Assembly (NCBI RefSeq): GCF_900465355.1
Contig: NZ_LS483254.1
Coordinates: forward strand, 1-64,000
Origin: Candidatus Bipolaricaulis anaerobius
GTDB lineage: Bacteria > Bipolaricaulota > Bipolaricaulia > Bipolaricaulales > Bipolaricaulaceae
Direction: 5' to 3'
Length of the DNA: 64,000 nucleotides
Position 1 is the stretch's first letter. Each line of letters begins with the position of its first letter. The notes under the pieces were generated by a model. That model was not told the origin of the DNA, did no database searches, and saw nothing but the letters and a program-made list of their open reading frames with translations. The position numbers and the translations under genes were made by a program. Below, in pieces: positions 1 through 64,000 of the stretch.

Positions 1-730
1 CCGCCTGCATGTCGATCAAGGTCTGGGTATGGCGCACGAACAGCGGATGGGTGAGGTTGAGCTCAGCGTCCATCCCCTCAAACCCGTTGGCCCGCGTGGC
101 GAACGGGACATCGTGGAGGGCCGCGAGCTGCTCGTACTGGATCCAGGTCAACCACGAGGTGGAGAGGCCCATTTTCGCGGCCCCGCTATCCACGATCGCC
201 TTCGCTGCCGCGCGGACCTCAGCCCACGTGCGGGGTGGGTTCTCCGGATCGAGCCCGGCGGCGCGGAACGCATCCTTGTTGTACCACAGGAGGGCCGTTG
301 AGCTGTTGAACGGCATCGAGACCATCTTCCCATCGGCCGAGCTGTAGTACCCCTTCACCGGGGCGATGTATTGGTCAGGATCAAACGGCGTTTCTGTATC
401 GGCCATGAGCTGATGGACGGGGTAGATCGCTTCCTCGGCCGCCATCATCGTTGCTGTCCCCACCTCGAAGATCTGCACGATGTGCGGCGCTTGGCCCGCC
501 CGGAACGCGGCGATCGCTGCGGACATCGTCTCCGTGTAGGAGCCTTTGTAGACAGCGTTGACAACGTACTGGTCCTGAGACGCGTTGAACCCGTTCACCA
601 CCTCGGTCAGGGCCGCCGCCAACACCCCGGTGGCGGCGTGCCAGAACTCGATCGACACCTTCTGGGCCACAGCCATCGGCCCGAGAGCCAGGATGGCCAA
701 CCCTACGACCACAACCTTGCGCACTTTCAT
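1..730 (-). CDS. Extracellular solute-binding protein, UgpB-like (3' end outside window)
   Basis: Periplasmic or lipid-anchored binding protein of a carbohydrate ABC importer (family 1, glycerol-3-phosphate/sugar type). The start ATG at 730 is preceded by GGAGG. The first 22 residues are a typical signal peptide (MKVRK, a hydrophobic run, then AVAQ). The mature start reads VSIEFWHAATG, followed by NGFNASQDQYVV and further on MPFNSSTALLWYNKDAFRAAG, both hallmark stretches of UgpB/MalE-type proteins. About 243 residues are visible; the family has about 400-430, so the C-terminal part and any permease genes lie beyond base 1. Substrate cannot be told from this part. It is divergent from the gene at 981. 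Confidence 0.9.
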   Translation of the reverse strand, partial: MKVRKVVVVGLAILALGPMAVAQKVSIEFWHAATGVLAAALTEVVNGFNASQDQYVVNAVYKGSYTETMSAAIAAFRAGQAPHIVQIFEVGTATMMAAEEAIYPVHQLMADTETPFDPDQYIAPVKGYYSSADGKMVSMPFNSSTALLWYNKDAFRAAGLDPENPPRTWAEVRAAAKAIVDSGAAKMGLSTSWLTWIQYEQLAALHDVPFATRANGFEGMDAELNLTHPLFVRHTQTLIDMQA

Positions 731-943
731 CAGGCATCCCTCCTCGGAAACACCTCTCCTCGTGACGATCCGCTACCACTGTCTTCCTCTCCCCACCACC
801 TCCTTCCCGCCAGGGGAGGTCGTTCCCCGGCGCCGCCCAAGTGTATCCCCCCGCGAGGTGCGAGGGCCTTCGGTAGCCCGCGATTCGCCTCCCCTGGCCG
901 ATCCCCATTCCCCGCGTCCAGGAAGCGAACTGCCGCCAGCCGG

Positions 944-972
944 TTGACACCCCGCCCCCCCCTGAGTACCCT
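944..972 (+). promoter_or_regulatory. Sigma-70-type promoter, leaderless arrangement
   Basis: A perfect -35 TTGACA (944-949), a 17 bp spacer and TACCCT (967-972). The ATG at 981 lies 8 bases after the -10, so the transcript would begin at or within a base or two of the start codon. It would drive the 981-3891 operon. Confidence 0.65.
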
Positions 973-980
973 CGACCGCG

Positions 981-1166
981 ATGCGAAAAACGTGGCTTCG
1001 GATGCGCTGGTTCCTCCTCGCTATCGGGACCGCCCTCCTCGGGGTCGTGATCGGAAACCTTCTCCCGCAGCTCTCCACCCCGGTCACGGTGGTCCTCTTC
1101 GCGGGGGGGATCGTGCTCATCATCCTCCCGTTCCTCGGGTCGGGGCGAAAGACCAAGACGCAGTAG
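981..1166 (+). CDS. Small two-helix membrane protein
   Basis: A 61-residue protein of unknown function. It has a basic N-terminus (MRKTWLRMR), a hydrophobic helix at about residues 10-30, a short polar turn (QLSTP), a second helix at about 34-53 and a basic tail (GRKTKTQ), so it is probably an inner-membrane protein. A strong promoter ends 8 bases before its ATG, and the mechanosensitive channel gene follows after 3 bases, which supports it as a real first gene of that operon. No family recognised. Confidence 0.6.
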   Translation: MRKTWLRMRWFLLAIGTALLGVVIGNLLPQLSTPVTVVLFAGGIVLIILPFLGSGRKTKTQ

Positions 1167-1169
1167 GCC

Positions 1170-2258
1170 ATGACCTTCCTCCACCGCGTGGTCGCCGGTA
1201 ACGAGGTTTGGACCTGGTTCGTTGCCTTGGGGATCTGCGTCGCCATCTTCACCTCCCTCCGGCTTGCGAAGTGGGCGATCCATCGCCGATTGCTCGCCCG
1301 CGAGCAGCGAGCCCCCAGCGAGGTCACCCGCTTGATGGCCGACCTCGTGCGGAGGACCCAGGTCCTGTTCCTGTTCACGATCTCTCTATTCGTCGCCTCG
1401 CTCGTGCTGAACCTCCCCCCCACCGCGTCCCGCGGCATAAGCGTCCTGGCCATACTCGCATTGCTGATCCAGCTCGCGATGTGGGGGAATCGCCTCATCA
1501 CCTACTGGGTTAGCCGCGAGATCCGGCGCCAGCTGGAGCAGGAAAAGGACGCCGCCACGGCCACCACCCTCAACGCCGTAGGGTTCTTGGCCAAGATCGC
1601 CCTGTGGACGGTGGTCCTCCTCATCGCGCTTGAGAACATCGGGGTGGACGTCACCGCCCTCATCGCCGGGCTCGGGATCGCCGGAGTTGCGGTCGCCCTC
1701 GCCCTCCAGAACGTGCTCGGGGACCTGTTCGCCTCCATCTCGATCGTTGTCGATAAGCCGTTCCTCGTGGGCGACTTCATCGTCGTGGGGGACACGAGCG
1801 GGACGGTGGAGCGAATCGGCCTCAAGACGACCCGCATTCGCAGCCTGACCGGGGAACAGGTCGTCCTGGCCAACTCCGACCTCCTCGGCAGCCGAATCCG
1901 GAACTACAGGCGGATGCGCGAGCGGCGGGTCGCCTTCACATTCAGGATCGCGTACGATACGCCCCCCGAGCTCCTGGAGCGGATCCCGCAGACGGTGCGG
2001 GAGATCATCGAGGGGATCCCCAATACCCGGTTCGACCGGGCCCACTTCAAGGAGTACGGGGACTTCGCCCTCATCTTCGAGGTCGTCTATTACGTCCTCG
2101 TCCCTGACTACAGCGTGTACATGGACACCCAGCAGGCGATCAACCTCGGGCTCCTGCGCCGGTTCCAGGAGATGGGGATCAGGTTCGCCTACCCCACCCA
2201 GGTCGTGTACATCCAACCGAGCCCTGGCCCGTCGAAGGAGGACCGGCATGGACATTAA
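1170..2258 (+). CDS. Mechanosensitive ion channel, MscS family
   Basis: Inner-membrane channel that releases solutes under hypo-osmotic stress. Of 362 residues, roughly the first 190 hold four or five hydrophobic helices. The pore-lining TM3 region is seen in IAGLGIAGVAVALALQNVLGDLFASI, with the Gly/Ala periodicity typical of MscS. The beta domain follows (KPFLVGDFIVVGDTSGTVERIGLKTTRIRS, then LANSDLLGSRIRNY) and then the C-terminal alpha/beta domain. It is larger than E. coli MscS because of an extra N-terminal helix pair. Its end overlaps pckA by 11 bases, so the two are co-translated. Channel family is secure; conductance class is not known. Confidence 0.93.
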   Translation: MTFLHRVVAGNEVWTWFVALGICVAIFTSLRLAKWAIHRRLLAREQRAPSEVTRLMADLVRRTQVLFLFTISLFVASLVLNLPPTASRGISVLAILALLIQLAMWGNRLITYWVSREIRRQLEQEKDAATATTLNAVGFLAKIALWTVVLLIALENIGVDVTALIAGLGIAGVAVALALQNVLGDLFASISIVVDKPFLVGDFIVVGDTSGTVERIGLKTTRIRSLTGEQVVLANSDLLGSRIRNYRRMRERRVAFTFRIAYDTPPELLERIPQTVREIIEGIPNTRFDRAHFKEYGDFALIFEVVYYVLVPDYSVYMDTQQAINLGLLRRFQEMGIRFAYPTQVVYIQPSPGPSKEDRHGH

Positions 2259-3891
2259 CCGTGAAGTGGAGCGGCTTGTGGGGGCCCGCGCCAGCGTGAA
2301 CCCCTCCCGACCGACCCTCGTCCAGGAGGCGATCGCTCACCGGGAAGCCCTCGTGAGCGTCTCGGGGGCGCTCGCCACCTGGACATCCCCCGAATCCACT
2401 GGGCGGAGGCCGCAGGACACCTACATCGTCGACCGCCCGGAGATCCACGACGAGGTGGACTGGACGTCCCCGTACTGCATCCCCATGGCGCCGGCGACGT
2501 TCGAGCTCCTCGCCTCCGATGCGGTGGCGACGCTCGCGGCCAAGCCCAGGCTGTTCCTGATGGAGCGGGCCCTGGGGGCCGATCCGGCGTGTGCGCTCCC
2601 GGTGCGGCTCCTCACCGACCGCGCCCTCACCGCCCTGTTCGCGGACAACATGTTCCGACCGCTCCCAACCGGCATCGAGCGCTCCCCGTTCGCTGACCGC
2701 CCGTTCACCCTCCTCGCCCTCCCCTACAACAAGCTCGATCCGCGGAAGTACGCGGGCCGACTGCGGAACGACCCCGACAAGGGCCGCCCGTCCGACCTGG
2801 CGGTGGTCATGGACTTCGCCCTCCGCGTGGGGATCGTGTACGGCTCAGCGTACCTCGGGTCGGTGAAGAAGCTCCTGTTTACGGTGATGAACTTCCTCCT
2901 CCCCCCGTTGGGGATCCTCCCCCTGCACGGGGCGGCCAACGTCGGCGCCGATGGCCGCTCCGCCCTCTTCCTCGGCCTCTCCGGGACGGGGAAGACGTCG
3001 CTCTCCTCCGATCCCGAGCGGGCCCTCCTCGGCGACGACGAGCACGGGTGGAGCGAGGAGGGGATCTTCAACTTCGAGTGGGGCTGCTACGCGAAGATGA
3101 TCGGGATCGATCCCGCCAAGGAGCCGGACATCTACGGGGCAGTGATGCACGAGGCGCCGCCGGAGGACCACGGGGCGATCGTGGAGAACGCGTTCATCAC
3201 CCCCGATGGCCGGTTCGACTTCCACGACCGGCGGCTCACCGAGAACTCCCGCGCCAGCTACCCCCTCTCGTTCATCCATAACTCCGATCCCACCGGGCGG
3301 GCGGGGCACCCGACGGTCATGGTGTTCCTCACCGCTGACGCCAACGGCGTCCTCCCCCCGATCGCCCGCCTCGAGCCCGACCAGGCCAAGCTGTGGTTCC
3401 TCATGGGCTACACGAGCAAGCTCGCCGGGACGGAGACGGGGGTCGCCGAGCCGGGGTCCACGTTCTCCCGCTTCTTCGGGGCCCCGTTCATGCCGCGGCT
3501 TCCCCACGCCTACACCGACCTCCTCGGGGAGTACCTCGATCGGTACAAGACCCGGACGTGGCTCGTCAACACCGGCTGGTCGGGCGGTCCGTACAGAGAA
3601 GGGTCGCGGATCGACATCCGCCTCACCCGGGCAATGGTGCGGGCCGCGTTGTCCGGCGAGCTCGACCGGGCGAAGTTCACCCTCGATGAGCGGTTCCATC
3701 TTTGGGTTCCCACGACGTGCCCCGGGGTGCCGGAGGAGATCCTCCGCCCGGAGGCGACGTGGAAGGACCGGGGAGCCTACAGTCGGCGGGCGGACCTCCT
3801 CGCCCACGACTTCGCCCGGGAGTTCGAGAAGTCGTTCGGGAGCCTTTCGATCAACCCCCGCGTAGCCGCCCAATGCCCGGGACGGCGGTAG
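2248..3891 (+). CDS. pckA: Phosphoenolpyruvate carboxykinase (ATP)
   Basis: Cytosolic enzyme that interconverts oxaloacetate + ATP and PEP + CO2 + ADP. It serves gluconeogenesis, or in some anaerobes the fixing direction. The ATP-type signature is intact: the kinase-1a loop GLSGTGKTSLSSDP, then GDDEHGWSEEGIFNFEWGCYAK, then ENAFITPDGRFDF, and the C-terminal NTGWSGGPYREGSRIDIRLTR. Its length of 547 residues is normal for the family. The ATG at 2248 lies inside the end of the channel gene, 10 bases after GAAGGAGG, so coupling is likely. It converges on and overlaps the small minus-strand gene at 3851-4120 by 41 bases. Confidence 0.97.
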   Translation: MDINREVERLVGARASVNPSRPTLVQEAIAHREALVSVSGALATWTSPESTGRRPQDTYIVDRPEIHDEVDWTSPYCIPMAPATFELLASDAVATLAAKPRLFLMERALGADPACALPVRLLTDRALTALFADNMFRPLPTGIERSPFADRPFTLLALPYNKLDPRKYAGRLRNDPDKGRPSDLAVVMDFALRVGIVYGSAYLGSVKKLLFTVMNFLLPPLGILPLHGAANVGADGRSALFLGLSGTGKTSLSSDPERALLGDDEHGWSEEGIFNFEWGCYAKMIGIDPAKEPDIYGAVMHEAPPEDHGAIVENAFITPDGRFDFHDRRLTENSRASYPLSFIHNSDPTGRAGHPTVMVFLTADANGVLPPIARLEPDQAKLWFLMGYTSKLAGTETGVAEPGSTFSRFFGAPFMPRLPHAYTDLLGEYLDRYKTRTWLVNTGWSGGPYREGSRIDIRLTRAMVRAALSGELDRAKFTLDERFHLWVPTTCPGVPEEILRPEATWKDRGAYSRRADLLAHDFAREFEKSFGSLSINPRVAAQCPGRR

Positions 3892-4120
3892 CGACCGCCC
3901 CCCGCACCCGGTGGACGAACCTCCGCCCGGCCTGAACGCTAGGCCACGCCAGTCCCACCGCTGTCAGGGCGAGGATCCAGTCGAGGAGCGTCCCCGTGGC
4001 ACCGAGGGCGAGGGCACAGGCGAGGACGAGGACCGCAGCCACGATCGCCAGGGATAGAGCGACGAGGCCGAGCCCGACCGCGGGGATCAGGAGGAGCGCG
4101 GCGACGAGGGCGTAGGTCAT
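3851..4120 (-). CDS. Small membrane protein, unknown
   Basis: An 89-residue protein starting MTYALVAALLL with two or three very hydrophobic segments (about residues 3-20, 22-42 and 45-60), then a basic tail (GRRFVHRVRG). The start is fixed by a TGATG one-base overlap with the stop of the nitroreductase gene. Its last 41 bases run antisense into the end of pckA. No family recognised. The alternative, that it is a chance hydrophobic frame, is less likely because of the exact coupling. Confidence 0.5.
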   Translation of the reverse strand: MTYALVAALLLIPAVGLGLVALSLAIVAAVLVLACALALGATGTLLDWILALTAVGLAWPSVQAGRRFVHRVRGAVATAVPGIGRLRGG

Positions 4121-4617
4121 CAGATCCGCCGCACCAGTTCCGACAGAGGGCGCCGCTCGCGCCCGGGCGGGGTCTCCGCCGGGTAGCCGAGCGGGAGGAG
4201 CATCATCAACTCCTCGACCTCCCTCGCCCCGAGGAGGGCCTCGATCTCCCGGTCGCGGGCCCGCCCGATCCAGCACGCGCCCAACCCGAGGGCATGGGCG
4301 GCGAGGAGGATGTTCTGGGCGCAGGCCCCGATCGCCTGGGCGTCCTTGAGCTCATCGTAGCCCGCCGCCCGATCGAGGAGGACCGCGATCGTGACGGGGG
4401 CCGTGCGCACCATGTCCCGCTGCGGGACGAGCTTCCCTAGCTCGGCACGCTTGGCCTCCGACTCCACGACCACGAACCGCCACGGCTGGGTGTTCCTCCC
4501 CGACGGGGCCCACCGCCCGGCGTCGAGGATCGCCTCCAGGGCCTCTGGCTCCACCGGCTGGGAGCGGAACGCGCGCACGGAGCGCCGGTCATGGATCGCC
4601 TTCAGGACCTCGTTCAT
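4120..4617 (-). CDS. Nitroreductase family protein
   Basis: A 165-residue FMN-binding oxidoreductase of the nitroreductase superfamily, acting in the cytosol with NAD(P)H. It begins MNEVLKAIHDRRSVRAF, the FMN-phosphate-binding RRS motif, followed by LEAILDAGRWAPSGRNTQPWRFVVV, a second FMN contact, and ends with LGLGACWIG and LPLGYP. Length matches the compact members of the family. TATACT lies 12 bases before the ATG. It is coupled to the small membrane protein downstream. Physiological substrate cannot be inferred. Confidence 0.92.
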   Translation of the reverse strand: MNEVLKAIHDRRSVRAFRSQPVEPEALEAILDAGRWAPSGRNTQPWRFVVVESEAKRAELGKLVPQRDMVRTAPVTIAVLLDRAAGYDELKDAQAIGACAQNILLAAHALGLGACWIGRARDREIEALLGAREVEELMMLLPLGYPAETPPGRERRPLSELVRRI

Positions 4618-4648
4618 CGGCGTGATGGGAGTATACCAGCTGCCGGCC

Positions 4649-5635
4649 CTATGGGCTCCCCTCCCACTCCCGCGCGAGGGCTTCCAGATCCGCCGCGGTG
4701 AGGGTGCGACCGGTGAACGGGAGCTCCCGTCCCACGAACGTGGCCGCCCAGAGGAGGCGCTCGTACGTGATCACGGACGGGAGGGAGAGATCGAGCCAGT
4801 CCGCCGCGATGTCCCAGTGGCCGACCACCTCCCGCGGGGGGAGGCGGTGGGCCACCGCCAGCGAGGCCTGGGCCTCCAGGCCCAGGTCGGGGAAGGCCAT
4901 CCCCACTACGTAGGCGCCGGCGGCCGCCTCCGCGGGGATGGTGATCCGCCACGAGCGGACGGCGAGCTCGCCCGCGCGGAGGGGGTCGTACACCCCCGGC
5001 GTCGGGCTCGCCTCCCACCCCGCGGGCAGGGCGAGGTCCGCATTCAAGGCGGGGTGGTCGCGGGGGGCGATGAGGCGCACGGACAGGGTCACCGTATGCC
5101 CGGGGAGGGCAACAGGGCTCGACACGCCGGCCGCGGCGAGGACGAGGGTTCGCGCGATCCTCTCGCCGGGCCGGACCTCTACCGACTGCCGGCTTGCCTC
5201 CCCCTCCAGCTCGGCCACGAGCTCGTGCTCCCCCGGCGCGACGACGAAGAACGCCCACCCCAACGCATCGGCGACCTTGGCCTGCCCGGCAAGGGTGAGG
5301 AGCGCTCCGGGGCTCGCCTGGACCTCGACCACCCCCACCTCGTCCGGCACCCGGAGGAAGGCGTGACAGGCGCGGTCCGTGCACGCCACCCACACCCCAG
5401 GGCCAGCGGGGGGGAGGGAGGCCTCCCAGCGGATCCGCTCCCCAGCGGGAGCGCGATCCCATGTCTCGCTGGTGACGGGAGCGTCCCCATGGCTCACCGT
5501 GGGGTCCCCCTCCCCCGGCACCGTCCACAGGACGAGGGGCTCGGAGAGGAAGAACACGGAGTGGGGCACATCCAACCCCAGCCCGATCCGCCCCAGAGCG
5601 AGCACCACGCCGAGAACGAGGGACAGCCGCTTCAT
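4649..5635 (-). CDS. Exported protein of unknown function with two beta-rich repeats
   Basis: A 328-residue protein with a signal peptide (MKRLSLVLGVVLALGRIGLGL). The mature part looks like tandem Ig-like or carrier beta sandwiches: ASPGALLTLAGQ...PGEHELVAELEG, then VALPGHTVTLSVRLIAPRDHPALNADLALPAGWEASPTPG, which resembles the NEW3/alpha-galactosidase-associated type of surface module. The C-terminal 70 residues look helical. The start is fixed by an ATGA overlap with the upstream gene at 5632-6891, so the two products are probably made together. No enzyme motif seen. Confidence 0.75.
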   Translation of the reverse strand: MKRLSLVLGVVLALGRIGLGLDVPHSVFFLSEPLVLWTVPGEGDPTVSHGDAPVTSETWDRAPAGERIRWEASLPPAGPGVWVACTDRACHAFLRVPDEVGVVEVQASPGALLTLAGQAKVADALGWAFFVVAPGEHELVAELEGEASRQSVEVRPGERIARTLVLAAAGVSSPVALPGHTVTLSVRLIAPRDHPALNADLALPAGWEASPTPGVYDPLRAGELAVRSWRITIPAEAAAGAYVVGMAFPDLGLEAQASLAVAHRLPPREVVGHWDIAADWLDLSLPSVITYERLLWAATFVGRELPFTGRTLTAADLEALAREWEGSP

Positions 5636-6891
5636 CGCAAGGGAAGGGTGATGTAGGCGGAGTAGCAGCCCCGCGGGTCCCGGAACTGGGCCCACAGGAC
5701 GTCGCCCGCGCAGGCCGCGAAGTCCGCCGGGCGGAGGGCGCCGCTCACGAACACCCCCCCGTCGCTTTCGGCGAGGGGGATCTCCTGGATCCGCGGATCC
5801 GGGCCGAGCTTGCCCACGAGGAGCACCGGGGCCGGGCCCGTGACGTCGTCGGCGCGGATCTGGAGCGGCTGCGTACACGGCCACGGTTCGGTGGGGGGGA
5901 GCCCGGTTGTAGCGTCCACCCACGACAGCTTGACCTGAGGGACGAACGCAACCGTCGTCTGGGCACGCTCCCACAGGAGCCCCTTCCGCACCAGGGCCAC
6001 CACGATCACGTCCCGGGGAGCGTCCGCGAGCAGGGTGAGGCTCAGCCCGCCGGCGCGCTCAACGCCGTCCACGCACCATCGCACCTCGTCCGGCCTCTCC
6101 GGCCGCGCCAGGTGCACCTCCCCCACGCAGCCGACCGGGAGGACGAGGGCCTCCGGGGCGAGGGCGATCGGGAGGACGGGGAGGGGGGCCCGAAGAGATG
6201 CCCCTTCCCAAGTGCACGTCAGGCACGCCCCCGTCGAAACCGCCGCCTCGGTGAGGAGATCGCCCCCGACCGTCGTCACCCGCAACCCCAGATCGCAGCC
6301 CCGCGGCTCGAGGGCGACCACGAACTCGCCCACGAACTTCCCGGTCACGGGCCCATCCTCCTCCAGGGGGAGGGCGAACTCCTTCCCCGCCAGGGCCAGC
6401 TCGAGGGCGAGGGCCTCCCGCTCACACGTCGTGTCGCGGGAGGGGTCCGTGAGGACGATCCGGAACAGGGCCGGCCCCATCTCCTCCGCCGCGACCCATT
6501 CCATCTCCACGTTGTCCCACCGCTCGAGCGCGACCGTGGGCTCATCTGGCCCGCGGGGGCCGACCCGGGCCGGGGCCGCAAGCCCCCCGCCAAGCTCCGT
6601 CGCCGCGACGACCGTGTCCCCTAGCTGCACGGACACGGACGGGGTCCCCTCGGGATCGCACGCCCGTCGGATGTGGATCGGCGCGGACCGGAGCACGTCC
6701 CCCTCACGGGCGAGAGCGACCGGCACGACCGCGCCCGTCCGCAGGACGAGGAGCGTTGCCTGTCCGCCTTCCTCTGGGACCCCGGTCACAACCACCCGGA
6801 ACGTCCCCCCCAGGCGGGGCTCCGCGTCGAACTGGATCTCCGCTCCCCAAGCGGGAAGGGCGATCAGCGCCAGCACCAAGAACCATCTCAT
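5632..6891 (-). CDS. Exported beta-sandwich protein, unknown
   Basis: A 419-residue protein with a short signal peptide (MRWFLVLALIALPAWGA). The rest is repeated beta-rich units: LGGTFRVVVTGVPEEGGQATLLVLRTG, then LFRIVLTDPSRDTTCEREALALEL, then VKLSWVDATTGLPPTEPWPCTQPLQIRADDV. This reads like an extracellular or periplasmic adhesive scaffold. The third block, describing 'effects' of a D/N-rich unit, resembles parts of the 1006-residue surface protein at 18486. ATG at 6891 has GGAGG eight bases upstream and TATAAT at 6920-6925. It is first gene of a two-gene operon. Confidence 0.75.
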   Translation of the reverse strand: MRWFLVLALIALPAWGAEIQFDAEPRLGGTFRVVVTGVPEEGGQATLLVLRTGAVVPVALAREGDVLRSAPIHIRRACDPEGTPSVSVQLGDTVVAATELGGGLAAPARVGPRGPDEPTVALERWDNVEMEWVAAEEMGPALFRIVLTDPSRDTTCEREALALELALAGKEFALPLEEDGPVTGKFVGEFVVALEPRGCDLGLRVTTVGGDLLTEAAVSTGACLTCTWEGASLRAPLPVLPIALAPEALVLPVGCVGEVHLARPERPDEVRWCVDGVERAGGLSLTLLADAPRDVIVVALVRKGLLWERAQTTVAFVPQVKLSWVDATTGLPPTEPWPCTQPLQIRADDVTGPAPVLLVGKLGPDPRIQEIPLAESDGGVFVSGALRPADFAACAGDVLWAQFRDPRGCYSAYITLPLR

Positions 6892-6919
6892 CCCTCGCCT
6901 CCTTCACTGCGCCGGACCC

Positions 6920-6983
6920 ATTATAGACGGGAGGATCCGCCGGGGGACGTGATCCCCATCACATTGGGAGGGGCCGGTACAAT
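6920..6983. promoter_or_regulatory. Divergent -10 elements between exported-protein operon and tldD
   Basis: Minus strand: TATAAT at 6925-6920, with GGAGG and the ATG at 6891 downstream. Plus strand: TACAAT at 6978-6983, with AAAGGGGG and the ATG at 7004 downstream. Neither has a convincing -35 hexamer, so this rests mainly on A/T-rich hexamers standing out in GC-rich DNA. Confidence 0.45.
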
Positions 6984-7003
6984 CTCCCGGTAAAGGGGGT
7001 CCG

Positions 7004-8377
7004 ATGGAAGACAGGCTGCGTGAGGCCGTGGCGAAGAGCCACGCCGACTACACCGAGGCCCGCTGGGAACAGGTCGCGCGGTCGCGGGTCGCGTTCCAGC
7101 GCGACCAGCTGATGGCGCTCGAATCCGGCGAGGAAGCGGGCGGCATCGTGCGGTGCCTCGTCCGGGGGGCGTGGGGGATCGCCGTGTTCACCGACCCGGC
7201 CGAGCTGGCGCGCAAGATCGAGGAGGCCACCCACCTCGCCCGCACCGCATCCCGCCACGTCGCGGATCCGGTGGGGCTCGCTCCCGTGGAGCGGGCGGAG
7301 GCGCGCCATGAAGGGGAGATGAGGCGCGACTTCCGCGGCGTGCCCCTCGATGAAAAGCGCCGGCTGGCCGAGGGCTACAACAAGCTCCTCCTCACCCACT
7401 CCCCCGCAATCGCGTCCACGAGCGTCCGCTACACCGACACCTGGCGGAAGGTGACCTACGCCAACTCCGAGGGGACCTACGTCGAGCAGGGCATCCCCGA
7501 CGTTACGCTCTCCCTCGCCGCCGTGGCGCGGAAGAACGGGGATATCCAGCAGGCGTTCGAGTCCCTCGGCTACGGAGCGGGGTTCGACGCCGTCCAGGGG
7601 AAGGAGGGGATGGCCCGCAAGGCAGCGCAGCGGGCGGTGGACCTCCTCGCGGCGAAGCCGGTCCGGGGGGGGACGTACACCGTGATCCTCGACCCGAGCC
7701 TCGCGGGGGTGTTCATCCACGAGGCGTTCGGCCACATCTGCGAGGCCGACTTCCTCCTCCGGAACGAGCCGATGCGCAAGGTGATGCAACTGGGGACGCG
7801 GTTCGGGGTTGAGTCCCTCCACGTGGTGGACGACGGGTACCGCCCCGGGGAACGGGGGAACTCCCCCTACGACAATGAGGGCGTCCCGTGGCGAAAGGCG
7901 TACCTCATCAAGAACGGGGTCCTCACCGGCCTCATGCACTCCCGCGCCACGGCGCACAAGATGAAGGCCACCCCGACGGGGAACGCGCGCGCCGTATCGT
8001 GGGAGCACGAGCCGATCGTGCGGATGCGCAACACGTACATCGAGCCGGGGGAGGCAACCCTCGAGGAGATGCTCGACGGGATCGAACATGGCATCTACGC
8101 GTGCTCCGCGTTCGGCGGGGAGACGATGTTCGAGCAGTTCACGTTCTCCGCGGCGTGGGGCCACGAGATCGTAAACGGGGTGATCGGGCCGATGGTGCGG
8201 GATGTCGTCCTCACCGGGAACGTGTTCCACACCCTCAAGAACATCGAACTGATCGGGCGGGACTTCAAGCTCGAGGGGAGCGCGGGGGGGTGCGGGAAGG
8301 GCGGGCAGTCGCCGCTCCCCACCACAACCGGGGCGCCCCACGTGCGTGTGCGGAACGTGACGGTGGGAGGTCGGTGA
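7004..8377 (+). CDS. tldD: TldD-family zinc metalloprotease
   Basis: The catalytic half of the TldD/TldE heterodimer, which threads unfolded peptides through a channel and degrades them. It is known from microcin B17 maturation and CcdA turnover. The zinc-site motif HEAFGHICEADFL (HExxxH) lies near residue 244, followed by the family block NEGVPWRKAYLIKNGVLTGLMHSR and the C-terminal GGCGKGGQSPLPTTTGAPHVRVRNVTVGG. Length of 457 residues is normal. AAAGGGGG precedes the ATG. It overlaps tldE by one base (TGATG), so the heterodimer is co-translated. Confidence 0.95.
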   Translation: MEDRLREAVAKSHADYTEARWEQVARSRVAFQRDQLMALESGEEAGGIVRCLVRGAWGIAVFTDPAELARKIEEATHLARTASRHVADPVGLAPVERAEARHEGEMRRDFRGVPLDEKRRLAEGYNKLLLTHSPAIASTSVRYTDTWRKVTYANSEGTYVEQGIPDVTLSLAAVARKNGDIQQAFESLGYGAGFDAVQGKEGMARKAAQRAVDLLAAKPVRGGTYTVILDPSLAGVFIHEAFGHICEADFLLRNEPMRKVMQLGTRFGVESLHVVDDGYRPGERGNSPYDNEGVPWRKAYLIKNGVLTGLMHSRATAHKMKATPTGNARAVSWEHEPIVRMRNTYIEPGEATLEEMLDGIEHGIYACSAFGGETMFEQFTFSAAWGHEIVNGVIGPMVRDVVLTGNVFHTLKNIELIGRDFKLEGSAGGCGKGGQSPLPTTTGAPHVRVRNVTVGGR

Positions 8378-9699
8378 TGGACATCCTCAAGCAGGCAGCG
8401 CACAAGGCGGAAGCAGCGGAGCTCTACGAGGAACTGCGCGAAGGCGTGGCCGTCAATTTCAACGGCGGGGAGATCGAGACCGCCGGGTCGGAGGCGGTGC
8501 GCGGGCGCGCGCTGCGGGTGATCGCGGGGGGGAGGCTGGGGTTCGCGTCCACAGCCGGGGGGAGCGACGATGCCCTCCTCACCTCCGCCCTCCTCGCTGC
8601 CTCTCACGGCGACCCGGCCCCGTTCCGGTTCGCGGGGAAGGACGGACCGCAGACGGCGGTCCCCGTCCTCGACCGGGAGGTAGCGGGGATCGGGGTGGAG
8701 GACCTCATCACGTGGGGCGAGGACGCCGTGCGGCGGATCCGCGATGAGTTCCCCGAGCTCATCATCAACGCCTCGCTCGGGCGGGGGACGCACGAGGTCG
8801 CGGTGCACACCTCGACCGGCGGCGAGTGGAGCGAGAAGAGGTCGTACCTCTCGATGGCCGTCGAGGCTAAACTCATCCGCCAGGGGGACATCTGGAGCGT
8901 GGACGCGTTCCGGTCCGTGCGGCGGGCGTCCGACCTCGACCGCGAGGCCCTCCTCGGGGACCTCCTCCGCGAACTCCGGTGGGGGCGGAAGATCGCCGCC
9001 CCGCCCACAGGGAGGCCCCCGGTCCTGTTCCTCCCCAGTGGCCTCCCCGTCCTCCTCTTACCCCTCATGATCGGGTTCTCCGGGCTGTCCGTGTTCCTCG
9101 GGACCTCCCCGTTGAAGGGCCGCCTCGGGGAGGCCGCGTTCGATCCGCGCCTTTCCCTGACCGACGACGGGGTGATCCCGTTCGGCCCGCGGTCGCGGTC
9201 GTTCGACGACGAGGGGGTGCCCACGGGGAAGCTCCCCCTCATCGACCGCGGCGTGGTCCGCAGCTTCTACTACGACCTCCGGGCTGCGGCCCTGGCCAAG
9301 GCGAAGCCCACCGGAAACGGGATCAAGGGCGGTCCCCTCGGCGGGGGAGGGTTCCGCGTCCCCCCGGGCCCTGCCTCCCGCCACCTCACCCTCGCCCCCG
9401 GGGCGGGGACCCTGGACGACCTCATCCGCGAGATGAAGGACGGCCTCATCGTGGCCGGGGTGCTCGGCCTGGGACAGGGGAACATCCAATCCGGTGCGTT
9501 CTCGAACAACGTCGGGATCGGGTTCGCGGTGCAGGGAGGGGTGGTCGTGGGCCGGGTGAAGAACACCATGATCGCCGGCAACGCCTACGATGTCCTCAAG
9601 GACGGCGTGGTCGCGATCGGGGGCGATCGGGAGTGGGTGTTCGGCGGGTTCCACCTCCCCCCGTTCCGCACCCGAAATATAGTCGTAGTCGCCCAATAA
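8377..9699 (+). CDS. tldE: TldE/PmbA-family protease partner
   Basis: The non-catalytic partner of TldD, 440 residues from the coupled ATG at 8377. It has the same fold but no HExxxH. Conserved PmbA blocks are present: FDDEGVPTGKLPLIDRGVVRSFYYDLRAAALAKAKPTGNG and the end LGQGNIQSGAFSNNVGIGFAVQGGVVVGRVKNTMIAGNAYDVL. It forms the heterodimer with the adjacent tldD product in the cytosol. Confidence 0.94.
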   Translation: MDILKQAAHKAEAAELYEELREGVAVNFNGGEIETAGSEAVRGRALRVIAGGRLGFASTAGGSDDALLTSALLAASHGDPAPFRFAGKDGPQTAVPVLDREVAGIGVEDLITWGEDAVRRIRDEFPELIINASLGRGTHEVAVHTSTGGEWSEKRSYLSMAVEAKLIRQGDIWSVDAFRSVRRASDLDREALLGDLLRELRWGRKIAAPPTGRPPVLFLPSGLPVLLLPLMIGFSGLSVFLGTSPLKGRLGEAAFDPRLSLTDDGVIPFGPRSRSFDDEGVPTGKLPLIDRGVVRSFYYDLRAAALAKAKPTGNGIKGGPLGGGGFRVPPGPASRHLTLAPGAGTLDDLIREMKDGLIVAGVLGLGQGNIQSGAFSNNVGIGFAVQGGVVVGRVKNTMIAGNAYDVLKDGVVAIGGDREWVFGGFHLPPFRTRNIVVVAQ

Positions 9700-9701
9700 C
9701 C

Positions 9702-9730
9702 TTGACTTGCAACAGTGTTTTGTTACACTG
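9702..9730 (+). promoter_or_regulatory. Promoter with overlapping inverted repeat, upstream of yhbD-like gene
   Basis: TTGACT (9702-9707), a 16 bp spacer and TACACT (9724-9729). Superimposed is a perfect dyad, CAGTGT (9713-9718), six bases, ACACTG (9725-9730), which covers the spacer and -10. The first gene of the operon has a MerR-like N-terminus, so autoregulation at this dyad is a reasonable inference. Confidence 0.6.
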
Positions 9731-9749
9731 GCCTCGCTAGGGGGTGGGC

Positions 9750-10388
9750 ATGGATGAAGATTTGATCGCGAAGAAGGACGTCCTGGAACAGACCGGGATC
9801 TCATACGGCCAGCTCTACCGTTGGAAGCGCAAGGGCCTCATCCCCGAGGCGTGGTTCATCCGCAAGGCGACGGTCACGGGCCAGGAGACGTTCTTTCCCC
9901 GGGACAAGATCCTGACCCGCATCGAGCAGATCCGCTCCCTCAAGGAGGAGCAGTCGCTCGATGAGCTGGTGCAGATCCTTGCCCCCGAGGCATCCCCGGA
10001 GTGCGTGCAGCACGACAACCCGGCGGCACTGACCCCGATCGGGGCCGAGGGCCGCAAGCTTTTGTGGAAGGAGCGCGGGTACACGTTCGGCGAGCTGGTG
10101 GCCCTGGCGTGCGGGGCGCAGGCGATGCGGTCCGGGACCCGCCCGGCGGAGGCGAAGCTCCTCGTGGACCTCGTGCGCGCCGAGGAGGCGGCCGTCCGCA
10201 CGTCCACCGGGATGACGGCCCTCCTCGCTGAGAAGGCGTTCGACCAGGAGGGGATCTCGGTGCGGCTGACGCTGGGGGTGCTCGGGCACGAGCCCCTCAA
10301 GCTCGACCGCGAATCGCGGATCAAGCACCGGGTGGACCTGGAGCAGATCACAGAGCAGGTGAAGCTGGCGCTGAGGGAGGTGGCGTAG
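9750..10388 (+). CDS. YhbD-like regulator with MerR-type helix-turn-helix (DUF4004)
   Basis: A 212-residue protein. Residues about 3-60 match the YhbD N-terminus: [29 protein letters not shown] and then [14 protein letters not shown], a MerR-like winged helix. The rest is helical with a DELVQIL stretch. ATG at 9750 is preferred because AGGGGG lies five bases upstream; GTG at 9744 is the alternative. It abuts the bactofilin-like gene. In Bacillus subtilis yhbD lies beside the bactofilin genes yhbE/yhbF, so the neighbourhood is shared across distant phyla. Role is probably control of the bactofilin operon (inference). Confidence 0.85.
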
Positions 10389-11117
10389 ATGGAGAGCCAG
10401 AGCGTTTCCATCTCGGGATCAGGGCGGGTCTCTGGCGGCGAGTACACCCAGGTCCGGATCTCCGGCTCGGGGCGGGTGGAGGGGGATGTCATCGCGCAGG
10501 AGATCCGCGTCTCCGGGTCGGCGCGGTTCCAGGGAACGGTGAAGGCGAAGGAGATCTCCGTCTCCGGATCCGGGAAGTTCACGAGCCGGGTGGAGGCCGA
10601 TATCCTCGTCACCTCGGGGAGCTGCGGCATCGAAGGCGATGCTGTGGTGAAGGAACTCCGCTCCTCGGGCGCCCAGCGGATCGGGGGCAGCCTCCGCGGC
10701 CACTACGTCCGGGTGAGCGGCGTGCTCAACGTCGCCTGCGATCTCGAGACCGACGTGTTCAACTCGTCGGGCCGATTCGAGATCGGGGGGCTCCTCTCCG
10801 CGGACCGGGTCGAGGTGAAGCTCGTCGGGGACAGCCGCGCCCGCGAGATCGGCGGGGAGAACATCGACATCCGCGCGAGCTCCGGGTTCAACTTCGGGTT
10901 CAGCCTGAGCCGGGGGCTGCGGTTTGGGGTCGGGATCGGCACCCTCACCGTCGGCGAGATCGAGGGCGACCACATCCACCTCGAAGCGACCACCGCCGAC
11001 GTCGTGCGCGGGAAGATCGTGGACATCGGGCCCGGCTGTCGGATCGGCCGGGTGGAGTACACGGAATCGCTCGAGGTCCATCCCGAGGCCGAAGTGCGGG
11101 AGAAGATCAAGCGATGA
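10389..11117 (+). CDS. Bactofilin-like polymer-forming protein
   Basis: A 242-residue right-handed beta-helix candidate. Six-residue rungs repeat throughout: VSISGSGRVSGG, VRISGSGRVEGDVIAQEIRVSGSARFQGTVKAKEISVSGSGKFTSRVEADI and so on to GPGCRIGRVEYTESLEVHPEAEV. The pattern with G at turns and V/I inward is the bactofilin/YhbE-YhbF type. Such proteins self-assemble into membrane-associated filaments that position envelope machinery. The ATG directly follows the yhbD-like stop, and the end overlaps the next membrane-protein gene by ATGA. Confidence 0.85.
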   Translation: MESQSVSISGSGRVSGGEYTQVRISGSGRVEGDVIAQEIRVSGSARFQGTVKAKEISVSGSGKFTSRVEADILVTSGSCGIEGDAVVKELRSSGAQRIGGSLRGHYVRVSGVLNVACDLETDVFNSSGRFEIGGLLSADRVEVKLVGDSRAREIGGENIDIRASSGFNFGFSLSRGLRFGVGIGTLTVGEIEGDHIHLEATTADVVRGKIVDIGPGCRIGRVEYTESLEVHPEAEVREKIKR

Positions 11118-11353
11118 TCCTGGGAACCGTGTTCGGGCTTTTCGGCCGGGTGATCCGGTTCGTGACGGGGCTCGCCGGAGCCGCGCTTGCGGCGGGCGGG
11201 GCGCTCGTGGGGGTGCTCCTCATCCCGCTGTTTGGGGTCCTCGTCCTCCTCCTGGTGGGGTTGATCCTCGTCCCGCTCCTCCTCGTGGCCGCGATCGCCG
11301 TCGGGGCGTGGTTCCTGTACCGCATCGCCCGTCCGCGCCGCGCGCGCGTGTGA
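11114..11353 (+). CDS. Small membrane protein of the bactofilin operon
   Basis: 79 residues with two long hydrophobic segments (about 16-40 and 42-68) and a basic C-terminus (YRIARPRRARV). It is coupled to the bactofilin gene by ATGA. The likely job is a membrane anchor or partner for the filament protein; this is inferred only from coupling. No family recognised. Confidence 0.7.
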   Translation: MILGTVFGLFGRVIRFVTGLAGAALAAGGALVGVLLIPLFGVLVLLLVGLILVPLLLVAAIAVGAWFLYRIARPRRARV

Positions 11354-11426
11354 GGAGCGCCGCCGGACCCCAACGGGTATCCTTGCCCTGCCTTCGCAAC
11401 CGAGGGGGAAGGCCAAGGAGGAGAAC

Positions 11427-13076
11427 GTGCCCACCGTAAGCGAAGCCGAGTTCTACGCTGCTGTAGACCGGTTCTTCAGCCGGATGCTCGAGGAGATCCC
11501 GGTCGCCGCGACCCAGTTCGGCGACCATCGCTACGACCATCGGCTGGGGGACCACAGCCCGGCCGCCCGGGCCCGCCAGGAGAAGATGCTCCGCGATGCC
11601 CTCGCTGAACTGGAGGCGCTTGACCCCGCGTCGTGGTCCCGCGATGCCCAGATCGACCACGCCCTCATTCGCCAGCTCGCGAAGTCGTTCCGACGCGGGT
11701 TCGAGAAGACGCGCGACCACGAACGGAGCCCGGGGATGTACCTCGACGAGGCCCTGGGGGGCGTATTCCTCCTCCTCATGCGGGACTTCGCCCCACTGCG
11801 CGTGCGGATGAGGAGCGTCGTCGGGCGCCTCGCGGAGGTCCCCCGCGTGCTCAGCCAAGGGAAGGAGAACCTCATCCCAGAACAGGTCCCCAAGGTGTGG
11901 GCGGAGGTCGCGATCGAGGGGGGGAAGCGAAGCCTGGTCCTCTTCCGGACTGTCATCCCGCTTTTGAGCCTCCGCACCCCGCGCCTTGCGCCCCGCGCAG
12001 TCCGCGCCAGCCGGGCCGCTGCGGCTGCGGTTCGGGACTACATCGCGTTCCTGGAGCGGGAGGTCCTTCCCAGGGCACAGGGCGAGTTCGCGGCGGGCAA
12101 AGAGCTCTTCGAGGAGATCCTCCACGAGGACCATTTCCTCGACTACACAGCCGACGAGCTCCTCGAGCGAGGTTGGAAGATCTTCCGGGACACCAAAGCC
12201 CTCATGGAGACCGTCGCCGCGAAGGTCGCCCCGGGGAAGACCGCCCGCGAGATCCTCGACGAGGCAAAGAAGGACCACCCCAAGCGGGGCGAGCTCCTGT
12301 CCGTGTACCGCAAGGAAGTGGAGCGGGTGCGGCGGTTCGTTCAGGAGAAGGGCGTCGCCACCATCCCCCCTGGGGAGAGCCTCACGGTCCAGGCAACCCC
12401 GCCCTCGATGCGGCCCGTCATCCCCTACGCGGCGTACATGATGCCCGGGCCCCTGGAGGAGAAGCAGGAAGGGATCTTCCTCGTCACGCCCGTGGACCGG
12501 TGGATGCCGCGGCAGGCCCAGGAGGAGAAGCTGGCGGGCCACAACTACGCCAAGATCCCGGTAACGTGCCTCCACGAGGCCTACCCGGGCCATCACCTCC
12601 AGCTCGTGTACGCCAACCGGTACACGAAGACCCTCCCCCGCAAGCTGGGGAGCGTCCTCTCCTCCCTGTTCGTGGAGGGGTGGGCGTTCTACTGTGAGGA
12701 GCTCATGGAGGAGCTCGGGTACATCCGCGAGCCGGTGCAGAAACTGGCGCGCCTCAAGGATCAGCTGTGGCGGGCGGCGCGGATCATCCTCGACGTGTCG
12801 CTTCACACCGGGAAGATGACGGTCGAGGAGGCGATTCGGTTCCTCGTGGACGAGGTGGGACTGGAGAGGGCGAACGCCCAGGCCGAGGTCTACCGCTACA
12901 CCGCGGCGCCGACCCAGCCCATGAGCTACCTCATCGGAAAACTCGAGATCCTGAGCGTGATCGAGGAGTACAAGCGGCGGAATCCGGGGGTCCCGTTGCG
13001 GGAGATCCACGACGCGATCCTCTCCTGCGGGTCGCTGCCGCCGAAGCTCCTCCGGGAGCGGCTGTTTCCGGCGTAG
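11427..13076 (+). CDS. DUF885 family protein, metallopeptidase-like
   Basis: A 549-residue protein of the DUF885 family. The conserved motif HEAYPGHHLQ (HExxPGHH) is at about residue 378 and a downstream EGWAFYCEELMEELG supplies the likely third metal ligand, as in HExxH...E gluzincins. The N-terminus FSRMLEEIPVAATQFGDHRYD is also typical. No signal peptide is seen, so it is probably cytosolic. GTG start with AAGGAGGAG just upstream. Substrate unknown; family members are presumed peptidases. Confidence 0.88.
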   Translation: MPTVSEAEFYAAVDRFFSRMLEEIPVAATQFGDHRYDHRLGDHSPAARARQEKMLRDALAELEALDPASWSRDAQIDHALIRQLAKSFRRGFEKTRDHERSPGMYLDEALGGVFLLLMRDFAPLRVRMRSVVGRLAEVPRVLSQGKENLIPEQVPKVWAEVAIEGGKRSLVLFRTVIPLLSLRTPRLAPRAVRASRAAAAAVRDYIAFLEREVLPRAQGEFAAGKELFEEILHEDHFLDYTADELLERGWKIFRDTKALMETVAAKVAPGKTAREILDEAKKDHPKRGELLSVYRKEVERVRRFVQEKGVATIPPGESLTVQATPPSMRPVIPYAAYMMPGPLEEKQEGIFLVTPVDRWMPRQAQEEKLAGHNYAKIPVTCLHEAYPGHHLQLVYANRYTKTLPRKLGSVLSSLFVEGWAFYCEELMEELGYIREPVQKLARLKDQLWRAARIILDVSLHTGKMTVEEAIRFLVDEVGLERANAQAEVYRYTAAPTQPMSYLIGKLEILSVIEEYKRRNPGVPLREIHDAILSCGSLPPKLLRERLFPA

Positions 13077-13099
13077 ACGGACCCTTCAGGGATGTCCCT

Positions 13100-13440
13100 C
13101 ACCTTCCCCCCTCACCCTTGATCCCTCTCCCCCCGTCACCTTTCATTCCTCTCCCCCCGCAGGGGGGAGAGGGTAGGGTGAGGGGAGCCACCCTCCCCCG
13201 CCCCTCCCTCAAGGGAGGGGGAAAAGGACTGGGGGGAGAGGGCAGGTGAGGGGGACACCCTCCCCCGCCCCTCCCTCAAGGGAGGGGGAAAAGGACTGGG
13301 GGGAGAGGGCAGGTGAGGGGGACACTCCTTTCCCCTCTCCCCCCGCAGGGGGGAGAGGGCAGGGTGAGGGGGCCACTCCTTTCCCCTCTCCCCCCGCAGG
13401 GGGGGAGAGGGCAGGGTGAGGGGGGCCGAGGGGCGGAACA
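13100..13440. repeat. Repeat cluster A: GC-rich palindromic repeats
   Basis: It fills the gap between the DUF885 and MFS genes. It holds CCTCTCCCCCC-GCA-GGGGGGAGAGG hairpins flanked by CCCCTCACC and GGTGAGGGG. A unit centred on CCCTCCCTCAAGGGAGGG occurs as two direct copies with a 67-base period (13189-13255, 13256-13322), followed by two copies with a 51-base period from 13323. The MFS ribosome site begins where the repeats stop. No gene supported inside. Confidence 0.9.
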
Positions 13441-13452
13441 AGGAGGAGGCAC

Positions 13453-14688
13453 GTGGAGCGGTGGAAGGCGCGGTTTTTCACGATCTGGACTGGGCAGCAA
13501 TTCTCCCTGTTCGGGAGCTCGGTCGCCCAGTTCGCCCTCGTGTGGTGGCTCACCCAGGAGACCGGGTCGGCGACGGTGCTCGCCACGGCCACCCTCGTTG
13601 CGGTCCTCCCCCAGGTGATCCTGGGCCCATTCGCCGGGGCGCTCATCGACCGGTGGAGCCGCCGCTGGGTGATGGTCGTCGCCGACGGCGTGATCGCCCT
13701 CGCCTCGGCGGGGCTCGGCATCCTCTTCTTCACCGGGCGGATCCAGGTGTGGCACATCTTTTTGGTCAAGGTGATCCGCGGGCTAGGCGGGGCGTTCCAC
13801 TGGCCGACGATGACCGCCTCCACCTCGCTCATGGTCCCCGAGCGGCAGCTTTCCCGGGTGGCCGGCCTGAACCAAACCATGCACGGGGCGATGAACATCG
13901 TCGCTCCGCCCATCGGGGCGATCCTGCTTGCGGTCCTCCCCATGCATGGGATCATGGGGCTCGACATCCTCACCGCCGCCCTCGCCATCGTCCCGCTCCT
14001 CTTCATCCCCATCCCCCAACCCGCTCGGCCGGAGGCGGGGGAGAGGCGACCCTACCTTGTCGAGCTTGGGGAGGGGTTCCGCTACATTTGGGGCTGGAAG
14101 GGGCTCCTCATCGTGCTCTTGGGTGCGGCCCTCATCAACTTCCTCGTCAATCCAGGCTTCTCCCTCCTCCCCTTGTTCGTGGTGAACCATTTTGGGAAGG
14201 GGGCTTTGGAGCTTTCCTGGTTGGAGTCGGCCTTCGGGATCGGGATGATCCTCGGCGGGCTCGTCCTCAGCACTTGGGGTGGATTCCGGCGGCGCATGTT
14301 CACCACCCTCCTCGGGATCGTGGGGATGGGGATCGGCATCCTGGCGATGGGTTTTTTGCCTCCCACCGGCCTCTACCTCGCCCTGGGGGCGTTGTTCCTC
14401 ACGGGGTTCATGGGCCCCATCGCCAATGGGCCGCTTCTGGCCCTCGGGCAGGCGCTGGTGGAACCGGGGATGCAGGGCCGGGTGTTCTCCCTCCTCGGGA
14501 GCCTCTCCGCGGGGATGATGCCGCTCGGGCTGGCGGTGGCCGGGCCGGTGGCCGATCTGTTGGGGATCCAGTTCTGGTACGTGATCGGCGGGGCCGCCAT
14601 GCTCACGCTGGGGGCGGTCGGGTTCCTCCTGCCCCAGGTGCGGCACCTTGAGGATCGCCAGCGGCCCGGCATTCCCCCTCACCCTTGA
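13453..14688 (+). CDS. MFS efflux transporter (MFS_3/EntS-like)
   Basis: A 411-residue, 12-helix major facilitator protein in the inner membrane. It starts with GTG after AAGGAGGAGG. The N-terminal signature WTGQQFSLFGSSVAQFALVWWLTQETGSATVLATATLVAVLPQVILGPFAGALIDRWSRRWVMVVAD carries the motif-A-like loop DRWSRR. This subgroup includes enterobactin and drug exporters; the substrate here is not known. Oddly, the last residues and stop codon (PPHP, then TGA) are read from the first copy of the downstream repeat cluster. Confidence 0.92.
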   Translation: MERWKARFFTIWTGQQFSLFGSSVAQFALVWWLTQETGSATVLATATLVAVLPQVILGPFAGALIDRWSRRWVMVVADGVIALASAGLGILFFTGRIQVWHIFLVKVIRGLGGAFHWPTMTASTSLMVPERQLSRVAGLNQTMHGAMNIVAPPIGAILLAVLPMHGIMGLDILTAALAIVPLLFIPIPQPARPEAGERRPYLVELGEGFRYIWGWKGLLIVLLGAALINFLVNPGFSLLPLFVVNHFGKGALELSWLESAFGIGMILGGLVLSTWGGFRRRMFTTLLGIVGMGIGILAMGFLPPTGLYLALGALFLTGFMGPIANGPLLALGQALVEPGMQGRVFSLLGSLSAGMMPLGLAVAGPVADLLGIQFWYVIGGAAMLTLGAVGFLLPQVRHLEDRQRPGIPPHP

Positions 14689-15055
14689 TCCCTCTCCCCC
14701 CTCACCTTTTGTTCCTCTCCCCCCGGAGGGGGGAGAGGCGAGGTGGGGGGGCACCGCTTTCCCCTCTCCCCACACCGGGGGAGAGGGCAGAGTGAGGGGG
14801 GAGCCACCCTCCCCCACCCCTCCCTTGAGGGAGGGGGAAGAGAAGGAGCTCCCTCAAGGGAGGGAAAGAACGACTCGGGACTGAGGGCGGGGCACCCTCC
14901 TTCCATCCCTCTCCCCCTCACCTTTCGTTCCCACCGGGGGGAGAGGCAAACTGAGGGGAGCTTCCAATCCCTCCCCCCCTCACCTTGTATTCCTCTCCCC
15001 CCCCCGGGGGGAGAGGAGTTAGATGTGAGGGGGAGAGGGGAGGGTGAGGGGGCAC
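14672..15055. repeat. Repeat cluster B
   Basis: It begins inside the end of the MFS gene with CCCCCTCACCCTTGATCC, then alternates CCTCTCCCC...GGGGAGAGG hairpins, a CCCTCCCTTGAGGGAGGG unit and GGTGAGGGG ends. It fills the gap up to the PKD lipoprotein promoter. Confidence 0.88.
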
Positions 15056-15069
15056 GCTGTGCACTGCGA

Positions 15070-15097
15070 TTGCGGGGGCAGACAACACGGGTAAGCT
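15070..15097 (+). promoter_or_regulatory. Likely promoter of PKD lipoprotein gene
   Basis: TTGCGG (15070-15075), 16 bp, TAAGCT (15092-15097), directly after the repeat cluster. GGAGG at 15106-15110 sits five bases before the ATG. Confidence 0.4.
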
Positions 15098-15115
15098 TCC
15101 CATCCGGAGGTTTCC

Positions 15116-15736
15116 ATGAGAAGACATTTCCTCGTTGCGTTCACGGTCGCGGGCTCCCTCGCCCTCAGCGGCTGCTTCTCCCCCGTCACGGGGCTGCGGG
15201 CCGTGATCTCCACCATTCCCAACCCCGCCCAGGGGGCGTACCCGCTCCTCATCACGTTCGACGCCAGCCGGTCGAGCAGCGGCATCGTCGAGTACCTGTG
15301 GTCGTTCGGGGACGGCACCACCGGTTCCGGCCTCACCGTCTCCCACACCTACACCGACCGCGGAACGTACACCGCGTTCCTCACCGTCACCGCCCAGAAC
15401 GGTGACACCGCACAGGCCGAGGTCGCGATCGTCGTCCACTCGAAGAAGCCGGTGGCCAAGTTCACCTTCTCCCCAGCGACCGACCTCAAGGTCGACGAGA
15501 TGGCCCTGTTCGACGCGAGCGCATCCCACGACCCCGACGGCACGGTCGCCGAGTACCTGTGGGACTTCGGCGACGGGTCGTGGACCTCGACGAGCCTCCC
15601 CACCACCCATCACATCTACGGGGAGGAAGGCGAGTACATCGTGACCCTCGTCGTCAAGGATAACGAAGGGGACACCTCGGATCCCTATCCGGGCTCGATC
15701 CGGGTGATCCGGGGCGGGTGCTGTGGGAAAGGCTGA
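15116..15736 (+). CDS. Lipoprotein with two PKD domains
   Basis: A 206-residue exported lipoprotein. The signal peptide ends in the lipobox LALSGC (Cys20). Two PKD beta sandwiches follow: about residues 28-105 (ITFDASRSSSGIVEYLWSFGDG...VSHTYTDRGTYTAFLTV) and 112-200 (ALFDASASHDPDGTVAEYLWDFGDG...THHIYGEEGEYIVTLVV). PKD domains mediate extracellular protein or polysaccharide contacts. The 3' end overlaps the endonuclease V fusion gene by 14 bases, an odd pairing of a surface lipoprotein with a DNA-repair protein. Confidence 0.9.
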   Translation: MRRHFLVAFTVAGSLALSGCFSPVTGLRAVISTIPNPAQGAYPLLITFDASRSSSGIVEYLWSFGDGTTGSGLTVSHTYTDRGTYTAFLTVTAQNGDTAQAEVAIVVHSKKPVAKFTFSPATDLKVDEMALFDASASHDPDGTVAEYLWDFGDGSWTSTSLPTTHHIYGEEGEYIVTLVVKDNEGDTSDPYPGSIRVIRGGCCGKG

Positions 15737-16697
15737 GATCGAGGTCCCCGACCTCCCGCGCACCCTCCGCGCGCTCCTCCTCTCCATCCCTGCCGGCCGG
15801 GTCACCACCTACCGCGCCCTCGCCGAGGCCCTGGGCGATCCGGGGGCGGCCCCATTCATCGCGCAGTGGCTTTCCTCCTCCGAAGCGGAGGACCTGCCCG
15901 TGCACCGCGTGGTCCACGCCTCGGGGGCGGTGGGCCGGGCGTGGGGGGGGACCCAGGACGAGGCGGCGGCGAAGCTCGCTCGGGAAGGGGTGCGCGTGGT
16001 CGGATCGCGGGTGGATCCCCTCGCCCGGTACTTCGTGTGGGACTTCCCGACCGACCGGCCGTTGGCACGGCTCCAGGAGGAGCAGGCGCGGATCGCGGAC
16101 CAGGTGATCCTCGCTCCCCTGCCCGAGGTCGAGACCATCGGAGCGCTCGACGTCGCCTACCGCGATAGCGAGGCCGTCGCCGCGTTCGTCCTTGCGAGCG
16201 CCGATGGGGAGCTGATCGAGCACCTCACCGTTCGTGCTCCGGCCCTGTTCCCGTACATCCCGACCTACCTCTCCTACCGCGAGCTCCCCGCCTACCTTGC
16301 CGCCGTTGCGGCCGCTGCCGAGGCGGGATGGGAGGCGGACGTCCTCCTCGTGGATGGGAACGGGATCCTCCACCCGCGCCGCGCTGGCGTGGCGAGCCAC
16401 CTCGGGGTGCTCCTCGACCGGCCGACGGTCGGGGTGGCCAAGGGGCACCTCTGCGGCCATGCCAACACCGAAGGGATGGCGATCGGGGAGTGGCGGCCCG
16501 TCGTGTTGGACGAAGAGACCGTGGGGGCGGCGATGCGCACCGATCGGAACCGGACCCTGTTCGTATCCCCTGGCCACCGTGCTGACCTCGACGGCGCCAT
16601 CGGGCTCATCCAGGCCCTCACCGCGGGGACGGCCCTTCCTGTTCCGCTCCAGTGGGCGCACGAGGTTTCCGCTGAAGCCGCCCACGCCCCGTCGTAG
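15723..16697 (+). CDS. Alkyltransferase-like (ATL) domain fused to endonuclease V
   Basis: A 324-residue fusion starting with GTG at 15723. Residues about 10-95 are an O6-alkylguanine-transferase DNA-binding domain (PAGRVTTYRALAEALGDPGAAPFIAQWL). The active-site motif reads PVHRVV, with Val60 in place of the acceptor Cys, as in non-catalytic ATL lesion-sensing proteins. Residues about 115-318 are endonuclease V: GALDVAYRD (D143), YLSYRELPAY (E187), LLVDGNGILHPRRAGVASHLGV (D211), SPGHRADLDGA. Endonuclease V cleaves near deoxyinosine. Active AGT-EndoV fusions are known from archaea (Ferroplasma); here the AGT half should only bind. A separate catalytic Ogt is encoded at 51781. Confidence 0.93.
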   Translation: MGKAEIEVPDLPRTLRALLLSIPAGRVTTYRALAEALGDPGAAPFIAQWLSSSEAEDLPVHRVVHASGAVGRAWGGTQDEAAAKLAREGVRVVGSRVDPLARYFVWDFPTDRPLARLQEEQARIADQVILAPLPEVETIGALDVAYRDSEAVAAFVLASADGELIEHLTVRAPALFPYIPTYLSYRELPAYLAAVAAAAEAGWEADVLLVDGNGILHPRRAGVASHLGVLLDRPTVGVAKGHLCGHANTEGMAIGEWRPVVLDEETVGAAMRTDRNRTLFVSPGHRADLDGAIGLIQALTAGTALPVPLQWAHEVSAEAAHAPS

Positions 16698-16704
16698 CGT
16701 CCGT

Positions 16705-17470
16705 TCGTTCCTCTCCCCCCCTCACCTTTTATTCCTCTCCACTGGGGAGAGGGCAAGTGAGGGCCTCAGAGGGAAAGAACGACTCTCGGGGCTGAGGCAG
16801 GGCACCTCTTTCCATCCCTCTCCCCAGGAGGAGAGGGAAGGTGAGGGGCTTCGATCCTCGCCCCCACGGAGAGGAGAGGCAGGGTGAGGGCAGCACTCTC
16901 AGCCAGTGAGGAGGCGATGGCCACGACGCGGTCAAGACCCGCCATCAGGCCACGGACGCCAGCCTCTGGAGCCGCCTGCGCGTATTGCCTCATGGCTGGG
17001 TTCGCCATCAGCACCCGTGGCCCCGTCGTGAACCCGTCCGGGCGTCGCCTCGTGGTGCAGGTGGACGGCGGGGCATGGCGCTCGACTCCGACGGGCGCGG
17101 GACGAACCCGGCGGATCGAGGAGGACGGGTTCGCGTGCTGCAGTTCCTGGAACAACAGGTCTGAGCCTGAGAGGGGTGCTCAAGGCGATCCCTCATGCGT
17201 GATGCGAAGCCTTGGCAGAGAGCTCCGGCAGGTAGCACCAGTGGTCTTCGTCGCGTCACCCTCCCTGCCCCCCCTCGCATGATCCCTCTCCCCCTCACCT
17301 TTTTGACCCCTCCCCTTCCGAGAGAGAGAGAGAATGAGCCTCCCAGCATCCTCCCCCTCACCTTTTGTTCCTCCCCCCGGAGGAGAGGAGTTAAAATGAG
17401 GCAGAGGTGGAGAGTCACCCCGCCCTCCCTCAGGGAGGAAGACTCAGGAGAGGGAGAGACAGAGAGCCTG
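16705..17470. repeat. Repeat cluster C (degenerate) around an unassigned 370-base segment
   Basis: Decayed versions of the CCTCTCCCC/GGGGAGAGG and CCCCTCACC units occur at about 16710-16890 and 17275-17460, with lost symmetry and small deletions. The segment 16900-17270 between them is ordinary sequence without repeats. Frames on both strands there lack recognisable motifs, good ribosome sites or family signatures, so no gene is called; it may be a gene remnant. Confidence 0.65.
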
Positions 17471-17528
17471 GCAGCAAGAGGGGCCGGGTTTCCCCGGCCC
17501 CCCGTGCGGTTGGCGCTTCTATCGGTGA

Positions 17529-18410
17529 CTACTGGGTCGGCCCAGGCTCCGGCGTCGTCGGTTCCGCGAACAGCTCGTCAAAGCTGAACGTCGCCGACAG
17601 CACCAGCGTCTCGCCCGGGTTATCCTTGAGCACGTACGCCGCGTCGATCGTCAGCCCGGCGATCGCAAACCCCGCCCCTACGCTGAAGTAGGTGTCGGAG
17701 AACGCGAACTCCGGGACCGTGATCCCCGCCCGTACGGCCAGGTTCTCGATCAGCACGAACTCAATCCCCGCTCCCAGGTTCAACGGGTTGAACGTCCCAT
17801 CGAGCGACACATCCGCTGCGATGACGAGCGCCCCGTCGAGGAGCTTCAGCCCCATCCCGGCCCCGTACTCAGAGGTTACGGTCTGGTCCGCGATCGTCGT
17901 CCCGATATCCTTGGCGACGATCCCGATTGAGATCTCCGGCGTCAGGGGCATCAGGAATCCGATATCGAACCCGAACCCACTCGTCGCCGTTCCGGCGATC
18001 GTCTCCGAGTAGTACTTCAGGTTCGCTCCCAACGTCCCGAAGTCGCCGATCTTCATCCCGACCGTGCCCAAGTACAGGTTCGCCCCGTACTGGGTCCCGG
18101 CCGTGGCGTTGCCCCACGCGAGGCCCACCGCGTAATCGCCGAACTTGTACCCGCCGGCGATGTACTGGAGCCCCACCATTCCGAACAGCTGCGACGTGGC
18201 GCCGCCCAGCCACATGTTCGGCCCCATCAGGGCCAACCCGGCCGGGTTCCACAGCGCCACCGTCCCATCGTTCGCCAAGGCGCAGAACGCGCCGCCCATC
18301 CCAAGCGCTTTCGCCCCGTGACCGCCCTGGAACACGATCGATCCCTCATACCCGAACCCGATCATGCCCAGCACGCCCACGAGCAGCACTGCTACTGCTA
18401 GCCTTTTCAT
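17529..18410 (-). CDS. PorV/FadL-like outer-membrane beta-barrel protein
   Basis: A 293-residue protein with a signal peptide (MKRLAVAVLLVGVLGMIGFGYEG). The N-terminal hallmark of PorV/PorQ/UPF0164-type barrels follows: GGHGAKALGMGGAFCALANDGTVALWNPAGLALM. The rest alternates short amphipathic strands, ending AAYVLKDNPGETLVLSATFSF, consistent with an outer-membrane barrel. It lies 75 bases after the 1006-residue surface protein on the same strand. In type IX secretion PorV accepts cargo proteins that carry a C-terminal beta-sandwich, so the pairing is suggestive, though no other T9SS gene is in the window. Confidence 0.82.
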   Translation of the reverse strand: MKRLAVAVLLVGVLGMIGFGYEGSIVFQGGHGAKALGMGGAFCALANDGTVALWNPAGLALMGPNMWLGGATSQLFGMVGLQYIAGGYKFGDYAVGLAWGNATAGTQYGANLYLGTVGMKIGDFGTLGANLKYYSETIAGTATSGFGFDIGFLMPLTPEISIGIVAKDIGTTIADQTVTSEYGAGMGLKLLDGALVIAADVSLDGTFNPLNLGAGIEFVLIENLAVRAGITVPEFAFSDTYFSVGAGFAIAGLTIDAAYVLKDNPGETLVLSATFSFDELFAEPTTPEPGPTQ

Positions 18411-18449
18411 CGTCGTCTCCTACCCCCTTGGTATCCCAAGGCGGGGGGC

Positions 18450-18469
18450 CGGGGGCCCTCGGGCCCCCG
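18450..18469 (-). terminator. Strong GC stem-loop between surface-protein and PorV-like genes
   Basis: CGGGGGCCC, two bases, GGGCCCCCG: a perfect nine-pair stem. It has no U-tract, so it is more likely a partial terminator, attenuator or 3'-stabilising stem between two co-oriented genes than a full stop. Confidence 0.55.
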
Positions 18470-18485
18470 ACCCCGCTGCCCTTCG

Positions 18486-21400
18486 TTACCGCTTGATGTA
18501 GACGAACCCCTTGTCGGTCCAGGTCTGGACAGGGTTCCCGCCCTCAACGGTCCACACGTAGATGTAGGCCCCGTTGCGGAGGGTTCCGCCGTTCCAGCTG
18601 ACCGTCGTGGTGTTCGTGCCCGTAAGCGTGGCCACGTTCCGACCCGTGAGGTCGTACACGGCGATTGTCACCTTATTCGGTACTGCCCCAGCGGGCTGCG
18701 CGTACACGGTGAACGCCGTCGAGGTCGAGAACACCTCGGGCACCGGCTTCACGTCGCTCACGCTCGTGAGCACCGGCGCGGCAACCGTCGCCTGCGCCTG
18801 CGCTGTCCGAGTGGCGATGAGCGGATCCGTGTACACGGCGGTGATCGTGCCCGTCACATTAGCGGGCAGCACGTAGCTCACCCGGAACTTCCCGGGTTGG
18901 CCGGACACGGCGGGGATCTGGGTCCAGCTCGCGAGTTCCGTCCCATCCGCCGTCTTCAGGATGAGCGGCTTCGCGGCGCCGGTGATCTCCATCGCGCCCG
19001 CGTACTGCTCGTCGGTCACGGTGATCGTCACCGTGTCGCCGGGGTTGTAGTTCGCCCGATCGAACGCCACCGACAGGGCGACCGTCGGCGGGGTGATCCC
19101 GCCCGCGCCGCCCTCGTTCACCTTGATCGAGATGATCGAGACGTCGGAGTGGTTCGACGGATCCTGGTAGAACGCCATGATCGTGTCGCCCGGCTTGCTG
19201 GCCAGGTTGCCGTCGCCAGGGTTCCTGGAGTCGGCCACCAGCACGCAGGTCGTGGAGCGGAAGATCCCGGACCCAACCGCGGTCTCGCGGAGGTCCATCC
19301 GCTCCCAGGTCCCGCGCTGGGCGTTCCACATGAACACCTTCACCGTCTCCGGAATCTGCGAGATGGAGAGGTTCAGGTCAGCTGCAACCGGTCCCGTCGC
19401 ACCGAGGAACACGTTCGCCGGCGCGGTGACACCGCCCTGCGGCGTCATCCGGTCGGAATCCTCGGCCCCAGCCGGCAACTCCACCCACCAGATCGGGGCC
19501 GAGTCCTCACCCGCATCCTGCAGCGCTGTACCAGCAAGAGGGGCCCCCGTGTAGACGGTGCGGGTCACAGTAGCGTCACCCTGCTCTCCGGCCAACGCAT
19601 CCTTGTTCCAGCCGCCGAAGATGAGTTCCCGCATCGCCGGGTGCTCGTTCTGGTCGAGGTCGGTCACCTCGAGGTAGAGCGAGCCCGAGAGCGGGATCGT
19701 GTCCACCGGCTGGTACTGGCCGTTCAGGAACCGCATGTGATGGGTCGTCCCATCGAACACCTGGGTGTCGTACGCCTTCGCCAGCGCGAACGACACGTCC
19801 CACTCCTGGTTCCGTGAGGCCGCGGCATCAATCGCCGGCGGGAAGAACGTGTCGTTGGCGTTCCCGTCTCCCAGCGCGTTCAGCGTGGCCTGGGTGTAGT
19901 TCACCGAGTTGTAGCGGACGAAGATCGTATCCTCGTTGAAGCTCTGGATCCGCCAGTCGTCGAACACGAGCTGGTAGCCCGACACCGCGTCCCACACCGG
20001 GAGGAGCGGAATGCCCGACTGGCTGAAGAAGATCCCCGAGTCGTTCGAGATCTCGTCGAGGATGTAGTACTCGCTGTCGTCTTCGTTGTGCGGGTCGCAG
20101 ATGTGGACCACAACCTTGTCCTGGCAGCACGCCTCGACGTTGGCATCCGCGTCGTACACGCGGACATACAGGCCGCCCCAGCCGGCGCCGATCCGGACTT
20201 CCTGCACCGGGATGCCGTTGGCATCGGTGATGAAGGTCTGGGAGTGCGGCCGGTTGCCGACCTCGATCGTGGCGAGCGTCATGTCGTCGAAGTCGTTCGG
20301 GTCAATGTAGTAGAACGCGATCGTGGTCCCCATCGGGAACTGGTTGAACCCAAGCGCTGCCTGGAGGTCCTCGATGTTCCCGAAGTTGAACTCGAACACG
20401 CCCGAGTCCACCGCCGTCTCCGCGGCGAAGAACAGAACGCGCCCGACAGCGGTACCGGGCTGGAGCCAAGCCGCTGGATACTCGATGTAGCGCGAGTTGA
20501 CACCGGCGAAGACACCGTTGCCCACAACCGGCTCGTCGTAGATGTTGTACCAGCGAATCGGCTCGTCCATGTCAGCTAAGGCTGTAACATCATAGCCACC
20601 GCGGAGCATGAGAGCGCAGAAGTTGTTGATCTGCGATGTCGCTGGGTTCCAGCTCCCGGGGTTGACGATGACGAAGAACGGGACGTACTCGATCTGGTTG
20701 CAGTCGAGGTTCTCGTCTTTGTCCTCAATCTTGACGATGATGTTCGAGCACGCCGGGCCGCACCCGTAGTTGATCCGGCTCGGGGTCACCGTGAGCTTGG
20801 CCACCGTGTCCACGATCTTGACCTGATCCTGGTCAATGTTCCGCTCGTCGGTCTGATCGGCGACGATCAGGACCAGGGTGTCGTTGTTCTCAAATCGCCC
20901 CGCGACAAGAGTCGGGGTAACAGCGCCCGGACCACCCCCGGATAACGTGGTGGCTACAAATCCCTCGAACGTCACCCGGGCCGTCAGCCGCTCCCGCGGG
21001 AAGTCCACGAAGCCCGTGCCGACAGCGACAGGTGCAGCCAGACCAAAGGGGTCGCCTGCAAGCAGGTTCTGATCGACGTATTCCCATGCCCCTTCGGTCC
21101 ACAGCCGCAGAGCGCCGAGGATATCCCCCATCACGTGGGTCTGACCGGTGGGGACAGTCAAGAAGTCGTCGCGAGAACCGATCTGGACCGTCACCTTGGT
21201 GTTCGAACCCGGGGCATCCACCCAGAAGTACAAACCGGACCCGATGCCACCCAGCTCGCGGAACACCTCACCGGGCGCCTCAAAGTAGGCGCCGGTCTTG
21301 AAGTCGAAGATCACGAGATCGGCCAGGAACTCGTCAATACCGCAGGCCCCCTTCTCGGGATCCTTCACCGCGACGTACACCCGCTGCCCCTCCCACACCG

Positions 21401-21506
21401 TGCCGATCTTCTGACCGGCGGCGTTCGAGAAGTAGGGCTCAAAACCCCACGCCGTGCTCGCCAGCACGGCTACCAATAGCCCAATCAGTACACCTTTCCT
21501 TGCCAA
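18486..21506 (-). CDS. Large secreted/surface protein with C-terminal FlgD-Ig-like domain
   Basis: 1006 residues from a TTG start chosen because AAAGGAGGT lies five bases upstream; the earlier in-frame ATG at 21557 has no such site. The signal peptide is LARKGVLIGLLVAVLASTAWG. The body is Asp/Asn-rich beta sandwiches with recurrent units of the type 'DSGIFFSQSGIP', 'SGVFEFNFG', 'GSGIFRSTTCV' and 'PGDTIMAFYQDPSN', then LSVAFDRANYNPGDTVTITVTD. The last 80 residues form a FlgD-Ig/T9SS type-A-like end (ITIAVYDLTGRNVATL, WNGGTLRNGAYIYVWTV, KGFVYIKR). A surface-layer or appendage role is likely. It has its own strong promoter, and the PorV-like gene follows. Confidence 0.8.
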   Translation of the reverse strand: MARKGVLIGLLVAVLASTAWGFEPYFSNAAGQKIGTVWEGQRVYVAVKDPEKGACGIDEFLADLVIFDFKTGAYFEAPGEVFRELGGIGSGLYFWVDAPGSNTKVTVQIGSRDDFLTVPTGQTHVMGDILGALRLWTEGAWEYVDQNLLAGDPFGLAAPVAVGTGFVDFPRERLTARVTFEGFVATTLSGGGPGAVTPTLVAGRFENNDTLVLIVADQTDERNIDQDQVKIVDTVAKLTVTPSRINYGCGPACSNIIVKIEDKDENLDCNQIEYVPFFVIVNPGSWNPATSQINNFCALMLRGGYDVTALADMDEPIRWYNIYDEPVVGNGVFAGVNSRYIEYPAAWLQPGTAVGRVLFFAAETAVDSGVFEFNFGNIEDLQAALGFNQFPMGTTIAFYYIDPNDFDDMTLATIEVGNRPHSQTFITDANGIPVQEVRIGAGWGGLYVRVYDADANVEACCQDKVVVHICDPHNEDDSEYYILDEISNDSGIFFSQSGIPLLPVWDAVSGYQLVFDDWRIQSFNEDTIFVRYNSVNYTQATLNALGDGNANDTFFPPAIDAAASRNQEWDVSFALAKAYDTQVFDGTTHHMRFLNGQYQPVDTIPLSGSLYLEVTDLDQNEHPAMRELIFGGWNKDALAGEQGDATVTRTVYTGAPLAGTALQDAGEDSAPIWWVELPAGAEDSDRMTPQGGVTAPANVFLGATGPVAADLNLSISQIPETVKVFMWNAQRGTWERMDLRETAVGSGIFRSTTCVLVADSRNPGDGNLASKPGDTIMAFYQDPSNHSDVSIISIKVNEGGAGGITPPTVALSVAFDRANYNPGDTVTITVTDEQYAGAMEITGAAKPLILKTADGTELASWTQIPAVSGQPGKFRVSYVLPANVTGTITAVYTDPLIATRTAQAQATVAAPVLTSVSDVKPVPEVFSTSTAFTVYAQPAGAVPNKVTIAVYDLTGRNVATLTGTNTTTVSWNGGTLRNGAYIYVWTVEGGNPVQTWTDKGFVYIKR

Positions 21507-21638
21507 CGTAGAACCTCCTTTCCGTTCACCGATAGATAACGCTCTCACACGCTTCATGATGCCTCCCTTGTGAGTCCTGCCAACCGCTCACCACCTCCCC
21601 GATAGAACGCCAACGTTCGTGCGTCGTACAGAGTAGAC

Positions 21639-21677
21639 CTTGACCGAATCGTACCGCTCGCGGTTCTGTCGGTCAAG
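21639..21677 (-). promoter_or_regulatory. Promoter and nested inverted repeats of surface-protein gene
   Basis: Reading the minus strand: TTGACC (21676-21671), 17 bp, TACGAT (21653-21648). Outer arms CTTGACCGA/TCGGTCAAG (21639-21647, 21669-21677) bracket inner arms ACCGC/GCGGT (21653-21657, 21660-21664). The outer dyad includes the -35 and flanks the -10, a good layout for a repressor site. It leaves a leader of about 135 bases. Confidence 0.65.
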
Positions 21678-21849
21678 TCTAGGCCTCTCCATGATCGCAC
21701 GACAACGGCCCGTATGTTAGCCCTCCTTCTCGCCCCGGTCAAATCGGGGCCTCCGCGCTCTGCGTCGGGGCTGCCCCCGCCGCCCCACCCCGTACCCTGG
21801 GGTTCCGTATGCTTGCAACTGTCACGTTCGATCCCCTGCCTTTCCCCTC

Positions 21850-22548
21850 ACGCTTTCCCCCCCTCACCTTTTTATCCCTCTCCCCCCTCACCTTTGGTTC
21901 TCTCCTGAGCAGGCCTGCCCCCCTCTCCCCTCCGGGGAGAGGGTTAGGGTGAGGGGGCCTCTCTCACGGGGCCACCGTACCCCCGCACGTTCCCGGGGTC
22001 GAAGCCTCGCCGTCCGGGTCCGGCCGGACGTTCGTCCGTGACCCACGCCACCCCCTTCATTCCTCCCCCCTCACCTTTGATTCCTCTCCCCCCACAGAGG
22101 CTGAGGGCCTCCTATCTCACACCACTTGGGGAAGGACTGCCTCCCTTTCCTCTCCCCAGTGAGAGGGTCCTGGAAGTGAGGGGCACCTCCCTTCCCCTCC
22201 TCAGGGAGGGAAAGGGCTGGGAGGCAGCAGGCTTCCTCCCTCTCCCCTCACCTTTTATTCCTCTCCCCAGAGAATGGAGGGGGCTTCCAATCCTCTCCCT
22301 CCGGGAAGGGGTAGAGTGAGGGCTCTTCTTCCCCTCTCCCCTTGAGGGAGGAATGAAGAGCCACCCTCCTTCCCTCCCTCAAAGGGAGGGGGGGAAGGAA
22401 GAGCTCCCTCAGGGAGGAAAGGGTGACTCAGTGAGGGCGGGCACCTCTTCCATCCTCTCCCCCTCACCTTGTTCCTCTCCCCAGTGGGGAGGCAAGGTGA
22501 GGGGGGACAGGGTCTGGGTGAGGGGGGGGAGAGGGAGGGTGAGGGGGC
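21850..22548. repeat. Repeat cluster D, partly degenerate
   Basis: A mixture of intact and eroded CCCCTCACC, CCTCTCCCC...GGGGAGAGG and CCCTCAAAGGGAGGG units from about 21850 to the hicA stop codon. The stretch 21965-22060 within it is ordinary sequence with no feature I can identify. The last unit (GGTGAGGGGG) touches the stop codon of hicA. Confidence 0.8.
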
Positions 22549-22776
22549 TCATTCGAGGAGGCCCAAGAGCTCCTCCACGGTCAGCCCGGCTTGGCGGATC
22601 ACAGCCCGCAGAGTGCCCTTGGCGATTTCCTTGTGATCGGGCACTGTGAGCCGCCGGTGAGGCGAAGCAGCCTGCCGTAGGATGATATGGCTCCCCGTTC
22701 GATGATCCTCTTCGTACCCCAGCCGCCGCAACGCCCGGGCAAGCTCGTGCCCGGAGAGGTTCGGGAGCTTGGTCAC
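22549..22776 (-). CDS. hicA: HicA-family toxin (mRNA interferase)
   Basis: 75 residues with the HicA double-stranded-RNA-binding fold: LSGHELARALRRLGYEEDHRTGSHIILRQ, carrying the catalytic His in GSHIIL, then LTVPDHKEIAKGTLRAVIRQAGLTVEELLGLL. HicA toxins cleave mRNA and are neutralised by HicB. The GTG start overlaps the hicB stop (GTGA), so it is translated after the antitoxin. Gene order here is hicB then hicA. Confidence 0.92.
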   Translation of the reverse strand: MTKLPNLSGHELARALRRLGYEEDHRTGSHIILRQAASPHRRLTVPDHKEIAKGTLRAVIRQAGLTVEELLGLLE

Positions 22777-22985
22777 GCCCCAACCTCTACGATCTCTTCC
22801 TCGATCGGCGGGGGAACGGCCTCGCCATGCTCCCTCAGACTCGCGAGGTAACCGGCAATCGCATCCCGGATGTTGGCGCGCGCCTCGTCCCGGGTGCGCC
22901 CCTGAGAGACACAACCGGGAAGCGATGGGCAGTGCACCACGTACATCCCGTCCTCGTCTTGCTCGATGATCACGCGGTATTTCAT
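22773..22985 (-). CDS. hicB: HicB-family antitoxin (short form)
   Basis: 70 residues with the partial-RNase-H HicB fold: MKYRVIIEQDEDGMYVVHCPSLPGCVSQGRTRDEARANIRDAIAGYLASLREHGE. It lacks the C-terminal DNA-binding domain of longer HicB proteins, so autoregulation would need another factor. The ATG has GAGGAGGTGAAGG upstream. Promoter TTGACC-17-TAGGCT lies 48-76 bases upstream. Confidence 0.92.
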   Translation of the reverse strand: MKYRVIIEQDEDGMYVVHCPSLPGCVSQGRTRDEARANIRDAIAGYLASLREHGEAVPPPIEEEIVEVGA

Positions 22986-23032
22986 TCCTTCACCTCCTCG
23001 GGGGGCTCCCCGCCCAAGGTGGCCTGGAACGT

Positions 23033-23061
23033 AGCCTACTCCTGGGCCGATGCCTGGTCAA
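23033..23061 (-). promoter_or_regulatory. hicBA promoter
   Basis: TTGACC (23061-23056), 17 bp, TAGGCT (23038-23033) on the minus strand. It leaves a leader of about 40 bases with a strong Shine-Dalgarno before hicB. Confidence 0.55.
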
Positions 23062-23089
23062 CGCGCGACCGCGAATGGGAAAGGCGTCC

Positions 23090-23112
23090 GGAAACGGCCG
23101 GCGGGGACAAGC
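23090..23112. repeat. Copy 1 of a 23-bp dispersed motif
   Basis: GGAAACGGCCGGCGGGGACA followed by AGC. Identical to 30200-30222, with a shorter 16-base copy at 24146-24161. Each copy directly precedes a palindromic repeat cluster, so it may mark one end of a composite element. Confidence 0.7.
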
Positions 23113-23129
23113 TCCCCCGCTACGGAGGT

Positions 23130-23480
23130 CCCCCCTCACCTTTCATTCCTCTCCCCCCTCACCTTTTGTTCCTCTCCCCCCTGCGGGGGGAGAGGTAAGG
23201 TGAGGGGGCCTCTTCCCCTCTCCCCCTTGGGGGAGAGGGCAGGGTGAGGGGGGAGCCACCCTCCCCTTCCCCTCCCTCAAGGGAGGGGGAAAAGGACTCG
23301 GGTGGAGAGGGCAGGGTGAGGGGGGAGCCACCCTCCCCGCGCCCCTCCCTCAAGGGAGGGGGAAAAGGACTCGGGGGAGAGGGCAGGGTGAGGGGGCCTC
23401 TTCCCCTCTCCCCCTTGGGGGAGAGGGTCTGGGTGAGGGGGGGGGGAGAGGCAAGGTGAGGGGGACAGGGTCTGGGTGAG
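23130..23480. repeat. Repeat cluster E
   Basis: Well preserved units: CCTCTCCCCCC-TGC-GGGGGGAGAGG, two CCTCCCTCAAGGGAGGGGGAAAAGG units about 75 bases apart, CCTCTCCCCCTTGGGGGAGAGGG and GGTGAGGGGG ends. It lies between hicBA and the DUF5615 gene. Confidence 0.9.
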
Positions 23481-23489
23481 GGAGCAGGG

Positions 23490-23522
23490 GTTCCGTAACG
23501 TCGCAGTTCGTCTGCGACGGCC
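23490..23522. repeat. Hairpin element, copy 1 of a second family
   Basis: GTTCCGTAA followed by a stem CGTCGCAG (23499-23506), loop TTCGT, CTGCGACG (23512-23519) and GCC. A related element at 30155-30186 keeps the flanks and the CGTCG/CGACG stem base but has GAC/GTC in place of CAG/CTG in the inner stem, so pairing is preserved. Confidence 0.6.
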
Positions 23523-23543
23523 GTAGGTTCCGCCGCAGCGCGT

Positions 23544-23882
23544 TCAGTCCGGCCCCAGCACGAGGAACGCGGCGGTCTCATCGAGAAGGAACGCCTGCAC
23601 GTCGCTCGCGTGCCTCCTTAGCAAGGCCTCGATCTCGGCTGTGCTGCAGTTCCCACAACGGATTTGGATCGCCTTGGGCGGCGGACCGAACAGGATGCTG
23701 CGCTGCAGAAAATCCGAATCCTTGGACGCGATCGCACACCCGTAAGCAGCGGCATAGCTCCAGACCTGGGCGTCATCGGCTGCGGCCAGCCCCACGTCGG
23801 CCACATGAAGGCTATCGGGAAACACGTCGGCAAGTTTGCGTACCAACCGTGGCGAGAGGTTGTGATCCCAGAGCAGCTTCAT
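23544..23882 (-). CDS. DUF5615 PIN-like protein (VapC-type toxin candidate)
   Basis: 112 residues of the DUF5615 PIN-like family. It starts MKLLWDHNLSPRLVRKLADVFP, an acidic N-terminal WDxNLS motif, then HVADVGLAAADDAQVWSYAAAYGCAIASKDSDFLQRS with the conserved SKDSDF acidic pair. PIN-like nucleases cleave RNA. It is coupled by an ATGA overlap to an upstream DUF433 gene, the usual antitoxin partner, so the pair is probably a toxin-antitoxin module. Confidence 0.88.
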   Translation of the reverse strand: MKLLWDHNLSPRLVRKLADVFPDSLHVADVGLAAADDAQVWSYAAAYGCAIASKDSDFLQRSILFGPPPKAIQIRCGNCSTAEIEALLRRHASDVQAFLLDETAAFLVLGPD

Positions 23883-24106
23883 CCCGAGGGGATCGAGGTG
23901 AGCTTACGCTCCCGATCCGCCGCGAACGCCAAGCATGCTTGGATGTCCTCGCGCGTGAGGTCTGGGAAGTCCCCGAGGATCTCCTCCACCGTCATCCCCG
24001 AGGCGAGATACTCCAGCACGTCCTGCACCGTGATCCGCAGACCACGGATGCACGGCTTGCCGCCACGCTTCCCCGGCTCGATGGTGATTCGATCGCGATA
24101 GTCCAC
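23879..24106 (-). CDS. DUF433 antitoxin-like protein
   Basis: 75 residues starting at GTG 24106: VDYRDRITIEPGKRGGKPCIRGLRITVQDVLEYLASGMTVEEILGDFPDLTREDIQACLAFAADRER, an almost canonical DUF433 helix-turn-helix protein (VapB45-like). A longer frame from 24145 exists, but family members start at the DYRDRI block. TTGACC-17-TACGCT ends 7 bases before the GTG, so the mRNA is probably leaderless. Confidence 0.88.
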   Translation of the reverse strand: MDYRDRITIEPGKRGGKPCIRGLRITVQDVLEYLASGMTVEEILGDFPDLTREDIQACLAFAADRERKLTSIPSG

Positions 24107-24113
24107 GGTGCGT

Positions 24114-24142
24114 AGCGTACTCAGAGGGAGGAAGAGGGTCAA
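24114..24142 (-). promoter_or_regulatory. Leaderless promoter of DUF433/DUF5615 module
   Basis: TTGACC (24142-24137), 17 bp, TACGCT (24119-24114). Seven bases separate the -10 from GTG 24106, putting the predicted +1 within one base of the start codon. Confidence 0.6.
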
Positions 24143-24145
24143 CAA

Positions 24146-24405
24146 GCCGGCGGGGACAAGCCCCCCTCACCTTTTGTTCCTCTCCCCCCTGCGGGGGGAG
24201 AGGGTCTGGGTGAGGGGGGCAAGGAGCCACCCTCCCCCACGCCCCTCCCTCAAGGGAGGGGGAAAAGGACTCGGGGGAGAGGCGAGGGGGGCTCAATCCC
24301 TCTCCCCCCTTGGGGGAGAGGATCTCCCCGTTTTTCCTCTCCCCCCTTGGGGGAGAGGGAAGGTGAGGGGGCAGAGGGCAGGGTGAGGGGGCCGAGGGCA
24401 GGGGG
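24146..24405. repeat. Repeat cluster F
   Basis: It begins with GCCGGCGGGGACAAGC (the dispersed motif), then CCCCTCACCTTTTG, CCTCTCCCCCC-TGC-GGGGGGAGAGG, a CCCTCCCTCAAGGGAGGG unit and two CCTCTCCCCCCTTGGGGGAGAGG units. It ends just before the promoter of the Fn3 lipoprotein. Confidence 0.88.
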
Positions 24406-24407
24406 CT

Positions 24408-24436
24408 TTGTCGGCCCGCTCCAAGATCCGTATGAT
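24408..24436 (+). promoter_or_regulatory. Promoter of Fn3 lipoprotein gene
   Basis: TTGTCG (24408-24413), 17 bp, TATGAT (24431-24436). GGGGAGGG lies five bases before the ATG at 24468. The same -35 hexamer and spacing recur at the BMP operon (44990-45018). Confidence 0.6.
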
Positions 24437-24467
24437 CGAATCGCACATGCTCGTGGGGAGGGAAACG

Positions 24468-26354
24468 ATGACGACACGGATGAGGAAACACAGCACGCGA
24501 ACGCCCATCACGATCGGCCTCCTGGCCGCGGGGATGATCCTCGGCGGGTGCGCCCTGCTCGGGCTCGTCGCCCCCGGCGTCCCGACCGGGGTGGATGCGT
24601 CGGACGGGAGCTCCCTGGACCGGATCGCGATCGTGTGGGAGAGCGTGAGCGGGGCGCTGCGCTACGAGGTGTGGCGGGCACCAAGCGAGGATGGGTCCTA
24701 CGAGAAGATCGGCGAGACCCCCGGGACGACCTACTCCGACGACACGGTCACCCCGAACACCACGTACTGGTACCGCGTCAAGGCCTGCAACCGCAGCGGC
24801 TGTAGCGACCTCTCGACGGCCGACTCCGGCTACGCGGCGGGCGAGGGGATCTCCCAGGTCCCCACCGGGGTCTCGGCCACGGACGGGACGTACACGGACC
24901 GGGTGCGGGTGACGTGGAACCCGAGCCCGGGCGCAACGTCGTATGAGGTGTGGCGGGACGTGGCCCGGGGCGGGCCGTACAACCTGCGCGGCACGGTGAG
25001 CGGGACGACCTACGACGATCGCGATGCCTCGCCGGGCGTGGTGTACTGGTACAAGGTGAAGGCGTGCAACGCCTCCGGCTGCAGCGCGTTCTCAGCCCCG
25101 GACTTGGGGTTCACGTTCGCGAGCGCTCCCGATCCGGTGACGAACGTTTTGGCCACGGACGGGACGTACACGGACCGGGTGCGGGTCACCTGGACGGCCG
25201 TGACGGGGGCGGCGAACTACGAGGTCCACCGCGCCGAGAGCGAGGATGGGACCTACACCCGGCGCGCCACCGTCACCGGAGCTTCCTACGACGACACAGG
25301 CGTGACCCAAGGGACGACCTATTGGTACAAGGTGAAGGCGTGCAACAGCGCGGGCTGTAGCGCGTTCTCGGTTCCGGACTTCGGCCACGCCTCGACCGGG
25401 GGCGGCGGAGGGGGCGGCGGTGGCAGCGGCGGGACGGGCGACCTCCCCGGCCAGCCCCAGAACGTAACGGCCTCGGATGGGGCGTTCGCCGACAAGATCC
25501 GCGTCACCTGGTCGAGCGTCTCCGGAGCCACGAGCTATCGTATCTATCGGTCAGATGACTCCACGTTCGACATCACCACTGACCGGATCGCGGAGACCAC
25601 CTCCACCTCCTTCGACGACGTCCATCACGCCACGAACAACCCACTGGGTCTGTGCGCGGATTACTGGTACGCGGTGAGCGCAATGAACGCGACAGGCGAG
25701 GGCCCACTTTCCGTGCCTGACACCGGGTACCGCGGCACCCGCGTGACGGGCGTGCCCACGGTCTCCGCCACCGATGGCCTTCATGCTACGAAGATCGTGC
25801 TCACCTGGAATGAGATCAGTGGGGCGACAGAGTACGAGGTGTGGCGGGCCGAGTCGTTCGGGGGGTCCTACACACAGATCGCTACCAAAGAGGAGGCCGC
25901 AGACGCCGACCCGAACACCACGGTCACGTTCGACGACAGCACAGTAGTAGAAGTGGCCAGCTATTGGGAGAAGACGTTCTACTACAAGGTGAAGGCATGT
26001 AGTGAAGCGACAGCGTGCGGGTGCGGCGGGTCCTCCGCCCCGGAGTCAGGCTACGTCCGGCGCACGCCGGATGCCCCAACGAACGTGAACGCCACGGACG
26101 GCACCGATACCAGCAAGGTGGTCATCACGTGGGCCGCAGCGGAACGAGCCACCAGGTACGAGGTGTACCGGTCCACGAGCCAAACCGGGACGTACACGAA
26201 GATCACGGATGCCGACGAAGACTTCATAAACACTTCCTGCACCGACACCACGGCGCAAGCAGGGACCAAGTATTGGTACAAGGTCTCGGCGTGCAACGGC
26301 TACGGGTGCGGCCCGATGTCCGACTCCGACGAAGGCTCTCGTAGCACGTCGTAA
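24468..26354 (+). CDS. Lipoprotein with six fibronectin type III repeats
   Basis: 628 residues. Start ATG 24468 is chosen for its GGGGAGGG site. The signal peptide ends in the lipobox MILGGC. Six Fn3 modules follow, each opening with a variant of PTGVSATDGTYTDRVRVTW and carrying YEVWRA...YWYKVKACN. Five have a Cys pair in KACNxSGCS, so each module may hold a local disulfide. A 9-Gly linker (GGGGGGGGGSGGTG) separates repeats 3 and 4. Repeats 2 and 3 share a long identical DNA stretch, indicating recent internal duplication. It is probably a cell-surface adhesin or polysaccharide-binding lipoprotein. Confidence 0.88.
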   Translation: MTTRMRKHSTRTPITIGLLAAGMILGGCALLGLVAPGVPTGVDASDGSSLDRIAIVWESVSGALRYEVWRAPSEDGSYEKIGETPGTTYSDDTVTPNTTYWYRVKACNRSGCSDLSTADSGYAAGEGISQVPTGVSATDGTYTDRVRVTWNPSPGATSYEVWRDVARGGPYNLRGTVSGTTYDDRDASPGVVYWYKVKACNASGCSAFSAPDLGFTFASAPDPVTNVLATDGTYTDRVRVTWTAVTGAANYEVHRAESEDGTYTRRATVTGASYDDTGVTQGTTYWYKVKACNSAGCSAFSVPDFGHASTGGGGGGGGGSGGTGDLPGQPQNVTASDGAFADKIRVTWSSVSGATSYRIYRSDDSTFDITTDRIAETTSTSFDDVHHATNNPLGLCADYWYAVSAMNATGEGPLSVPDTGYRGTRVTGVPTVSATDGLHATKIVLTWNEISGATEYEVWRAESFGGSYTQIATKEEAADADPNTTVTFDDSTVVEVASYWEKTFYYKVKACSEATACGCGGSSAPESGYVRRTPDAPTNVNATDGTDTSKVVITWAAAERATRYEVYRSTSQTGTYTKITDADEDFINTSCTDTTAQAGTKYWYKVSACNGYGCGPMSDSDEGSRSTS

Positions 26355-26378
26355 GAAGAACGTGGCACACGGGTTTCA

Positions 26379-26408
26379 GGGGCGGGCTGCGGCCCGCCCC
26401 GTTTTTTT
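26379..26408 (+). terminator. Rho-independent terminator after Fn3 lipoprotein
   Basis: GGGGCGGGC, loop TGCG, GCCCGCCCC, then G and seven T. It is the only textbook intrinsic terminator with a full U-tract that I see in the window. Confidence 0.9.
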
Positions 26409-26412
26409 AAAT

Positions 26413-26750
26413 CCCTCTCCCCCCTGCGGGGGGCGAGGGATTGAAGCCCCTCGCCTCTCCCCCCGAGTCCTTTTCCCCCTCCCTTGAGGGAGGGGCGCGG
26501 GGAGGGTGGCTCCCCCTCACCCTACCTCTCCTCCCTCACCCGACCCTCTCCCCCCTGCGGGGGGCGAGGGATTGAGGCCCCCCTCACCCAGACCCTCTCC
26601 CCCCTGCGGGGGCGAGGGAAAGAAGGCGCCCCCTCACCCTACCTCTCCCCCAGCGGGGGAGAGGGATGAACCCTCCACCTCGCCTCTCCCCCCACCGGGG
26701 GGAGAGGAATGAAAGGTGAGGGGGGGAGAAGGCAGGGTGAGGGGAGCACG
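26413..26750. repeat. Repeat cluster G
   Basis: CCTCTCCCCCC-TGC-GGGGGGCGAGG and related units, in part in the opposite orientation to clusters A-F (CCCTTGAGGGAGGGG in place of CCCCTCCCTCAAGGG). It ends six bases before the patatin stop codon. Confidence 0.88.
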
Positions 26751-26755
26751 ACGGT

Positions 26756-27601
26756 TCACCACAGGCGGGAGATCGCGGCGCGGGCCGACTCGCGACCCGC
26801 CTCCACCGCCTCGTCGAGGCGCTCGAACTCGAGAAGCCCGATCTCGTCCACGTCGGGATGGATCACCGCCAGGCGCGGGCCGAGCCGGCCCCGGGCGAGG
26901 TCGAGCTTGACCCGCCCGAGTTCGTGGGCCGTGATCTCCTGGGCCCGCAGGGCGAGCCCGACCAGGGTCTTCGGCACCGGCCCGAGGGAGGCGCTCACGT
27001 TCACGGCGAGCACGCTCCGCGCGCCCAGTTCCTCGACGGCGTCCACGGGGAGGTTGTTCACCAGCCCCCCGTCCACGAGGTACCGTTTCCGCCACTGCAC
27101 GGGCCCGAACAGCCCCGGCAACGCCGCGCTCGCGGCAACCCCGTGGTGCACCGCGCCCTCGTTCACCCGCACCTCCTCCCCGGTCGCGAGGTCGGCGGCC
27201 ACGGCCACGAACGGGATCTCGAGGTCCTCGAACCACATCTCCTTCGTGAAGAGCTTCAGGAACTCCCGGAGCCGGGAGAGGCGCGGGGAACCCTCCTCCC
27301 ACCATGGCCGGTTGCGGAGCCGCCCCCACAGGGACTCGGCGAGGGCTTGCCCGACGACGCGGTCGTAGCTCTCCGGCACGCCGAACACCTTCTTCAACTC
27401 GAGGTGCCCCAGGACGCGCACGAGCTGGGGGAGGTCTTGCCCTACGGCGTAGGCCGCGCCGACGATGGCGCCCATGCTCGTCCAGGCCACGAACTCGGGA
27501 CGGATCCCGGCCTCGAGGAGCTCGATGAGCACGCCGAAATGGGCGAACCCCCGCGCCCCCCCGCCGCCCAGCGCCACGCCCAGAGGCACCCCGCGCTTCA
27601 T
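26756..27601 (-). CDS. Patatin-like phospholipase
   Basis: 281 residues, cytosolic or membrane-associated serine acyl hydrolase with a Ser-Asp dyad. The oxyanion loop is LGGGGARGFAHFGVL (about residues 11-25). The nucleophile elbow reads AWTSMGAIVGA with Ser42; the Gly normally two residues before the Ser (GxSxG) is Trp here. The catalytic Asp is in LVDGGLVNNLPVD (Asp177). Otherwise it resembles RssA/YlbK-type proteins. TAGAAT lies 9 bases before the ATG. Activity is likely but the elbow change deserves a test. Confidence 0.9.
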   Translation of the reverse strand: MKRGVPLGVALGGGGARGFAHFGVLIELLEAGIRPEFVAWTSMGAIVGAAYAVGQDLPQLVRVLGHLELKKVFGVPESYDRVVGQALAESLWGRLRNRPWWEEGSPRLSRLREFLKLFTKEMWFEDLEIPFVAVAADLATGEEVRVNEGAVHHGVAASAALPGLFGPVQWRKRYLVDGGLVNNLPVDAVEELGARSVLAVNVSASLGPVPKTLVGLALRAQEITAHELGRVKLDLARGRLGPRLAVIHPDVDEIGLLEFERLDEAVEAGRESARAAISRLW

Positions 27602-27644
27602 GATGGCCCGATTCTAGCCAGGACCGAGCGGATGTCGCCCCCCT

Positions 27645-27895
27645 TCACCCGTGATCCCTCTCCCCCCTCACCTTTTGTTCCTCTCCCCCCTGCGGGGGGA
27701 GAGGCGAGGTGAGGGGGAGCCACCCTCCCCTTCCCCTCCCTCAAGGGAGGGGGGGAACGAGAGGCTCCTTCAAGGGAGGGAGAGAAAGACTTGGGAGGAG
27801 AGTTCTTCTTTTCCTCTCCCCCCTCACCTTTTGTTCCTCTCCCCCCTGCGGGGGGAGAGGCGAGGTGAGGGGGGGAGAGGGCAGGGGGGAATAGG
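27645..27895. repeat. Repeat cluster H
   Basis: Two CCCCTCACCTTTTGTTCC-CTCTCCCCCC-TGC-GGGGGGAGAGG units around a CCTCCCTCAAGGGAGGG unit. It lies upstream of the patatin gene and downstream of the first micro-peptide gene. Confidence 0.88.
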
Positions 27896-27897
27896 AA

Positions 27898-27919
27898 GGG
27901 GGCGGTTGCGACCGCCCCC
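27898..27919 (-). terminator. Terminator-like hairpin after micro-peptide gene 1
   Basis: GGGGGCGGT, loop, ACCGCCCCC: a nine-pair stem followed on the minus strand by TTCCTATT. It would end a transcript of about 180 bases from the promoter at 28089-28117. Confidence 0.6.
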
Positions 27920-27990
27920 TCTTCTTCACTTGGCCTCACCCGGACCTACCACCCGGGTGCCCACCTTCTGCTATACGGCATGCCCCAAGG

Positions 27991-28038
27991 TTACTTGGGC
28001 TTACCCGGCTGCGGCTTCGGCTTATCCTTCTTGTCCAT
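27991..28038 (-). CDS. Micro-peptide gene 1 (15 residues, Lys/Pro-rich)
   Basis: Encodes MDKKDKPKPQPGKPK. The ATG is preceded by CGAGGAGGTG, a perfect Shine-Dalgarno, and by a full promoter and leader that match those of a second unit at 28311-28355. The two peptides share MDKK, KPKP and GKPK while intervening DNA differs by substitutions and a 3-base indel that keeps the frame, which argues for coding selection. It is too short for standard gene calling. Function unknown: a basic peptide that could bind nucleic acid, membrane or ribosome, or a leader peptide. Confidence 0.65.
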   Translation of the reverse strand: MDKKDKPKPQPGKPK

Positions 28039-28062
28039 GGCCAGCACGGCACCTCCTCGTTG

Positions 28063-28140
28063 CTGCCCTACTGGGAGCAGCTGGGCGTACACTAGATCCA
28101 TTCTGATGGGAAGTCAATAGCCCGCGACGGGACATTCGTT
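28063..28140 (-). promoter_or_regulatory. Control region of micro-peptide gene 1
   Basis: On the minus strand from upstream: the element GGGACATTCGTT as read on the plus strand (28129-28140), 11 bases, TTGACT (28117-28112), 17 bp, TAGTGT (28094-28089), 8 bases, then a 6-pair hairpin CTGCTC-CCAGTA-GGGCAG (28080-28063) at the very 5' end of the transcript, followed by AACGAGGAGGTG. Confidence 0.65.
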
Positions 28141-28221
28141 ACATTCGCTGCCGGTCGCGCAGCCGGCGTCCGGGGACACACGGCTCATTAGGATCGCAAC
28201 ATTCCATCAGACAAAGGACGA

Positions 28222-28239
28222 GGGCAGGTTCCCCTGCCC
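28222..28239 (-). terminator. Terminator-like hairpin after micro-peptide gene 2
   Basis: GGGCAGG, loop, CCTGCCC, a seven-pair stem followed on the minus strand by TCGTCCTTTG. It would close a transcript of about 175 bases from the promoter at 28405-28433. Confidence 0.5.
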
Positions 28240-28310
28240 CCGCCATTTGCCTACGTGCTGCAGCGGTACATGCATTCTGGGAGTTCGCCCCCCAGAACGC
28301 ACAGCCCAAA

Positions 28311-28355
28311 CTACTTCTTCGGCTTGCCCGGCTTCGGCTTGGCCTTCTTGTCCAT
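28311..28355 (-). CDS. Micro-peptide gene 2 (14 residues, Lys/Pro-rich)
   Basis: Encodes MDKKAKPKPGKPKK with CGAGGAGGTG before the ATG. Paralog of micro-peptide gene 1 about 320 bases away on the same strand. A hairpin TTCTGGG...CCCAGAA follows 15 bases after the stop. Its promoter region is shared back to back with the TauE exporter gene. As with copy 1, conservation of promoter geometry, leader hairpin, ribosome site and peptide is the evidence; nothing is known of function. Confidence 0.65.
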   Translation of the reverse strand: MDKKAKPKPGKPKK

Positions 28356-28378
28356 GAGCAGCACGCACCTCCTCGTTA

Positions 28379-28458
28379 CTGCCCCGGTAGGAGCAGTTGA
28401 GCGGAGCATAGGACTGCTCGCGAAAAAAGTCAAACCCACGTTTTGGGACATTTGTCCC
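28379..28458 (-). promoter_or_regulatory. Control region of micro-peptide gene 2, with palindromic operator
   Basis: Plus-strand view: perfect palindrome TGGGACATTTGTCCCA (28444-28459), 11 bases, then on the minus strand TTGACT (28433-28428), 17 bp, TATGCT (28410-28405), 8 bases, and hairpin CTGCTC-CTACCG-GGGCAG (28396-28379). The distances equal those of copy 1. The palindrome also lies about 35-50 bases upstream of the -10 of the divergent tauE gene. Confidence 0.7.
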
Positions 28459-28492
28459 ATGCGCCGCCCGGGGCCCCTGTGGCGCCAAACGC

Positions 28493-28501
28493 TGTTACAA
28501 T
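28493..28501 (+). promoter_or_regulatory. Extended -10 promoter of TauE gene, leaderless
   Basis: TGTTACAAT: TGn followed by TACAAT (28496-28501). Seven bases separate it from the ATG at 28509. No -35 hexamer; the extended -10 may compensate, or an activator at the palindrome 28444-28459 may be needed. Confidence 0.55.
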
Positions 28502-28508
28502 CCCCATT

Positions 28509-29264
28509 ATGACGTACATCCTTCTTGCCCTGGCCGGGGTTGGCGTGGGCGCGATCGGGTCGATGCTCGGCATCGGAGGGGGGATGTTCATGGTCCCGCT
28601 CCTCCTCCTCACGGGCCTCGCTCCCACGTCGCAAGTGGCGGTCGGCACGAGCAGCGCCGCCGTGGTGGCGAACGGCGTGTCGAGCACGGTGGCCTACCTC
28701 CGGCGGGGGGCGACGAACTGGCGGGTGGGGCTCCCCGTGATCCCGGGTGCGATAGCGGGAGCGTGGCTTGGGCAGTGGATCTCCGGCCGCGTGGACTCGG
28801 GGACGCTCGCCCTCGGGTTCGGGATCTTCCTCCTCTACCCGGCGGTGATCCTCCTCTTGGGCAAACAGCCCAAAGACCTCTTTCGCGGTCGCGGACGGAG
28901 CGGGATCAGCCTCGTCGCTGGGCTGGGGATCGGGCTCGTGGCCGGCACCGCCGGCGGGCTGTTCGGGATCGGGGGCGGGGTGATCTTGGTCCCCGCCCTG
29001 ACCCTGCTCGGGCTCGACATCGTCCCCGCGGCCGCGACGAGCCTGTTCGTGATGATCCCGTCATCGGGGGTCGCGACCGTGGGCCATGCCCTCGCCGGAC
29101 GCACCCGGTGGGACCTCGCCCTCCCCCTGGCGGCCGGGGTGATCCTCGGCTCACAACTGGGGCCGATGATCGCCACCCGGCTCCCCGCCCGCTGGCTGCG
29201 GCGCCTGTTCGCGCTCGTGCTCACCTATAGCGCTATCCAAATGATCCTGAGCGGGCTCTCGTAA
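28509..29264 (+). CDS. TauE/SafE family sulfite/organosulfonate exporter
   Basis: 251 residues with about eight membrane helices. The duplicated family motif appears twice: GVGVGAIGSMLGIGGGMFMVPLLLLTGL near the start and GLVAGTAGGLFGIGGGVILVPALTLLGLD in the second half. Members export small sulfur-containing or other anions. The ATG at 28509 is chosen because it lies 7 bases after the -10; the frame remains open further upstream but without support. Substrate unknown. Confidence 0.92.
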   Translation: MTYILLALAGVGVGAIGSMLGIGGGMFMVPLLLLTGLAPTSQVAVGTSSAAVVANGVSSTVAYLRRGATNWRVGLPVIPGAIAGAWLGQWISGRVDSGTLALGFGIFLLYPAVILLLGKQPKDLFRGRGRSGISLVAGLGIGLVAGTAGGLFGIGGGVILVPALTLLGLDIVPAAATSLFVMIPSSGVATVGHALAGRTRWDLALPLAAGVILGSQLGPMIATRLPARWLRRLFALVLTYSAIQMILSGLS

Positions 29265-29277
29265 CGGCGCCGCAGGC

Positions 29278-29625
29278 TCACGCCACGTGCAGGGCGTCGA
29301 GGATGATCCGCACCACGAGGAGGACCCACCCGACGATGACGACGATCCAGATCACCTTGCGTGCAGCCTCGATGATCCCGAACAGGAGCAGGATCACCGT
29401 GATCAGGCCCAGGTAGCCCAGGGGCTGCGCGAGGTCGGAGCTCACCTCCCGGCCCTCGGGGAGGACCAGGTTCACGAGCTCGACGAGCCCCTTGCCGAGC
29501 AGGTCCGCCGCGGACTGGATGAACGTGAGGAGTTGGTCCCCCACGGTCTTCGTCGTCTCCTGGTCCTGGGCGAGCCCTGCCACGCCCACCGTCAAGAGTA
29601 ACCCTAGGACAAGCCAACGCGTCAT
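29278..29625 (-). CDS. Small exported/membrane protein, unknown
   Basis: 115 residues with a signal peptide (MTRWLVLGLLLTVGVAGLAQ), a polar or amphipathic middle (DQETTKTVGDQLLTFIQSAADLLGKGLVELVNLVLPEG) and two close hydrophobic helices at about 70-90 and 92-110. GAGGAGG lies six bases before the ATG. Promoter TTGTCT-18-TACCCT upstream. No family recognised. Confidence 0.65.
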   Translation of the reverse strand: MTRWLVLGLLLTVGVAGLAQDQETTKTVGDQLLTFIQSAADLLGKGLVELVNLVLPEGREVSSDLAQPLGYLGLITVILLLFGIIEAARKVIWIVVIVGWVLLVVRIILDALHVA

Positions 29626-29657
29626 GTGTTCCTCCTCTAGCTTCGCCAGTGACCCCG

Positions 29658-29687
29658 AGGGTACAGCGGAGGCGTGGGCGAAGACAA
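29658..29687 (-). promoter_or_regulatory. Promoter of small membrane protein gene
   Basis: TTGTCT (29687-29682), 18 bp, TACCCT (29663-29658), followed by a leader of about 30 bases and GAGGAGG. Confidence 0.5.
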
Positions 29688-29709
29688 CAGCCCCCCACGG
29701 GAAGAAAGG

Positions 29710-29733
29710 AACCCAGGGGATGGCCCCTGGGTT
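29710..29733 (-). terminator. Terminator after coiled-coil protein gene
   Basis: AACCCAGGGG, loop of four, CCCCTGGGTT: a perfect ten-pair stem, followed on the minus strand by CCTTTCTT. Confidence 0.75.
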
Positions 29734-29760
29734 AGATCGGAGACAGGTTGGGAACTGAGG

Positions 29761-29916
29761 TCACTCCTCCTCGGCCTCGTCGAGCGTCTCCTCAACCTTA
29801 TCCAACAGGTCTTCCAGGCGCTCCAGGGCCGATTCCAACTCCTCCTCGAGCTGGGAGAGCTCGGTGAGCATCGGCTTCAGCTTGTCCACGAGCTCTTTCT
29901 TCGTCACGTAGGCCAT
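29761..29916 (-). CDS. Small acidic coiled-coil protein
   Basis: 51 residues: MAYVTKKELVDKLKPMLTELSQLEEELESALERLEDLLDKVEETLDEAEEE. A basic N-terminus leads into one long acidic helix with heptad Leu spacing, probably a coiled-coil homodimer. ATG at 29916 is preferred over an upstream one because AAAGGAGGTG lies five bases before it. TACAAT lies at 29943-29938, and a ten-pair terminator follows the gene. No family recognised. Confidence 0.75.
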   Translation of the reverse strand: MAYVTKKELVDKLKPMLTELSQLEEELESALERLEDLLDKVEETLDEAEEE

Positions 29917-29974
29917 CGGCCACCTCCTTTGCCAGGGATTGTACACACCTGTAGGCCACCGTCATCAACCCCGG

Positions 29975-30330
29975 CGCCCCCCCTCACCTTTTATTCCTCT
30001 CCCCCCTGCGGGGGGAGAGGGTCGGGGTGAGGGGGCCTCAATTCCTCTCCCCCCACCGGGGGGAGAGGCAAAGGGCACCACTCCCTCTCCCCCTTGGGGG
30101 AGAGGTAGGGTGAGGGGGCCTCCTTCTTTCCCCTCTCCCCCAGAGGGGGAAAGTTTCCGTAGCGTCGGACCCTGTTGTCCGACGGCCTGGCAGGGTTCGG
30201 GAAACGGCCGGCGGGGACAAGCCCCCCTCACCTTGTATTCCTCTCCCCCCAGTGGGGGGAGAGGCAGGAGGCTCTCTCCTTTCCCCTCTCCCCCCATCGG
30301 GGGGAGAGGTAGGGTGAGGGGGAGAGGCAG
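29975..30330. repeat. Repeat cluster I
   Basis: Several CCTCTCCCCCC...GGGGGGAGAGG units with CCCCTCACC/GGTGAGGGGG ends. They are interrupted by a second hairpin family (30155-30186) and the 23-bp dispersed motif (30200-30222). It ends at the stop codon of the nucleoside phosphorylase gene. Confidence 0.88.
30155..30186. repeat. Hairpin element, copy 2 of the second family
   Basis: TTCCGTAG then stem CGTCGGAC (30163-30170), loop CCTGTT, GTCCGACG (30177-30184) and GCC. Compare 23490-23522: flanks kept, inner stem pairs changed on both sides. Confidence 0.6.
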
Positions 30331-30334
30331 GGGG

Positions 30335-31642
30335 TTACGGGGCGACGCGGCCCAAGATGAAGGGCCGGGGCGCCGGCCTCTCCACCCCGATCGTGTACGC
30401 GCCGGAGACGAGCTCCCTCGCCGCAGCCACGCGGTCGGGACGACCGACGTGGAGCCGGGCCACGGGCTCCCCTTCCTCGACCTCGTCCCCCACCTTGGCG
30501 AGGAGCTCAACCCCGGCCGCGGGATCCACCCGCTCCCCCTTCACCTCGCGCCCCGCTCCGAGGAGCCCGCACGCGACGCCGATCGGGCGGGCGCGGAGCT
30601 CGGTCACGTACCCTGACGCCGGCGCAGGGACCGCGACCACCTGGCCCGCGGTGGGGAGCCGACGCGGTTCCTCGATCGCCCGCACGTCGCCCCCCTGGGC
30701 GGCGACGAGCTTCCGGAACAGGGCCCACGCCTGCCCGGAGGAGATGAGCCCCGCCAGGCGCTCGCGGCCCACCGCGGGAGAGGCGACCTGCCCGGCGAGG
30801 ACGAGGAGCTCCGCCCCCAGGGCAACGGTCACCTCGCGCAGATCCGCCGGCCCCTCTCCCCGCAGGACCTCGATCGCCTGGACCACCTCGAGGGCGTTCC
30901 CAGCCCTCGTCCCCAGCGGCTCGTCCATCGCGGTGATGAGGGCGGAGAACTTCTTCCCGAGCTTATTCCCCACCCGGACGAGGGTCTCAGCGAGCTGGCG
31001 GGCAGCGGCCTCCTCACGCATGAACGCCCCGTCGCCGCACTTGACGTCGAGCACGATCGCGTCCGCCCCCCCGGCGAGCTTCTTGGAGAGGACGGAGGAG
31101 GCGATAAGGGGCAAGGACGGCACGGTGGCCGTGACATCCCGGAGCTCGTAGAGGAGCCGATCGGCGGGGACAAGATCGGCGGTGTGGTCGGCGATCACGG
31201 CCCCGATCGCTTGGGCCTGGGCGCGGATCTCGTCGAGGGAGAGCTCGGTGCGCAGGCCGGGGATCGCCTCGAACTTGTCGATCGTCCCCCCGGTGTGGCC
31301 GAGGGACCGGCCGGAGAGCTTGGCCACCACCAGCCCCGCCGCGGCGAGGAGGGGCACCAGAACGAGGGTCACCGTGTCCCCGACCCCGCCGGTGGAGTGC
31401 TTGTCCACCTTGATCCCAGGGATCCCGGAGAGGTCAATCCTCTCCCCGCTCTCGGCCATCGCCCGGGTGAGGGCGACGGTCTCGTCCTCGCTCATTCCCC
31501 GGAAGTACACGGCCATGAGGAACGCCGCCATCTGGTAGTCGGGGACCCGCCCCGCCACGTACTCCCCAATGAGCCAGCGGATCTCGGACGCGGAGAGCTC
31601 CCTCCCGTCGCGCTTCGCCTCGATCAGGTCCACGGCCCGCAT
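30335..31642 (-). CDS. Pyrimidine-nucleoside/thymidine phosphorylase
   Basis: 435 residues. It splits thymidine, deoxyuridine or uridine with phosphate to base and (deoxy)ribose-1-phosphate. Family signature SGRSLGHTGGTIDKFEAIPG is intact. The phosphate site is KVDKHSTGGVGDTVTL, the base-binding lobe is VADHTADLVPADRLLYELRDVTATV, and the C-terminal domain ends in the conserved GERVDPAAGVELLAKVGDEVEEGEPVARLHV. Length fits DeoA/Pdp. TAGGAT lies 7 bases before the ATG, so the mRNA may be leaderless. It fits with the nucleoside importer operon upstream on the same strand. Confidence 0.94.
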   Translation of the reverse strand: MRAVDLIEAKRDGRELSASEIRWLIGEYVAGRVPDYQMAAFLMAVYFRGMSEDETVALTRAMAESGERIDLSGIPGIKVDKHSTGGVGDTVTLVLVPLLAAAGLVVAKLSGRSLGHTGGTIDKFEAIPGLRTELSLDEIRAQAQAIGAVIADHTADLVPADRLLYELRDVTATVPSLPLIASSVLSKKLAGGADAIVLDVKCGDGAFMREEAAARQLAETLVRVGNKLGKKFSALITAMDEPLGTRAGNALEVVQAIEVLRGEGPADLREVTVALGAELLVLAGQVASPAVGRERLAGLISSGQAWALFRKLVAAQGGDVRAIEEPRRLPTAGQVVAVPAPASGYVTELRARPIGVACGLLGAGREVKGERVDPAAGVELLAKVGDEVEEGEPVARLHVGRPDRVAAARELVSGAYTIGVERPAPRPFILGRVAP

Positions 31643-31652
31643 TGCCCTGATC

Positions 31653-32804
31653 CTACTCGAGACCGCCCCGGCCCGACACCAGCCCTGCCGCCTGGGCCCA
31701 GTGGGGGAAGAGGGGATCGGCCAGGCTGTACTCCCCTCCTCTCCTCTCCGCCAGCCCCTCCCGCTGGAGGGCGGCGAGCGCGCGCTGAACGTGGGATGGG
31801 CTCTTGAGCTCGAACCGCGCCACCGTGTCCGCGGCGAACAGGGACGCCCCGGCCCCGAGCTCGACGAGGGCGAGGAGGCACCGTCGCTGGTAGAGGGTCA
31901 GTCTCTCCCACAGGCGGCGGTAGTAGGCATCGTGCCACCCGACGACGGCGGCAAGGGCGCTCGCCAGATCCTGGTCCGTGATCGGGCCCCCCCGCGCCTG
32001 CGCCCACAGCTCGTGGGCGAGGGTCTGCACGAAGTACGGGTGGTCGTCCACGACCTGGCACAGCTGGGCAGCGAGATCCGGCGGGAGGTCCATTCCCCCG
32101 CTCCGGAACCCGGCGACGAGGAACGGGACGAACTCATCCCGCGGGACCGCCCCGAGGCGGAGCGGCCGGCCGATCCGGAAGAACGGGGACCTCTCCGCGG
32201 CGAAGAGCTCCTCCATCATCCCCGTCTCGCTCCCCGCGAACACGTAGCTCACATGGTCGTGCATCTGGAACGCCGCCCGCATCGCCCGCAGGAGCCCGTC
32301 GCCCCCCAGCTCGTGCACGACCGGGAACTCGTCGAGCGCTACCGGGAGCCGCACGCCGAGCTCCTCGGCCGCCCGCTGGGGGAGGTCGAGGGCCTCGGCG
32401 AGCGTCGCCGGCTCGGTGAGGCGCGGGCTATAGCCGAGCTCGACCTGGATCCGGCCGGTCGAGTCGAGGACGAGGCGGGGCTGGAGGCGCGCCAGGAACG
32501 TGCGCCCCCACCGCCGCGCCCGTTCCACGGGGGACTCCGTCCCAGCGAGGACCGCCGAGATGAGGAGCTCGACCATGCTCTGGAGGGAGAGAGCGCGGGA
32601 GAGATCCACGTACACCCACTTCTCCGTGGCGGGGAGGCGGCGGAACGCCTCCAGGATGAGGGACGTCTTCCCGTACCGGCGCGGGGAGTAGAGGAACATG
32701 TGCTCCCCCGCGCGGAACGCCTGGTGGAGGGCAGCGATCTCCTCCGCCCGATCCACGAACAGGTCCCCTGTCACGACCCCGCTGTACCGGAACGGGTTCT
32801 CCAT
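31653..32804 (-). CDS. AAA-type ATPase (archaeal ATPase / PF01637-like)
   Basis: 383 residues. It starts MENPFRYSGVVTGDLFVDRAEEIAALHQAF, typical of the family, then Walker A YSPRRYGKTSLI, an arm DEFPVVHELGGDGLLRAMRAAFQ with a Walker-B-like acid, and a C-terminal winged-helix region (YQRRCLLALVELGAGASLFAADTVARFELKSPSHVQRALAALQREGLAE). Such proteins are often mobile or defence-associated ATPases of unclear role. ATG at 32804 is chosen because a perfect TATAAT ends six bases before it. It ends 11 bases before the phosphorylase start. Confidence 0.85.
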   Translation of the reverse strand: MENPFRYSGVVTGDLFVDRAEEIAALHQAFRAGEHMFLYSPRRYGKTSLILEAFRRLPATEKWVYVDLSRALSLQSMVELLISAVLAGTESPVERARRWGRTFLARLQPRLVLDSTGRIQVELGYSPRLTEPATLAEALDLPQRAAEELGVRLPVALDEFPVVHELGGDGLLRAMRAAFQMHDHVSYVFAGSETGMMEELFAAERSPFFRIGRPLRLGAVPRDEFVPFLVAGFRSGGMDLPPDLAAQLCQVVDDHPYFVQTLAHELWAQARGGPITDQDLASALAAVVGWHDAYYRRLWERLTLYQRRCLLALVELGAGASLFAADTVARFELKSPSHVQRALAALQREGLAERRGGEYSLADPLFPHWAQAAGLVSGRGGLE

Positions 32805-32810
32805 GGCCTG

Positions 32811-32816
32811 ATTATA
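32811..32816 (-). promoter_or_regulatory. -10 element of AAA ATPase gene, leaderless
   Basis: A perfect TATAAT with six bases to the ATG. The -35 position has no good match. Confidence 0.5.
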
Positions 32817-32849
32817 CAATGCTGTGTAACACGCGACGGTATAACGCGG

Positions 32850-33005
32850 GACCCCTCTCCCCCCTCACCCAGACCCTCTCCCCCCTGCGGGGGGAGAGGG
32901 GTTGGTCTTCTCGACCTCGCTCCAGCCGGCGGTCGAGCCTCTTCCCCCAGTTCTTTTCCCCCTCCCTTGAGGGAGGGGCGGGGGGAGGGATTAGGGGGAG
33001 AGATT
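32850..33005. repeat. Repeat cluster J, the last in the window
   Basis: CCCCTCACCC, CCTCTCCCCCC-TGC-GGGGGGAGAGG and a CCCTCCCTTGAGGGAGGG unit between the end of the long transporter operon and the AAA ATPase gene. No unit of this type is seen from here to 64000. Confidence 0.85.
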
Positions 33006-33026
33006 ATTAAGGGTGGGGGGCGGCCG

Positions 33027-34280
33027 TCACGCGAGTTTCTCCCGCAGGCGGGCGGAGAGGTAGTCGATCGCCCACACCAGGATCACGATGAGGATCATCA
33101 CCGTCCCCGCCTGGCGGTACTGGACGCCCCAGATGTAGTTGATGAGCCGCTGGCCGATCCCGCCCCCGCCCACGAGGCCGACCACGGTCGCCATGCGGAT
33201 GTTGATGTCCCACCGGTAGAGGGTGAACGAGATGTAGGGGTTCACGATCTGGGGGATGATCGCGTAGCGGAGGACTGAGAGGCGCCCCGCCCCGGTGGCG
33301 GTGATGGCCTCGATCGGCCCCTGGTCAATCGCCTCCAGCCGTTCAGCGTAGAGCTTCACGAGATCGGCGATGGAGTGCACCCACAGGGCGAGGATCCCCG
33401 CGAACGCGGACCTTAGCGCGGTGACCCACACCAGGAAGATGATCGCCCAGATGATCGGCTCGATGGAGCGGATGATGCTCATCGCCCCGCGGATGATCGT
33501 GTAGATGGGCCTCCCCACCGGGCCGGTCATGAGGTTCCGTGCGGCGAGGAAGCTGAGCGGCACCGCCACGACCACCGCAAACAGGGTCGCTAGGACGGCC
33601 ATGAAGATGGTGACGATCATGTCCCGCCCAGCATCGAGGAGGATCGAGGTGTCGGGGGAGATGAGGGCCCGCCAGAAATCCGCCGTCTCGCCCGCCTGGT
33701 AGAACAGGCGCGCAAGCGCGGGCCAGCTAATCGTCACCCCGACCGCGGCGGCGCAGGTCACAACGAGGAGCGCCGCTACGAACAGCCCGGCCGACGTCCG
33801 GTACCACGGGGCCGGAGCCACCCCCTCCATCCTCCGCGGCCGCAGCCGAAGCCCCGAGAGGCGTTCGTGAAGGGGAGGATCGAACAGGAACCCGATCCCG
33901 GGGAGGACGAAAGCGTGCCAGAGGAGGAGGTATCGAACGCGCGCGCCGCGGGAGGCTTCCCTCCCCTCGGCCGGGCCGAGCTCCCGCCCCACGAGCCGCT
34001 GCCCCAATGAGAGCCCAAAGGTCCCCCACAGCGCAGCCCCTTCCCCGACCCCCACCGCGAACAGCCACCATGGGACGAGCGTGTAGGCCGTCGCGCCGAG
34101 GGCGTACCACGCGTAGGCGTAGCTCACGAGGATCCACAGGATCCCGAGCCCCCCAGCATCGATGAGGAACACCGCGAAGTACCGCCCGGCCGCTTGCGCC
34201 CTCCGCACCAGGGCATCCCGGATCCCGGCCAGGGTGGTCCACGGCGGCCGCTCGGACAGGTACCCCTCGGGATAGCCCAT
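33027..34280 (-). CDS. PhnE-type ABC permease with N-terminal RDD-like domain (second permease)
   Basis: 417 residues. Residues about 20-165 form an RDD-like membrane domain (GRYFAVFLIDAGGLGILWILVSYAYAWYALG..., SLGQRLVGREL). From about 180 onward it is a phosphonate/phosphite-type permease: TIFMAVLATLFAVVVAVPLSFLAARNL, then SIEPIIWAIIFLVWV, EAIDQGPIEAITATGAGRLSVLRYAIIPQI (EAA loop), and WDINIRMATVVGLVGGGGIGQRLI. Start is fixed by a TGATG overlap with the first permease gene. It is the last gene of the long operon, followed by a repeat cluster. Confidence 0.85.
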   Translation of the reverse strand: MGYPEGYLSERPPWTTLAGIRDALVRRAQAAGRYFAVFLIDAGGLGILWILVSYAYAWYALGATAYTLVPWWLFAVGVGEGAALWGTFGLSLGQRLVGRELGPAEGREASRGARVRYLLLWHAFVLPGIGFLFDPPLHERLSGLRLRPRRMEGVAPAPWYRTSAGLFVAALLVVTCAAAVGVTISWPALARLFYQAGETADFWRALISPDTSILLDAGRDMIVTIFMAVLATLFAVVVAVPLSFLAARNLMTGPVGRPIYTIIRGAMSIIRSIEPIIWAIIFLVWVTALRSAFAGILALWVHSIADLVKLYAERLEAIDQGPIEAITATGAGRLSVLRYAIIPQIVNPYISFTLYRWDINIRMATVVGLVGGGGIGQRLINYIWGVQYRQAGTVMILIVILVWAIDYLSARLREKLA

Positions 34281-35560
34281 CACGCGATCCTCTCCCGGAG
34301 CCAGCCGGAGATGTAGTCCATCGCCCACACGATGGCCACGATCACGATCACCACCGCCCCCACCTTCGGCCAGTCCCCCTGGTTCTTGTAGTAAAAGAGC
34401 ATGTCCCCGATCCCGCCCCCCCCGACGAGGGCGATCACGGTGGACATGCGGACGTTGATGTCCCACCGGTAGAGGGTGAACGCCCAGAAGCTGGGCAAGA
34501 CCTGGGGGATCACCGCGTGGCGCACTACCTGGACCCGGCTGCCCCCTACGGCCCACACCGCCTCCAGCGGACCGGAGGACACGCCCTCCACCTGCTCTGA
34601 GTAGAGCTTCCCCAGGGCGGCGATGGTGTGCACGGTGAGGGCGAGGATCCCCGCCAGCGTCGTTCCATAGCCGACCCACACCGCGAAGATCGAGCCCCAG
34701 ATGATCGTCTCGATGGAACGGAACACGTTGAAGAACCCACGCACGATCCCGTACACCGCCCACCCTACCGGGCTGAACCCCATCACGTTCCGCGCCCCAA
34801 AAAAGGAGAGGGGAAAGGCAATGGCTGCCCCGAGGATCGTCGCCATGAGGGCCATGAACACGGTGACGACGGCGAGGTCGAGGATGGAGTAGGACTGGGC
34901 GCGGAGCGAGAACACGGGATCGGGGGTCGTGAAGTAGCGGAAGTCCGGGCGCAGCATCTCCCCCCAGATCCGCCCCGCCTGGGATGACCGGCGGGTCAGG
35001 ACTTGAAAGTTGATCCCGATGATGAGCCATCCCACCCACAGGGTGAGCGCGCTGAGGAACAAGGCCAGGATGCCCCACTGGGTGGCGAGGGCGCGGCGGC
35101 CCGGCCGCTCGGGGTCAGGAGAGATGGGGCGCAGGCTCACCCCCACGGCCCGGTCGTGCCACGGATCCCCTCCCCGCCAAAACCCGACCGCAAGCAAGGG
35201 GACGGAGATGTGCCAGAGGAGGATGCGAGCGAGCCTCCGCCCGACCGTGATCCGCCCCCCTCCCCTATCCTGGAATTCGGCCCCGATTGCGCGCTGGCCG
35301 AGGCTCCGGCCAAGGGAGCGGCACCACACCGCGAGTTCGAGCGTAGCGAGGATGACCAGGGGCCAACCCCAGGGGGGGAGGGTCAACGTGCCCCACCAGT
35401 CCACGTGGACGGTGTACCAGTAGTAATTGAGGAGGTACACCACGCAGTAGGCGACGTACCCCCAGGCCATCCAATCGAGGGCGAACGAGAGCGCGCGCCG
35501 GGAGAGGGCCACCCCCCGCCCAGCCGAGGCGGAACCCACAGCCGCGCTCTCCCCGTTCAC
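34280..35560 (-). CDS. PhnE-type ABC permease with N-terminal RDD domain (first permease)
   Basis: 426 residues. An RDD domain occupies about 20-150 (SRRALSFALDWMAWGYVAYCVVYLL, then SLGRSLGQRAIGAEFQDRGGGRITVGRRLARILLWHISVPLL, then DPWHDRAVGVSLRP). The PhnE module follows (TVFMALMATILGAAIAFPLSFFGARNVMG, SIETIIWGSIFAVWVGYGTTLAGILALTVH, EQVEGVSSGPLEAVWAVGGSRVQVVRHAVIPQV, WDINVRMSTVIALVGGGGIGDMLF). RDD is normally a stand-alone membrane domain; fusion to PhnE is unusual. ATGA overlap with phnC. Confidence 0.88.
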   Translation of the reverse strand: MNGESAAVGSASAGRGVALSRRALSFALDWMAWGYVAYCVVYLLNYYWYTVHVDWWGTLTLPPWGWPLVILATLELAVWCRSLGRSLGQRAIGAEFQDRGGGRITVGRRLARILLWHISVPLLAVGFWRGGDPWHDRAVGVSLRPISPDPERPGRRALATQWGILALFLSALTLWVGWLIIGINFQVLTRRSSQAGRIWGEMLRPDFRYFTTPDPVFSLRAQSYSILDLAVVTVFMALMATILGAAIAFPLSFFGARNVMGFSPVGWAVYGIVRGFFNVFRSIETIIWGSIFAVWVGYGTTLAGILALTVHTIAALGKLYSEQVEGVSSGPLEAVWAVGGSRVQVVRHAVIPQVLPSFWAFTLYRWDINVRMSTVIALVGGGGIGDMLFYYKNQGDWPKVGAVVIVIVAIVWAMDYISGWLRERIA

Positions 35561-36330
35561 CTGACCTCGACTTCCTCGGCGTCCTCGCCGTAGATCTCTT
35601 TGAACTTCACGTTGTCGATCGCCTGCGGCGATCCATCGAACACGAGCTGGCCGTCCTTGAGGGCGATGATCCGCGTCCCGTAGCGGCGGGCGAGCGACAA
35701 AAAGTGCAAGCTGGCGATGACCGTGACCCCATCTTCCTTGTTCATCTGCTCCAGGTACTGCATGATGGAGTGCGAGGTCGCGGGATCGAGGGCGGACACG
35801 GGCTCATCGGCAAGGAGCAATTCCGGCTCCTGCATGAGGGCGCGGGCGATCCCCACCCGCTGCCGCTGTCCTCCGGAGAGCTGATCCACCCGCACATAGG
35901 CCTTGTCCCGCAGCCCGACCCGCTCCAGGCTGGCGAGGGCCTTCTCCCGATCCTCCTCCGGGAACCAGCCGAGGAGCGCCCGCCACCCTGGCAGGTAGCC
36001 AAGCCTCCCGGTGAGGACGTTCGCGATCGCGGTGGAGCGGTCCACGAGGTTGAACTGCTGGAAGATCATCCCGATCTTGCGGCGCACCCGCCGCATCCGG
36101 GCCTGAGAGAGGCGGGTCACCTCGACCCCATCGAGCCAGATCTTCCCCTTCGTCGGCTCGATCAACCGGTTGATGCAACGGAGCAGGGTGGACTTCCCCG
36201 AGCCGGACAGGCCGATCACCACGAGGAACTCCCCCTTCTCCACTGCAAAGCTGAGGTCGCGCAGGGCGAGGACCTGCCCCCGCTCGTAGACCTTCGTCAG
36301 GTGCTCGACACCGAGGTATGGATTAGCCAT
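35557..36330 (-). CDS. phnC: PhnC-type ABC ATPase
   Basis: 257 residues. Walker A VIGLSGSGKSTLLRCINRL, Q-loop MIFQQFNLVDRSTAIANVLTGRLGYLPGWRALLG (the insert is characteristic of PhnC), signature LSGGQRQRVGIARAL, Walker [14 protein letters not shown]. It powers the importer with the two permeases downstream and PhnD upstream. ATG at 36330 is chosen since the earlier in-frame ATG at 36345 lies inside a 13-pair stem. Substrate class is phosphonate, phosphite or another phospho-compound; no C-P lyase genes are in the window. Confidence 0.93.
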   Translation of the reverse strand: MANPYLGVEHLTKVYERGQVLALRDLSFAVEKGEFLVVIGLSGSGKSTLLRCINRLIEPTKGKIWLDGVEVTRLSQARMRRVRRKIGMIFQQFNLVDRSTAIANVLTGRLGYLPGWRALLGWFPEEDREKALASLERVGLRDKAYVRVDQLSGGQRQRVGIARALMQEPELLLADEPVSALDPATSHSIMQYLEQMNKEDGVTVIASLHFLSLARRYGTRIIALKDGQLVFDGSPQAIDNVKFKEIYGEDAEEVEVR

Positions 36331-36341
36331 GGGCAGACAAA

Positions 36342-36370
36342 CCATGGGGGAGGCGATGCCTCCCCCATGG
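36342..36370 (-). terminator. Intercistronic stem-loop between phnD and phnC
   Basis: CCATGGGGGAGGC, loop GAT, GCCTCCCCCATGG: a perfect 13-pair stem followed on the minus strand by TTTGTC. Placed right after the binding-protein gene, it fits a partial terminator or 3' stabiliser that raises PhnD over the membrane parts. A similar stem follows bmpA. Confidence 0.7.
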
Positions 36371-36391
36371 TCGCGATGCCTTCACCTGAGC

Positions 36392-37405
36392 CTACCGCTC
36401 GGGGTTGGGCAACCCCACGAGCGACCGGTACGTATCGTAGTAGGAGTCGTCGATGAGCTCGACGTCGGTCCACTCATAGAAGTTGGGGTTGCTCCACAGA
36501 GCCTTGCCCTCCGGGGAGCGGATGTGGGCGATGATCGCGGCCACAATCGCGTTCTCCACGCGGATCGGGAACCCCGCCGAGAAGGCGATGCAGTCATTCG
36601 GCAGAGGGCCGACCGTATCGAGCACCCCGATCTTCTCGATGATCTCCTCGAGGGTGCCCATCCCCTCGATCTGGGATACAGCGTAGCGCAGGTCCACGCA
36701 TGTCCCGCGGACCTCCGGCGGATAGAGGGCGTTGTTCTCCCGGTCCCAGATCCACATCTCGGGGTCCATGCCGTAGTCCCACTTCGGGCCATCGTAGCCA
36801 GCTGGGGGCTCCGGCGGGGAGCCGTACCCGGTGCAGAAGTCGCCCTGGCCCTTGAGGAGGGCGATCAACGAGTTCGGGTGGCCACCGGATTTCACCACGC
36901 CGCCCACGACCACGCCGTTGTCCTCGAGGTACTTCTTGGGGAAGACGTACCCGGACGTGGAGCCCTCATCGTTGTAGATCCAGATCTTACCGTTCAGGTC
37001 GTGGATCGAGGTGTACCCCGCCGCCCGCGGGACGTAGATGCTGGAGAAGTAGAACGAGTACCCGCGGCGCACGGCGGCCAGCCGGGCGTGGGCCCCGAAG
37101 TTCGTCTCCACCGAGATCCGGGCGTACTGGTCCGTGGTCGGGGTCCCCATCACGTTCCCCTCCGCCGCCTTGAACGCCTCGACGAGCGCGGCGTAGTCCG
37201 GCATCACCCGCGGGACGATGTACAGACCGGTCGCCTTCCCGATATCCTCGACGATCTGCTTGGCCGTCGCCTCGATCACTTCCGCCCGCGTGGATGGGGG
37301 GAACACCCAGATGATCGGGTTGTCCCTCGTGCCGAGCGCCTGGGCGAGCCCCGTCGCCCCCAGCGCCACCGTTACCACCAACACTGCCAACGTGAGTCGC
37401 TTCAC
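36392..37405 (-). CDS. phnD: PhnD-type phosphate/phosphonate-binding protein
   Basis: 337 residues with a signal peptide (MKRLTLAVLVVTVALGATGLAQA). PhnD-like landmarks: NPIIWVFPPSTRAEVIEATAKQIVEDI, GNVMGTPTTDQYARIS, GYTSIHDLNGKIWIYNDEGSTSGYVFPKKYLEDNG (the S-T-S-G ligand loop) and VVKSGGHPNSLIALLKGQGDFCTGY. GTG start with AGGAGGTG upstream. A TATAAT at 37434-37429 overlaps the stop of the preceding gene, so it may also have its own promoter. Confidence 0.92.
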   Translation of the reverse strand: MKRLTLAVLVVTVALGATGLAQALGTRDNPIIWVFPPSTRAEVIEATAKQIVEDIGKATGLYIVPRVMPDYAALVEAFKAAEGNVMGTPTTDQYARISVETNFGAHARLAAVRRGYSFYFSSIYVPRAAGYTSIHDLNGKIWIYNDEGSTSGYVFPKKYLEDNGVVVGGVVKSGGHPNSLIALLKGQGDFCTGYGSPPEPPAGYDGPKWDYGMDPEMWIWDRENNALYPPEVRGTCVDLRYAVSQIEGMGTLEEIIEKIGVLDTVGPLPNDCIAFSAGFPIRVENAIVAAIIAHIRSPEGKALWSNPNFYEWTDVELIDDSYYDTYRSLVGLPNPER

Positions 37406-37428
37406 AGCACCACCTCCTGGTGTGTCCG

Positions 37429-37434
37429 ATTATA
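37429..37434 (-). promoter_or_regulatory. Possible internal promoter before phnD
   Basis: A perfect TATAAT overlapping the stop codon of the BtpA gene, 23 bases before the phnD start. No good -35 at the expected distance. Confidence 0.35.
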
Positions 37435-38221
37435 CCCGCCCCCCGCGGCGGGCGCGGGCCGCGACGAGGGCTCGTACCCGGTCCGCCTCCACCGGGTTCC
37501 CCACCACCCCGCCGGCCTTGAGGGAGGTGCCGACGATGAACCCCGCGGCCCGGGGGTAGTGGAGGAGGTTCTCCGGCCGGATCCCGCTCCCCACGAACAC
37601 GGGGAGCCCCGAGGCATCCTGAACTGCCTCCACGTCAGCGGGCGGGGGCGGCTCCCCCGTCCCCCCGCCGGTGACGATGAGGGCGTCGGGCCCGTTGCGG
37701 GCCGCATCGCGCGCCGCAGAAGGGAGGGTGTCCAGGTGCACGGCGTGCTTCACGTGGACGTCGGCGAGCACGGCCACCTCCCCCCCGAGCACCCGCCGCA
37801 GGTCGAGGATCGCCCGCGCCTCCCCCTCGATCAGTCCCTGGTCCGTGAACGCGACCCCGCTGAACACGTTCACGCGGATGAACGACGCCCCAGCGAGGGA
37901 CGCGATCGCAAGCGCCGCCACGCCGTCCGAGCGAAGGACGTTCACCCCCAGCGGGATCCGCGCCCCCCGCGCGAGCTCGCGGGCCACGATCGCCAACGCC
38001 GCCACCGTGGTCGGGTCGGCCTTCTTGCGAAACGGGGCATCGCCGAAGTTCTCCACGATCGCCCCGTCCGCCCCACCCGCCTCCAGGGCAGCGAGGTCGG
38101 CTCGCGCCCGGTCGAGGATCGGATCAAGGCCTCCCCCCTTGGAGCGCGGCGCCCCCGGCAAGGGGGGGAGGTGGATCACCCCCACCACGGGCCGCGAGCC
38201 CTGAGGCCAGGGAAGGGGCAA
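37430..38221 (-). CDS. BtpA/SgcQ family protein (1)
   Basis: 263 residues, TIM-barrel type. Start is TTG at 38221, two bases after the upstream BtpA stop. Family landmarks: VVGVIHLPPLPGAPRS, ADGAIVENFGDAPF, IPLGVNVLRSDGVAALAIASLAGASFIRVNVFSG, VLADVHVKHAVHL, DALIVTGGGTGEPP and VFVGSGIRPENLLHY. BtpA proteins were linked to photosystem I in cyanobacteria, but most members lie in sugar or nucleoside operons and have no assigned reaction. Together with PfkB it likely handles a phosphorylated sugar or nucleoside product (inference). Confidence 0.87.
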   Translation of the reverse strand: MPLPWPQGSRPVVGVIHLPPLPGAPRSKGGGLDPILDRARADLAALEAGGADGAIVENFGDAPFRKKADPTTVAALAIVARELARGARIPLGVNVLRSDGVAALAIASLAGASFIRVNVFSGVAFTDQGLIEGEARAILDLRRVLGGEVAVLADVHVKHAVHLDTLPSAARDAARNGPDALIVTGGGTGEPPPPADVEAVQDASGLPVFVGSGIRPENLLHYPRAAGFIVGTSLKAGGVVGNPVEADRVRALVAARARRGGRV

Positions 38222-38223
38222 CG

Positions 38224-39075
38224 CTACCCCCGCCCGGACCGGGCCGCGGCCACGAACCGCACCACCCGCTCCTCATCCACCGGCGCGGTCGGATCGCCCC
38301 CGCGCTTGAGGCTCGACCCGACGATGACCCCGTCCGCCCACTGCAGGAAGTGGGCGATGTTCTCCTCCGTCGCCCCCGATCCCACCAGGACCGGACGGTG
38401 GGCGAGCTCCTTCGCCGCCCGCACCTTCTCCCCAGCGGGGGCATCCCCGGTCATGCGGCCGGAGACGATGAGGGCATCCGCCCCGTAGAACTCGGTCCAC
38501 GCGATGTGGGTGGCGAGGTCGATCCCCGGGAAGCGGACGGCGTGCTTCTTGTCCACATCGCAGAGGAGCTTGATGTGCTCGGCCCCGAGTTCCTTCCGCT
38601 TGCGGAGAAGCTCGGCGGCACAGCCGTGGTCGAACTCGCCCGTGTCCCACACCTGGGCCCCGGTGAGGAGGCACACCCGGATGAACGCCGCCCCACAGGC
38701 GACGGCGATGGCCAGCGCGACCACGCCCCCGTTGTGGACGACGTTGATCCCCACCGGGACCGAGACCTCCTCCACCACCGCCCGAGCGGCGACGGCGTGG
38801 CACGCGCTCTCCTCGGGGGGCACGGCCCGCCCCACGTGGTAGGGGAGGTCCCACATGTTCTCCACGATCAGCCCGTCCACCCCGCCCCGCACGAGGGCCC
38901 GCGCATCGGAGAGCGCCGCCGCGATGATCTTCTCCATCCCGTAGCCGGCGTACCCCGGCGCGCCGGGGAGCGGCCACAGGTGGACCATCCCGATCACTGG
39001 AACCTCCACCCCACAGAGGTCGCCAAGCGACGCGATCCTTAGCCCATCCCAGCGCTCCTTCCACTCCGCGCTCAT
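38224..39075 (-). CDS. BtpA/SgcQ family protein (2)
   Basis: 283 residues. ATG at 39075 follows GGAAGGAGGG and overlaps the kinase stop (ATGA). Landmarks parallel the other copy: VIGMVHLWPLPGAPGYAGYG, VDGLIVENMWDLPYHVG, VPVGINVVHNGGVVALAIAVACGAAFIRVCLLTGAQVWDTG, KLLCDVDKKHAVRF, DALIVSGRMTGDAP and VLVGSGATEENIAHFL. Two adjacent divergent BtpA paralogs may form a hetero-oligomer or do successive steps. Confidence 0.88.
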   Translation of the reverse strand: MSAEWKERWDGLRIASLGDLCGVEVPVIGMVHLWPLPGAPGYAGYGMEKIIAAALSDARALVRGGVDGLIVENMWDLPYHVGRAVPPEESACHAVAARAVVEEVSVPVGINVVHNGGVVALAIAVACGAAFIRVCLLTGAQVWDTGEFDHGCAAELLRKRKELGAEHIKLLCDVDKKHAVRFPGIDLATHIAWTEFYGADALIVSGRMTGDAPAGEKVRAAKELAHRPVLVGSGATEENIAHFLQWADGVIVGSSLKRGGDPTAPVDEERVVRFVAAARSGRG

Positions 39076-40043
39076 CGTCCCTCCTTCCGCCAGTGGGTCT
39101 CGATCCACCCGGCAAGGGTACTCCCCCGGTCGAGGAGGGCCAGGAGGTCGCCCCGCTCGGGCAGGGGTCCCCCTGCCCCATGCCGGACCGCGGCCGCACC
39201 GAGGAGGTTCCCGAGCTCCCCCACCTCCTCCGGCTCCCAGCCGGAGAGGACCCCCACGATCGCCCCGGCGTTGAACGCATCCCCGGCCCCAGTCGTGTTC
39301 CCCACCTCGACGGGGTGACCGGGGACGCACGCCCCGCCGCAAGGGCCCTGGACTAAGCACCCATCGCGATCGAGCTTCACCGCCACCCAGCCCACCCCAC
39401 GGCGGCGGAGCTCCGCGGCCCCGGACCACGGATCGTCGTGCCCCGTGAGGTCGCGGATCTCGTGCCGGTTGGGGAGGAGGAGGGCGAAGGCCGACAGGGG
39501 ATCGCGGTCGCCCCGCACGGTGCCCGCCATCGCTCCCGGGTCGAGGCTCAGGGGAATCCCCTCCGCCTGGGCACGGGCCACGGCGCGCTCCGCCGCGGCG
39601 CGCTCGGCCCCCCCACGCCATGCATAGCCGGAGACGTGGAGCCAGTCCACCCCAGCGAGCCAGGACCCCGGAATCTCCTCCCACCGGAGATCGCGCGCCG
39701 CGCCAGGCGAGGCGAGGAGGGTCCGTTCCCCGCCAGGGTGGATGAGGGCGAAGCAGAGGCCGGTCGGCCTCCCCGCGATGCGTTGGAGCCACGTCGGGGG
39801 GACACCGTCCCGGATGAGGGACTGCAGGAGCCAGTCCGCGAACGGATCGTCGCCCACCGCCGCCGCGAGGCGCACCTCGCACCCGAGCGCCGCGAGCCAG
39901 CGGGCGGTGAGCGCAGCCGATCCCCCCACCGCCAGTGCGGCGTCGGCATGGGCCTCTCCCCCCGGGGGAGGCACGGCCCCGACCCGGATCGTCACGTCCG
40001 CGTTCAGGTCGCCCAGAACGGCGACGACCGGACGGCGGCTCAC
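39072..40043 (-). CDS. PfkB-family sugar/nucleoside kinase
   Basis: 323 residues. Start GTG 40043 overlaps the permease stop (GTGA), giving SRRPVVAVLGDLNADVTIRVGAVPPPGGEAHADAALAVGGSAALTARWLAALGCEV with the PfkB signature 1 region. The second signature and ATP/anion hole is VEVGNTTGAGDAFNAGAIVG with catalytic Asp in GAGD. It phosphorylates a sugar or nucleoside; ribokinase, pseudouridine kinase and nucleoside kinases all share this pattern. Context beside a nucleoside-type importer favours a nucleoside or ribose. Confidence 0.92.
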   Translation of the reverse strand: MSRRPVVAVLGDLNADVTIRVGAVPPPGGEAHADAALAVGGSAALTARWLAALGCEVRLAAAVGDDPFADWLLQSLIRDGVPPTWLQRIAGRPTGLCFALIHPGGERTLLASPGAARDLRWEEIPGSWLAGVDWLHVSGYAWRGGAERAAAERAVARAQAEGIPLSLDPGAMAGTVRGDRDPLSAFALLLPNRHEIRDLTGHDDPWSGAAELRRRGVGWVAVKLDRDGCLVQGPCGGACVPGHPVEVGNTTGAGDAFNAGAIVGVLSGWEPEEVGELGNLLGAAAVRHGAGGPLPERGDLLALLDRGSTLAGWIETHWRKEGR

Positions 40044-40933
40044 TCGCGCTTGTAGGGCTCCCCGAGGGCCTTCGGGAACCGGACCCGCCCCACGACCCCC
40101 GACACCACGAGGAGGGTCACGATGTAGGGGAGCATGTCCACGAACTGCCACGGGATCGGCTTCGTGGGCAAGGTCTTGATCCACGTGGCGAGGCTCTGGA
40201 AGAACCCAAAGATGAGCCCGCCCACCAAGGCCAGGATCGGGTTCAAACCGCTGAACACGACCGTGGCCAGGGCGATGAACCCCCTTCCCGCGGAGATCTC
40301 CTTCGTCACCGACCCGAACCAACCCACGGACAGGTACGCCCCGGCGAGGCCGGCGAGCGCGCCCCCGAACGTGGTCGCCAAGAGCCGGGTCAGGTGGACG
40401 TTGATCCCCGCGACGTCCGCCGCCTCGGGGTTCTCCCCCACCGCCTTCAGAATGAGCCCGGCCCGGGTCCGCCTGAGGAACCAGTGGGTGAGGAACGGCA
40501 CCACGAGGGCGACAAAGATGAGGGGGGACAGCGCCCCCAGCGGCGTGTGCAGCTTGGCAAGCTGCGCCTCCGCCGGGACAGCGTGGAACCCGGGCGCCCC
40601 GAGCTTGATGAGCCCGAACGCCACAAACCCCATCGCGAACAGGTTGATCCCGATCCCGGCGATCATCTGCGTCCCCTTCCAGTAGGTGCAGATGACGGAG
40701 AACACGAACCCAATGGCCATCCCCACGCCCATCCCTGCGAGAAGTCCCACAACCGGCCCCCCCGCCTTCGCCCCGAGGGCCCCCACGAACGCGCTGATGA
40801 GAAGGGCCCCCTCGAGCCCGATGTTGAACAGCCCTGCTGTCTCCCCGATGATCTCCCCGATCGCGGTGAGGGTGATCGGCACCATCGCGTGCAGCGAGAT
40901 CCTCAGGAGATCGAGGACGTAGCTCCAGTTCAT
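40040..40933 (-). CDS. ABC permease, nucleoside/simple-sugar type (NupQ-like)
   Basis: 297 residues, about eight helices. It begins with a short lumenal segment, then ALLISAFVGALGAKAGGPVVGLLAGMGVGMAIGFVFSVICTYWKGTQMIAGIGINLFAMGF and AVGENPEAADVAGINVHLTRLLATTFGGALAGLAGAYLSVG (EAA-type loop), matching BMP-linked nucleoside permeases such as B. subtilis NupQ. It overlaps the NupP-like gene (ATGA) and the kinase gene (GTGA). Confidence 0.92.
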   Translation of the reverse strand: MNWSYVLDLLRISLHAMVPITLTAIGEIIGETAGLFNIGLEGALLISAFVGALGAKAGGPVVGLLAGMGVGMAIGFVFSVICTYWKGTQMIAGIGINLFAMGFVAFGLIKLGAPGFHAVPAEAQLAKLHTPLGALSPLIFVALVVPFLTHWFLRRTRAGLILKAVGENPEAADVAGINVHLTRLLATTFGGALAGLAGAYLSVGWFGSVTKEISAGRGFIALATVVFSGLNPILALVGGLIFGFFQSLATWIKTLPTKPIPWQFVDMLPYIVTLLVVSGVVGRVRFPKALGEPYKRE

Positions 40934-42078
40934 GCTCCCTCCCTCTCCGTCGCCCGATCGCGGCGGAACACCCCGCCGAGCTTGCGCACGCTCCGCGCGA
41001 TCGCCGGGAAGACCCTCACCAGTTCAGGGATCGCCATCGCGATCACGATCGCCCCCATCACCACCCGCACCATCTCCAGCGGCACGGGGTTCGAGCCATA
41101 GAACTGCATCACCCGTCCCCCGGCATTGAGGCCGCCGAAGAAGAGGGCCGCCACCAGGATCCCGATCGGGTGGTTGCGGCCCATCATCGCCACCGCCATC
41201 CCGTCGAACCCGAGGTTCATGAGCTCGGGCAATCCGCTGATGATGGCGTAGGTCGGGGGGAGGCCCATCGTCGTCGCCGCCCCGGCCAACCCCGCGCCCA
41301 CCCCTCCCAGGGTGAAGCTGAGGAGGATCGTGCGGTTGATGGAGATCCCCCCGTAGCGGGCCGCCCGGGGGTTGAGCCCCGCCGCCCGCACCTCGTAGCC
41401 GGTGGCGGTGTGCCAGAGGAGGAAGTACACGAACAGGGCGAACGCCACGGCGAGGAACACGGAATAGGAGAGGTCCGTCCCCCGCACGAGGATCGGGAAC
41501 CGCGCCGACAGGGGGACCTGCACCGTGCGCTGCCCCTGGCGCGCATCCACGAGGACGTAGGCCACGAGGTAGAACACGAGGAACCGGGAGATCCAGTTGA
41601 ACATGATCGTCGAGATGACCTCGTTGACCCCCCGGGTCAGCTTGAGAAGCGCCGGCCCCAGGCTCCACAACGCCCCGGCGATCGCAGCGAACAGGATCCC
41701 CACGAGGAGGTGTACCCCCGCGGGGAGCTTGAAGTACGCCACACACACCGCCGCTGCCGCCCCCACGTACATCTGGCCCTCGGCCCCGATGTTGAACATC
41801 CCCGCCCGGACGCAGATCGAGAACGTGAGCGCGGTGAGGATGAGCGGCACGCCCCGCGCGATCGAACTGGCGATCTCGTAACTGCCGCCGTAGGCGCCCC
41901 GGAAGAGGGCCCAGTACGCCTTCCACGGGTCGTAGCCCCAGATGTACATGAGGAGGGCCCCCACGAGGAGCCCCAGCACCGCCGCGAGCACTGACTCCAA
42001 CACGGGATGGAGCCCGGTGAGCGTGCGATGCACCCCCCGCAGGAGCCGCCCCCCTGACCGAGCCTCGTGTGCCGTCAT
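40930..42078 (-). CDS. ABC permease, nucleoside/simple-sugar type (NupP-like)
   Basis: 382 residues, first of two permeases. VLAAVLGLLVGALLMYIWGYDPWKAYWALFRGAYGGSYEIASSIARGVPLILTALTFSICVRAGMFNIGAEGQMYVGAAAA is the hallmark N-terminal half of BMP-family permeases; EVRAAGLNPRAARYGGISINRTILLSFTLGGVGAGLAGA is the coupling loop. It pairs with the NupQ-like permease and the double ATPase. Confidence 0.93.
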   Translation of the reverse strand: MTAHEARSGGRLLRGVHRTLTGLHPVLESVLAAVLGLLVGALLMYIWGYDPWKAYWALFRGAYGGSYEIASSIARGVPLILTALTFSICVRAGMFNIGAEGQMYVGAAAAVCVAYFKLPAGVHLLVGILFAAIAGALWSLGPALLKLTRGVNEVISTIMFNWISRFLVFYLVAYVLVDARQGQRTVQVPLSARFPILVRGTDLSYSVFLAVAFALFVYFLLWHTATGYEVRAAGLNPRAARYGGISINRTILLSFTLGGVGAGLAGAATTMGLPPTYAIISGLPELMNLGFDGMAVAMMGRNHPIGILVAALFFGGLNAGGRVMQFYGSNPVPLEMVRVVMGAIVIAMAIPELVRVFPAIARSVRKLGGVFRRDRATEREGA

Positions 42079-43682
42079 GCCTTCCCCCCTACGCCCACGC
42101 CGCCCATGAGAAGCCCCACCTTCTCCCGGTCCAGCTCCTCCGGCCGGGCGACGGCCATGAACTTCCCCTCGTACATCACCGCCACCCGATCCGATAGCGC
42201 CAGGACCTCATCCAGGTCCGCGGACACGAGGAGGATCGCCCGTCCCCGGTCCCGCATCTCGACCAAGATATCCCGGATGTACTGGGCCGCTCCCACGTCG
42301 AGGCCCCGCGTAGGCTGGGAGGCGATCACGATCGCCGGATCCTTGGCGAGCTCCCGCCCCACGATCAGCTTCTGCTGGTTCCCGCCCGACAGGCTCTTCG
42401 CGGGAGCGCTGGGGCCGGTGGCCTGGATCTCGAACCGCTCCATGAGGGACCGCACGTGGGCGTTGATCTTCCGCCAGCGGAGGATGGACAGGGGCCCCCG
42501 GAACTCGTCCCACCGGTGCACCCCCAGGATCGCGTTCTCGGCGAGGGTGAACGGGAGGACGAGCCCGAGCACCCACCGGTCCTCGGGGATGTGGGCCACG
42601 CCGAGCTCGTAGATCTGGCGAGGGTCGAGCCCAAGGATGTTCCGCCCGTTGATGGTCGCGATCCCCTTCAGGGCGGGGCGCAGGCCGGTGAGGGCCTCCA
42701 CGAGCTCGGTCTGCCCGTTCCCTTCCACCCCCGCGATCCCGAAGATCTCCCCGCCGTAGACGTCGAATGTGAGGTCGTGCACGGCCACCGGCTTCGTGTC
42801 CCCCGCCACGGAGAGGCCCTCGACGTGGAGCACCCCGGGCCCCTGCTTCCCCTCGCCCCGTTGGCGGGCGTGCGCCGGGATCTCGTCGGTGGAGAGCTCC
42901 ACCGCGCGCCCCGCCCTCGTCTCCAGCGCCTTCCCCACCATGAGCTGGGCGAGCTCCTCCGCCGTCACGGCGGACGTGCGCACGTCGCCCACCACCTCCC
43001 CCTTGCGCAGGACGACGACGCGGTCCGTGATCAAGCCCACCTCCTTCAGCTTGTGGGTGATGAGGACGATCGCCTTCCCTTCGTCCCTGAGCCGCCGCAG
43101 GAAGCGGAACAACTCATCCACCTCAAGCGGGGTGAGCACCGACGTCGGCTCGTCGAGGATGAGGAGGCCCACGTCCCGCGACAGGACCTTGAGGATCTCC
43201 ACCCGCTGTTGCTCGCCAACGGCGAGCTTCTCCACCGGGACATCGAGGGGGACGCGGAGCCCGCTCTCCTCCATCAACGTCTCGAGCTTCGCCCGGGTCT
43301 GGGCGAGCTGGAGGGGCGCAAACGGCCGCTCCTGGGACAGGGCCACGTTCTCCACCGCGGTGAACGTCCCCACGAGGGCGAAGTGCTGGTGGACCATCCC
43401 GATCCCGAATTCCAGGGCCTCCCGCGGGCTGGAAAACCGCACCGGCCCCCGCGGGGACACGACGCGTCCCTTGGTGGGGGGAAGCAGGCCCGACAGGATC
43501 TTGGTGAGGGTCGTCTTGCCGGCCCCGTTCTCCCCGAGGAGCCCCAGGATCTCGCTCGGGCGGAGCTCAACGGTCGCCTCACGCAGGGCCACTGTGCCAT
43601 CGGAGTAGATCTTGGTGATCCGCTCCGCCCGAAGGAAGTACCCGTTCTCCGCTATAGCGCTACGGCTCGAACTCTCGCTCAT
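42075..43682 (-). CDS. ABC ATPase with two nucleotide-binding domains (NupO-like)
   Basis: 535 residues from ATG 43682 (GTG 43700 possible). NBD1 has Walker A LLGENGAGKTTLTKILSG, signature VGEQQRVEILKVLSRD and Walker B LLILDEPTSVLTP. NBD2 has a degenerate Walker A (GVEGNGQTELVEAL), signature LSGGNQQKLIVGREL and IVIASQPTRGLDVGA, the usual asymmetric pattern of RbsA/NupO-type importers. It is coupled by ATGA to the NupP-like permease. A strong stem-loop at 43712-43742 separates it from bmpA. Confidence 0.93.
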   Translation of the reverse strand: MSESSSRSAIAENGYFLRAERITKIYSDGTVALREATVELRPSEILGLLGENGAGKTTLTKILSGLLPPTKGRVVSPRGPVRFSSPREALEFGIGMVHQHFALVGTFTAVENVALSQERPFAPLQLAQTRAKLETLMEESGLRVPLDVPVEKLAVGEQQRVEILKVLSRDVGLLILDEPTSVLTPLEVDELFRFLRRLRDEGKAIVLITHKLKEVGLITDRVVVLRKGEVVGDVRTSAVTAEELAQLMVGKALETRAGRAVELSTDEIPAHARQRGEGKQGPGVLHVEGLSVAGDTKPVAVHDLTFDVYGGEIFGIAGVEGNGQTELVEALTGLRPALKGIATINGRNILGLDPRQIYELGVAHIPEDRWVLGLVLPFTLAENAILGVHRWDEFRGPLSILRWRKINAHVRSLMERFEIQATGPSAPAKSLSGGNQQKLIVGRELAKDPAIVIASQPTRGLDVGAAQYIRDILVEMRDRGRAILLVSADLDEVLALSDRVAVMYEGKFMAVARPEELDREKVGLLMGGVGVGGKA

Positions 43683-43711
43683 GCGGGCGCCCCCAGTCAC
43701 AAAGGAAACGA

Positions 43712-43742
43712 GGGGAGAGGGAACGCTACGCTCCCTCTCCCC
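43712..43742 (-). terminator. Intercistronic stem-loop between bmpA and ATPase gene
   Basis: GGGGAGAGGGA, nine-base loop, TCCCTCTCCCC: a perfect 11-pair stem, then TCGTTTCC on the minus strand. Same position relative to a binding-protein gene as the phnD-phnC stem. Confidence 0.7.
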
Positions 43743-43768
43743 GTCAGTTCAACGTACCACCGTGGGCC

Positions 43769-44938
43769 TTACGGCGCCCCCAACGTGTACTGGGCGCGGA
43801 CAGCCCGCAACTCCTCCACGGTGTCCGCCGTCGGAACGACGATCGTCCCGTTGAGGATCCCCGCTTCCAGCTCGTCCACCGCTTCCCAGATCCAACCAGG
43901 GACCGTCGCCCGGTTGGCGAGCCAGTTGGCGATCGTTTGATCGCGGTCCTCCGGCTTCATCGCGCCGCCGCTGATGCCGAACTCGATGAAGTCGAGGAGG
44001 TCCTGGTACTTGCTGATCCCCACACCGCCCTCCGCGAGGCCGAGGCTGGTGATGCCGCCCGTGAACGTCCCCTTGACCACAGCTTCAACAGCGCTGTAGC
44101 AGCCGACGTCCACCCGCTTCATCCCGCTCGCAAGCCCGTGCTTGCCAAGCCCCATCCAGTCTTGGTTAGCGTCCACGCCGAAGTAGTACGGCGGGCCGGA
44201 CTCGGTTCCCTTGTTGCGGTGGTACTCGGTGATCGCCTCAAGGTCGCCGATCCCGAGCGGACCAGCGACGTTGTACACCGCAACCGCGCCCTGGGCGAGC
44301 ATGGCCTCGGTGGCCGCCTTCCCCAGCGCGATATCGCTGAACGAACCGGTGTAGGTATAGAGGAGCCCGACGGGGTTGGTCCCGAGGACCTCCGCCGCCC
44401 GCTTGTTCCCCCAGTCAATGCCGAAGCGGTATCCGGCCTCGAAGTGGTACAGGACCGGGATCTCGATCCCGAGGACGATGCCCACGTTCGGGTAGCCGTA
44501 GTGGGCCCCGGCCAGCGCCCCCAGCGCCCCGAGGAGCGCGCTCATCTCGTTCTCGCGGAACACGATGCTCATCACGTTCGGAGCGTCCACGACCGAGTCG
44601 ATGATCGCGAACTTCTGGTCAGGGAACTCCTGGGCCGCCTGGGCGAGCGCGTCCCCGAGGAGGAACCCCACGCAGATGATGAGGTCATACTGCCCGGTTC
44701 GGGCGAGGTTCCGCAGGTTCGGGAGGTAGTCCGCCGCGGTCGCGCTCTGGACCTCGACCATCTCCAGCCCGAAGTCCCTCGCCGCCTCGTCCGTGCCCTT
44801 GAACCCCATGTCGTTGAACGAGAGGTCGCCCCGGCCTCCGACGTCGAGGACCACGGCCACCTTCCCCTTGAGCGCCTGCCCCATCGCCGGCGCCGCCATC
44901 AACGCCACGACCAGTGCCAAACCTAGCCACTTGCGCAC
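43769..44938 (-). CDS. BMP/PnrA/Med-family nucleoside-binding protein
   Basis: 389 residues with a signal peptide (MRKWLGLALVVALMAAPAMGQ); no lipobox Cys. Core: KVAVVLDVGGRGDLSFNDMGFKGTDEAARDFGLEMVEVQSATAADYLPNLRNLARTGQYDLIICVGFLLGDALAQAA, the BMP-family ligand-binding start, then NVMSIVFRENEMSALLGALGA and GVDANQDWMG. PnrA-type members bind purine nucleosides. GTG start with a G-rich ribosome site. First gene of an 11-gene minus-strand operon. Confidence 0.93.
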   Translation of the reverse strand: MRKWLGLALVVALMAAPAMGQALKGKVAVVLDVGGRGDLSFNDMGFKGTDEAARDFGLEMVEVQSATAADYLPNLRNLARTGQYDLIICVGFLLGDALAQAAQEFPDQKFAIIDSVVDAPNVMSIVFRENEMSALLGALGALAGAHYGYPNVGIVLGIEIPVLYHFEAGYRFGIDWGNKRAAEVLGTNPVGLLYTYTGSFSDIALGKAATEAMLAQGAVAVYNVAGPLGIGDLEAITEYHRNKGTESGPPYYFGVDANQDWMGLGKHGLASGMKRVDVGCYSAVEAVVKGTFTGGITSLGLAEGGVGISKYQDLLDFIEFGISGGAMKPEDRDQTIANWLANRATVPGWIWEAVDELEAGILNGTIVVPTADTVEELRAVRAQYTLGAP

Positions 44939-44989
44939 TGAGAATCCCCCCTTGTCGAGATGTCCCGGGCGTCCGTGCCCGGTCGGCCG

Positions 44990-45018
44990 ATTCTACCGCC
45001 CCCCGACGGCCCCGACAA
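44990..45018 (-). promoter_or_regulatory. Promoter of the BMP transporter operon
   Basis: TTGTCG (45018-45013), 17 bp, TAGAAT (44995-44990). The leader of about 45 bases holds a perfect 6-pair hairpin CCGGGC/GCCCGG (44965-44982). No riboswitch class recognised. Confidence 0.65.
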
Positions 45019-45087
45019 CGGAGGAGAGGGGAGAGGCTAGACTGGACTCAGACGACGCAACGACGCGGCGCGCCCCGTCAAGAGAGG

Positions 45088-45111
45088 GGGGAGGGACCGA
45101 AGTCCCTCCCC
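45088..45111 (-). terminator. Terminator after response regulator gene, UUCG tetraloop
   Basis: On the minus strand: GGGGAGGGAC, loop TTCG, GTCCCTCCCC, then CCTCTCTTG. Ten pairs capped by the very stable C(UUCG)G loop. It separates the kinase/regulator operon from the BMP operon. The rest of 45112-45327 shows no gene or clear structure. Confidence 0.65.
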
Positions 45112-45327
45112 GAGGCGAGGAACAGGAGGCCTGGAAGCAGCTCTCGACCGGGTGTCGTACCGATTCGAACGGCAGCCGCGCGGGTTGGAACCCCTGGTCG
45201 GCCGGCACCTTGCCTTGGACCCCTTGGTCGTGGCCCGTGATCGAGATTACGTTGCCCCCGCAGGCGACAAAGGACAGGGCGCACCCCGCGAGGCCGCGTG
45301 CGCGCCCACAAACACGAACCGGTGACC

Positions 45328-45768
45328 CTAGTCCGGAACGCGGACGATGCGCCAGTAGTCCCAGACTGTGTTCAGGAGGCGATCGAAGTCATCCCGACTC
45401 GCCGGCTTGTTGAGGAACCCCGCCGCGCCGGAGTCGTAGGCCCGGGCCATCTCCTCGTCGGACGTGGACACGGTGAGGACGACCACCGGGATCTTCCGCA
45501 GCTTCTCGTCCTCCTTGATCCGGTCGAGGACGGTCTGGCCCTTCACCTTGGGCAGGTTCAGGTCCAACAGGACCAGGTTCGGGCGCGGGGCATCCTTGTA
45601 CTTTCCTTTGCGGAACAGGAAATCGAGGGCCTCCGCCCCGTCCTGAACCCAGTGCAGGTCGTACCGCGTCCCGGCCTTCTCCAGACCGCGCACGGACCTC
45701 TCGATCAGCTCGTAGTGGGACTCGTCATCCTCCACCACGAGGACGATCATTCGCCGTTCAACGGGCAT
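45328..45768 (-). CDS. Single-domain response regulator, Rcp1-like
   Basis: 146 residues. A CheY-like receiver of the Rcp1 type: MIVLVVEDDESHYELIERSVRG, phospho-acceptor Asp in PNLVLLDLNLPKVKGQTVLDRIKEDEKLRKIPVVVLTVS, and the Lys in AAGFLNKPASRDDFDRLL. It has no output domain, so it signals by protein contact. Start ATG 45768 lies inside the end of the kinase gene (11-base overlap), which makes that kinase its likely partner. Confidence 0.93.
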   Translation of the reverse strand: MPVERRMIVLVVEDDESHYELIERSVRGLEKAGTRYDLHWVQDGAEALDFLFRKGKYKDAPRPNLVLLDLNLPKVKGQTVLDRIKEDEKLRKIPVVVLTVSTSDEEMARAYDSGAAGFLNKPASRDDFDRLLNTVWDYWRIVRVPD

Positions 45769-47629
45769 CGCTCTCCACCCCTTTGTTCGCCGGCACCCGG
45801 GGGATCGTGAAGTTGAACGTGGTCCCCACGCCGACCTCCGACTCCGCCCATATCCGCCCGTCGTGCTCTTCCACGATGCGACGGCATATCGCCAAGCCAG
45901 CCCCGGTGCCTTCGGTTTTGCTGTCCAGCTTCTCGAAGATCTTGAAGATGATGTCAAGGTAGTCGGCCTCGATGCCAGGACCGTTGTCCCGCACGTAGAA
46001 GAGGTATGAGTCCCCGCGATAGGGCTTCCATCCCAGTTCCACCGTCGGCAGCGCCTTGTCGTTGAACTTGATCGCGTTCCAAATCAGGTTCTGAAAAACG
46101 TCCCGCAGGAGCGAAGGCACCGCCCACACCCGCGGCAGGTCGGCGGCGATCGTCACGCTCACCGACTTCAGCCGGTCGCCCAGGTCTTCGCACACTTCCT
46201 GGACCAGCCTCCCCACGTCCACCTCTTCGTAGCGCGACGAGTCCACCCGCATCTGGGAGAACTTGGTGAGGTCCACGATCAGTTGGTCCATCCGCTTCAG
46301 CCGGCCCTGCGCCTTCGCGAGGTCCGCCCGCACCTCGGCCGGGAGCTCCCCGTCGCTGTGGCGATCGAGGATCGACGTGAGGTACCCGAGCGCGGTCCGC
46401 GTCGGGTTGCGCAGGTCATGCGACACGATGTCGCTGAAGTTCTTCAGGTTCCGATTCACCTCATCGAGGTGGGCCTTCTCCTGGCGCAGGGCATCCTCCA
46501 ACCGCTTGAGCTCGGTGATGTCGGTGTAGTAGTCGATGCGGCCGCCCCGGTAGCGGGCGGTCTCGATGGGGATGGACCGGTACTGGATGACCCTCTCGTG
46601 GCGCCCCGCTCCCGAGCGGATGCGCGTGACGAGGGGCTCCACCGCGGCCCCTGACCGGTAGGCATCCTTGACGAGGGCGGTGTACTCCTCTCCGTTGTCG
46701 AGGGCCTCGGCGATCCGATCCCGCACCCTCTCCGCGGGGAGCCCCACCAACGCCTCGCGATCCACCCCGAAGAACTCCTCCACCGCTTGGTTCGCCCACA
46801 GGACGCGCTTCCCCTCGTCCCACAGGATGATCCCCAGGTCGAGGGTGTCAATCCCGTCCTCGATCAAGAACCTGTACCGCGCTTCCTGTTCGCGCAGCTT
46901 GTGTTCGAGGGCCTGGACCTCGGAGCGGTCCTGGGCCTCGAGCACGGCCACCGTGCCCGTGACGCGCCGACCCTGGATGTCCACGGTGATCGCCCGCCCC
47001 CCCTGCGACAGGAAGCGGAGGCGCTCCTGGCGCAGCTCCCCCCGTTCGAACAGCGTCTTCAGGAGATCCTTGAAATGGTCGATGTCCTCGGGATGGACGT
47101 ACTCCGAGATCTGGAGCGACTGGCGCCCCGGCCATCCCAAGAGCTCCTGGGATCGACGGTTGCGGCGGCTCACGTTCCCGCGGTTGCTCATGACGTGGAT
47201 GATGTTGAGAGAGTTCTCGTAGAACTCGCGACCGTAGCAGTCCTCGAGACGTTCGTGGATCTCCCGGCGGTGCGACCGTTGCTCCCACAGGTAGCCCACT
47301 CCCCGGCCGAGGACCGCGATGCCCGCGAACAGGAGGGGGATCACCGCCCCCATCATCGGTTGCGGGAGCATGAACTCCGGGATCACCAGCACCGGGAGGG
47401 CCAGGAGCCCTGCCCCCACCCAGGCGATCGCCGTCCCCAGCCAACCGAGGAGGAACGAGGCGCTGAACAGGGCAATCCCCACCAGCGTAAGGAGGACCGA
47501 GAGGTTCCCGCCGAGGGCCATCGTCCACCCGGCAGGGATCGCGGTGCCCCACACCAGGGCCGCGCACCCCGCGAACAGCCCGGCGACGATCCACACCCGC
47601 CGCCGGTGGGTCATCTTCTCTCGTGACAT
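45758..47629 (-). CDS. Membrane-anchored PAS histidine kinase
   Basis: 623 residues from ATG 47629 (GTG 47677 is an alternative). Four or five N-terminal helices (about 10-110), a PAS-like region (LLGWPGRQSLQISEYVHPEDIDHFKDLLKTLFERG), a second PAS (WDEGKRVLWANQAVEEFFGVDREALVGLPAERV...YYTDITELKRLEDAL), the H-box NFSDIVSHDLRNPTRTALGYL and the ATPase domain with NLIWNAIKF, VRDNGPGIE and GTGAGLAICRRIVEEHDG. This phytochrome-kinase-like catalytic core usually signals to Rcp1-type regulators, as found next door. Ligand unknown. Confidence 0.92.
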   Translation of the reverse strand: MSREKMTHRRRVWIVAGLFAGCAALVWGTAIPAGWTMALGGNLSVLLTLVGIALFSASFLLGWLGTAIAWVGAGLLALPVLVIPEFMLPQPMMGAVIPLLFAGIAVLGRGVGYLWEQRSHRREIHERLEDCYGREFYENSLNIIHVMSNRGNVSRRNRRSQELLGWPGRQSLQISEYVHPEDIDHFKDLLKTLFERGELRQERLRFLSQGGRAITVDIQGRRVTGTVAVLEAQDRSEVQALEHKLREQEARYRFLIEDGIDTLDLGIILWDEGKRVLWANQAVEEFFGVDREALVGLPAERVRDRIAEALDNGEEYTALVKDAYRSGAAVEPLVTRIRSGAGRHERVIQYRSIPIETARYRGGRIDYYTDITELKRLEDALRQEKAHLDEVNRNLKNFSDIVSHDLRNPTRTALGYLTSILDRHSDGELPAEVRADLAKAQGRLKRMDQLIVDLTKFSQMRVDSSRYEEVDVGRLVQEVCEDLGDRLKSVSVTIAADLPRVWAVPSLLRDVFQNLIWNAIKFNDKALPTVELGWKPYRGDSYLFYVRDNGPGIEADYLDIIFKIFEKLDSKTEGTGAGLAICRRIVEEHDGRIWAESEVGVGTTFNFTIPRVPANKGVESDAR

Positions 47630-47691
47630 CGCTCGACTATCCGCGTTCCGGGGCCCCCGGCCAAGGACACGGGTCACCCCGGGGCCAGGGG

Positions 47692-48366
47692 TCAGATGAT
47701 GACGGCTTCGTCGCTCGGGACCGTGAACGGCTCGATGAGGCGCTTCAGGTAGTCCTCTTTGAGGACGGAGATGCGCCGGTTGTCAATGGCCACGATGCCG
47801 CGGGATTCGAGCTCCCCCAGCGTGCGGATCGCGGTCTTGGACGAGACGCCGGCCATCTCGGCGAGCTCGGCCCGCGACAGCTCAAGCTGAAGCCGATCGA
47901 GGGCGAGGATGAGGCGGGACAGCCGCTCCTTGGAGGAGGCATACGACCGCTCAGCGAGCTTGTTCTGGAACGCCTTCAGCTCCTGGGAGATGTGCTCGAA
48001 GAAGCGGAACACGGTCTTCGGGTAGTGCTCGAGGAAGTAAAAAAAATCGCCGCGCTCGATGAACCCGATCTTCGAGGGGATGAGGGTCTTGGCGTACGCG
48101 TTGTGGAGGCCCTTGTCGAACAGGGTCGTCTCCCCAACAAGCCCGCCTGGCCCGACGATCTTCAGGATCTGGGATTTCCCCTTGGAACTGCGCTTGACCA
48201 GCTTGACCGCGCCGGAGAACACGAGGTAGAACCCGAACGCCGGGGCCCCCTCCATGAACAGGAGCTCCTCTGCCCCATAATCGATGGTGCGCACGAGCCC
48301 GCCCAGCTTCTTCAGGTCATCCGGCTTCAGGTCGGCGAATACGCGGAAGTTCTTGAGCTCGTCCAT
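47692..48366 (-). CDS. Crp/Fnr-family transcription regulator
   Basis: 224 residues. The cyclic-nucleotide-binding-like beta roll is YGAEELLFMEGAPAFGFYLVFSGAVKLVKRSSKGKSQILKIVGPGGLVGETTLFDKG. It lacks an obvious cAMP-contact Arg-Ser pair and has no N-terminal Cys cluster for an iron-sulfur centre. The C-terminal winged helix is LSRAELAEMAGVSSKTAIRTLGELESRGIVAIDNRRISVLKED. ATG 48366 has GAGGG upstream. It precedes the kinase gene on the same strand and may share its operon. Confidence 0.9.
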   Translation of the reverse strand: MDELKNFRVFADLKPDDLKKLGGLVRTIDYGAEELLFMEGAPAFGFYLVFSGAVKLVKRSSKGKSQILKIVGPGGLVGETTLFDKGLHNAYAKTLIPSKIGFIERGDFFYFLEHYPKTVFRFFEHISQELKAFQNKLAERSYASSKERLSRLILALDRLQLELSRAELAEMAGVSSKTAIRTLGELESRGIVAIDNRRISVLKEDYLKRLIEPFTVPSDEAVII

Positions 48367-48416
48367 GTCCCTCACCCGGGTGACAGTCTACGGATGGCGG
48401 GGAGCGGCGTCAAATC

Positions 48417-48445
48417 TTGTGCCCCCGTTCCCCACCCCATAGAAT
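48417..48445 (+). promoter_or_regulatory. Promoter of tRNA-Leu
   Basis: TTGTGC (48417-48422), 17 bp, TAGAAT (48440-48445). The -10 ends 8 bases before the tRNA, which fits a start just upstream of the mature 5' end. A small dyad CCCCAT/ATGGGG (48435-48449) overlaps the -10. Confidence 0.55.
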
Positions 48446-48453
48446 GGGGGCGA

Positions 48454-48541
48454 GCCGGGGTGGCGGAATTGGCAGACGCGCTGGACTCAGGATCCAGTGG
48501 GGTATCCAACCCTCGTGTGGGTTCAAGTCCCACCCCCGGCA
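48454..48541 (+). tRNA. tRNA-Leu (CAG anticodon)
   Basis: An 88-base class II tRNA. Acceptor GCCGGGG pairs with CCCCGGC; D arm TGGCGGAATTGGCAGACGC; anticodon stem CTGGA/TCCAG with loop CTCAGGA (anticodon CAG); long variable arm TGGGGTATCCAACCCTCGTG typical of tRNA-Leu; T arm GTGGGTTCAAGTCCCAC; discriminator A. CCA is not encoded. Confidence 0.96.
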
Positions 48542-49395
48542 CAGACGTTCCGCGGCGGGTCATCTCCGCCTCCCGTCGCACCGACCTCCCGCGGTGGTAC
48601 CTGCCCTGGCTGCGAGCGGCCCTCCAGGCGGAGGAAGCGACGGTCCACCTCCCCTACGGCGGGTGCCGCACCGTCTCCCTGCGGCCGGAAGCGGTCCACA
48701 CGGTTGTGCTGTGGTCGAAGGACTACTCGCGCCTCCTTGCGGACCGCAAGCTGCGGGTGCTCCTCGGGCGGTACGACCAGGTGGTCGCCCACTTCACCGT
48801 GACCGGGCTTGGCGGGACCTGGATCGAGCCAGGCGTCCCCCGCGCAGAGGCGGCGATCGCCCAACTCCCCGAGCTCGTCGCGCTGTGCGGGGGCCCGGAG
48901 CGGGTGGTGGTGCGGTTCGATCCGATCGTCCACTGGCGGAAAGGGGCACGGATCGAGAGCAACGCCCCCTGGGCGGAGGCCCTGTTCCGCGCCTGCGCCC
49001 GGGCCGGGGTCCGCGACCTCCGGCTGAGCACGGCCACCCTGTACGGGAAGGTCCTCCGCCGCGGGGTGGCCTGGTACGACCCCTCCCCGGAGGAGAAGCA
49101 CGCGATCGCAGCCCACCTCATCGACCTCGCCCAGAGCCACCGGCTCGCCCTCGGCGCGTGCGCCGACCTCGCCCTCGAGAGTGCCGGGATCGCCCGCGTG
49201 CCGTGCATTGACGGGATGCGCCTCACCGCCCTCCATCCCCAGCGGCTGGCGGCCTCATCGCGACGGGATCGCGGACAGAGGGCGCACTGTCTGTGCACGG
49301 AGAGCGTGGACATCGGAGGGTACGGGATGCGGTGCCCCGGAGGCTGCCTCTACTGCTACGCCAATCCAGGGGTGAATCGGTCGCGCTGCCGCTAG
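48517..49395 (+). CDS. DUF1848 family protein
   Basis: 292 residues if GTG 48517 is used. The conserved family start (ISASRRTDLPRWYLPWL) begins at 48562, and no ATG, GTG or TTG occurs in frame between the tRNA end at 48541 and that point. The first in-frame start is thus inside the T arm of tRNA-Leu. The core includes TVVLWSKDYSRLL, HFTVTGLGGTWIEPGVP and VVVRFDPIVHW, and ends CLCTESVDIGGYGMRCPGGCLYCYANP with clustered Cys that may hold an iron-sulfur centre. Function of DUF1848 is unknown. The start could be a rare codon, or the 5' end could be lost. Confidence 0.8.
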   Translation: MGSSPTPGTDVPRRVISASRRTDLPRWYLPWLRAALQAEEATVHLPYGGCRTVSLRPEAVHTVVLWSKDYSRLLADRKLRVLLGRYDQVVAHFTVTGLGGTWIEPGVPRAEAAIAQLPELVALCGGPERVVVRFDPIVHWRKGARIESNAPWAEALFRACARAGVRDLRLSTATLYGKVLRRGVAWYDPSPEEKHAIAAHLIDLAQSHRLALGACADLALESAGIARVPCIDGMRLTALHPQRLAASSRRDRGQRAHCLCTESVDIGGYGMRCPGGCLYCYANPGVNRSRCR

Positions 49396-50393
49396 GCGAA
49401 CGAGCCCGCGAGCACGCCCAGCAGGGCGAACGCTGCCTCAAGGAGCCACAGCCGGACGACGACCTTCGGCTCCGGCCAACCCGGGCTCCGGATGCGGTGG
49501 GGCCACGCCACCTCCCCCTCCTCGAGGTGGTGATGGAACGGGGCCATCTTGAACAGGCGCACCCCGGTCAGCTTGTAGCTCATCACCTGGAGGATCACGG
49601 ACAGGGCCATCACCACGAACAGGCCGCCGGTGAACGGGAGGAGGAACACGCGGCCCGAGGCGAACGCGATCCCGAACAGGAACCCCCCAAGGCCCATCGA
49701 GCCCACGTTCCCCAGGAACACGCGCGCCGGGTAGGCGTTCGCCCACAGGAAGCCCGCCCCTGCCCCGAGGGCAGCGAGGGCGATCCCCCCAAGCTCGGTC
49801 CCACCTCCGGCGAGGAGGAGCCCAAGCACGGAAAGGAGCCACGCCCCGGTGGCGAGGCCATCGAGCCCATCGGCGAGGTTGACGGCGTTGACCGTGCCCA
49901 TGAACCCGACGACGACGAGGGGGATCCAGGCCCCCACGGGGAGGGACGACAGGGGGAGGCTCACGGCGGAGAAGGGGATCGCCAGCCCTACCTCCCCGAG
50001 GGTCGGCACGAGGAGGCAGAGGAGCCCAGCACCGAGCGCCTGGGTGAGGAGCGTCTGGTGGGGGAAGAACCCGACCGAGGTCCCCCGGCGCTGGGAGCGG
50101 AGGTCGTCGAGGAGCCCGACCACCCCCCCCAAGCCCATGGACAGGAGCACGAACGCCCCTCCCGCGGATGGTCCGGGGCCGAGGGCCCATAGGATCCCCG
50201 TTCCGGCGAGGATGAGGGCGAGTGGGACGATCCCCCCCATCGTCGGGGTGCCGGCCTTGCCCCGATGGTCCGCCGGCCCCTCGGGGCGGATCCTCTGCCC
50301 GGCGCGGATGCACCGGGCGAACCGCGGGCTCGCCCATCCCGCGACGGGAAGCATCGCCAGGGCGAGGATCAGCCCCAGCGTCAGGTCTTCCAC
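49392..50393 (-). CDS. mraY: Phospho-N-acetylmuramoyl-pentapeptide transferase
   Basis: 333 residues, ten-helix membrane enzyme that forms lipid I from UDP-MurNAc-pentapeptide. Family signatures: KAGTPTMGGIVPLALIL, GLLDDLRSQRRGTSVGF (DD pair), NAVNLADGLDGLATG, FLGNVGSMGLGG and MAPFHHHLEEGEVAWPHRI (HHH). The GTG at 50393 overlaps the end of the upstream unknown gene. It stands alone, away from other mur genes. Confidence 0.94.
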   Translation of the reverse strand: MEDLTLGLILALAMLPVAGWASPRFARCIRAGQRIRPEGPADHRGKAGTPTMGGIVPLALILAGTGILWALGPGPSAGGAFVLLSMGLGGVVGLLDDLRSQRRGTSVGFFPHQTLLTQALGAGLLCLLVPTLGEVGLAIPFSAVSLPLSSLPVGAWIPLVVVGFMGTVNAVNLADGLDGLATGAWLLSVLGLLLAGGGTELGGIALAALGAGAGFLWANAYPARVFLGNVGSMGLGGFLFGIAFASGRVFLLPFTGGLFVVMALSVILQVMSYKLTGVRLFKMAPFHHHLEEGEVAWPHRIRSPGWPEPKVVVRLWLLEAAFALLGVLAGSFA

Positions 50394-51703
50394 CGCCACT
50401 CCCCCTCCGCCGCGAGGAGGCCCCTCCGCACCTCGTCCGGGTCGCCACCGGCCAGGACATGCCGCACCGCCCGGAACAGGTCGTAGGCCGAAGTGAGGAT
50501 GAGCCCGTGGTCCCGACATCCGCGCCCTACGGCCTCCGCCCACTGCGGGCCCCGCCGCCGGGGATCGAGGCGCGGCTCGGCGAGGCAGACGAGCATCCCG
50601 CGCCCATCCCCGTTCCCCTCGCTCCGCCACCGGTCGAGGTCGAGGAGGAGGGCCCGGTGTTCCTCCGGCCCCACTGGGCCGAACAGGGACAGGGCCACCC
50701 GCACGAGGAGGTCCCCGTCGGGGGAAGAGGCGAGGGCCGTGGCCGGGGCCGCGCCGCGGGGGGAGGTGGTGAACCCGAGCCGGTCGAGGGCCGCCTGGAC
50801 GGCCTGAGCGAGCCCCTGGGACCCGCGGGGGGCAAGGAGGGCGCGGAGGAGGTCGTAGCCCAACCGCCTCTCCCCAAGTTCCTCCTCCCTCCGGCGGAGC
50901 CCCTCCCGCTCCCGGGCGAGGGCCTCCTCGTCGCGGCGGAGGTCCTCCTCGCCGGGGAGGCTGTAGCCAGAGATCCAGTCCGGAAGCTCCACCGGCAAGG
51001 GCTCCCTGAGGAGGGCGCCGACGAGGGGGAGGAGGCGGTCGCCCATCTCGGCCGGCGACGCGCCGGGGAATGAGGGGAGGAAGAGGATTCGCCCCGTCCC
51101 CACCGCGAGGTCCCACGCCACGACATCACCGACCCGGTTCGTGGCCAGCACCCGCCCGAACGCGGCGAGGGGGGCGCCCAGGGTCGCCACGAGCACCGCC
51201 TCGTACCCGAGCGGCCCCAGCGCCCGCAGGTACGGGGCCGCGGGATGGGGCTCGTCGGCCAGGGCGAGGTCCCGCCCCCGCCGGGGGATGAACCGCAGCC
51301 CATGAGGGAGGCCGAGGTGGTGGGGGCCGGAGACGAGGGACGTGCGGGGGAGGAACGCGTACCGGTCGAGGCGGCGTGGGGGGGAACCCGCGATCTCCAC
51401 CCCCTCCCCCGGTGGCCGGACCCGGACCACAACCACCCCTCCCCCCCGGAGGAGGAGGTCCTCCACCTCCGCGCGCCGGGCGGACAGGAGGTGATCGAGG
51501 GCTCGCGCCAGCCCGAGGTCCCGCCCAGGATGGAGGCGCCACACCCCATCCGGCTCGAGGGTGGCGTGGGATTCCCACAGGGAGGGCAGGGGCTCAGGGT
51601 CCACGAGGACGGCGTCGTAGCTCGCCAACGAGTCAGCGGAGGCGAACTCCGCCTGCGTCACCCCCGGCCCGTCGATCTCCCACCCCAGCGCGAGAACCCG
51701 CAT
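50381..51703 (-). CDS. Unknown protein with a central coiled coil, coupled to mraY
   Basis: 440 residues from the leaderless ATG 51703: MRVLALGWEIDGPGVTQAEFASADSLASYDAVLVDPEPLP. Residues about 1-260 read like a Rossmann-like alpha/beta region that handles whole-path strings (GGGVVVVRVRPPG, GYEAVLVATLGAPLAAFGRVLATNR, GRILFLPSFPGASPAEM). Then comes a highly charged helix (PGEEDLRRDEEALAREREGLRRREEELGERRLGYDLLRALL) and a C-terminal alpha/beta part (DGRGMLVCLAEPRLD...ILTSAYDLFRAVRHVLAG). I do not recognise a family. The 13-base overlap with mraY suggests a shared envelope role, but that is only inference. Confidence 0.75.
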   Translation of the reverse strand: MRVLALGWEIDGPGVTQAEFASADSLASYDAVLVDPEPLPSLWESHATLEPDGVWRLHPGRDLGLARALDHLLSARRAEVEDLLLRGGGVVVVRVRPPGEGVEIAGSPPRRLDRYAFLPRTSLVSGPHHLGLPHGLRFIPRRGRDLALADEPHPAAPYLRALGPLGYEAVLVATLGAPLAAFGRVLATNRVGDVVAWDLAVGTGRILFLPSFPGASPAEMGDRLLPLVGALLREPLPVELPDWISGYSLPGEEDLRRDEEALAREREGLRRREEELGERRLGYDLLRALLAPRGSQGLAQAVQAALDRLGFTTSPRGAAPATALASSPDGDLLVRVALSLFGPVGPEEHRALLLDLDRWRSEGNGDGRGMLVCLAEPRLDPRRRGPQWAEAVGRGCRDHGLILTSAYDLFRAVRHVLAGGDPDEVRRGLLAAEGEWRWKT

Positions 51704-51710
51704 CGCGGCC

Positions 51711-51774
51711 ATTGTACGGACACGGGCTGAGGGGGCCAATTCCCGTTGCCCCCGACCGCCCGGATCGTTACCCT
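51711..51774. promoter_or_regulatory. Back-to-back leaderless promoters
   Basis: Minus strand: TTGGCC (51739-51734), 17 bp, TACAAT (51716-51711), 7 bases, ATG 51703. Plus strand: TTGCCC (51746-51751), 17 bp, TACCCT (51769-51774), 6 bases, ATG 51781. Both starts lack room for a ribosome site. Confidence 0.65.
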
Positions 51775-51780
51775 CCCCCC

Positions 51781-52263
51781 ATGGCCTGGGCCCTGATCGC
51801 CACTCCGTGGGGGGAGTTCTCCGCGCGCGGGGAGGGGGCGAACGTGGTTGAGCTACGGTTCCCCGGCTCCCCGGGTGGGGAGCTGGGGCCGCGGACGCCG
51901 ATCGTGGAGCAGCTCGCCCGCGAACTTACAGAGTACCTCTGCGGCACGCGGCGGAAGTTCGGGGTCCCCACCCGCGCCGGCGGGACTCCGTTTCAGCAGG
52001 CAGTGTGGAACGAGCTCGTGAAGATCCCGTACGGCACCACGATCACTTACGGGGATCTCGCAGCCCGGGTGGGACGGCCCCGCGCGGCGCGGGCAGTGGG
52101 GCAGGCGGTGGGGGCGAACCCGATCCCGATCCTCATCCCCTGCCACCGCGTCCTTCCCGCTGGAGGAGGCGGGGGCGGGTTCAGCGCAGGGGAGGAATGG
52201 AAAGTACGCCTCCTCGCCCTCGAGGGAGCCTCCCCCTACAGGGAGAAAGCCTCCCCGAGGTAG
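51781..52263 (+). CDS. ogt: Methylated-DNA-[protein]-cysteine S-methyltransferase
   Basis: 160 residues. It repairs O6-alkylguanine by transferring the alkyl group to its own Cys. The active site PCHRVLPAGG is intact (Cys121), with helix-turn-helix GTPFQQAVWNELVKIPYGTTITYGDLAARVGRPRAARAVGQAVGANPIPILIP. The small N-terminal domain is short. It is transcribed from a leaderless promoter and its 3' end overlaps the end of lptB by 28 bases on the other strand. Compare the Cys-less ATL domain at 15723. Confidence 0.94.
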   Translation: MAWALIATPWGEFSARGEGANVVELRFPGSPGGELGPRTPIVEQLARELTEYLCGTRRKFGVPTRAGGTPFQQAVWNELVKIPYGTTITYGDLAARVGRPRAARAVGQAVGANPIPILIPCHRVLPAGGGGGGFSAGEEWKVRLLALEGASPYREKASPR

Positions 52264-52952
52264 GCGAGGCGGGCGGCGGGGTTGGCGAGGACCTCGCTGG
52301 GCGTCCCGGCGCAGAGGAGCTCGCCGCGGTGGATCAGGTACGTCCGATCCGTGGTGCGGAGCGTGTCGCGCACGTTGTGGTCGCAGATCGCGATCCCGAT
52401 CCCCGATCCGGCGAGCCGGCGCAGCAGGGCCGCCAGTTCGGCCACGGTGAGGGGGTCCACGCCCGAGAACGGCTCGTCGAGGAGGAGGAACGTCGGCTGG
52501 GCGACGAGGGCCCGCGCCACCTCAACCTTCCTCCGCTCTCCCGCGGACAGTTCCCCCACCGGGCGGCTGAGGAGGCCGGTCAGGCCCAGCTCCCCCACCA
52601 CCGCCTCCACCTGACCGTTCCAGGGAAGCCGGAGCCCCTCCAGGGCCAACCGCAGGTTCCCCCGCACCGTGGAGCGGAGGAACACCGACGGCTCCTGAGG
52701 GAGGTAGTGGATGCCGGCCCGCGCCCGAAGGTAGAACGGAAGGCGCGTGATGTCGCGGCCGTCCAGCCGCACCGTGCCGGAGGTGGGGCGGAGGAACCCC
52801 ACCAGGAGGTAGAGGGTCGTCGTCTTCCCCGCGCCATTGGGACCGAGGAGCCCCGTCACCTCACCGGCGCGGAACAGCACCGTGAGCCCGTCCACCGCCC
52901 GGCGGCGACCGAACGACCGGACGAGGTCGAGTCCCTCAAGGAGCTCGGACAA
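52236..52952 (-). CDS. lptB: LPS-transport ATPase LptB
   Basis: 238 residues. ABC ATPase: Walker A LLGPNGAGKTTTLYLLVGFL, DITRLPFYLRARAGIHYLPQEPSVFLRSTVRGNL (the LptB Q-loop signature), LSAGERRKVEVARAL, Walker B FLLLDEPFSGVDPLTV and ICDHNVRDTLRTTDRTYLIHRGELLCAGTP. It powers LptFG to extract lipopolysaccharide, indicating a diderm envelope. Overlaps the LptC/A-like gene by 17 bases. Confidence 0.94.
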   Translation of the reverse strand: MSELLEGLDLVRSFGRRRAVDGLTVLFRAGEVTGLLGPNGAGKTTTLYLLVGFLRPTSGTVRLDGRDITRLPFYLRARAGIHYLPQEPSVFLRSTVRGNLRLALEGLRLPWNGQVEAVVGELGLTGLLSRPVGELSAGERRKVEVARALVAQPTFLLLDEPFSGVDPLTVAELAALLRRLAGSGIGIAICDHNVRDTLRTTDRTYLIHRGELLCAGTPSEVLANPAARLAYLGEAFSL

Positions 52953-53654
52953 GATGCGCTTCCCTCACCTCAATCCTTCCCTCATGGGGCCACGCCATGA
53001 GCGCCGTCCCCCCGAGCGTCACCCCATGCCCGGTCGCCGTGACGTCATCCGCCACGAGCTGATCCCCCCCAAGCTCGTACCGCCCCGTCTCGAACGCAAG
53101 CTGCCATCCCGCGAACGTCACCTCAGCGTCCACGAGGTGGACCGCCTCCCCGAGCTGCCACCGCGCTTCCGTTGCCGACAGGGCCACCCCCCGTCCCTCG
53201 GCAGTGAGGCCCCCGAGCACGAGCCCCCCCTGCCACCGCGCCTCGCGGCAGGTGAACGAGAACCCCTCCCCCTCCCCCACGATCGGCTCCGCCGCCAGGT
53301 CATCGGTAGAGAGGGCCCACTCCCGCCCGTACCGATCAGCCCGGATCCGGGGAGCCCGCAAGATGACGGTGGGCGCCCCGTCGTGGTAGAGCTGAACCTG
53401 AACACGTTGGCCTTCCCAGCCATCGCCGACGCGGGCGAGCGCCTCCATCCGCAGCTCCCACTTCAGCCGGCCGGCCTCGTCGTACACGGTCAACCAGGGG
53501 GCCTCCGCTTGCACCGACTGAGCGGAGGCGGGCACCGAGAACAGGATCGCAATCGCCACGGGCAAGGCTCGGAACGGCCCGCCGCGCCTAGACCGCCGAT
53601 CCCAGACAGCGGAGGACGGGTCCAGTGGCTTTCCGCCTGCGGCCCCGATGCCCC

Positions 53655-53667
<13 letters not shown>
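52936..53667 (-). CDS. LptC/LptA-like periplasmic protein
   Basis: 243 residues from ATG 53667, which lies inside the end of pyrG (13-base overlap). A start at GTG 53559 would give only MAIAILFSVPASA and leave out the basic RRSRRGG stretch. The hydrophobic segment LPVAIAILFSVPASAQS is a signal peptide or anchor. The rest is OstA-like beta-jellyroll: WLTVYDEAGRLKWELRMEALARV, GREWALSTDDLAAEPIVGEGEGFSFTCREARWQGG, HLVDAEVTFAGWQLAFETGRYELGGDQLVADD and a tail GVTLGGTALMAWPHEGRIEVREAHL. Together with LptB downstream it should bridge or bind LPS. Confidence 0.78.
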
Positions 53668-55244
<1,577 letters not shown>

Positions 55245-55289
55245 GGATCCCCATTGTAGCCGCACCGGCAACGGGGCGCCGCACCGCGG

Positions 55290-55317
55290 TTGCGCCCCAA
55301 GAGTCGCTCGCTATAAT
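55290..55317 (+). promoter_or_regulatory. Promoter of secG-oppDF-rdgB operon
   Basis: TTGCGC (55290-55295), 16 bp, TATAAT (55312-55317), about 20 bases before the secG ATG with GGAG between. Confidence 0.6.
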
Positions 55318-55338
55318 GCCGACCCGGAGCGTGATGGG

Positions 55339-55569
55339 ATGGCAGCATTGAAGATCGTGCTACAGATCGTGTTCCTCCTCGATGCCCTCGCCCTGATCGG
55401 CCTCGTCCTCCTCCAGATGTCGGAACACGCGTCCATGGGAGGGGCGTTTGGGTCCGGCATGGCCGGCACCGTGTTCGGGCGCGACGTGACGAGGGATCCT
55501 AAGAAACTCGCCACGGGCGTCCTCGGGGGGGCGTTCCTCGCCCTCGGCCTCCTCCTCGCCGTCCTCTAG
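55339..55569 (+). CDS. secG: Preprotein translocase subunit SecG
   Basis: 76 residues, two membrane helices: [74 protein letters not shown]. The loop with LLQ and GGAFG...FG is the SecG signature. It assists SecYE and SecA (secA lies at the window end). The gene is followed after 4 bases by oppD. Confidence 0.92.
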
Positions 55570-55573
55570 CCCG

Positions 55574-56563
55574 ATGCCCCTGATCGAACTCCGCGACCTC
55601 CACACCTACTTCTACACGGAAGATGGCGTCGTAAAAGCCGTGGACGGCGTGTCGTTCGCGATCGAACGGGAGAGGACGCTCGGGGTAGTGGGGGAATCGG
55701 GGTGCGGGAAAAGCGTGACCGCGCTGTCCATCATGGGCCTCATCCCGATGCCGCCGGGGAAGATCGCGGGGGGGAAGATCTTCTTCCACCGCAACAGCCA
55801 TCCCATCGAGCTGACGGCGCTCAACCCCAAGGGCCGGGAGTACCGCTCGATCCGGGGCAAGGAGATCGCGATGATCTTCCAGGAGCCGATGACGTCCCTG
55901 AACCCCGTGTTCACGATCGGCTACCAGATCATGGAGGCGATCCGCCTCCACCAGAAGGCGGGGAAAAAGGAGGCGCGGACGAAGGCGATCGAGATGCTGA
56001 AACAAGTGGGGATCCCTCTTCCCGAACAACGGGTGGACGAGTACCCTCATCAGCTTTCGGGCGGGATGCGGCAGCGGGCGATGATCGCGATGGCCCTGTC
56101 GTGCAACCCGGCCCTCCTCATCGCCGACGAGCCGACGACCGCGCTCGACGTGACGATCCAGGCCCAGGTCCTCGATCTGATGCGCGACATCCAGCAGAAG
56201 TTCCGCACCTCAATCATGTTCATCACCCACAACCTGGGGGTGGTGGCGGAGATGTGCCAGGACGTGGTGGTCATGTACCTGGGGAAGGTCGTTGAGCAAG
56301 CCCCGGTCCGCCCCCTGTACCACGACCCCAAGCACCCCTACACCCAGGGGCTCCTCCACTCCATCCCATCGCTGGCGTCGAGGAAGAAGAGGCTTGAGCC
56401 GATCACCGGGGTCGTGCCCGATCCGCTGGATGCTCCGCCGGGGTGCCCGTTCAACCCGCGCTGTCCGCACGTGATGGAGCCCTGCACGAGGGCGATGCCG
56501 CCGCTCGGGGAGATCGCCCCCCACCATCAGGTTGCCTGTTGGCTGTACAAGGGGAACGCATGA
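55574..56563 (+). CDS. Oligopeptide/dipeptide ABC ATPase (OppD/DppD)
   Basis: 329 residues. Walker [44 protein letters not shown], signature [15 protein letters not shown], Walker [14 protein letters not shown]. The C-terminal [24 protein letters not shown] zinc/iron-like Cys cluster is specific for Opp/Dpp ATPases. It is coupled to oppF (ATGA). No permease or binding-protein genes of this system are in the window. Confidence 0.95.
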
Positions 56564-57597
56564 CCACCACCCAGGCTCTAGACGAGGGGATCCTCCTCCA
56601 GGTGAAGGGGCTGGTGAAGTACTTCCCGGTGAAAAAGGGCGTGTTCCGGCGCACAGTGGGCTGGGTCAAGGCCGTGGACAACGTGGACATGTTCATCCCG
56701 CAAGGGGAGACCCTCGGCCTCGTCGGGGAGTCCGGGTGCGGCAAGACGACGTGCAGCCGGACCATCCTCCGCCTCATCGAGCCCACCGCCGGCGAGGTAT
56801 GGTTCCGCTCCAAGGCCCTCGACGCCATCGTGAACGTGCCCCAGATCAACCGCCGCCAGCTGAAGCTTCTGCGCCGGGAGATGCAGATCATCTTCCAGGA
56901 CCCGTACTCGTCCCTCAATCCGCGGATGACGGTGGGGGCAATCGTCGGCGAGCCCCTCCTCGTGCACCGGGTGGCGCGGGGGCAGGAGATGCGCAACCGG
57001 GTCGCTGAGCTCCTGGAGGCGGTGGGCCTCAAGCCGGAGCACATGCGGCGCTACCCCCATGAGTTCTCGGGCGGCCAACGCCAGCGGATCGGGATCGCCC
57101 GGGCGCTCGCCCTCGATCCGCAGCTCGTGGTGTGCGACGAGCCGGTGAGTGCCCTCGACGTCTCGATCCAAGCCCAGGTCCTGAACCTGCTCGAGGACCT
57201 CCAGGACAAGTTCGGGCTCACGTACCTGTTCGTGGCCCATGACCTGTCCGTGGTGAAGCACATCTCGGACCGGGTGGCGGTGATGTACCTCGGGGTGATC
57301 GTCGAGCTCGCCCCGACGGAGACGCTGTTCACCCACCCGCTCCAGCCCTACACCGAGGCCCTCCTGTCCGCCGTGCCGGTCCCCAACCCGGACTACGAGG
57401 CAGACCGGATCCTCCTCCAGGGCGACGTGCCGAGCCCGGTCAACCCTCCCTCCGGCTGCCGGTTCCACCCCCGCTGCTCCTACGCAAAAGAGATCTGCTC
57501 CCAGGAGATTCCCCCGCTCGTGGACTATGGGGACAAGCACTACGCCGCCTGCCACTTCGCGAACTCCCTTTCGCTCCGCGGCGTAAAGGTGGCGTGA
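56560..57597 (+). CDS. Oligopeptide/dipeptide ABC ATPase (OppF/DppF)
   Basis: 345 residues from the coupled ATG 56560. Walker [43 protein letters not shown], signature [15 protein letters not shown], Walker [17 protein letters not shown] and the Cys cluster [25 protein letters not shown]. Heterodimerises with OppD. It overlaps rdgB by GTGA. Confidence 0.95.
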
Positions 57598-58187
57598 GGG
57601 TCCTCGTCGGGACCACCAACCCCGGGAAGCTCCGCGAGATCCGGCACATCCTCGGGGAGGTCCCGGGGATCACGTGGCTCACCCCTCACGATGTCCCCTG
57701 CCCTGAGGTGCCCGAGACCGGGCCGACGTTCGCGGCCAACGCGCGCCTCAAGGCCCAGACGATCGCCATCGCCACCGGATACGCGACCCTCGCCGAGGAC
57801 TCGGGCCTCGCGGTGGATGCCCTCGGGGGGGCGCCCGGGGTGCGCTCAGCGCGGTACGCGGGCGATCCTCCCGATCCCGCTGCGAACAACCGCAAGCTCC
57901 TCGCGGCCCTGGCGGGCGCGACCGACCGCCGCGCTCACTTCCGGACCGTGGCCGCCCTCGCCCTCCCCGATGGCCGCGTCTGGACCGCGGAGGGCGTGCT
58001 CGAGGGGACGATCGCGGAGGCCCCGCGGGGGCACGGTGGATTCGGGTACGACCCCCTGTTCATCCCCGCGGGGGAGAGGCGCACCCTTGCGGAGATGTCC
58101 CCCGCGGAGAAGGACGCGATCTCCCACCGCCGCCGGGCGCTCGAGGGGCTGCGGCCGGTGCTGGCCGCCCTGGGGGAAGACGGGTAG
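57594..58187 (+). CDS. rdgB: Non-canonical purine NTP pyrophosphatase (RdgB/HAM1)
   Basis: 197 residues. It hydrolyses dITP, ITP and XTP to monophosphates and keeps inosine out of DNA. Signature: [12 protein letters not shown], then [50 protein letters not shown] and [13 protein letters not shown]...[15 protein letters not shown] start overlaps oppF. It is functionally related to endonuclease V (inosine repair) at 15723 though not linked. Confidence 0.96.
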
Positions 58188-58211
58188 TCCGTACCAAGTT
58201 GATTCCAAAAA

Positions 58212-59309
58212 CTACTGCGCGGGGGGAAGCGAGCTCGTGAGCTCCTCGAGGAGCTTCTTCTGCTGACGGGTGAGCTTCTGGGGGACGACGACCTTGAGCC
58301 GCACGCGGAGGTCGCCCCGCCGCCGACCGTGGGGGAGGCCCTCCCCGGGGAGGGTCAGCACCGTATCCGGATCGGTGCCGGCGGGGATCCTCAGGTCGGC
58401 CTCGCCGCCGAGGGTCGGCACCTTCACCACCCCCCCCAGGACGAGCGTCCCGTAGTGGATCGGCAGTTCCACCTCCAGATCCGGGCCGCGACGCTTGAAC
58501 ACGGGATGGGGCTGGACCTCCACCGTGACGTAGAGGTCCCCCGGTGGCCCCCCGGCGATCCCGGCGTTCCCCTGCCCGGCGAGCCGGAGGCGCGCCCCGT
58601 CCTCGACCCCTGGCGGGATCTCGATCACGATCTCCGCCTTCTCCCGCACCCGGCCCTCCCCGCCGCAGTTCGGGCAGGGCGACTCGGCGAACTCGCCCAC
58701 CCCGCCGCACTCCGGGCAGGCCCGCACGTTGACGAACATCCCAAACATCGACCCCTGGCGGTATTCGATCTGGCCGCGGCCCTTGCAGGTGGGACAGGTC
58801 TTGAGCCCGGTCCCCGGCGCAAGGCCCGACCCCCGGCACCGGCTGCAGGCGGCGTAGCGGGCCGCCGTGGCGCGGAGCTTGGCCCCAAACGCCGCATCCT
58901 CGAGCGATAGCCGCACCCGGTACTCGAGGTCCTCCCCCCGCTGGGCGCGACCCGCCCGGTCGCGGGTCCGTACCCCCTCCCCGAAGAACATGTTGAACAG
59001 GTCATCGAACCCGCGCCCGCCGAAGAACTCGCCGAACGCCTCCCGGGTGCGCCGGAAGTCCCCCGGGCCGAAGTCGAACCCCTGCTCGGGGCCGGCGTGC
59101 CCGAACCGGTCGTACTGAGCCCTCTTCTGGGGGTCGGAGAGCACCTCGTACGCCTCGGCGATCTTGCGGAACCGGCGCTCCGCCTCCTTCTTGTCCCCCT
59201 GGTGGGCGTCGGGGTGGTACTCCTTGGCCAGGCGGCGGAAGGCACGCTTGATCTCGTCGGGTGAGGCGTCGCGCTTCACACCGAGGGTCTGGTAGTAGTC
59301 CTCGGGCAA
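58212..59309 (-). CDS. dnaJ: Chaperone protein DnaJ
   Basis: 365 residues. J domain with HPD ([40 protein letters not shown]), G/F-rich region (GFDFGPGDF...[15 protein letters not shown]), four zinc repeats [24 protein letters not shown] and CPNCGGEG, then the substrate-binding C-terminal domain. Last gene of the hrcA operon, 3 bases after dnaK. Confidence 0.97.
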
Positions 59310-59312
59310 CGG

Positions 59313-61154
59313 CTACTCCTTATCCTCCTTGTCGTACGGGATGTAGTCCCCCCGCCCCGGCGTCGGGCCCCCATTGTCGGTCTGGGTGGCCTGTCCTGCA
59401 CCCTGGTAGGCAGCCGCGGCCACTTCCCCCGCCAGGCGGCGGAGTTCCTCCATCCCGGCCCGGATCGCGCCCGTATCGGCCCGCCCGTCGAGCTTCTCCC
59501 GCAAGCTGCGGATTGCCGCCTCCACCTCGCCGCGTTTCGCGGCGGGGACCTTGTCCCCCAGCTCGCCGAGGGTCTTCTCGACCGTGTGCAGGAGGGTGTC
59601 GGCTTGGTTGCGCGTCTCCACTTCCTCCACCCGCCGCCGGTCCTCCTCGGCGTGCTCCTCAGCGTCCTTCCTCATCCGCTCGATCTCGGCCTCGGTCAAG
59701 CGTGACGTCTCCTTGATCTCGATCGAGGCGGACTTGCCCGTCGCCTTGTCCTTCGCCGTCACGTTGAGGATCCCATCCGCGTCGATTTGGAACGTGACGT
59801 CGATCTGGGGCACCCCCCGCGGGGCAGGGGGGAGGTCCGTGAGCTGAAACCGCCCCAGCGACTTGTTGTCGGCGGCCATCTTCCTCTCCCCCTGGACGAC
59901 GTGGATCTCGACCTGGGTCTGGAAGTCGTCGGCGGTGGTGAACGTCTTCGTCTTCTCCACCGGGATCGTCGTGTTCCGCTCGATCAAGGGCGTCGCCACC
60001 CCGCCCAAGGTCTCGATGGACAGGGTGAGCGGGGTCACGTCGAGGAGGACGAGGGACTGCATGTCCCCGGCCAACACCGCGGCCTGGATCGCCGCGCCGA
60101 GGGCGACCACCTCGTCGGGGTTGATGTCCTTGTTCACCTTCGCCTTCCCGAACACCTCCGCCACGAGCTCCTGGACCTTCGGGATGCGGGTTGATCCGCC
60201 CACGAGGACCACCTGGTCGATGTCCTTGGCGCTGAGCTTCGCCGCGGACAGGGCGGAATCAACGATCCGCATCGTCCGCTCGAGGTAATCGGAGATCATC
60301 GCCTCGAACTTGGCGCGGGTGAGGGTCCGCTCGAGGTGCTTCGGGCCCTTGGCATCAGCGGACAGATAGGGGAGCGAGATCCGCGCCTCCATCCGGCTGG
60401 AGAGGTCCTTCTTCGCGGCCTCGGCTGCGTCCCGCAGGCGCTGCATCGCCTGGGGGTCCCCGCGCACATCGATCCCCGTCTCCGCCTTGAACTCCTCGAC
60501 CAACCAGTCCGCAATCCGCCGGTCGAAGTCGTCGCCCCCAAGCTGGGTATCGCCATCGCTCGCCACGACCTCGAACACCCCCTCCCCGATGTCGAGGATC
60601 GACACGTCGAACGTGCCGCCGCCGAGGTCGTAGACGAGGATCTTCTGGTCCTTGTTCTTATCCAGACCGTACGCCAACGCGGCCGCGGTCGGCTCGTTGA
60701 TGATCCGCAGCACCTCCAGGCCCGCGATCTTCCCGGCGTCCTTCGTCGCCTGGCGCTGCAGGTTGTTGAAGTAAGCGGGGACAGTGATCACCGCCTTCGT
60801 GATCTTCGTCCCGAGGAGCTCCTCCGCATCGCGCTTGATCTTCTGGAGGATGAACGCCGAGATCTGCTCCGGCGTGTACTCCTCCTCCCGCCCGTTCACC
60901 TTCACCCGGAACCGCCAGTCCGTGCCCATCTTCCGCTTCACGGAGAGCACGGTGCGGGTCGGGTTGAGGACCGCTTGGCGCCGGGCGAGCTGCCCGACGA
61001 GGACCTCCCCTCCGTCCGTGAACGCCACTGCCGACGGGGTGATCCGCTCTCCTTCCGCGTTCAACAGCACCTCGGGCCGTCCCCCCCGCACGAGGGCACC
61101 GCAGGAGAACGTCGTGCCGAGGTCAATCCCGATGATCTTCTCTTTCTCCGTCAC
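59313..61154 (-). CDS. dnaK: Chaperone protein DnaK (Hsp70)
   Basis: 613 residues. ATPase domain with [47 protein letters not shown] and [17 protein letters not shown]; substrate domain [29 protein letters not shown]. It is slightly short at the C-terminal lid and ends [19 protein letters not shown] start inside the end of grpE (32-base overlap). Confidence 0.98.
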
Positions 61155-61668
61155 GTTCGGACACCTCCTGATCTCTTCCCAAACTCACCTTCACCTTGGC
61201 CGGTCGCACCACGCGGCCATCGCGCACAAAACCGCGCTCGAATTCGGCCAGGATTACGTTCCTTTCTGCATCGGATTCCTCCACGAACAGGGCCTCGTGG
61301 TAGAGGGGGTCGAACGCCTTGCCCACCGAGTCGTACCCCTCGCACCCCAGCCGGCGCAGGGCCTCCTCGACCAGTCCCTGGACCTGGATCAGGCCCTCGC
61401 GGAGGGGGGAGGGTTCCTCATCGGCGTGGGCGAGGAGGGCCCGCTGCAGGGCGTCGTACACCGGGAGCAGCGCTAGCGCCGCCTCATCCCGTGCCTTCTC
61501 GCGGAGGATCTCCTGCTCCCGGGCGATGGCCTTGCGGTAGTTGTCGAACTCCGCCGCCAGCCGGACGAGAGCAGAACGCAGGCGCTCGATCTCCTCCCCC
61601 GGGGCGCCCGGCGCTTCCGGCCCCCCCCCCTCGGCGAGGAGCGGTTCGTCGTGGCGGTCTTCCGTCAT
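61123..61668 (-). CDS. grpE: Nucleotide exchange factor GrpE
   Basis: 181 residues. A helical N-terminus with [51 protein letters not shown], then the beta wing [53 protein letters not shown]. It exchanges ADP on DnaK. ATG overlaps the hrcA stop (ATGA). Confidence 0.94.
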
Positions 61669-62702
61669 CCTTCCTCCTTGGTCGAGCCGGCGGCGAGGAG
61701 CGCCCCCAGCCGGCCGGCCACGTACCGCGCTGCGGAGAGGGCACGTGCGTAGTCCATCCACAGCGGCCCGAGCACCCCTGCCACCCCGCTCCCCCCCAGG
61801 TAGGGGGCGGACACGAGGCTCAGGTCGGCGAGCTCGGGGATCGAGCCATCCCCCACGTGCACCGCGATCTCCTGCCCGCGGTCGTTCCCCAGCGCGCGCA
61901 CGAGGTCCACGAACGCCGTCCCTTCCTCGAGGACGCGCAGCAACGCCTGGCCCCGATCGAGGGCCCATTCCGGAGATCGCACGGCGAGCTCGGCGAGGAG
62001 GTGGGGCCAGCCCTCGACGTAGAGCCCGTGGTCCGGTTCTCGCTCCGCCAGTTGCCGCAGGATCGCCAGTGCCGCCACGGCAGCCCGGCTGTGCCACCCC
62101 TCCGGAACCGGCCGCGCACCGAGCGGCGATTCGGCCAGCGTGTGATCCTGGAGCCAGCGGCTGAGGAACCCCTCCGCCTCCGCCAGCTCCTCGGGGGCGA
62201 GGTCGAGGTCGAGGGGGAGGAGCCGCGACTCCACCGTGCCGAGCTCGGACACGGTCACCGCGAGCACCGCCCCTGGCCGCACCCGCCGCACGAAGAGCGA
62301 GCTCGTGCGCATGTGCTCCCGCGGCGGGGGGATCACAAACCCCAGCTCCCGCGTCATCGCCGCAAGCAGGGTCGCCGCGCTGCGGAAGAGGTCGGGGAGC
62401 ATCCCCAGCTCCACCTCGTGCCGCTCGGCAGGGACGGACGATGGCCCCTCCCCCAGCTTCGCCAGGTCGAGGAGCCACTCCGCGAAGAACTTGAACCCTT
62501 GGGCGGTGGGGACCCGCCCCGCCGAGGGGTACGGCTTCACGAGGTAGCCCTCCCCCTCGAGCGCAAGGAGCTCGTTGCGGATCGTGGCTGGACTGAACCG
62601 GTGCCGGTACTCCGTCACCAGCTCCCGCGACGAAACGGGCTGGCGGGTCCGGATGTACCGGTCCACGACCTCGATGAGGAGCCGCGCTCGCCGTCCCTGC
62701 AC
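61665..62702 (-). CDS. hrcA: Heat-inducible repressor HrcA
   Basis: 345 residues. Winged helix VVDRYIRTRQPVSSRELVTEYRHRFSPATIRNELLALEGEGYLVKPYPSAGRVPTAQGFKFF is the HrcA DNA-binding start, followed by the GAF-like and C-terminal domains. GTG start directly abuts the CIRCE operator, so binding would shut off the whole hrcA-grpE-dnaK-dnaJ operon. Confidence 0.94.
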   Translation of the reverse strand: MQGRRARLLIEVVDRYIRTRQPVSSRELVTEYRHRFSPATIRNELLALEGEGYLVKPYPSAGRVPTAQGFKFFAEWLLDLAKLGEGPSSVPAERHEVELGMLPDLFRSAATLLAAMTRELGFVIPPPREHMRTSSLFVRRVRPGAVLAVTVSELGTVESRLLPLDLDLAPEELAEAEGFLSRWLQDHTLAESPLGARPVPEGWHSRAAVAALAILRQLAEREPDHGLYVEGWPHLLAELAVRSPEWALDRGQALLRVLEEGTAFVDLVRALGNDRGQEIAVHVGDGSIPELADLSLVSAPYLGGSGVAGVLGPLWMDYARALSAARYVAGRLGALLAAGSTKEEG

Positions 62703-62729
62703 TTAGCACTCACCACCTTTGATTGCTAA
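62703..62729 (-). promoter_or_regulatory. CIRCE operator
   Basis: TTAGCACTC, nine bases, GATTGCTAA: one mismatch from the consensus TTAGCACTC-N9-GAGTGCTAA. It ends at the base before the hrcA GTG, and its spacer, read on the minus strand, supplies the ribosome site AAAGGTGG. Confidence 0.93.
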
Positions 62730-62733
62730 CTTG

Positions 62734-62761
62734 ATGATAGACGGTCCACCCCGAAGTTCAA
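62734..62761 (-). promoter_or_regulatory. Promoter of hrcA operon
   Basis: TTGAAC (62761-62756), 16 bp, TATCAT (62739-62734). Predicted +1 lies at the upstream edge of CIRCE, so HrcA would block initiation. Confidence 0.6.
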
Positions 62762-62819
62762 GTCAAGGTGGCGGCGTATCCTGGACGGCAGCCACGGTCC
62801 GCCGGGGGATGGTTCCCCC

Positions 62820-64000
62820 CTAGGTGGTCTTCCCGCAGCAGTGCTTGTACTTCTTCCCCGACCCGCAGGGGCAGGGGTCGTTGCGGCCAACCTTGTGCTC
62901 CTCGCGCCCGACCGGGGCGGTCGAACTGCGCGCCGCTCGGGCAGTGGTGGAGGTGGTGGCGCTCATCACCGGCGTCCGCACCGGAGCGGGCTCGGTGCGG
63001 ACGGCGAGGCGGGGGTTGAGGAGGAACCGCAGCGCCTCCTCCTCCGTGCGCACGATCATCTCCTGGAAGAGCCGATGGGCCTCGCGCTTGAACTCGATGA
63101 GGGGGTCCGTGCCCCCGTAGGCGCGGAGCCCGATCCCCTCTCGCACCTCGTCGAGCTCCAGGAGGTGCTGGCGCCAGTTCTCGTCCATCGTCCGGAGGAG
63201 GACCATCCGCACGATGAGGGGGTAATGGGGGGAGAGCCTCGTCCACTGGGCATCGAGCTGGGCCTGGACGAGGTCGCGCACCGTCGCCACGAGGTCCTCG
63301 CGGCGGTGGAGGGGGAGCTCCGCCGGGGGCTGGGCGAGCACCTGACCGAGGTCCCGCTTCAGCCCGGCGAGGTCCCATCCCTCGGGGGCCGAACCCGGCG
63401 CGTAGCGGTCCACGAGGATCTCCCCGAACTCGCCGGCCATCTCCGCGAGGTGGGAGCGCAACGCCTCGTCGTCCGGGGTCTCCCCGGCCTCGGGGAGGAG
63501 GAACCTCTCCCGGAGCGCGTACACCGCCTCGCGCTGCTTGGCCATGATCTCGTCGTACTCCAGGAGCCGCTTCCTGATCTCAAAGTTCCGCTCCTCGACC
63601 CGTTTCTGAGCTCTGCGGATCGAGCGGGTGAGGAGGTCGTGGGTGATCGCCTCCCCCTCCTTCACCCCGAGGCGCTCCATGAGGGTAGCGAGGCGCTCCC
63701 CGCCGAAGATGCGCAGCAGGTCGTCCTCCAACGAGAGGAAGAACTGGCTCGAGCCGGGATCCCCCTGGCGGCCGCAGCGACCGGCGAGCTGGTCGTCGAT
63801 CCGCCTCGCCTCGTGACGCTGGAACCCGACCACGGCGAGGCCTCCCCGCTTGATCGCGCCCTCCCACTCCGCGGCCCGGAACGGGCGGCCCACCTCGGCG
63901 CACCATTCCCGGATCCGTTCCAGCGCCGCCTTGTGGTAGGCGGGGTCGTCGTCCGCCGCGGACACGATCGCCTCCCGCTCCGCCGCGGCCTCCGCTCGGT
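62820..64000 (-). CDS. secA: Preprotein translocase ATPase SecA (C-terminal part)
   Basis: The last 393 residues or so of SecA; the 5' part lies beyond base 64000 and the frame is open to the edge. Visible: GGLAVVGFQRHEARRIDDQLAGRCGRQGDPGSSQFFLSLEDDLLRIFGGERL (DEAD motor motif VI QxxGRxGRxGD), the helical scaffold and wing domain (MDENWRQHLLELDEVREGIGLRAYGGTDPLIEFKREAHRLFQEMI) and the zinc motif CPCGSGKKYKHCCG at the end. Drives Sec export. Confidence 0.97.
   Translation of the reverse strand, partial: RAEAAAEREAIVSAADDDPAYHKAALERIREWCAEVGRPFRAAEWEGAIKRGGLAVVGFQRHEARRIDDQLAGRCGRQGDPGSSQFFLSLEDDLLRIFGGERLATLMERLGVKEGEAITHDLLTRSIRRAQKRVEERNFEIRKRLLEYDEIMAKQREAVYALRERFLLPEAGETPDDEALRSHLAEMAGEFGEILVDRYAPGSAPEGWDLAGLKRDLGQVLAQPPAELPLHRREDLVATVRDLVQAQLDAQWTRLSPHYPLIVRMVLLRTMDENWRQHLLELDEVREGIGLRAYGGTDPLIEFKREAHRLFQEMIVRTEEEALRFLLNPRLAVRTEPAPVRTPVMSATTSTTARAARSSTAPVGREEHKVGRNDPCPCGSGKKYKHCCGKTT

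Follow-up and report, generated by a model that had tools for sequence, protein, structure and literature searches.

Two tandem micro-genes of Candidatus Bipolaricaulis anaerobius belong to a previously unannotated family encoding very short, strongly cationic peptides

Two adjacent units on the minus strand of the Candidatus Bipolaricaulis anaerobius genome (one contig, 1.32 Mb) belong to a previously unannotated family of micro-genes that encode strongly cationic peptides of 13 to 23 residues. Members have their own promoter and RNA hairpin and usually their own terminator, and sequence comparison indicates that selection has maintained the family across a class of uncultured bacteria. The two units, here called A and B, lie in a window of 64,000 nucleotides (positions 1 to 64,000 of contig NZ_LS483254.1) and occupy the interval 27898-28459, bounded by the unit B terminator hairpin on one side and the unit A palindrome on the other. 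The family is a real one and is wider than these first two units: it has a second locus in the same genome, linked LysW-like genes in relatives and a class-wide spread. As the best explanation of these observations we propose, with a probability of about one half, a stand-alone micro-gene whose disordered polycationic peptide would act in trans by binding a polyanion.

The initial annotation described two minus-strand units that share a set of ordered elements at equal spacing. Reading the minus strand again, we found every named element base for base at its place and distance. The features are as follows.

28445..28458, minus strand: operator-like palindrome GGGACAAATGTCCC of unit A (sequence)
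28405..28433, minus strand: promoter of unit A, TTGACT-17-TATGCT (sequence, pattern scan, kept in orthologues)
28378..28397, minus strand: 5′-terminal leader hairpin of unit A, CTGCTC/GGGCAG with loop CTACCG (covariation)
28366..28374, minus strand: Shine-Dalgarno (SD) sequence of unit A, GAGGAGGTG (near-invariant within the genus)
28311..28355, minus strand: micro-ORF of unit A, MDKKAKPKPGKPKK, 14 aa, net charge +6 (sequence and orthologue comparison)
28271..28301, minus strand: 3′UTR hairpin of unit A (covaries in the genus, 7 of 13 pairs changed on both sides)
28254..28261, minus strand: 3′UTR element GCAGCACG of unit A, predicted to pair with CGTGCTGC (conserved, without covariation)
28217..28244, minus strand: terminator-like hairpin of unit A (pattern scan, covariation)
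28129..28146, minus strand: operator-like element GAATGTAACGAATGTCCC of unit B (sequence, orthologue comparison)
28089..28117, minus strand: promoter of unit B, TTGACT-17-TAGTGT (sequence, orthologue comparison)
28062..28081, minus strand: 5′-terminal leader hairpin of unit B, CTGCTC/GGGCAG with loop CCAGTA (covariation)
28050..28058, minus strand: SD sequence of unit B, GAGGAGGTG (near-invariant within the genus)
27991..28038, minus strand: micro-ORF of unit B, MDKKDKPKPQPGKPK, 15 aa, net charge +4 (5 synonymous and 0 nonsynonymous changes, 5 genomes)
27898..27919, minus strand: terminator-like hairpin of unit B (sequence, by eye and folding)

The units can be aligned over the operator, −35 element, 17-bp spacer, −10 element, following 8 nt, hairpin, SD and ORF. 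In unit A, the palindrome (28458-28445) is separated by 11 nt from TTGACT (28433-28428), which is followed after 17 nt by TATGCT (28410-28405) and, after a further 8 nt, by the stem; identical distances separate GAATGTAACGAATGTCCC (28146-28129), TTGACT (28117-28112), TAGTGT (28094-28089) and the stem in unit B. The GGGACATT(C/T)GT element that had been placed 11 bases before the −35 is the plus-strand reading of the operators GGGACAAATGTCCC and GAATGTAACGAATGTCCC. Between leader hairpin and ORF, both units carry the same element, AACGAGGAGGTG. The spacer between −35 and −10, previously noted as diverged, is among the least conserved stretches of the units when orthologues are compared. Both units end in a GC-rich hairpin that carries a short T tract, at 28244-28217 for A and 27919-27898 for B, in agreement with the terminators suggested earlier; the pattern scan detects the promoter and terminator of unit A, and those of unit B were recognized only by eye and folding. 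Around the units, GC-rich inverted repeats (CCTCTCCCCCCGCAGGGGGGAGAGG and similar) lie at 27640-27890, between unit B and a patatin gene, with similar ones elsewhere in the window. A small acidic protein, MAYVTKKELVDKLKPMLTELSQLEEELESALERLEDLLDKVEETLDEAEEE, is encoded on the minus strand at 29761-29916, and relatives of it are found near units in G006, G007 and G009.

In a DNA search of 60 relatives, followed by inspection of fetched loci, window-type units were found in 10 of the 11 other genomes of the genus, mostly in tandem; the search gave no window-type unit in G008, a 73% complete genome. Single units are present in three further genomes of the family (G015, G020 and G025). Absence from all close relatives, which would have spoken against the units, is thus not what the genomes show. 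Two paralogous lines, A and B, are each recognizable throughout the genus, which places the duplication before the origin of the genus, and their maintenance as separate orthologue lines rules out chance. The peptides encoded in the genus and family include MDKKDKPKPGKPKK, MDKKDKPKPQPGKPK, MKKDKPQPGKPKK, MKKDKPKPTKPKK, MKKDKPKPGTPKK, MDKKAKAAKPKPKKK, MLLKGKQEKPKKPGKPK and MLLQEKERKSPKPKQPGKPK. Among these short peptides the sequence drifts and the positive charge stays constant (net +4 to +7 in the window-type alignment). G001, G002 and G010 have an extra unit in which the promoter and leader of the other units precede an ORF for a Lys/Ala/Thr/Pro chain of 37 or 48 residues (MAAKAKTVKPKATAKAPAKAKAAAKPKTTAKAKAASKPKTTAKTTKKK). 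This unit adjoins unit A (L010:4927, L011:5480 and L018:5931), and its chain differs in length by in-frame repeats and has a net charge of +13 or +17. Different genomes have unlike genes downstream of window-type units. Control of the neighboring patatin gene by the units was considered and rejected: the gene has an inverted orientation or another position with respect to the units in G003, G004, G006 and G011, where the units persist.

Codon-level comparison supports the reading frames. In the core of the second-locus peptides described below (KEKKxxxPKQPKKPCG, counted over a minimal tree of codons), there are 23 synonymous and 7 nonsynonymous changes, against an expectation of 78% nonsynonymous (P = 3.4e−10), and the variable columns are distributed over codon positions 1, 2 and 3 as 2, 2 and 14. 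Window-type lines have 25 synonymous to 21 nonsynonymous changes (P = 6.6e−6), or 13 to 9 after removal of one poorly aligned group (P = 3.8e−4). Because changes were counted in a simple way, without a species tree, these P values are indicative; the 2/2/14 pattern is independent of the counting. ORF lengths differ by multiples of three. The micro-ORFs thus show the codon-level purifying selection across relatives by which translated small ORFs are recognized, and their translation is well supported by evolution. The leader stem provides a separate signal at the RNA level: 93.5% of its pairs are standard in 24 sequences, and 20 cells are changed on both sides compared with 8.1 in shuffled alignments, a signal that is lost in slid registers. 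Substitutions that destroy frame and stem alike, another pattern that would have spoken against the units, are likewise not what the relatives show. The orthologous A and B lines, the synonymous bias and the stem covariation agree with the earlier view that selection, rather than recent copying, accounts for the similarity of the two units.

A covariance-model search, as the initial annotation had recommended, extended the family well beyond the genus. The model R1, built from leader and ORF and run over 100 genomes of the class, identified one more locus in the source genome, unlinked to the window units (C1:757543-757646, up to 757658; L225 from 1544, G000), which encodes MKEKKADKPKQPKKPCGG. 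The second locus comprises a TATACT −10 element, leader hairpin and SD and has about 20 orthologues, some within the genus and some beyond it, with peptides such as MLMKEKKVEKPKQPKKPCGCC, MLLKEKKTEKPKQPKKPCGGC and MLFKEKKPESPKQPKKPCGK; in G005, the leader is kept and the peptide is deleted, a case that speaks against a peptide-based role. A second model, R2, was made from the second locus alone; its RNAalifold structure misses the leader hairpin, and R2 is therefore mainly a sequence model. It recovers the window units (E = 1.6e−5 and 2.6e−5), from which we conclude that the second locus and the window units are homologous.

Distant members have the same form. In G082, from another family of the class, three tandem units encode MCGGPKKPDKPKKPAK, MTKKPDKTKKPGKK and MCCGSKKPDKSKKPTKK, each with a TTGACT promoter, hairpin and SD, the first two also with an operator-like element ending in TGTCCC. 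Weaker model matches, read one at a time, add MGGPKKPKAPNKPKAK (G014), MGPKKPKDPKKPKGK (G016), MLLEKKGPKKPETPKKPAGK and MLKEKKTPKKPETPKKPSGGCCG (G069), and MLKEKKTPKKPETPKKPAGGGCG and MLLKKKGGAKKPAGGKKK (G040); MLMPMKKAKKKKTAKKKK in G058, which has no hairpin, is a possible member. Weak matches within longer genes (G019, G023, G025, G029, G033, G062, G057, G095 and others) were dismissed on inspection. In the source genome, further members were sought with models and patterns. In all, members are known from at least three families within the class, and many genomes keep two to four paralogues. The sequence data thus support the family itself, the homology of its loci, selection on the coding frame, the leader hairpin and, as described next, the recurrence of the operator.

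The word GGGACRAATGTCC has 40 sites in the 100 genomes of the class, compared with 1 for the reversed control. Its sole site in the source genome is that of unit A, between the unit and a divergent TauE gene, where the palindrome lies ~54 bp before the predicted start of unit A and ~45 bp upstream of the TACAAT of the TauE gene (28496). Elsewhere, GGGACRAATGTCC precedes a LysW-like gene and other conserved promoters. A dimeric transcription factor is likely to act at the GGGACRAATGTCC operator, and, because the fuller operator word recurs at other promoters across the class, this regulator would not be specific to the micro-genes. At L288, L290, L291, L293 and L301, GGGACRAATGTCC lies between divergent genes together with a conserved TTGAACCGATTC-type element, and at L308 and L312 it adjoins histidine-kinase-like genes. 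The shorter pattern GGGAC-N4-GTCCC was rejected as a regulon of the source genome (RAAT core in only 1 of 7 sites).

We propose that the sigma-70-type promoter of each unit, under its palindromic operator, gives rise to a short mRNA that would start with a stable hairpin and continue with a strong ribosome-binding site, one Lys/Pro peptide of 13 to 23 residues and, usually, a terminator. Both transcription and translation of the units are probable. Promoter, 5′ hairpin and strong SD together may ensure high peptide output under a palindrome-binding regulator, with the hairpin perhaps serving mRNA stability or output. The conserved product would be the peptide, acting in trans; separate terminators and unlike downstream genes argue for this mode of action. 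Predicted to be disordered, the peptide may bind DNA, RNA, the ribosome or polyphosphate by its charge. Sequence drift at constant positive charge, together with growth into a tail like that of histone H1, makes the case for a role of charge; composition and analogy point to binding of nucleic acid or another polyanion as the likeliest role. The PKQPKKPCG core is more exact than charge alone needs; together with the Cys residues of the second branch, it may point to a specific partner or to a function for Cys. Of the three functions offered in the initial annotation, an intracellular basic peptide fits best, a dual-function RNA is possible for unit A, and an antimicrobial function is unsupported. 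More tentatively, we suggest that the family consists of class-wide, stand-alone polycations of 13 to 23 residues, produced from co-regulated micro-genes in two to four copies, which may condense or chaperone nucleic acids and which in one lineage may have grown by in-frame repeats into an H1-like tail.

Alternatively, the units could produce structured, dual-function regulatory RNAs in which the peptide is secondary. Unit A suggests this most directly: its 195-nt RNA folds far better than shuffled sequences (z = −6.3), and both its 3′UTR hairpin and its terminator covary, the latter with 3 of 11 pairs changed on both sides. The partner of GCAGCACG, CGTGCTGC, lies between SD and ATG (within 28358-28366), so the 3′UTR would be able to pair next to the start codon, and such a conserved fold exceeds the needs of a plain mRNA. 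However, the 3′UTR fold is confined to orthologues of unit A and absent from unit B and other branches; the fold of unit B RNA is unexceptional (z = −0.8), and some ORFs, in G003, G011 and G020, have a terminator-like hairpin within a few tens of bases of their 3′ end. The family-wide parts are therefore the leader hairpin, SD and ORF, the last kept at the codon level, and we consider a primarily RNA-based function rather unlikely.

The peptides might instead be leader peptides (uORFs) that act in cis as sensors of lysine or lysyl-tRNA to control a downstream gene, originally a LysW-like one, and that persist in the window's genus as relics after loss of the regulated gene. This proposal draws on relatives in which the peptide ORF is followed by a small acidic zinc-ribbon gene of the LysW-like family (PF21344), namely G015, G025, G026, G030, G032 and G036. 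In G030 and G036, the stop codon of the peptide overlaps the likely SD/start region of the LysW-like gene, an overlap that suggests translational coupling. The ORFs are also rich in Lys codons, and at the second locus an Ig-like lipoprotein gene, the same one in 20 of 20 orthologous loci, is found downstream, so that a role in cis may apply there. Against it, the 12 genomes of the genus and G020 have no LysW-like gene, yet their peptides remain, duplicated and under purifying selection; the genes downstream of window-type units are unlike one another; a terminator/antiterminator switch was not apparent, the consensus fold of unit A showing one stable structure; and a lysine tail of 37 to 48 residues is unnecessary for sensing. 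An attenuator role is accordingly disfavored, and the uORF scenario as a whole appears unlikely. LysW proper is a carrier of lysine biosynthesis. The linked paralogues, co-encoded with the peptide in several relatives, are absent from the window's genus and lack the C-terminal EDWGE of true LysW. A group of LysW-like paralogues (L182-L189, L192-L194) with acidic C termini (DEDEF, DDLY) and no EDWGE is often found beside TauE and TrmH-like methylase genes.

A dedicated partnership with one protein, for example the LysW-like zinc ribbon or the second-locus lipoprotein, or a role of the Cys forms (PCGGC, MCGG, MCCG) as metal or thiol peptides, seems distinctly unlikely. The Glu/Asp-rich character of the LysW-like proteins co-encoded in the six genomes, the exact PKQPKKPCG core and the constant lipoprotein synteny would fit such a role, but many peptide-bearing genomes have no LysW-like genes, the window members have neither Cys nor a lipoprotein neighbor, and no lipoprotein relative was found at the G069 and G040 loci (L246, L247). 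Exported antimicrobials or signals are highly improbable: the peptides are small, cationic and tandemly duplicated, but they are very hydrophilic and proline-rich for a membrane-active helix, they show no signal sequence, leader/core division, dedicated exporter or constant transporter, non-exhaustive neighbor profiling at the window and second loci revealed no RiPP-type modifying enzyme, the neighbors differ among members, and the copies are conserved across the class without the fast turnover usual in bacteriocins.

The units thus belong to a gene family with strong support whose members approach the lower size limit for genes and fall below the size thresholds of ordinary gene annotation, in uncultured bacteria. 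Their regular anatomy (operator, promoter, 5′ hairpin, SD, micro-ORF and terminator) can serve as a search model, as it did here. With this family one can ask directly whether selection maintains gene products that are no more than very short polycations tolerant of sequence change; in one lineage, such a peptide appears to have lengthened in frame to resemble a histone H1 tail. If the peptides do condense or chaperone nucleic acids, they would be among the smallest gene-encoded chromatin- or RNA-binding proteins.

In accordance with the earlier impression, no described family matching the micro-genes was found in Rfam, plasmids, viral contigs or the literature: Rfam had no relevant covariance-model match for the window or second loci, plasmid tblastn and viral-contig searches with second-locus peptides as queries gave no match, and the literature search returned no report of small proteins in Bipolaricaulota. 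Several known systems are nevertheless comparable in part. Stable 5′-terminal mRNA stem-loops of the ompA type are a known kind of element, to which the hairpin at the predicted 5′ end, directly before a strong SD, is similar; the stem of this family covaries, its sequence and loop are free, and an effect on stability is putative here. Type I toxin-antitoxin systems differ in that their peptides are hydrophobic, whereas those of the present family are hydrophilic and cationic; a pattern scan of the antisense strand of the units found no promoter-like site. Attenuator leader peptides of the trpL and hisL type are similar in size, position near the promoter, enrichment of one amino acid and a downstream terminator. 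In contrast to them, the micro-genes mostly have no biosynthetic operon downstream and no visible antiterminator, occur as tandem paralogues and are under purifying selection on the peptide; a regulated gene immediately downstream is missing from the window and genus units and is found, in part, only in the LysW-linked relatives.

In Sinorhizobium meliloti, the short RNA rnTrpL encodes the 14-residue peptide peTrpL close to its 5′ end, and both the RNA and the trans-acting peptide have regulatory roles (PMC7298713). The present peptides are of similar size, and the proposed action in trans of so small a product is common to both. However, peTrpL is a genuine attenuator uORF of the trp type, which contains Trp codons and precedes trpE(G) (PMC7298713), whereas the window family is mostly without a regulated gene, has several stand-alone copies and is of Lys/Pro composition. 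In large smORF catalogues, the minimum ORF length is 30 nt (PMC11364881), so individual members of the family may be listed there. Finally, AlgP of Pseudomonas carries a histone H1-like KPAA-repeat tail of 195 aa on a helical domain (PMC9239181). Tails of this type are, like our peptides, of low complexity in Lys, Ala and Pro, disordered and net positive, and the version of 37 to 48 residues in G001, G002 and G010 has a similar composition; a 38-aa query had no match in Pfam. The likeness to Lys/Ala/Pro-rich, highly positive H1-like nucleoid proteins is one of composition and is close only in these long variants; the window family has no folded domain, and its usual peptide is 13 to 23 residues long.
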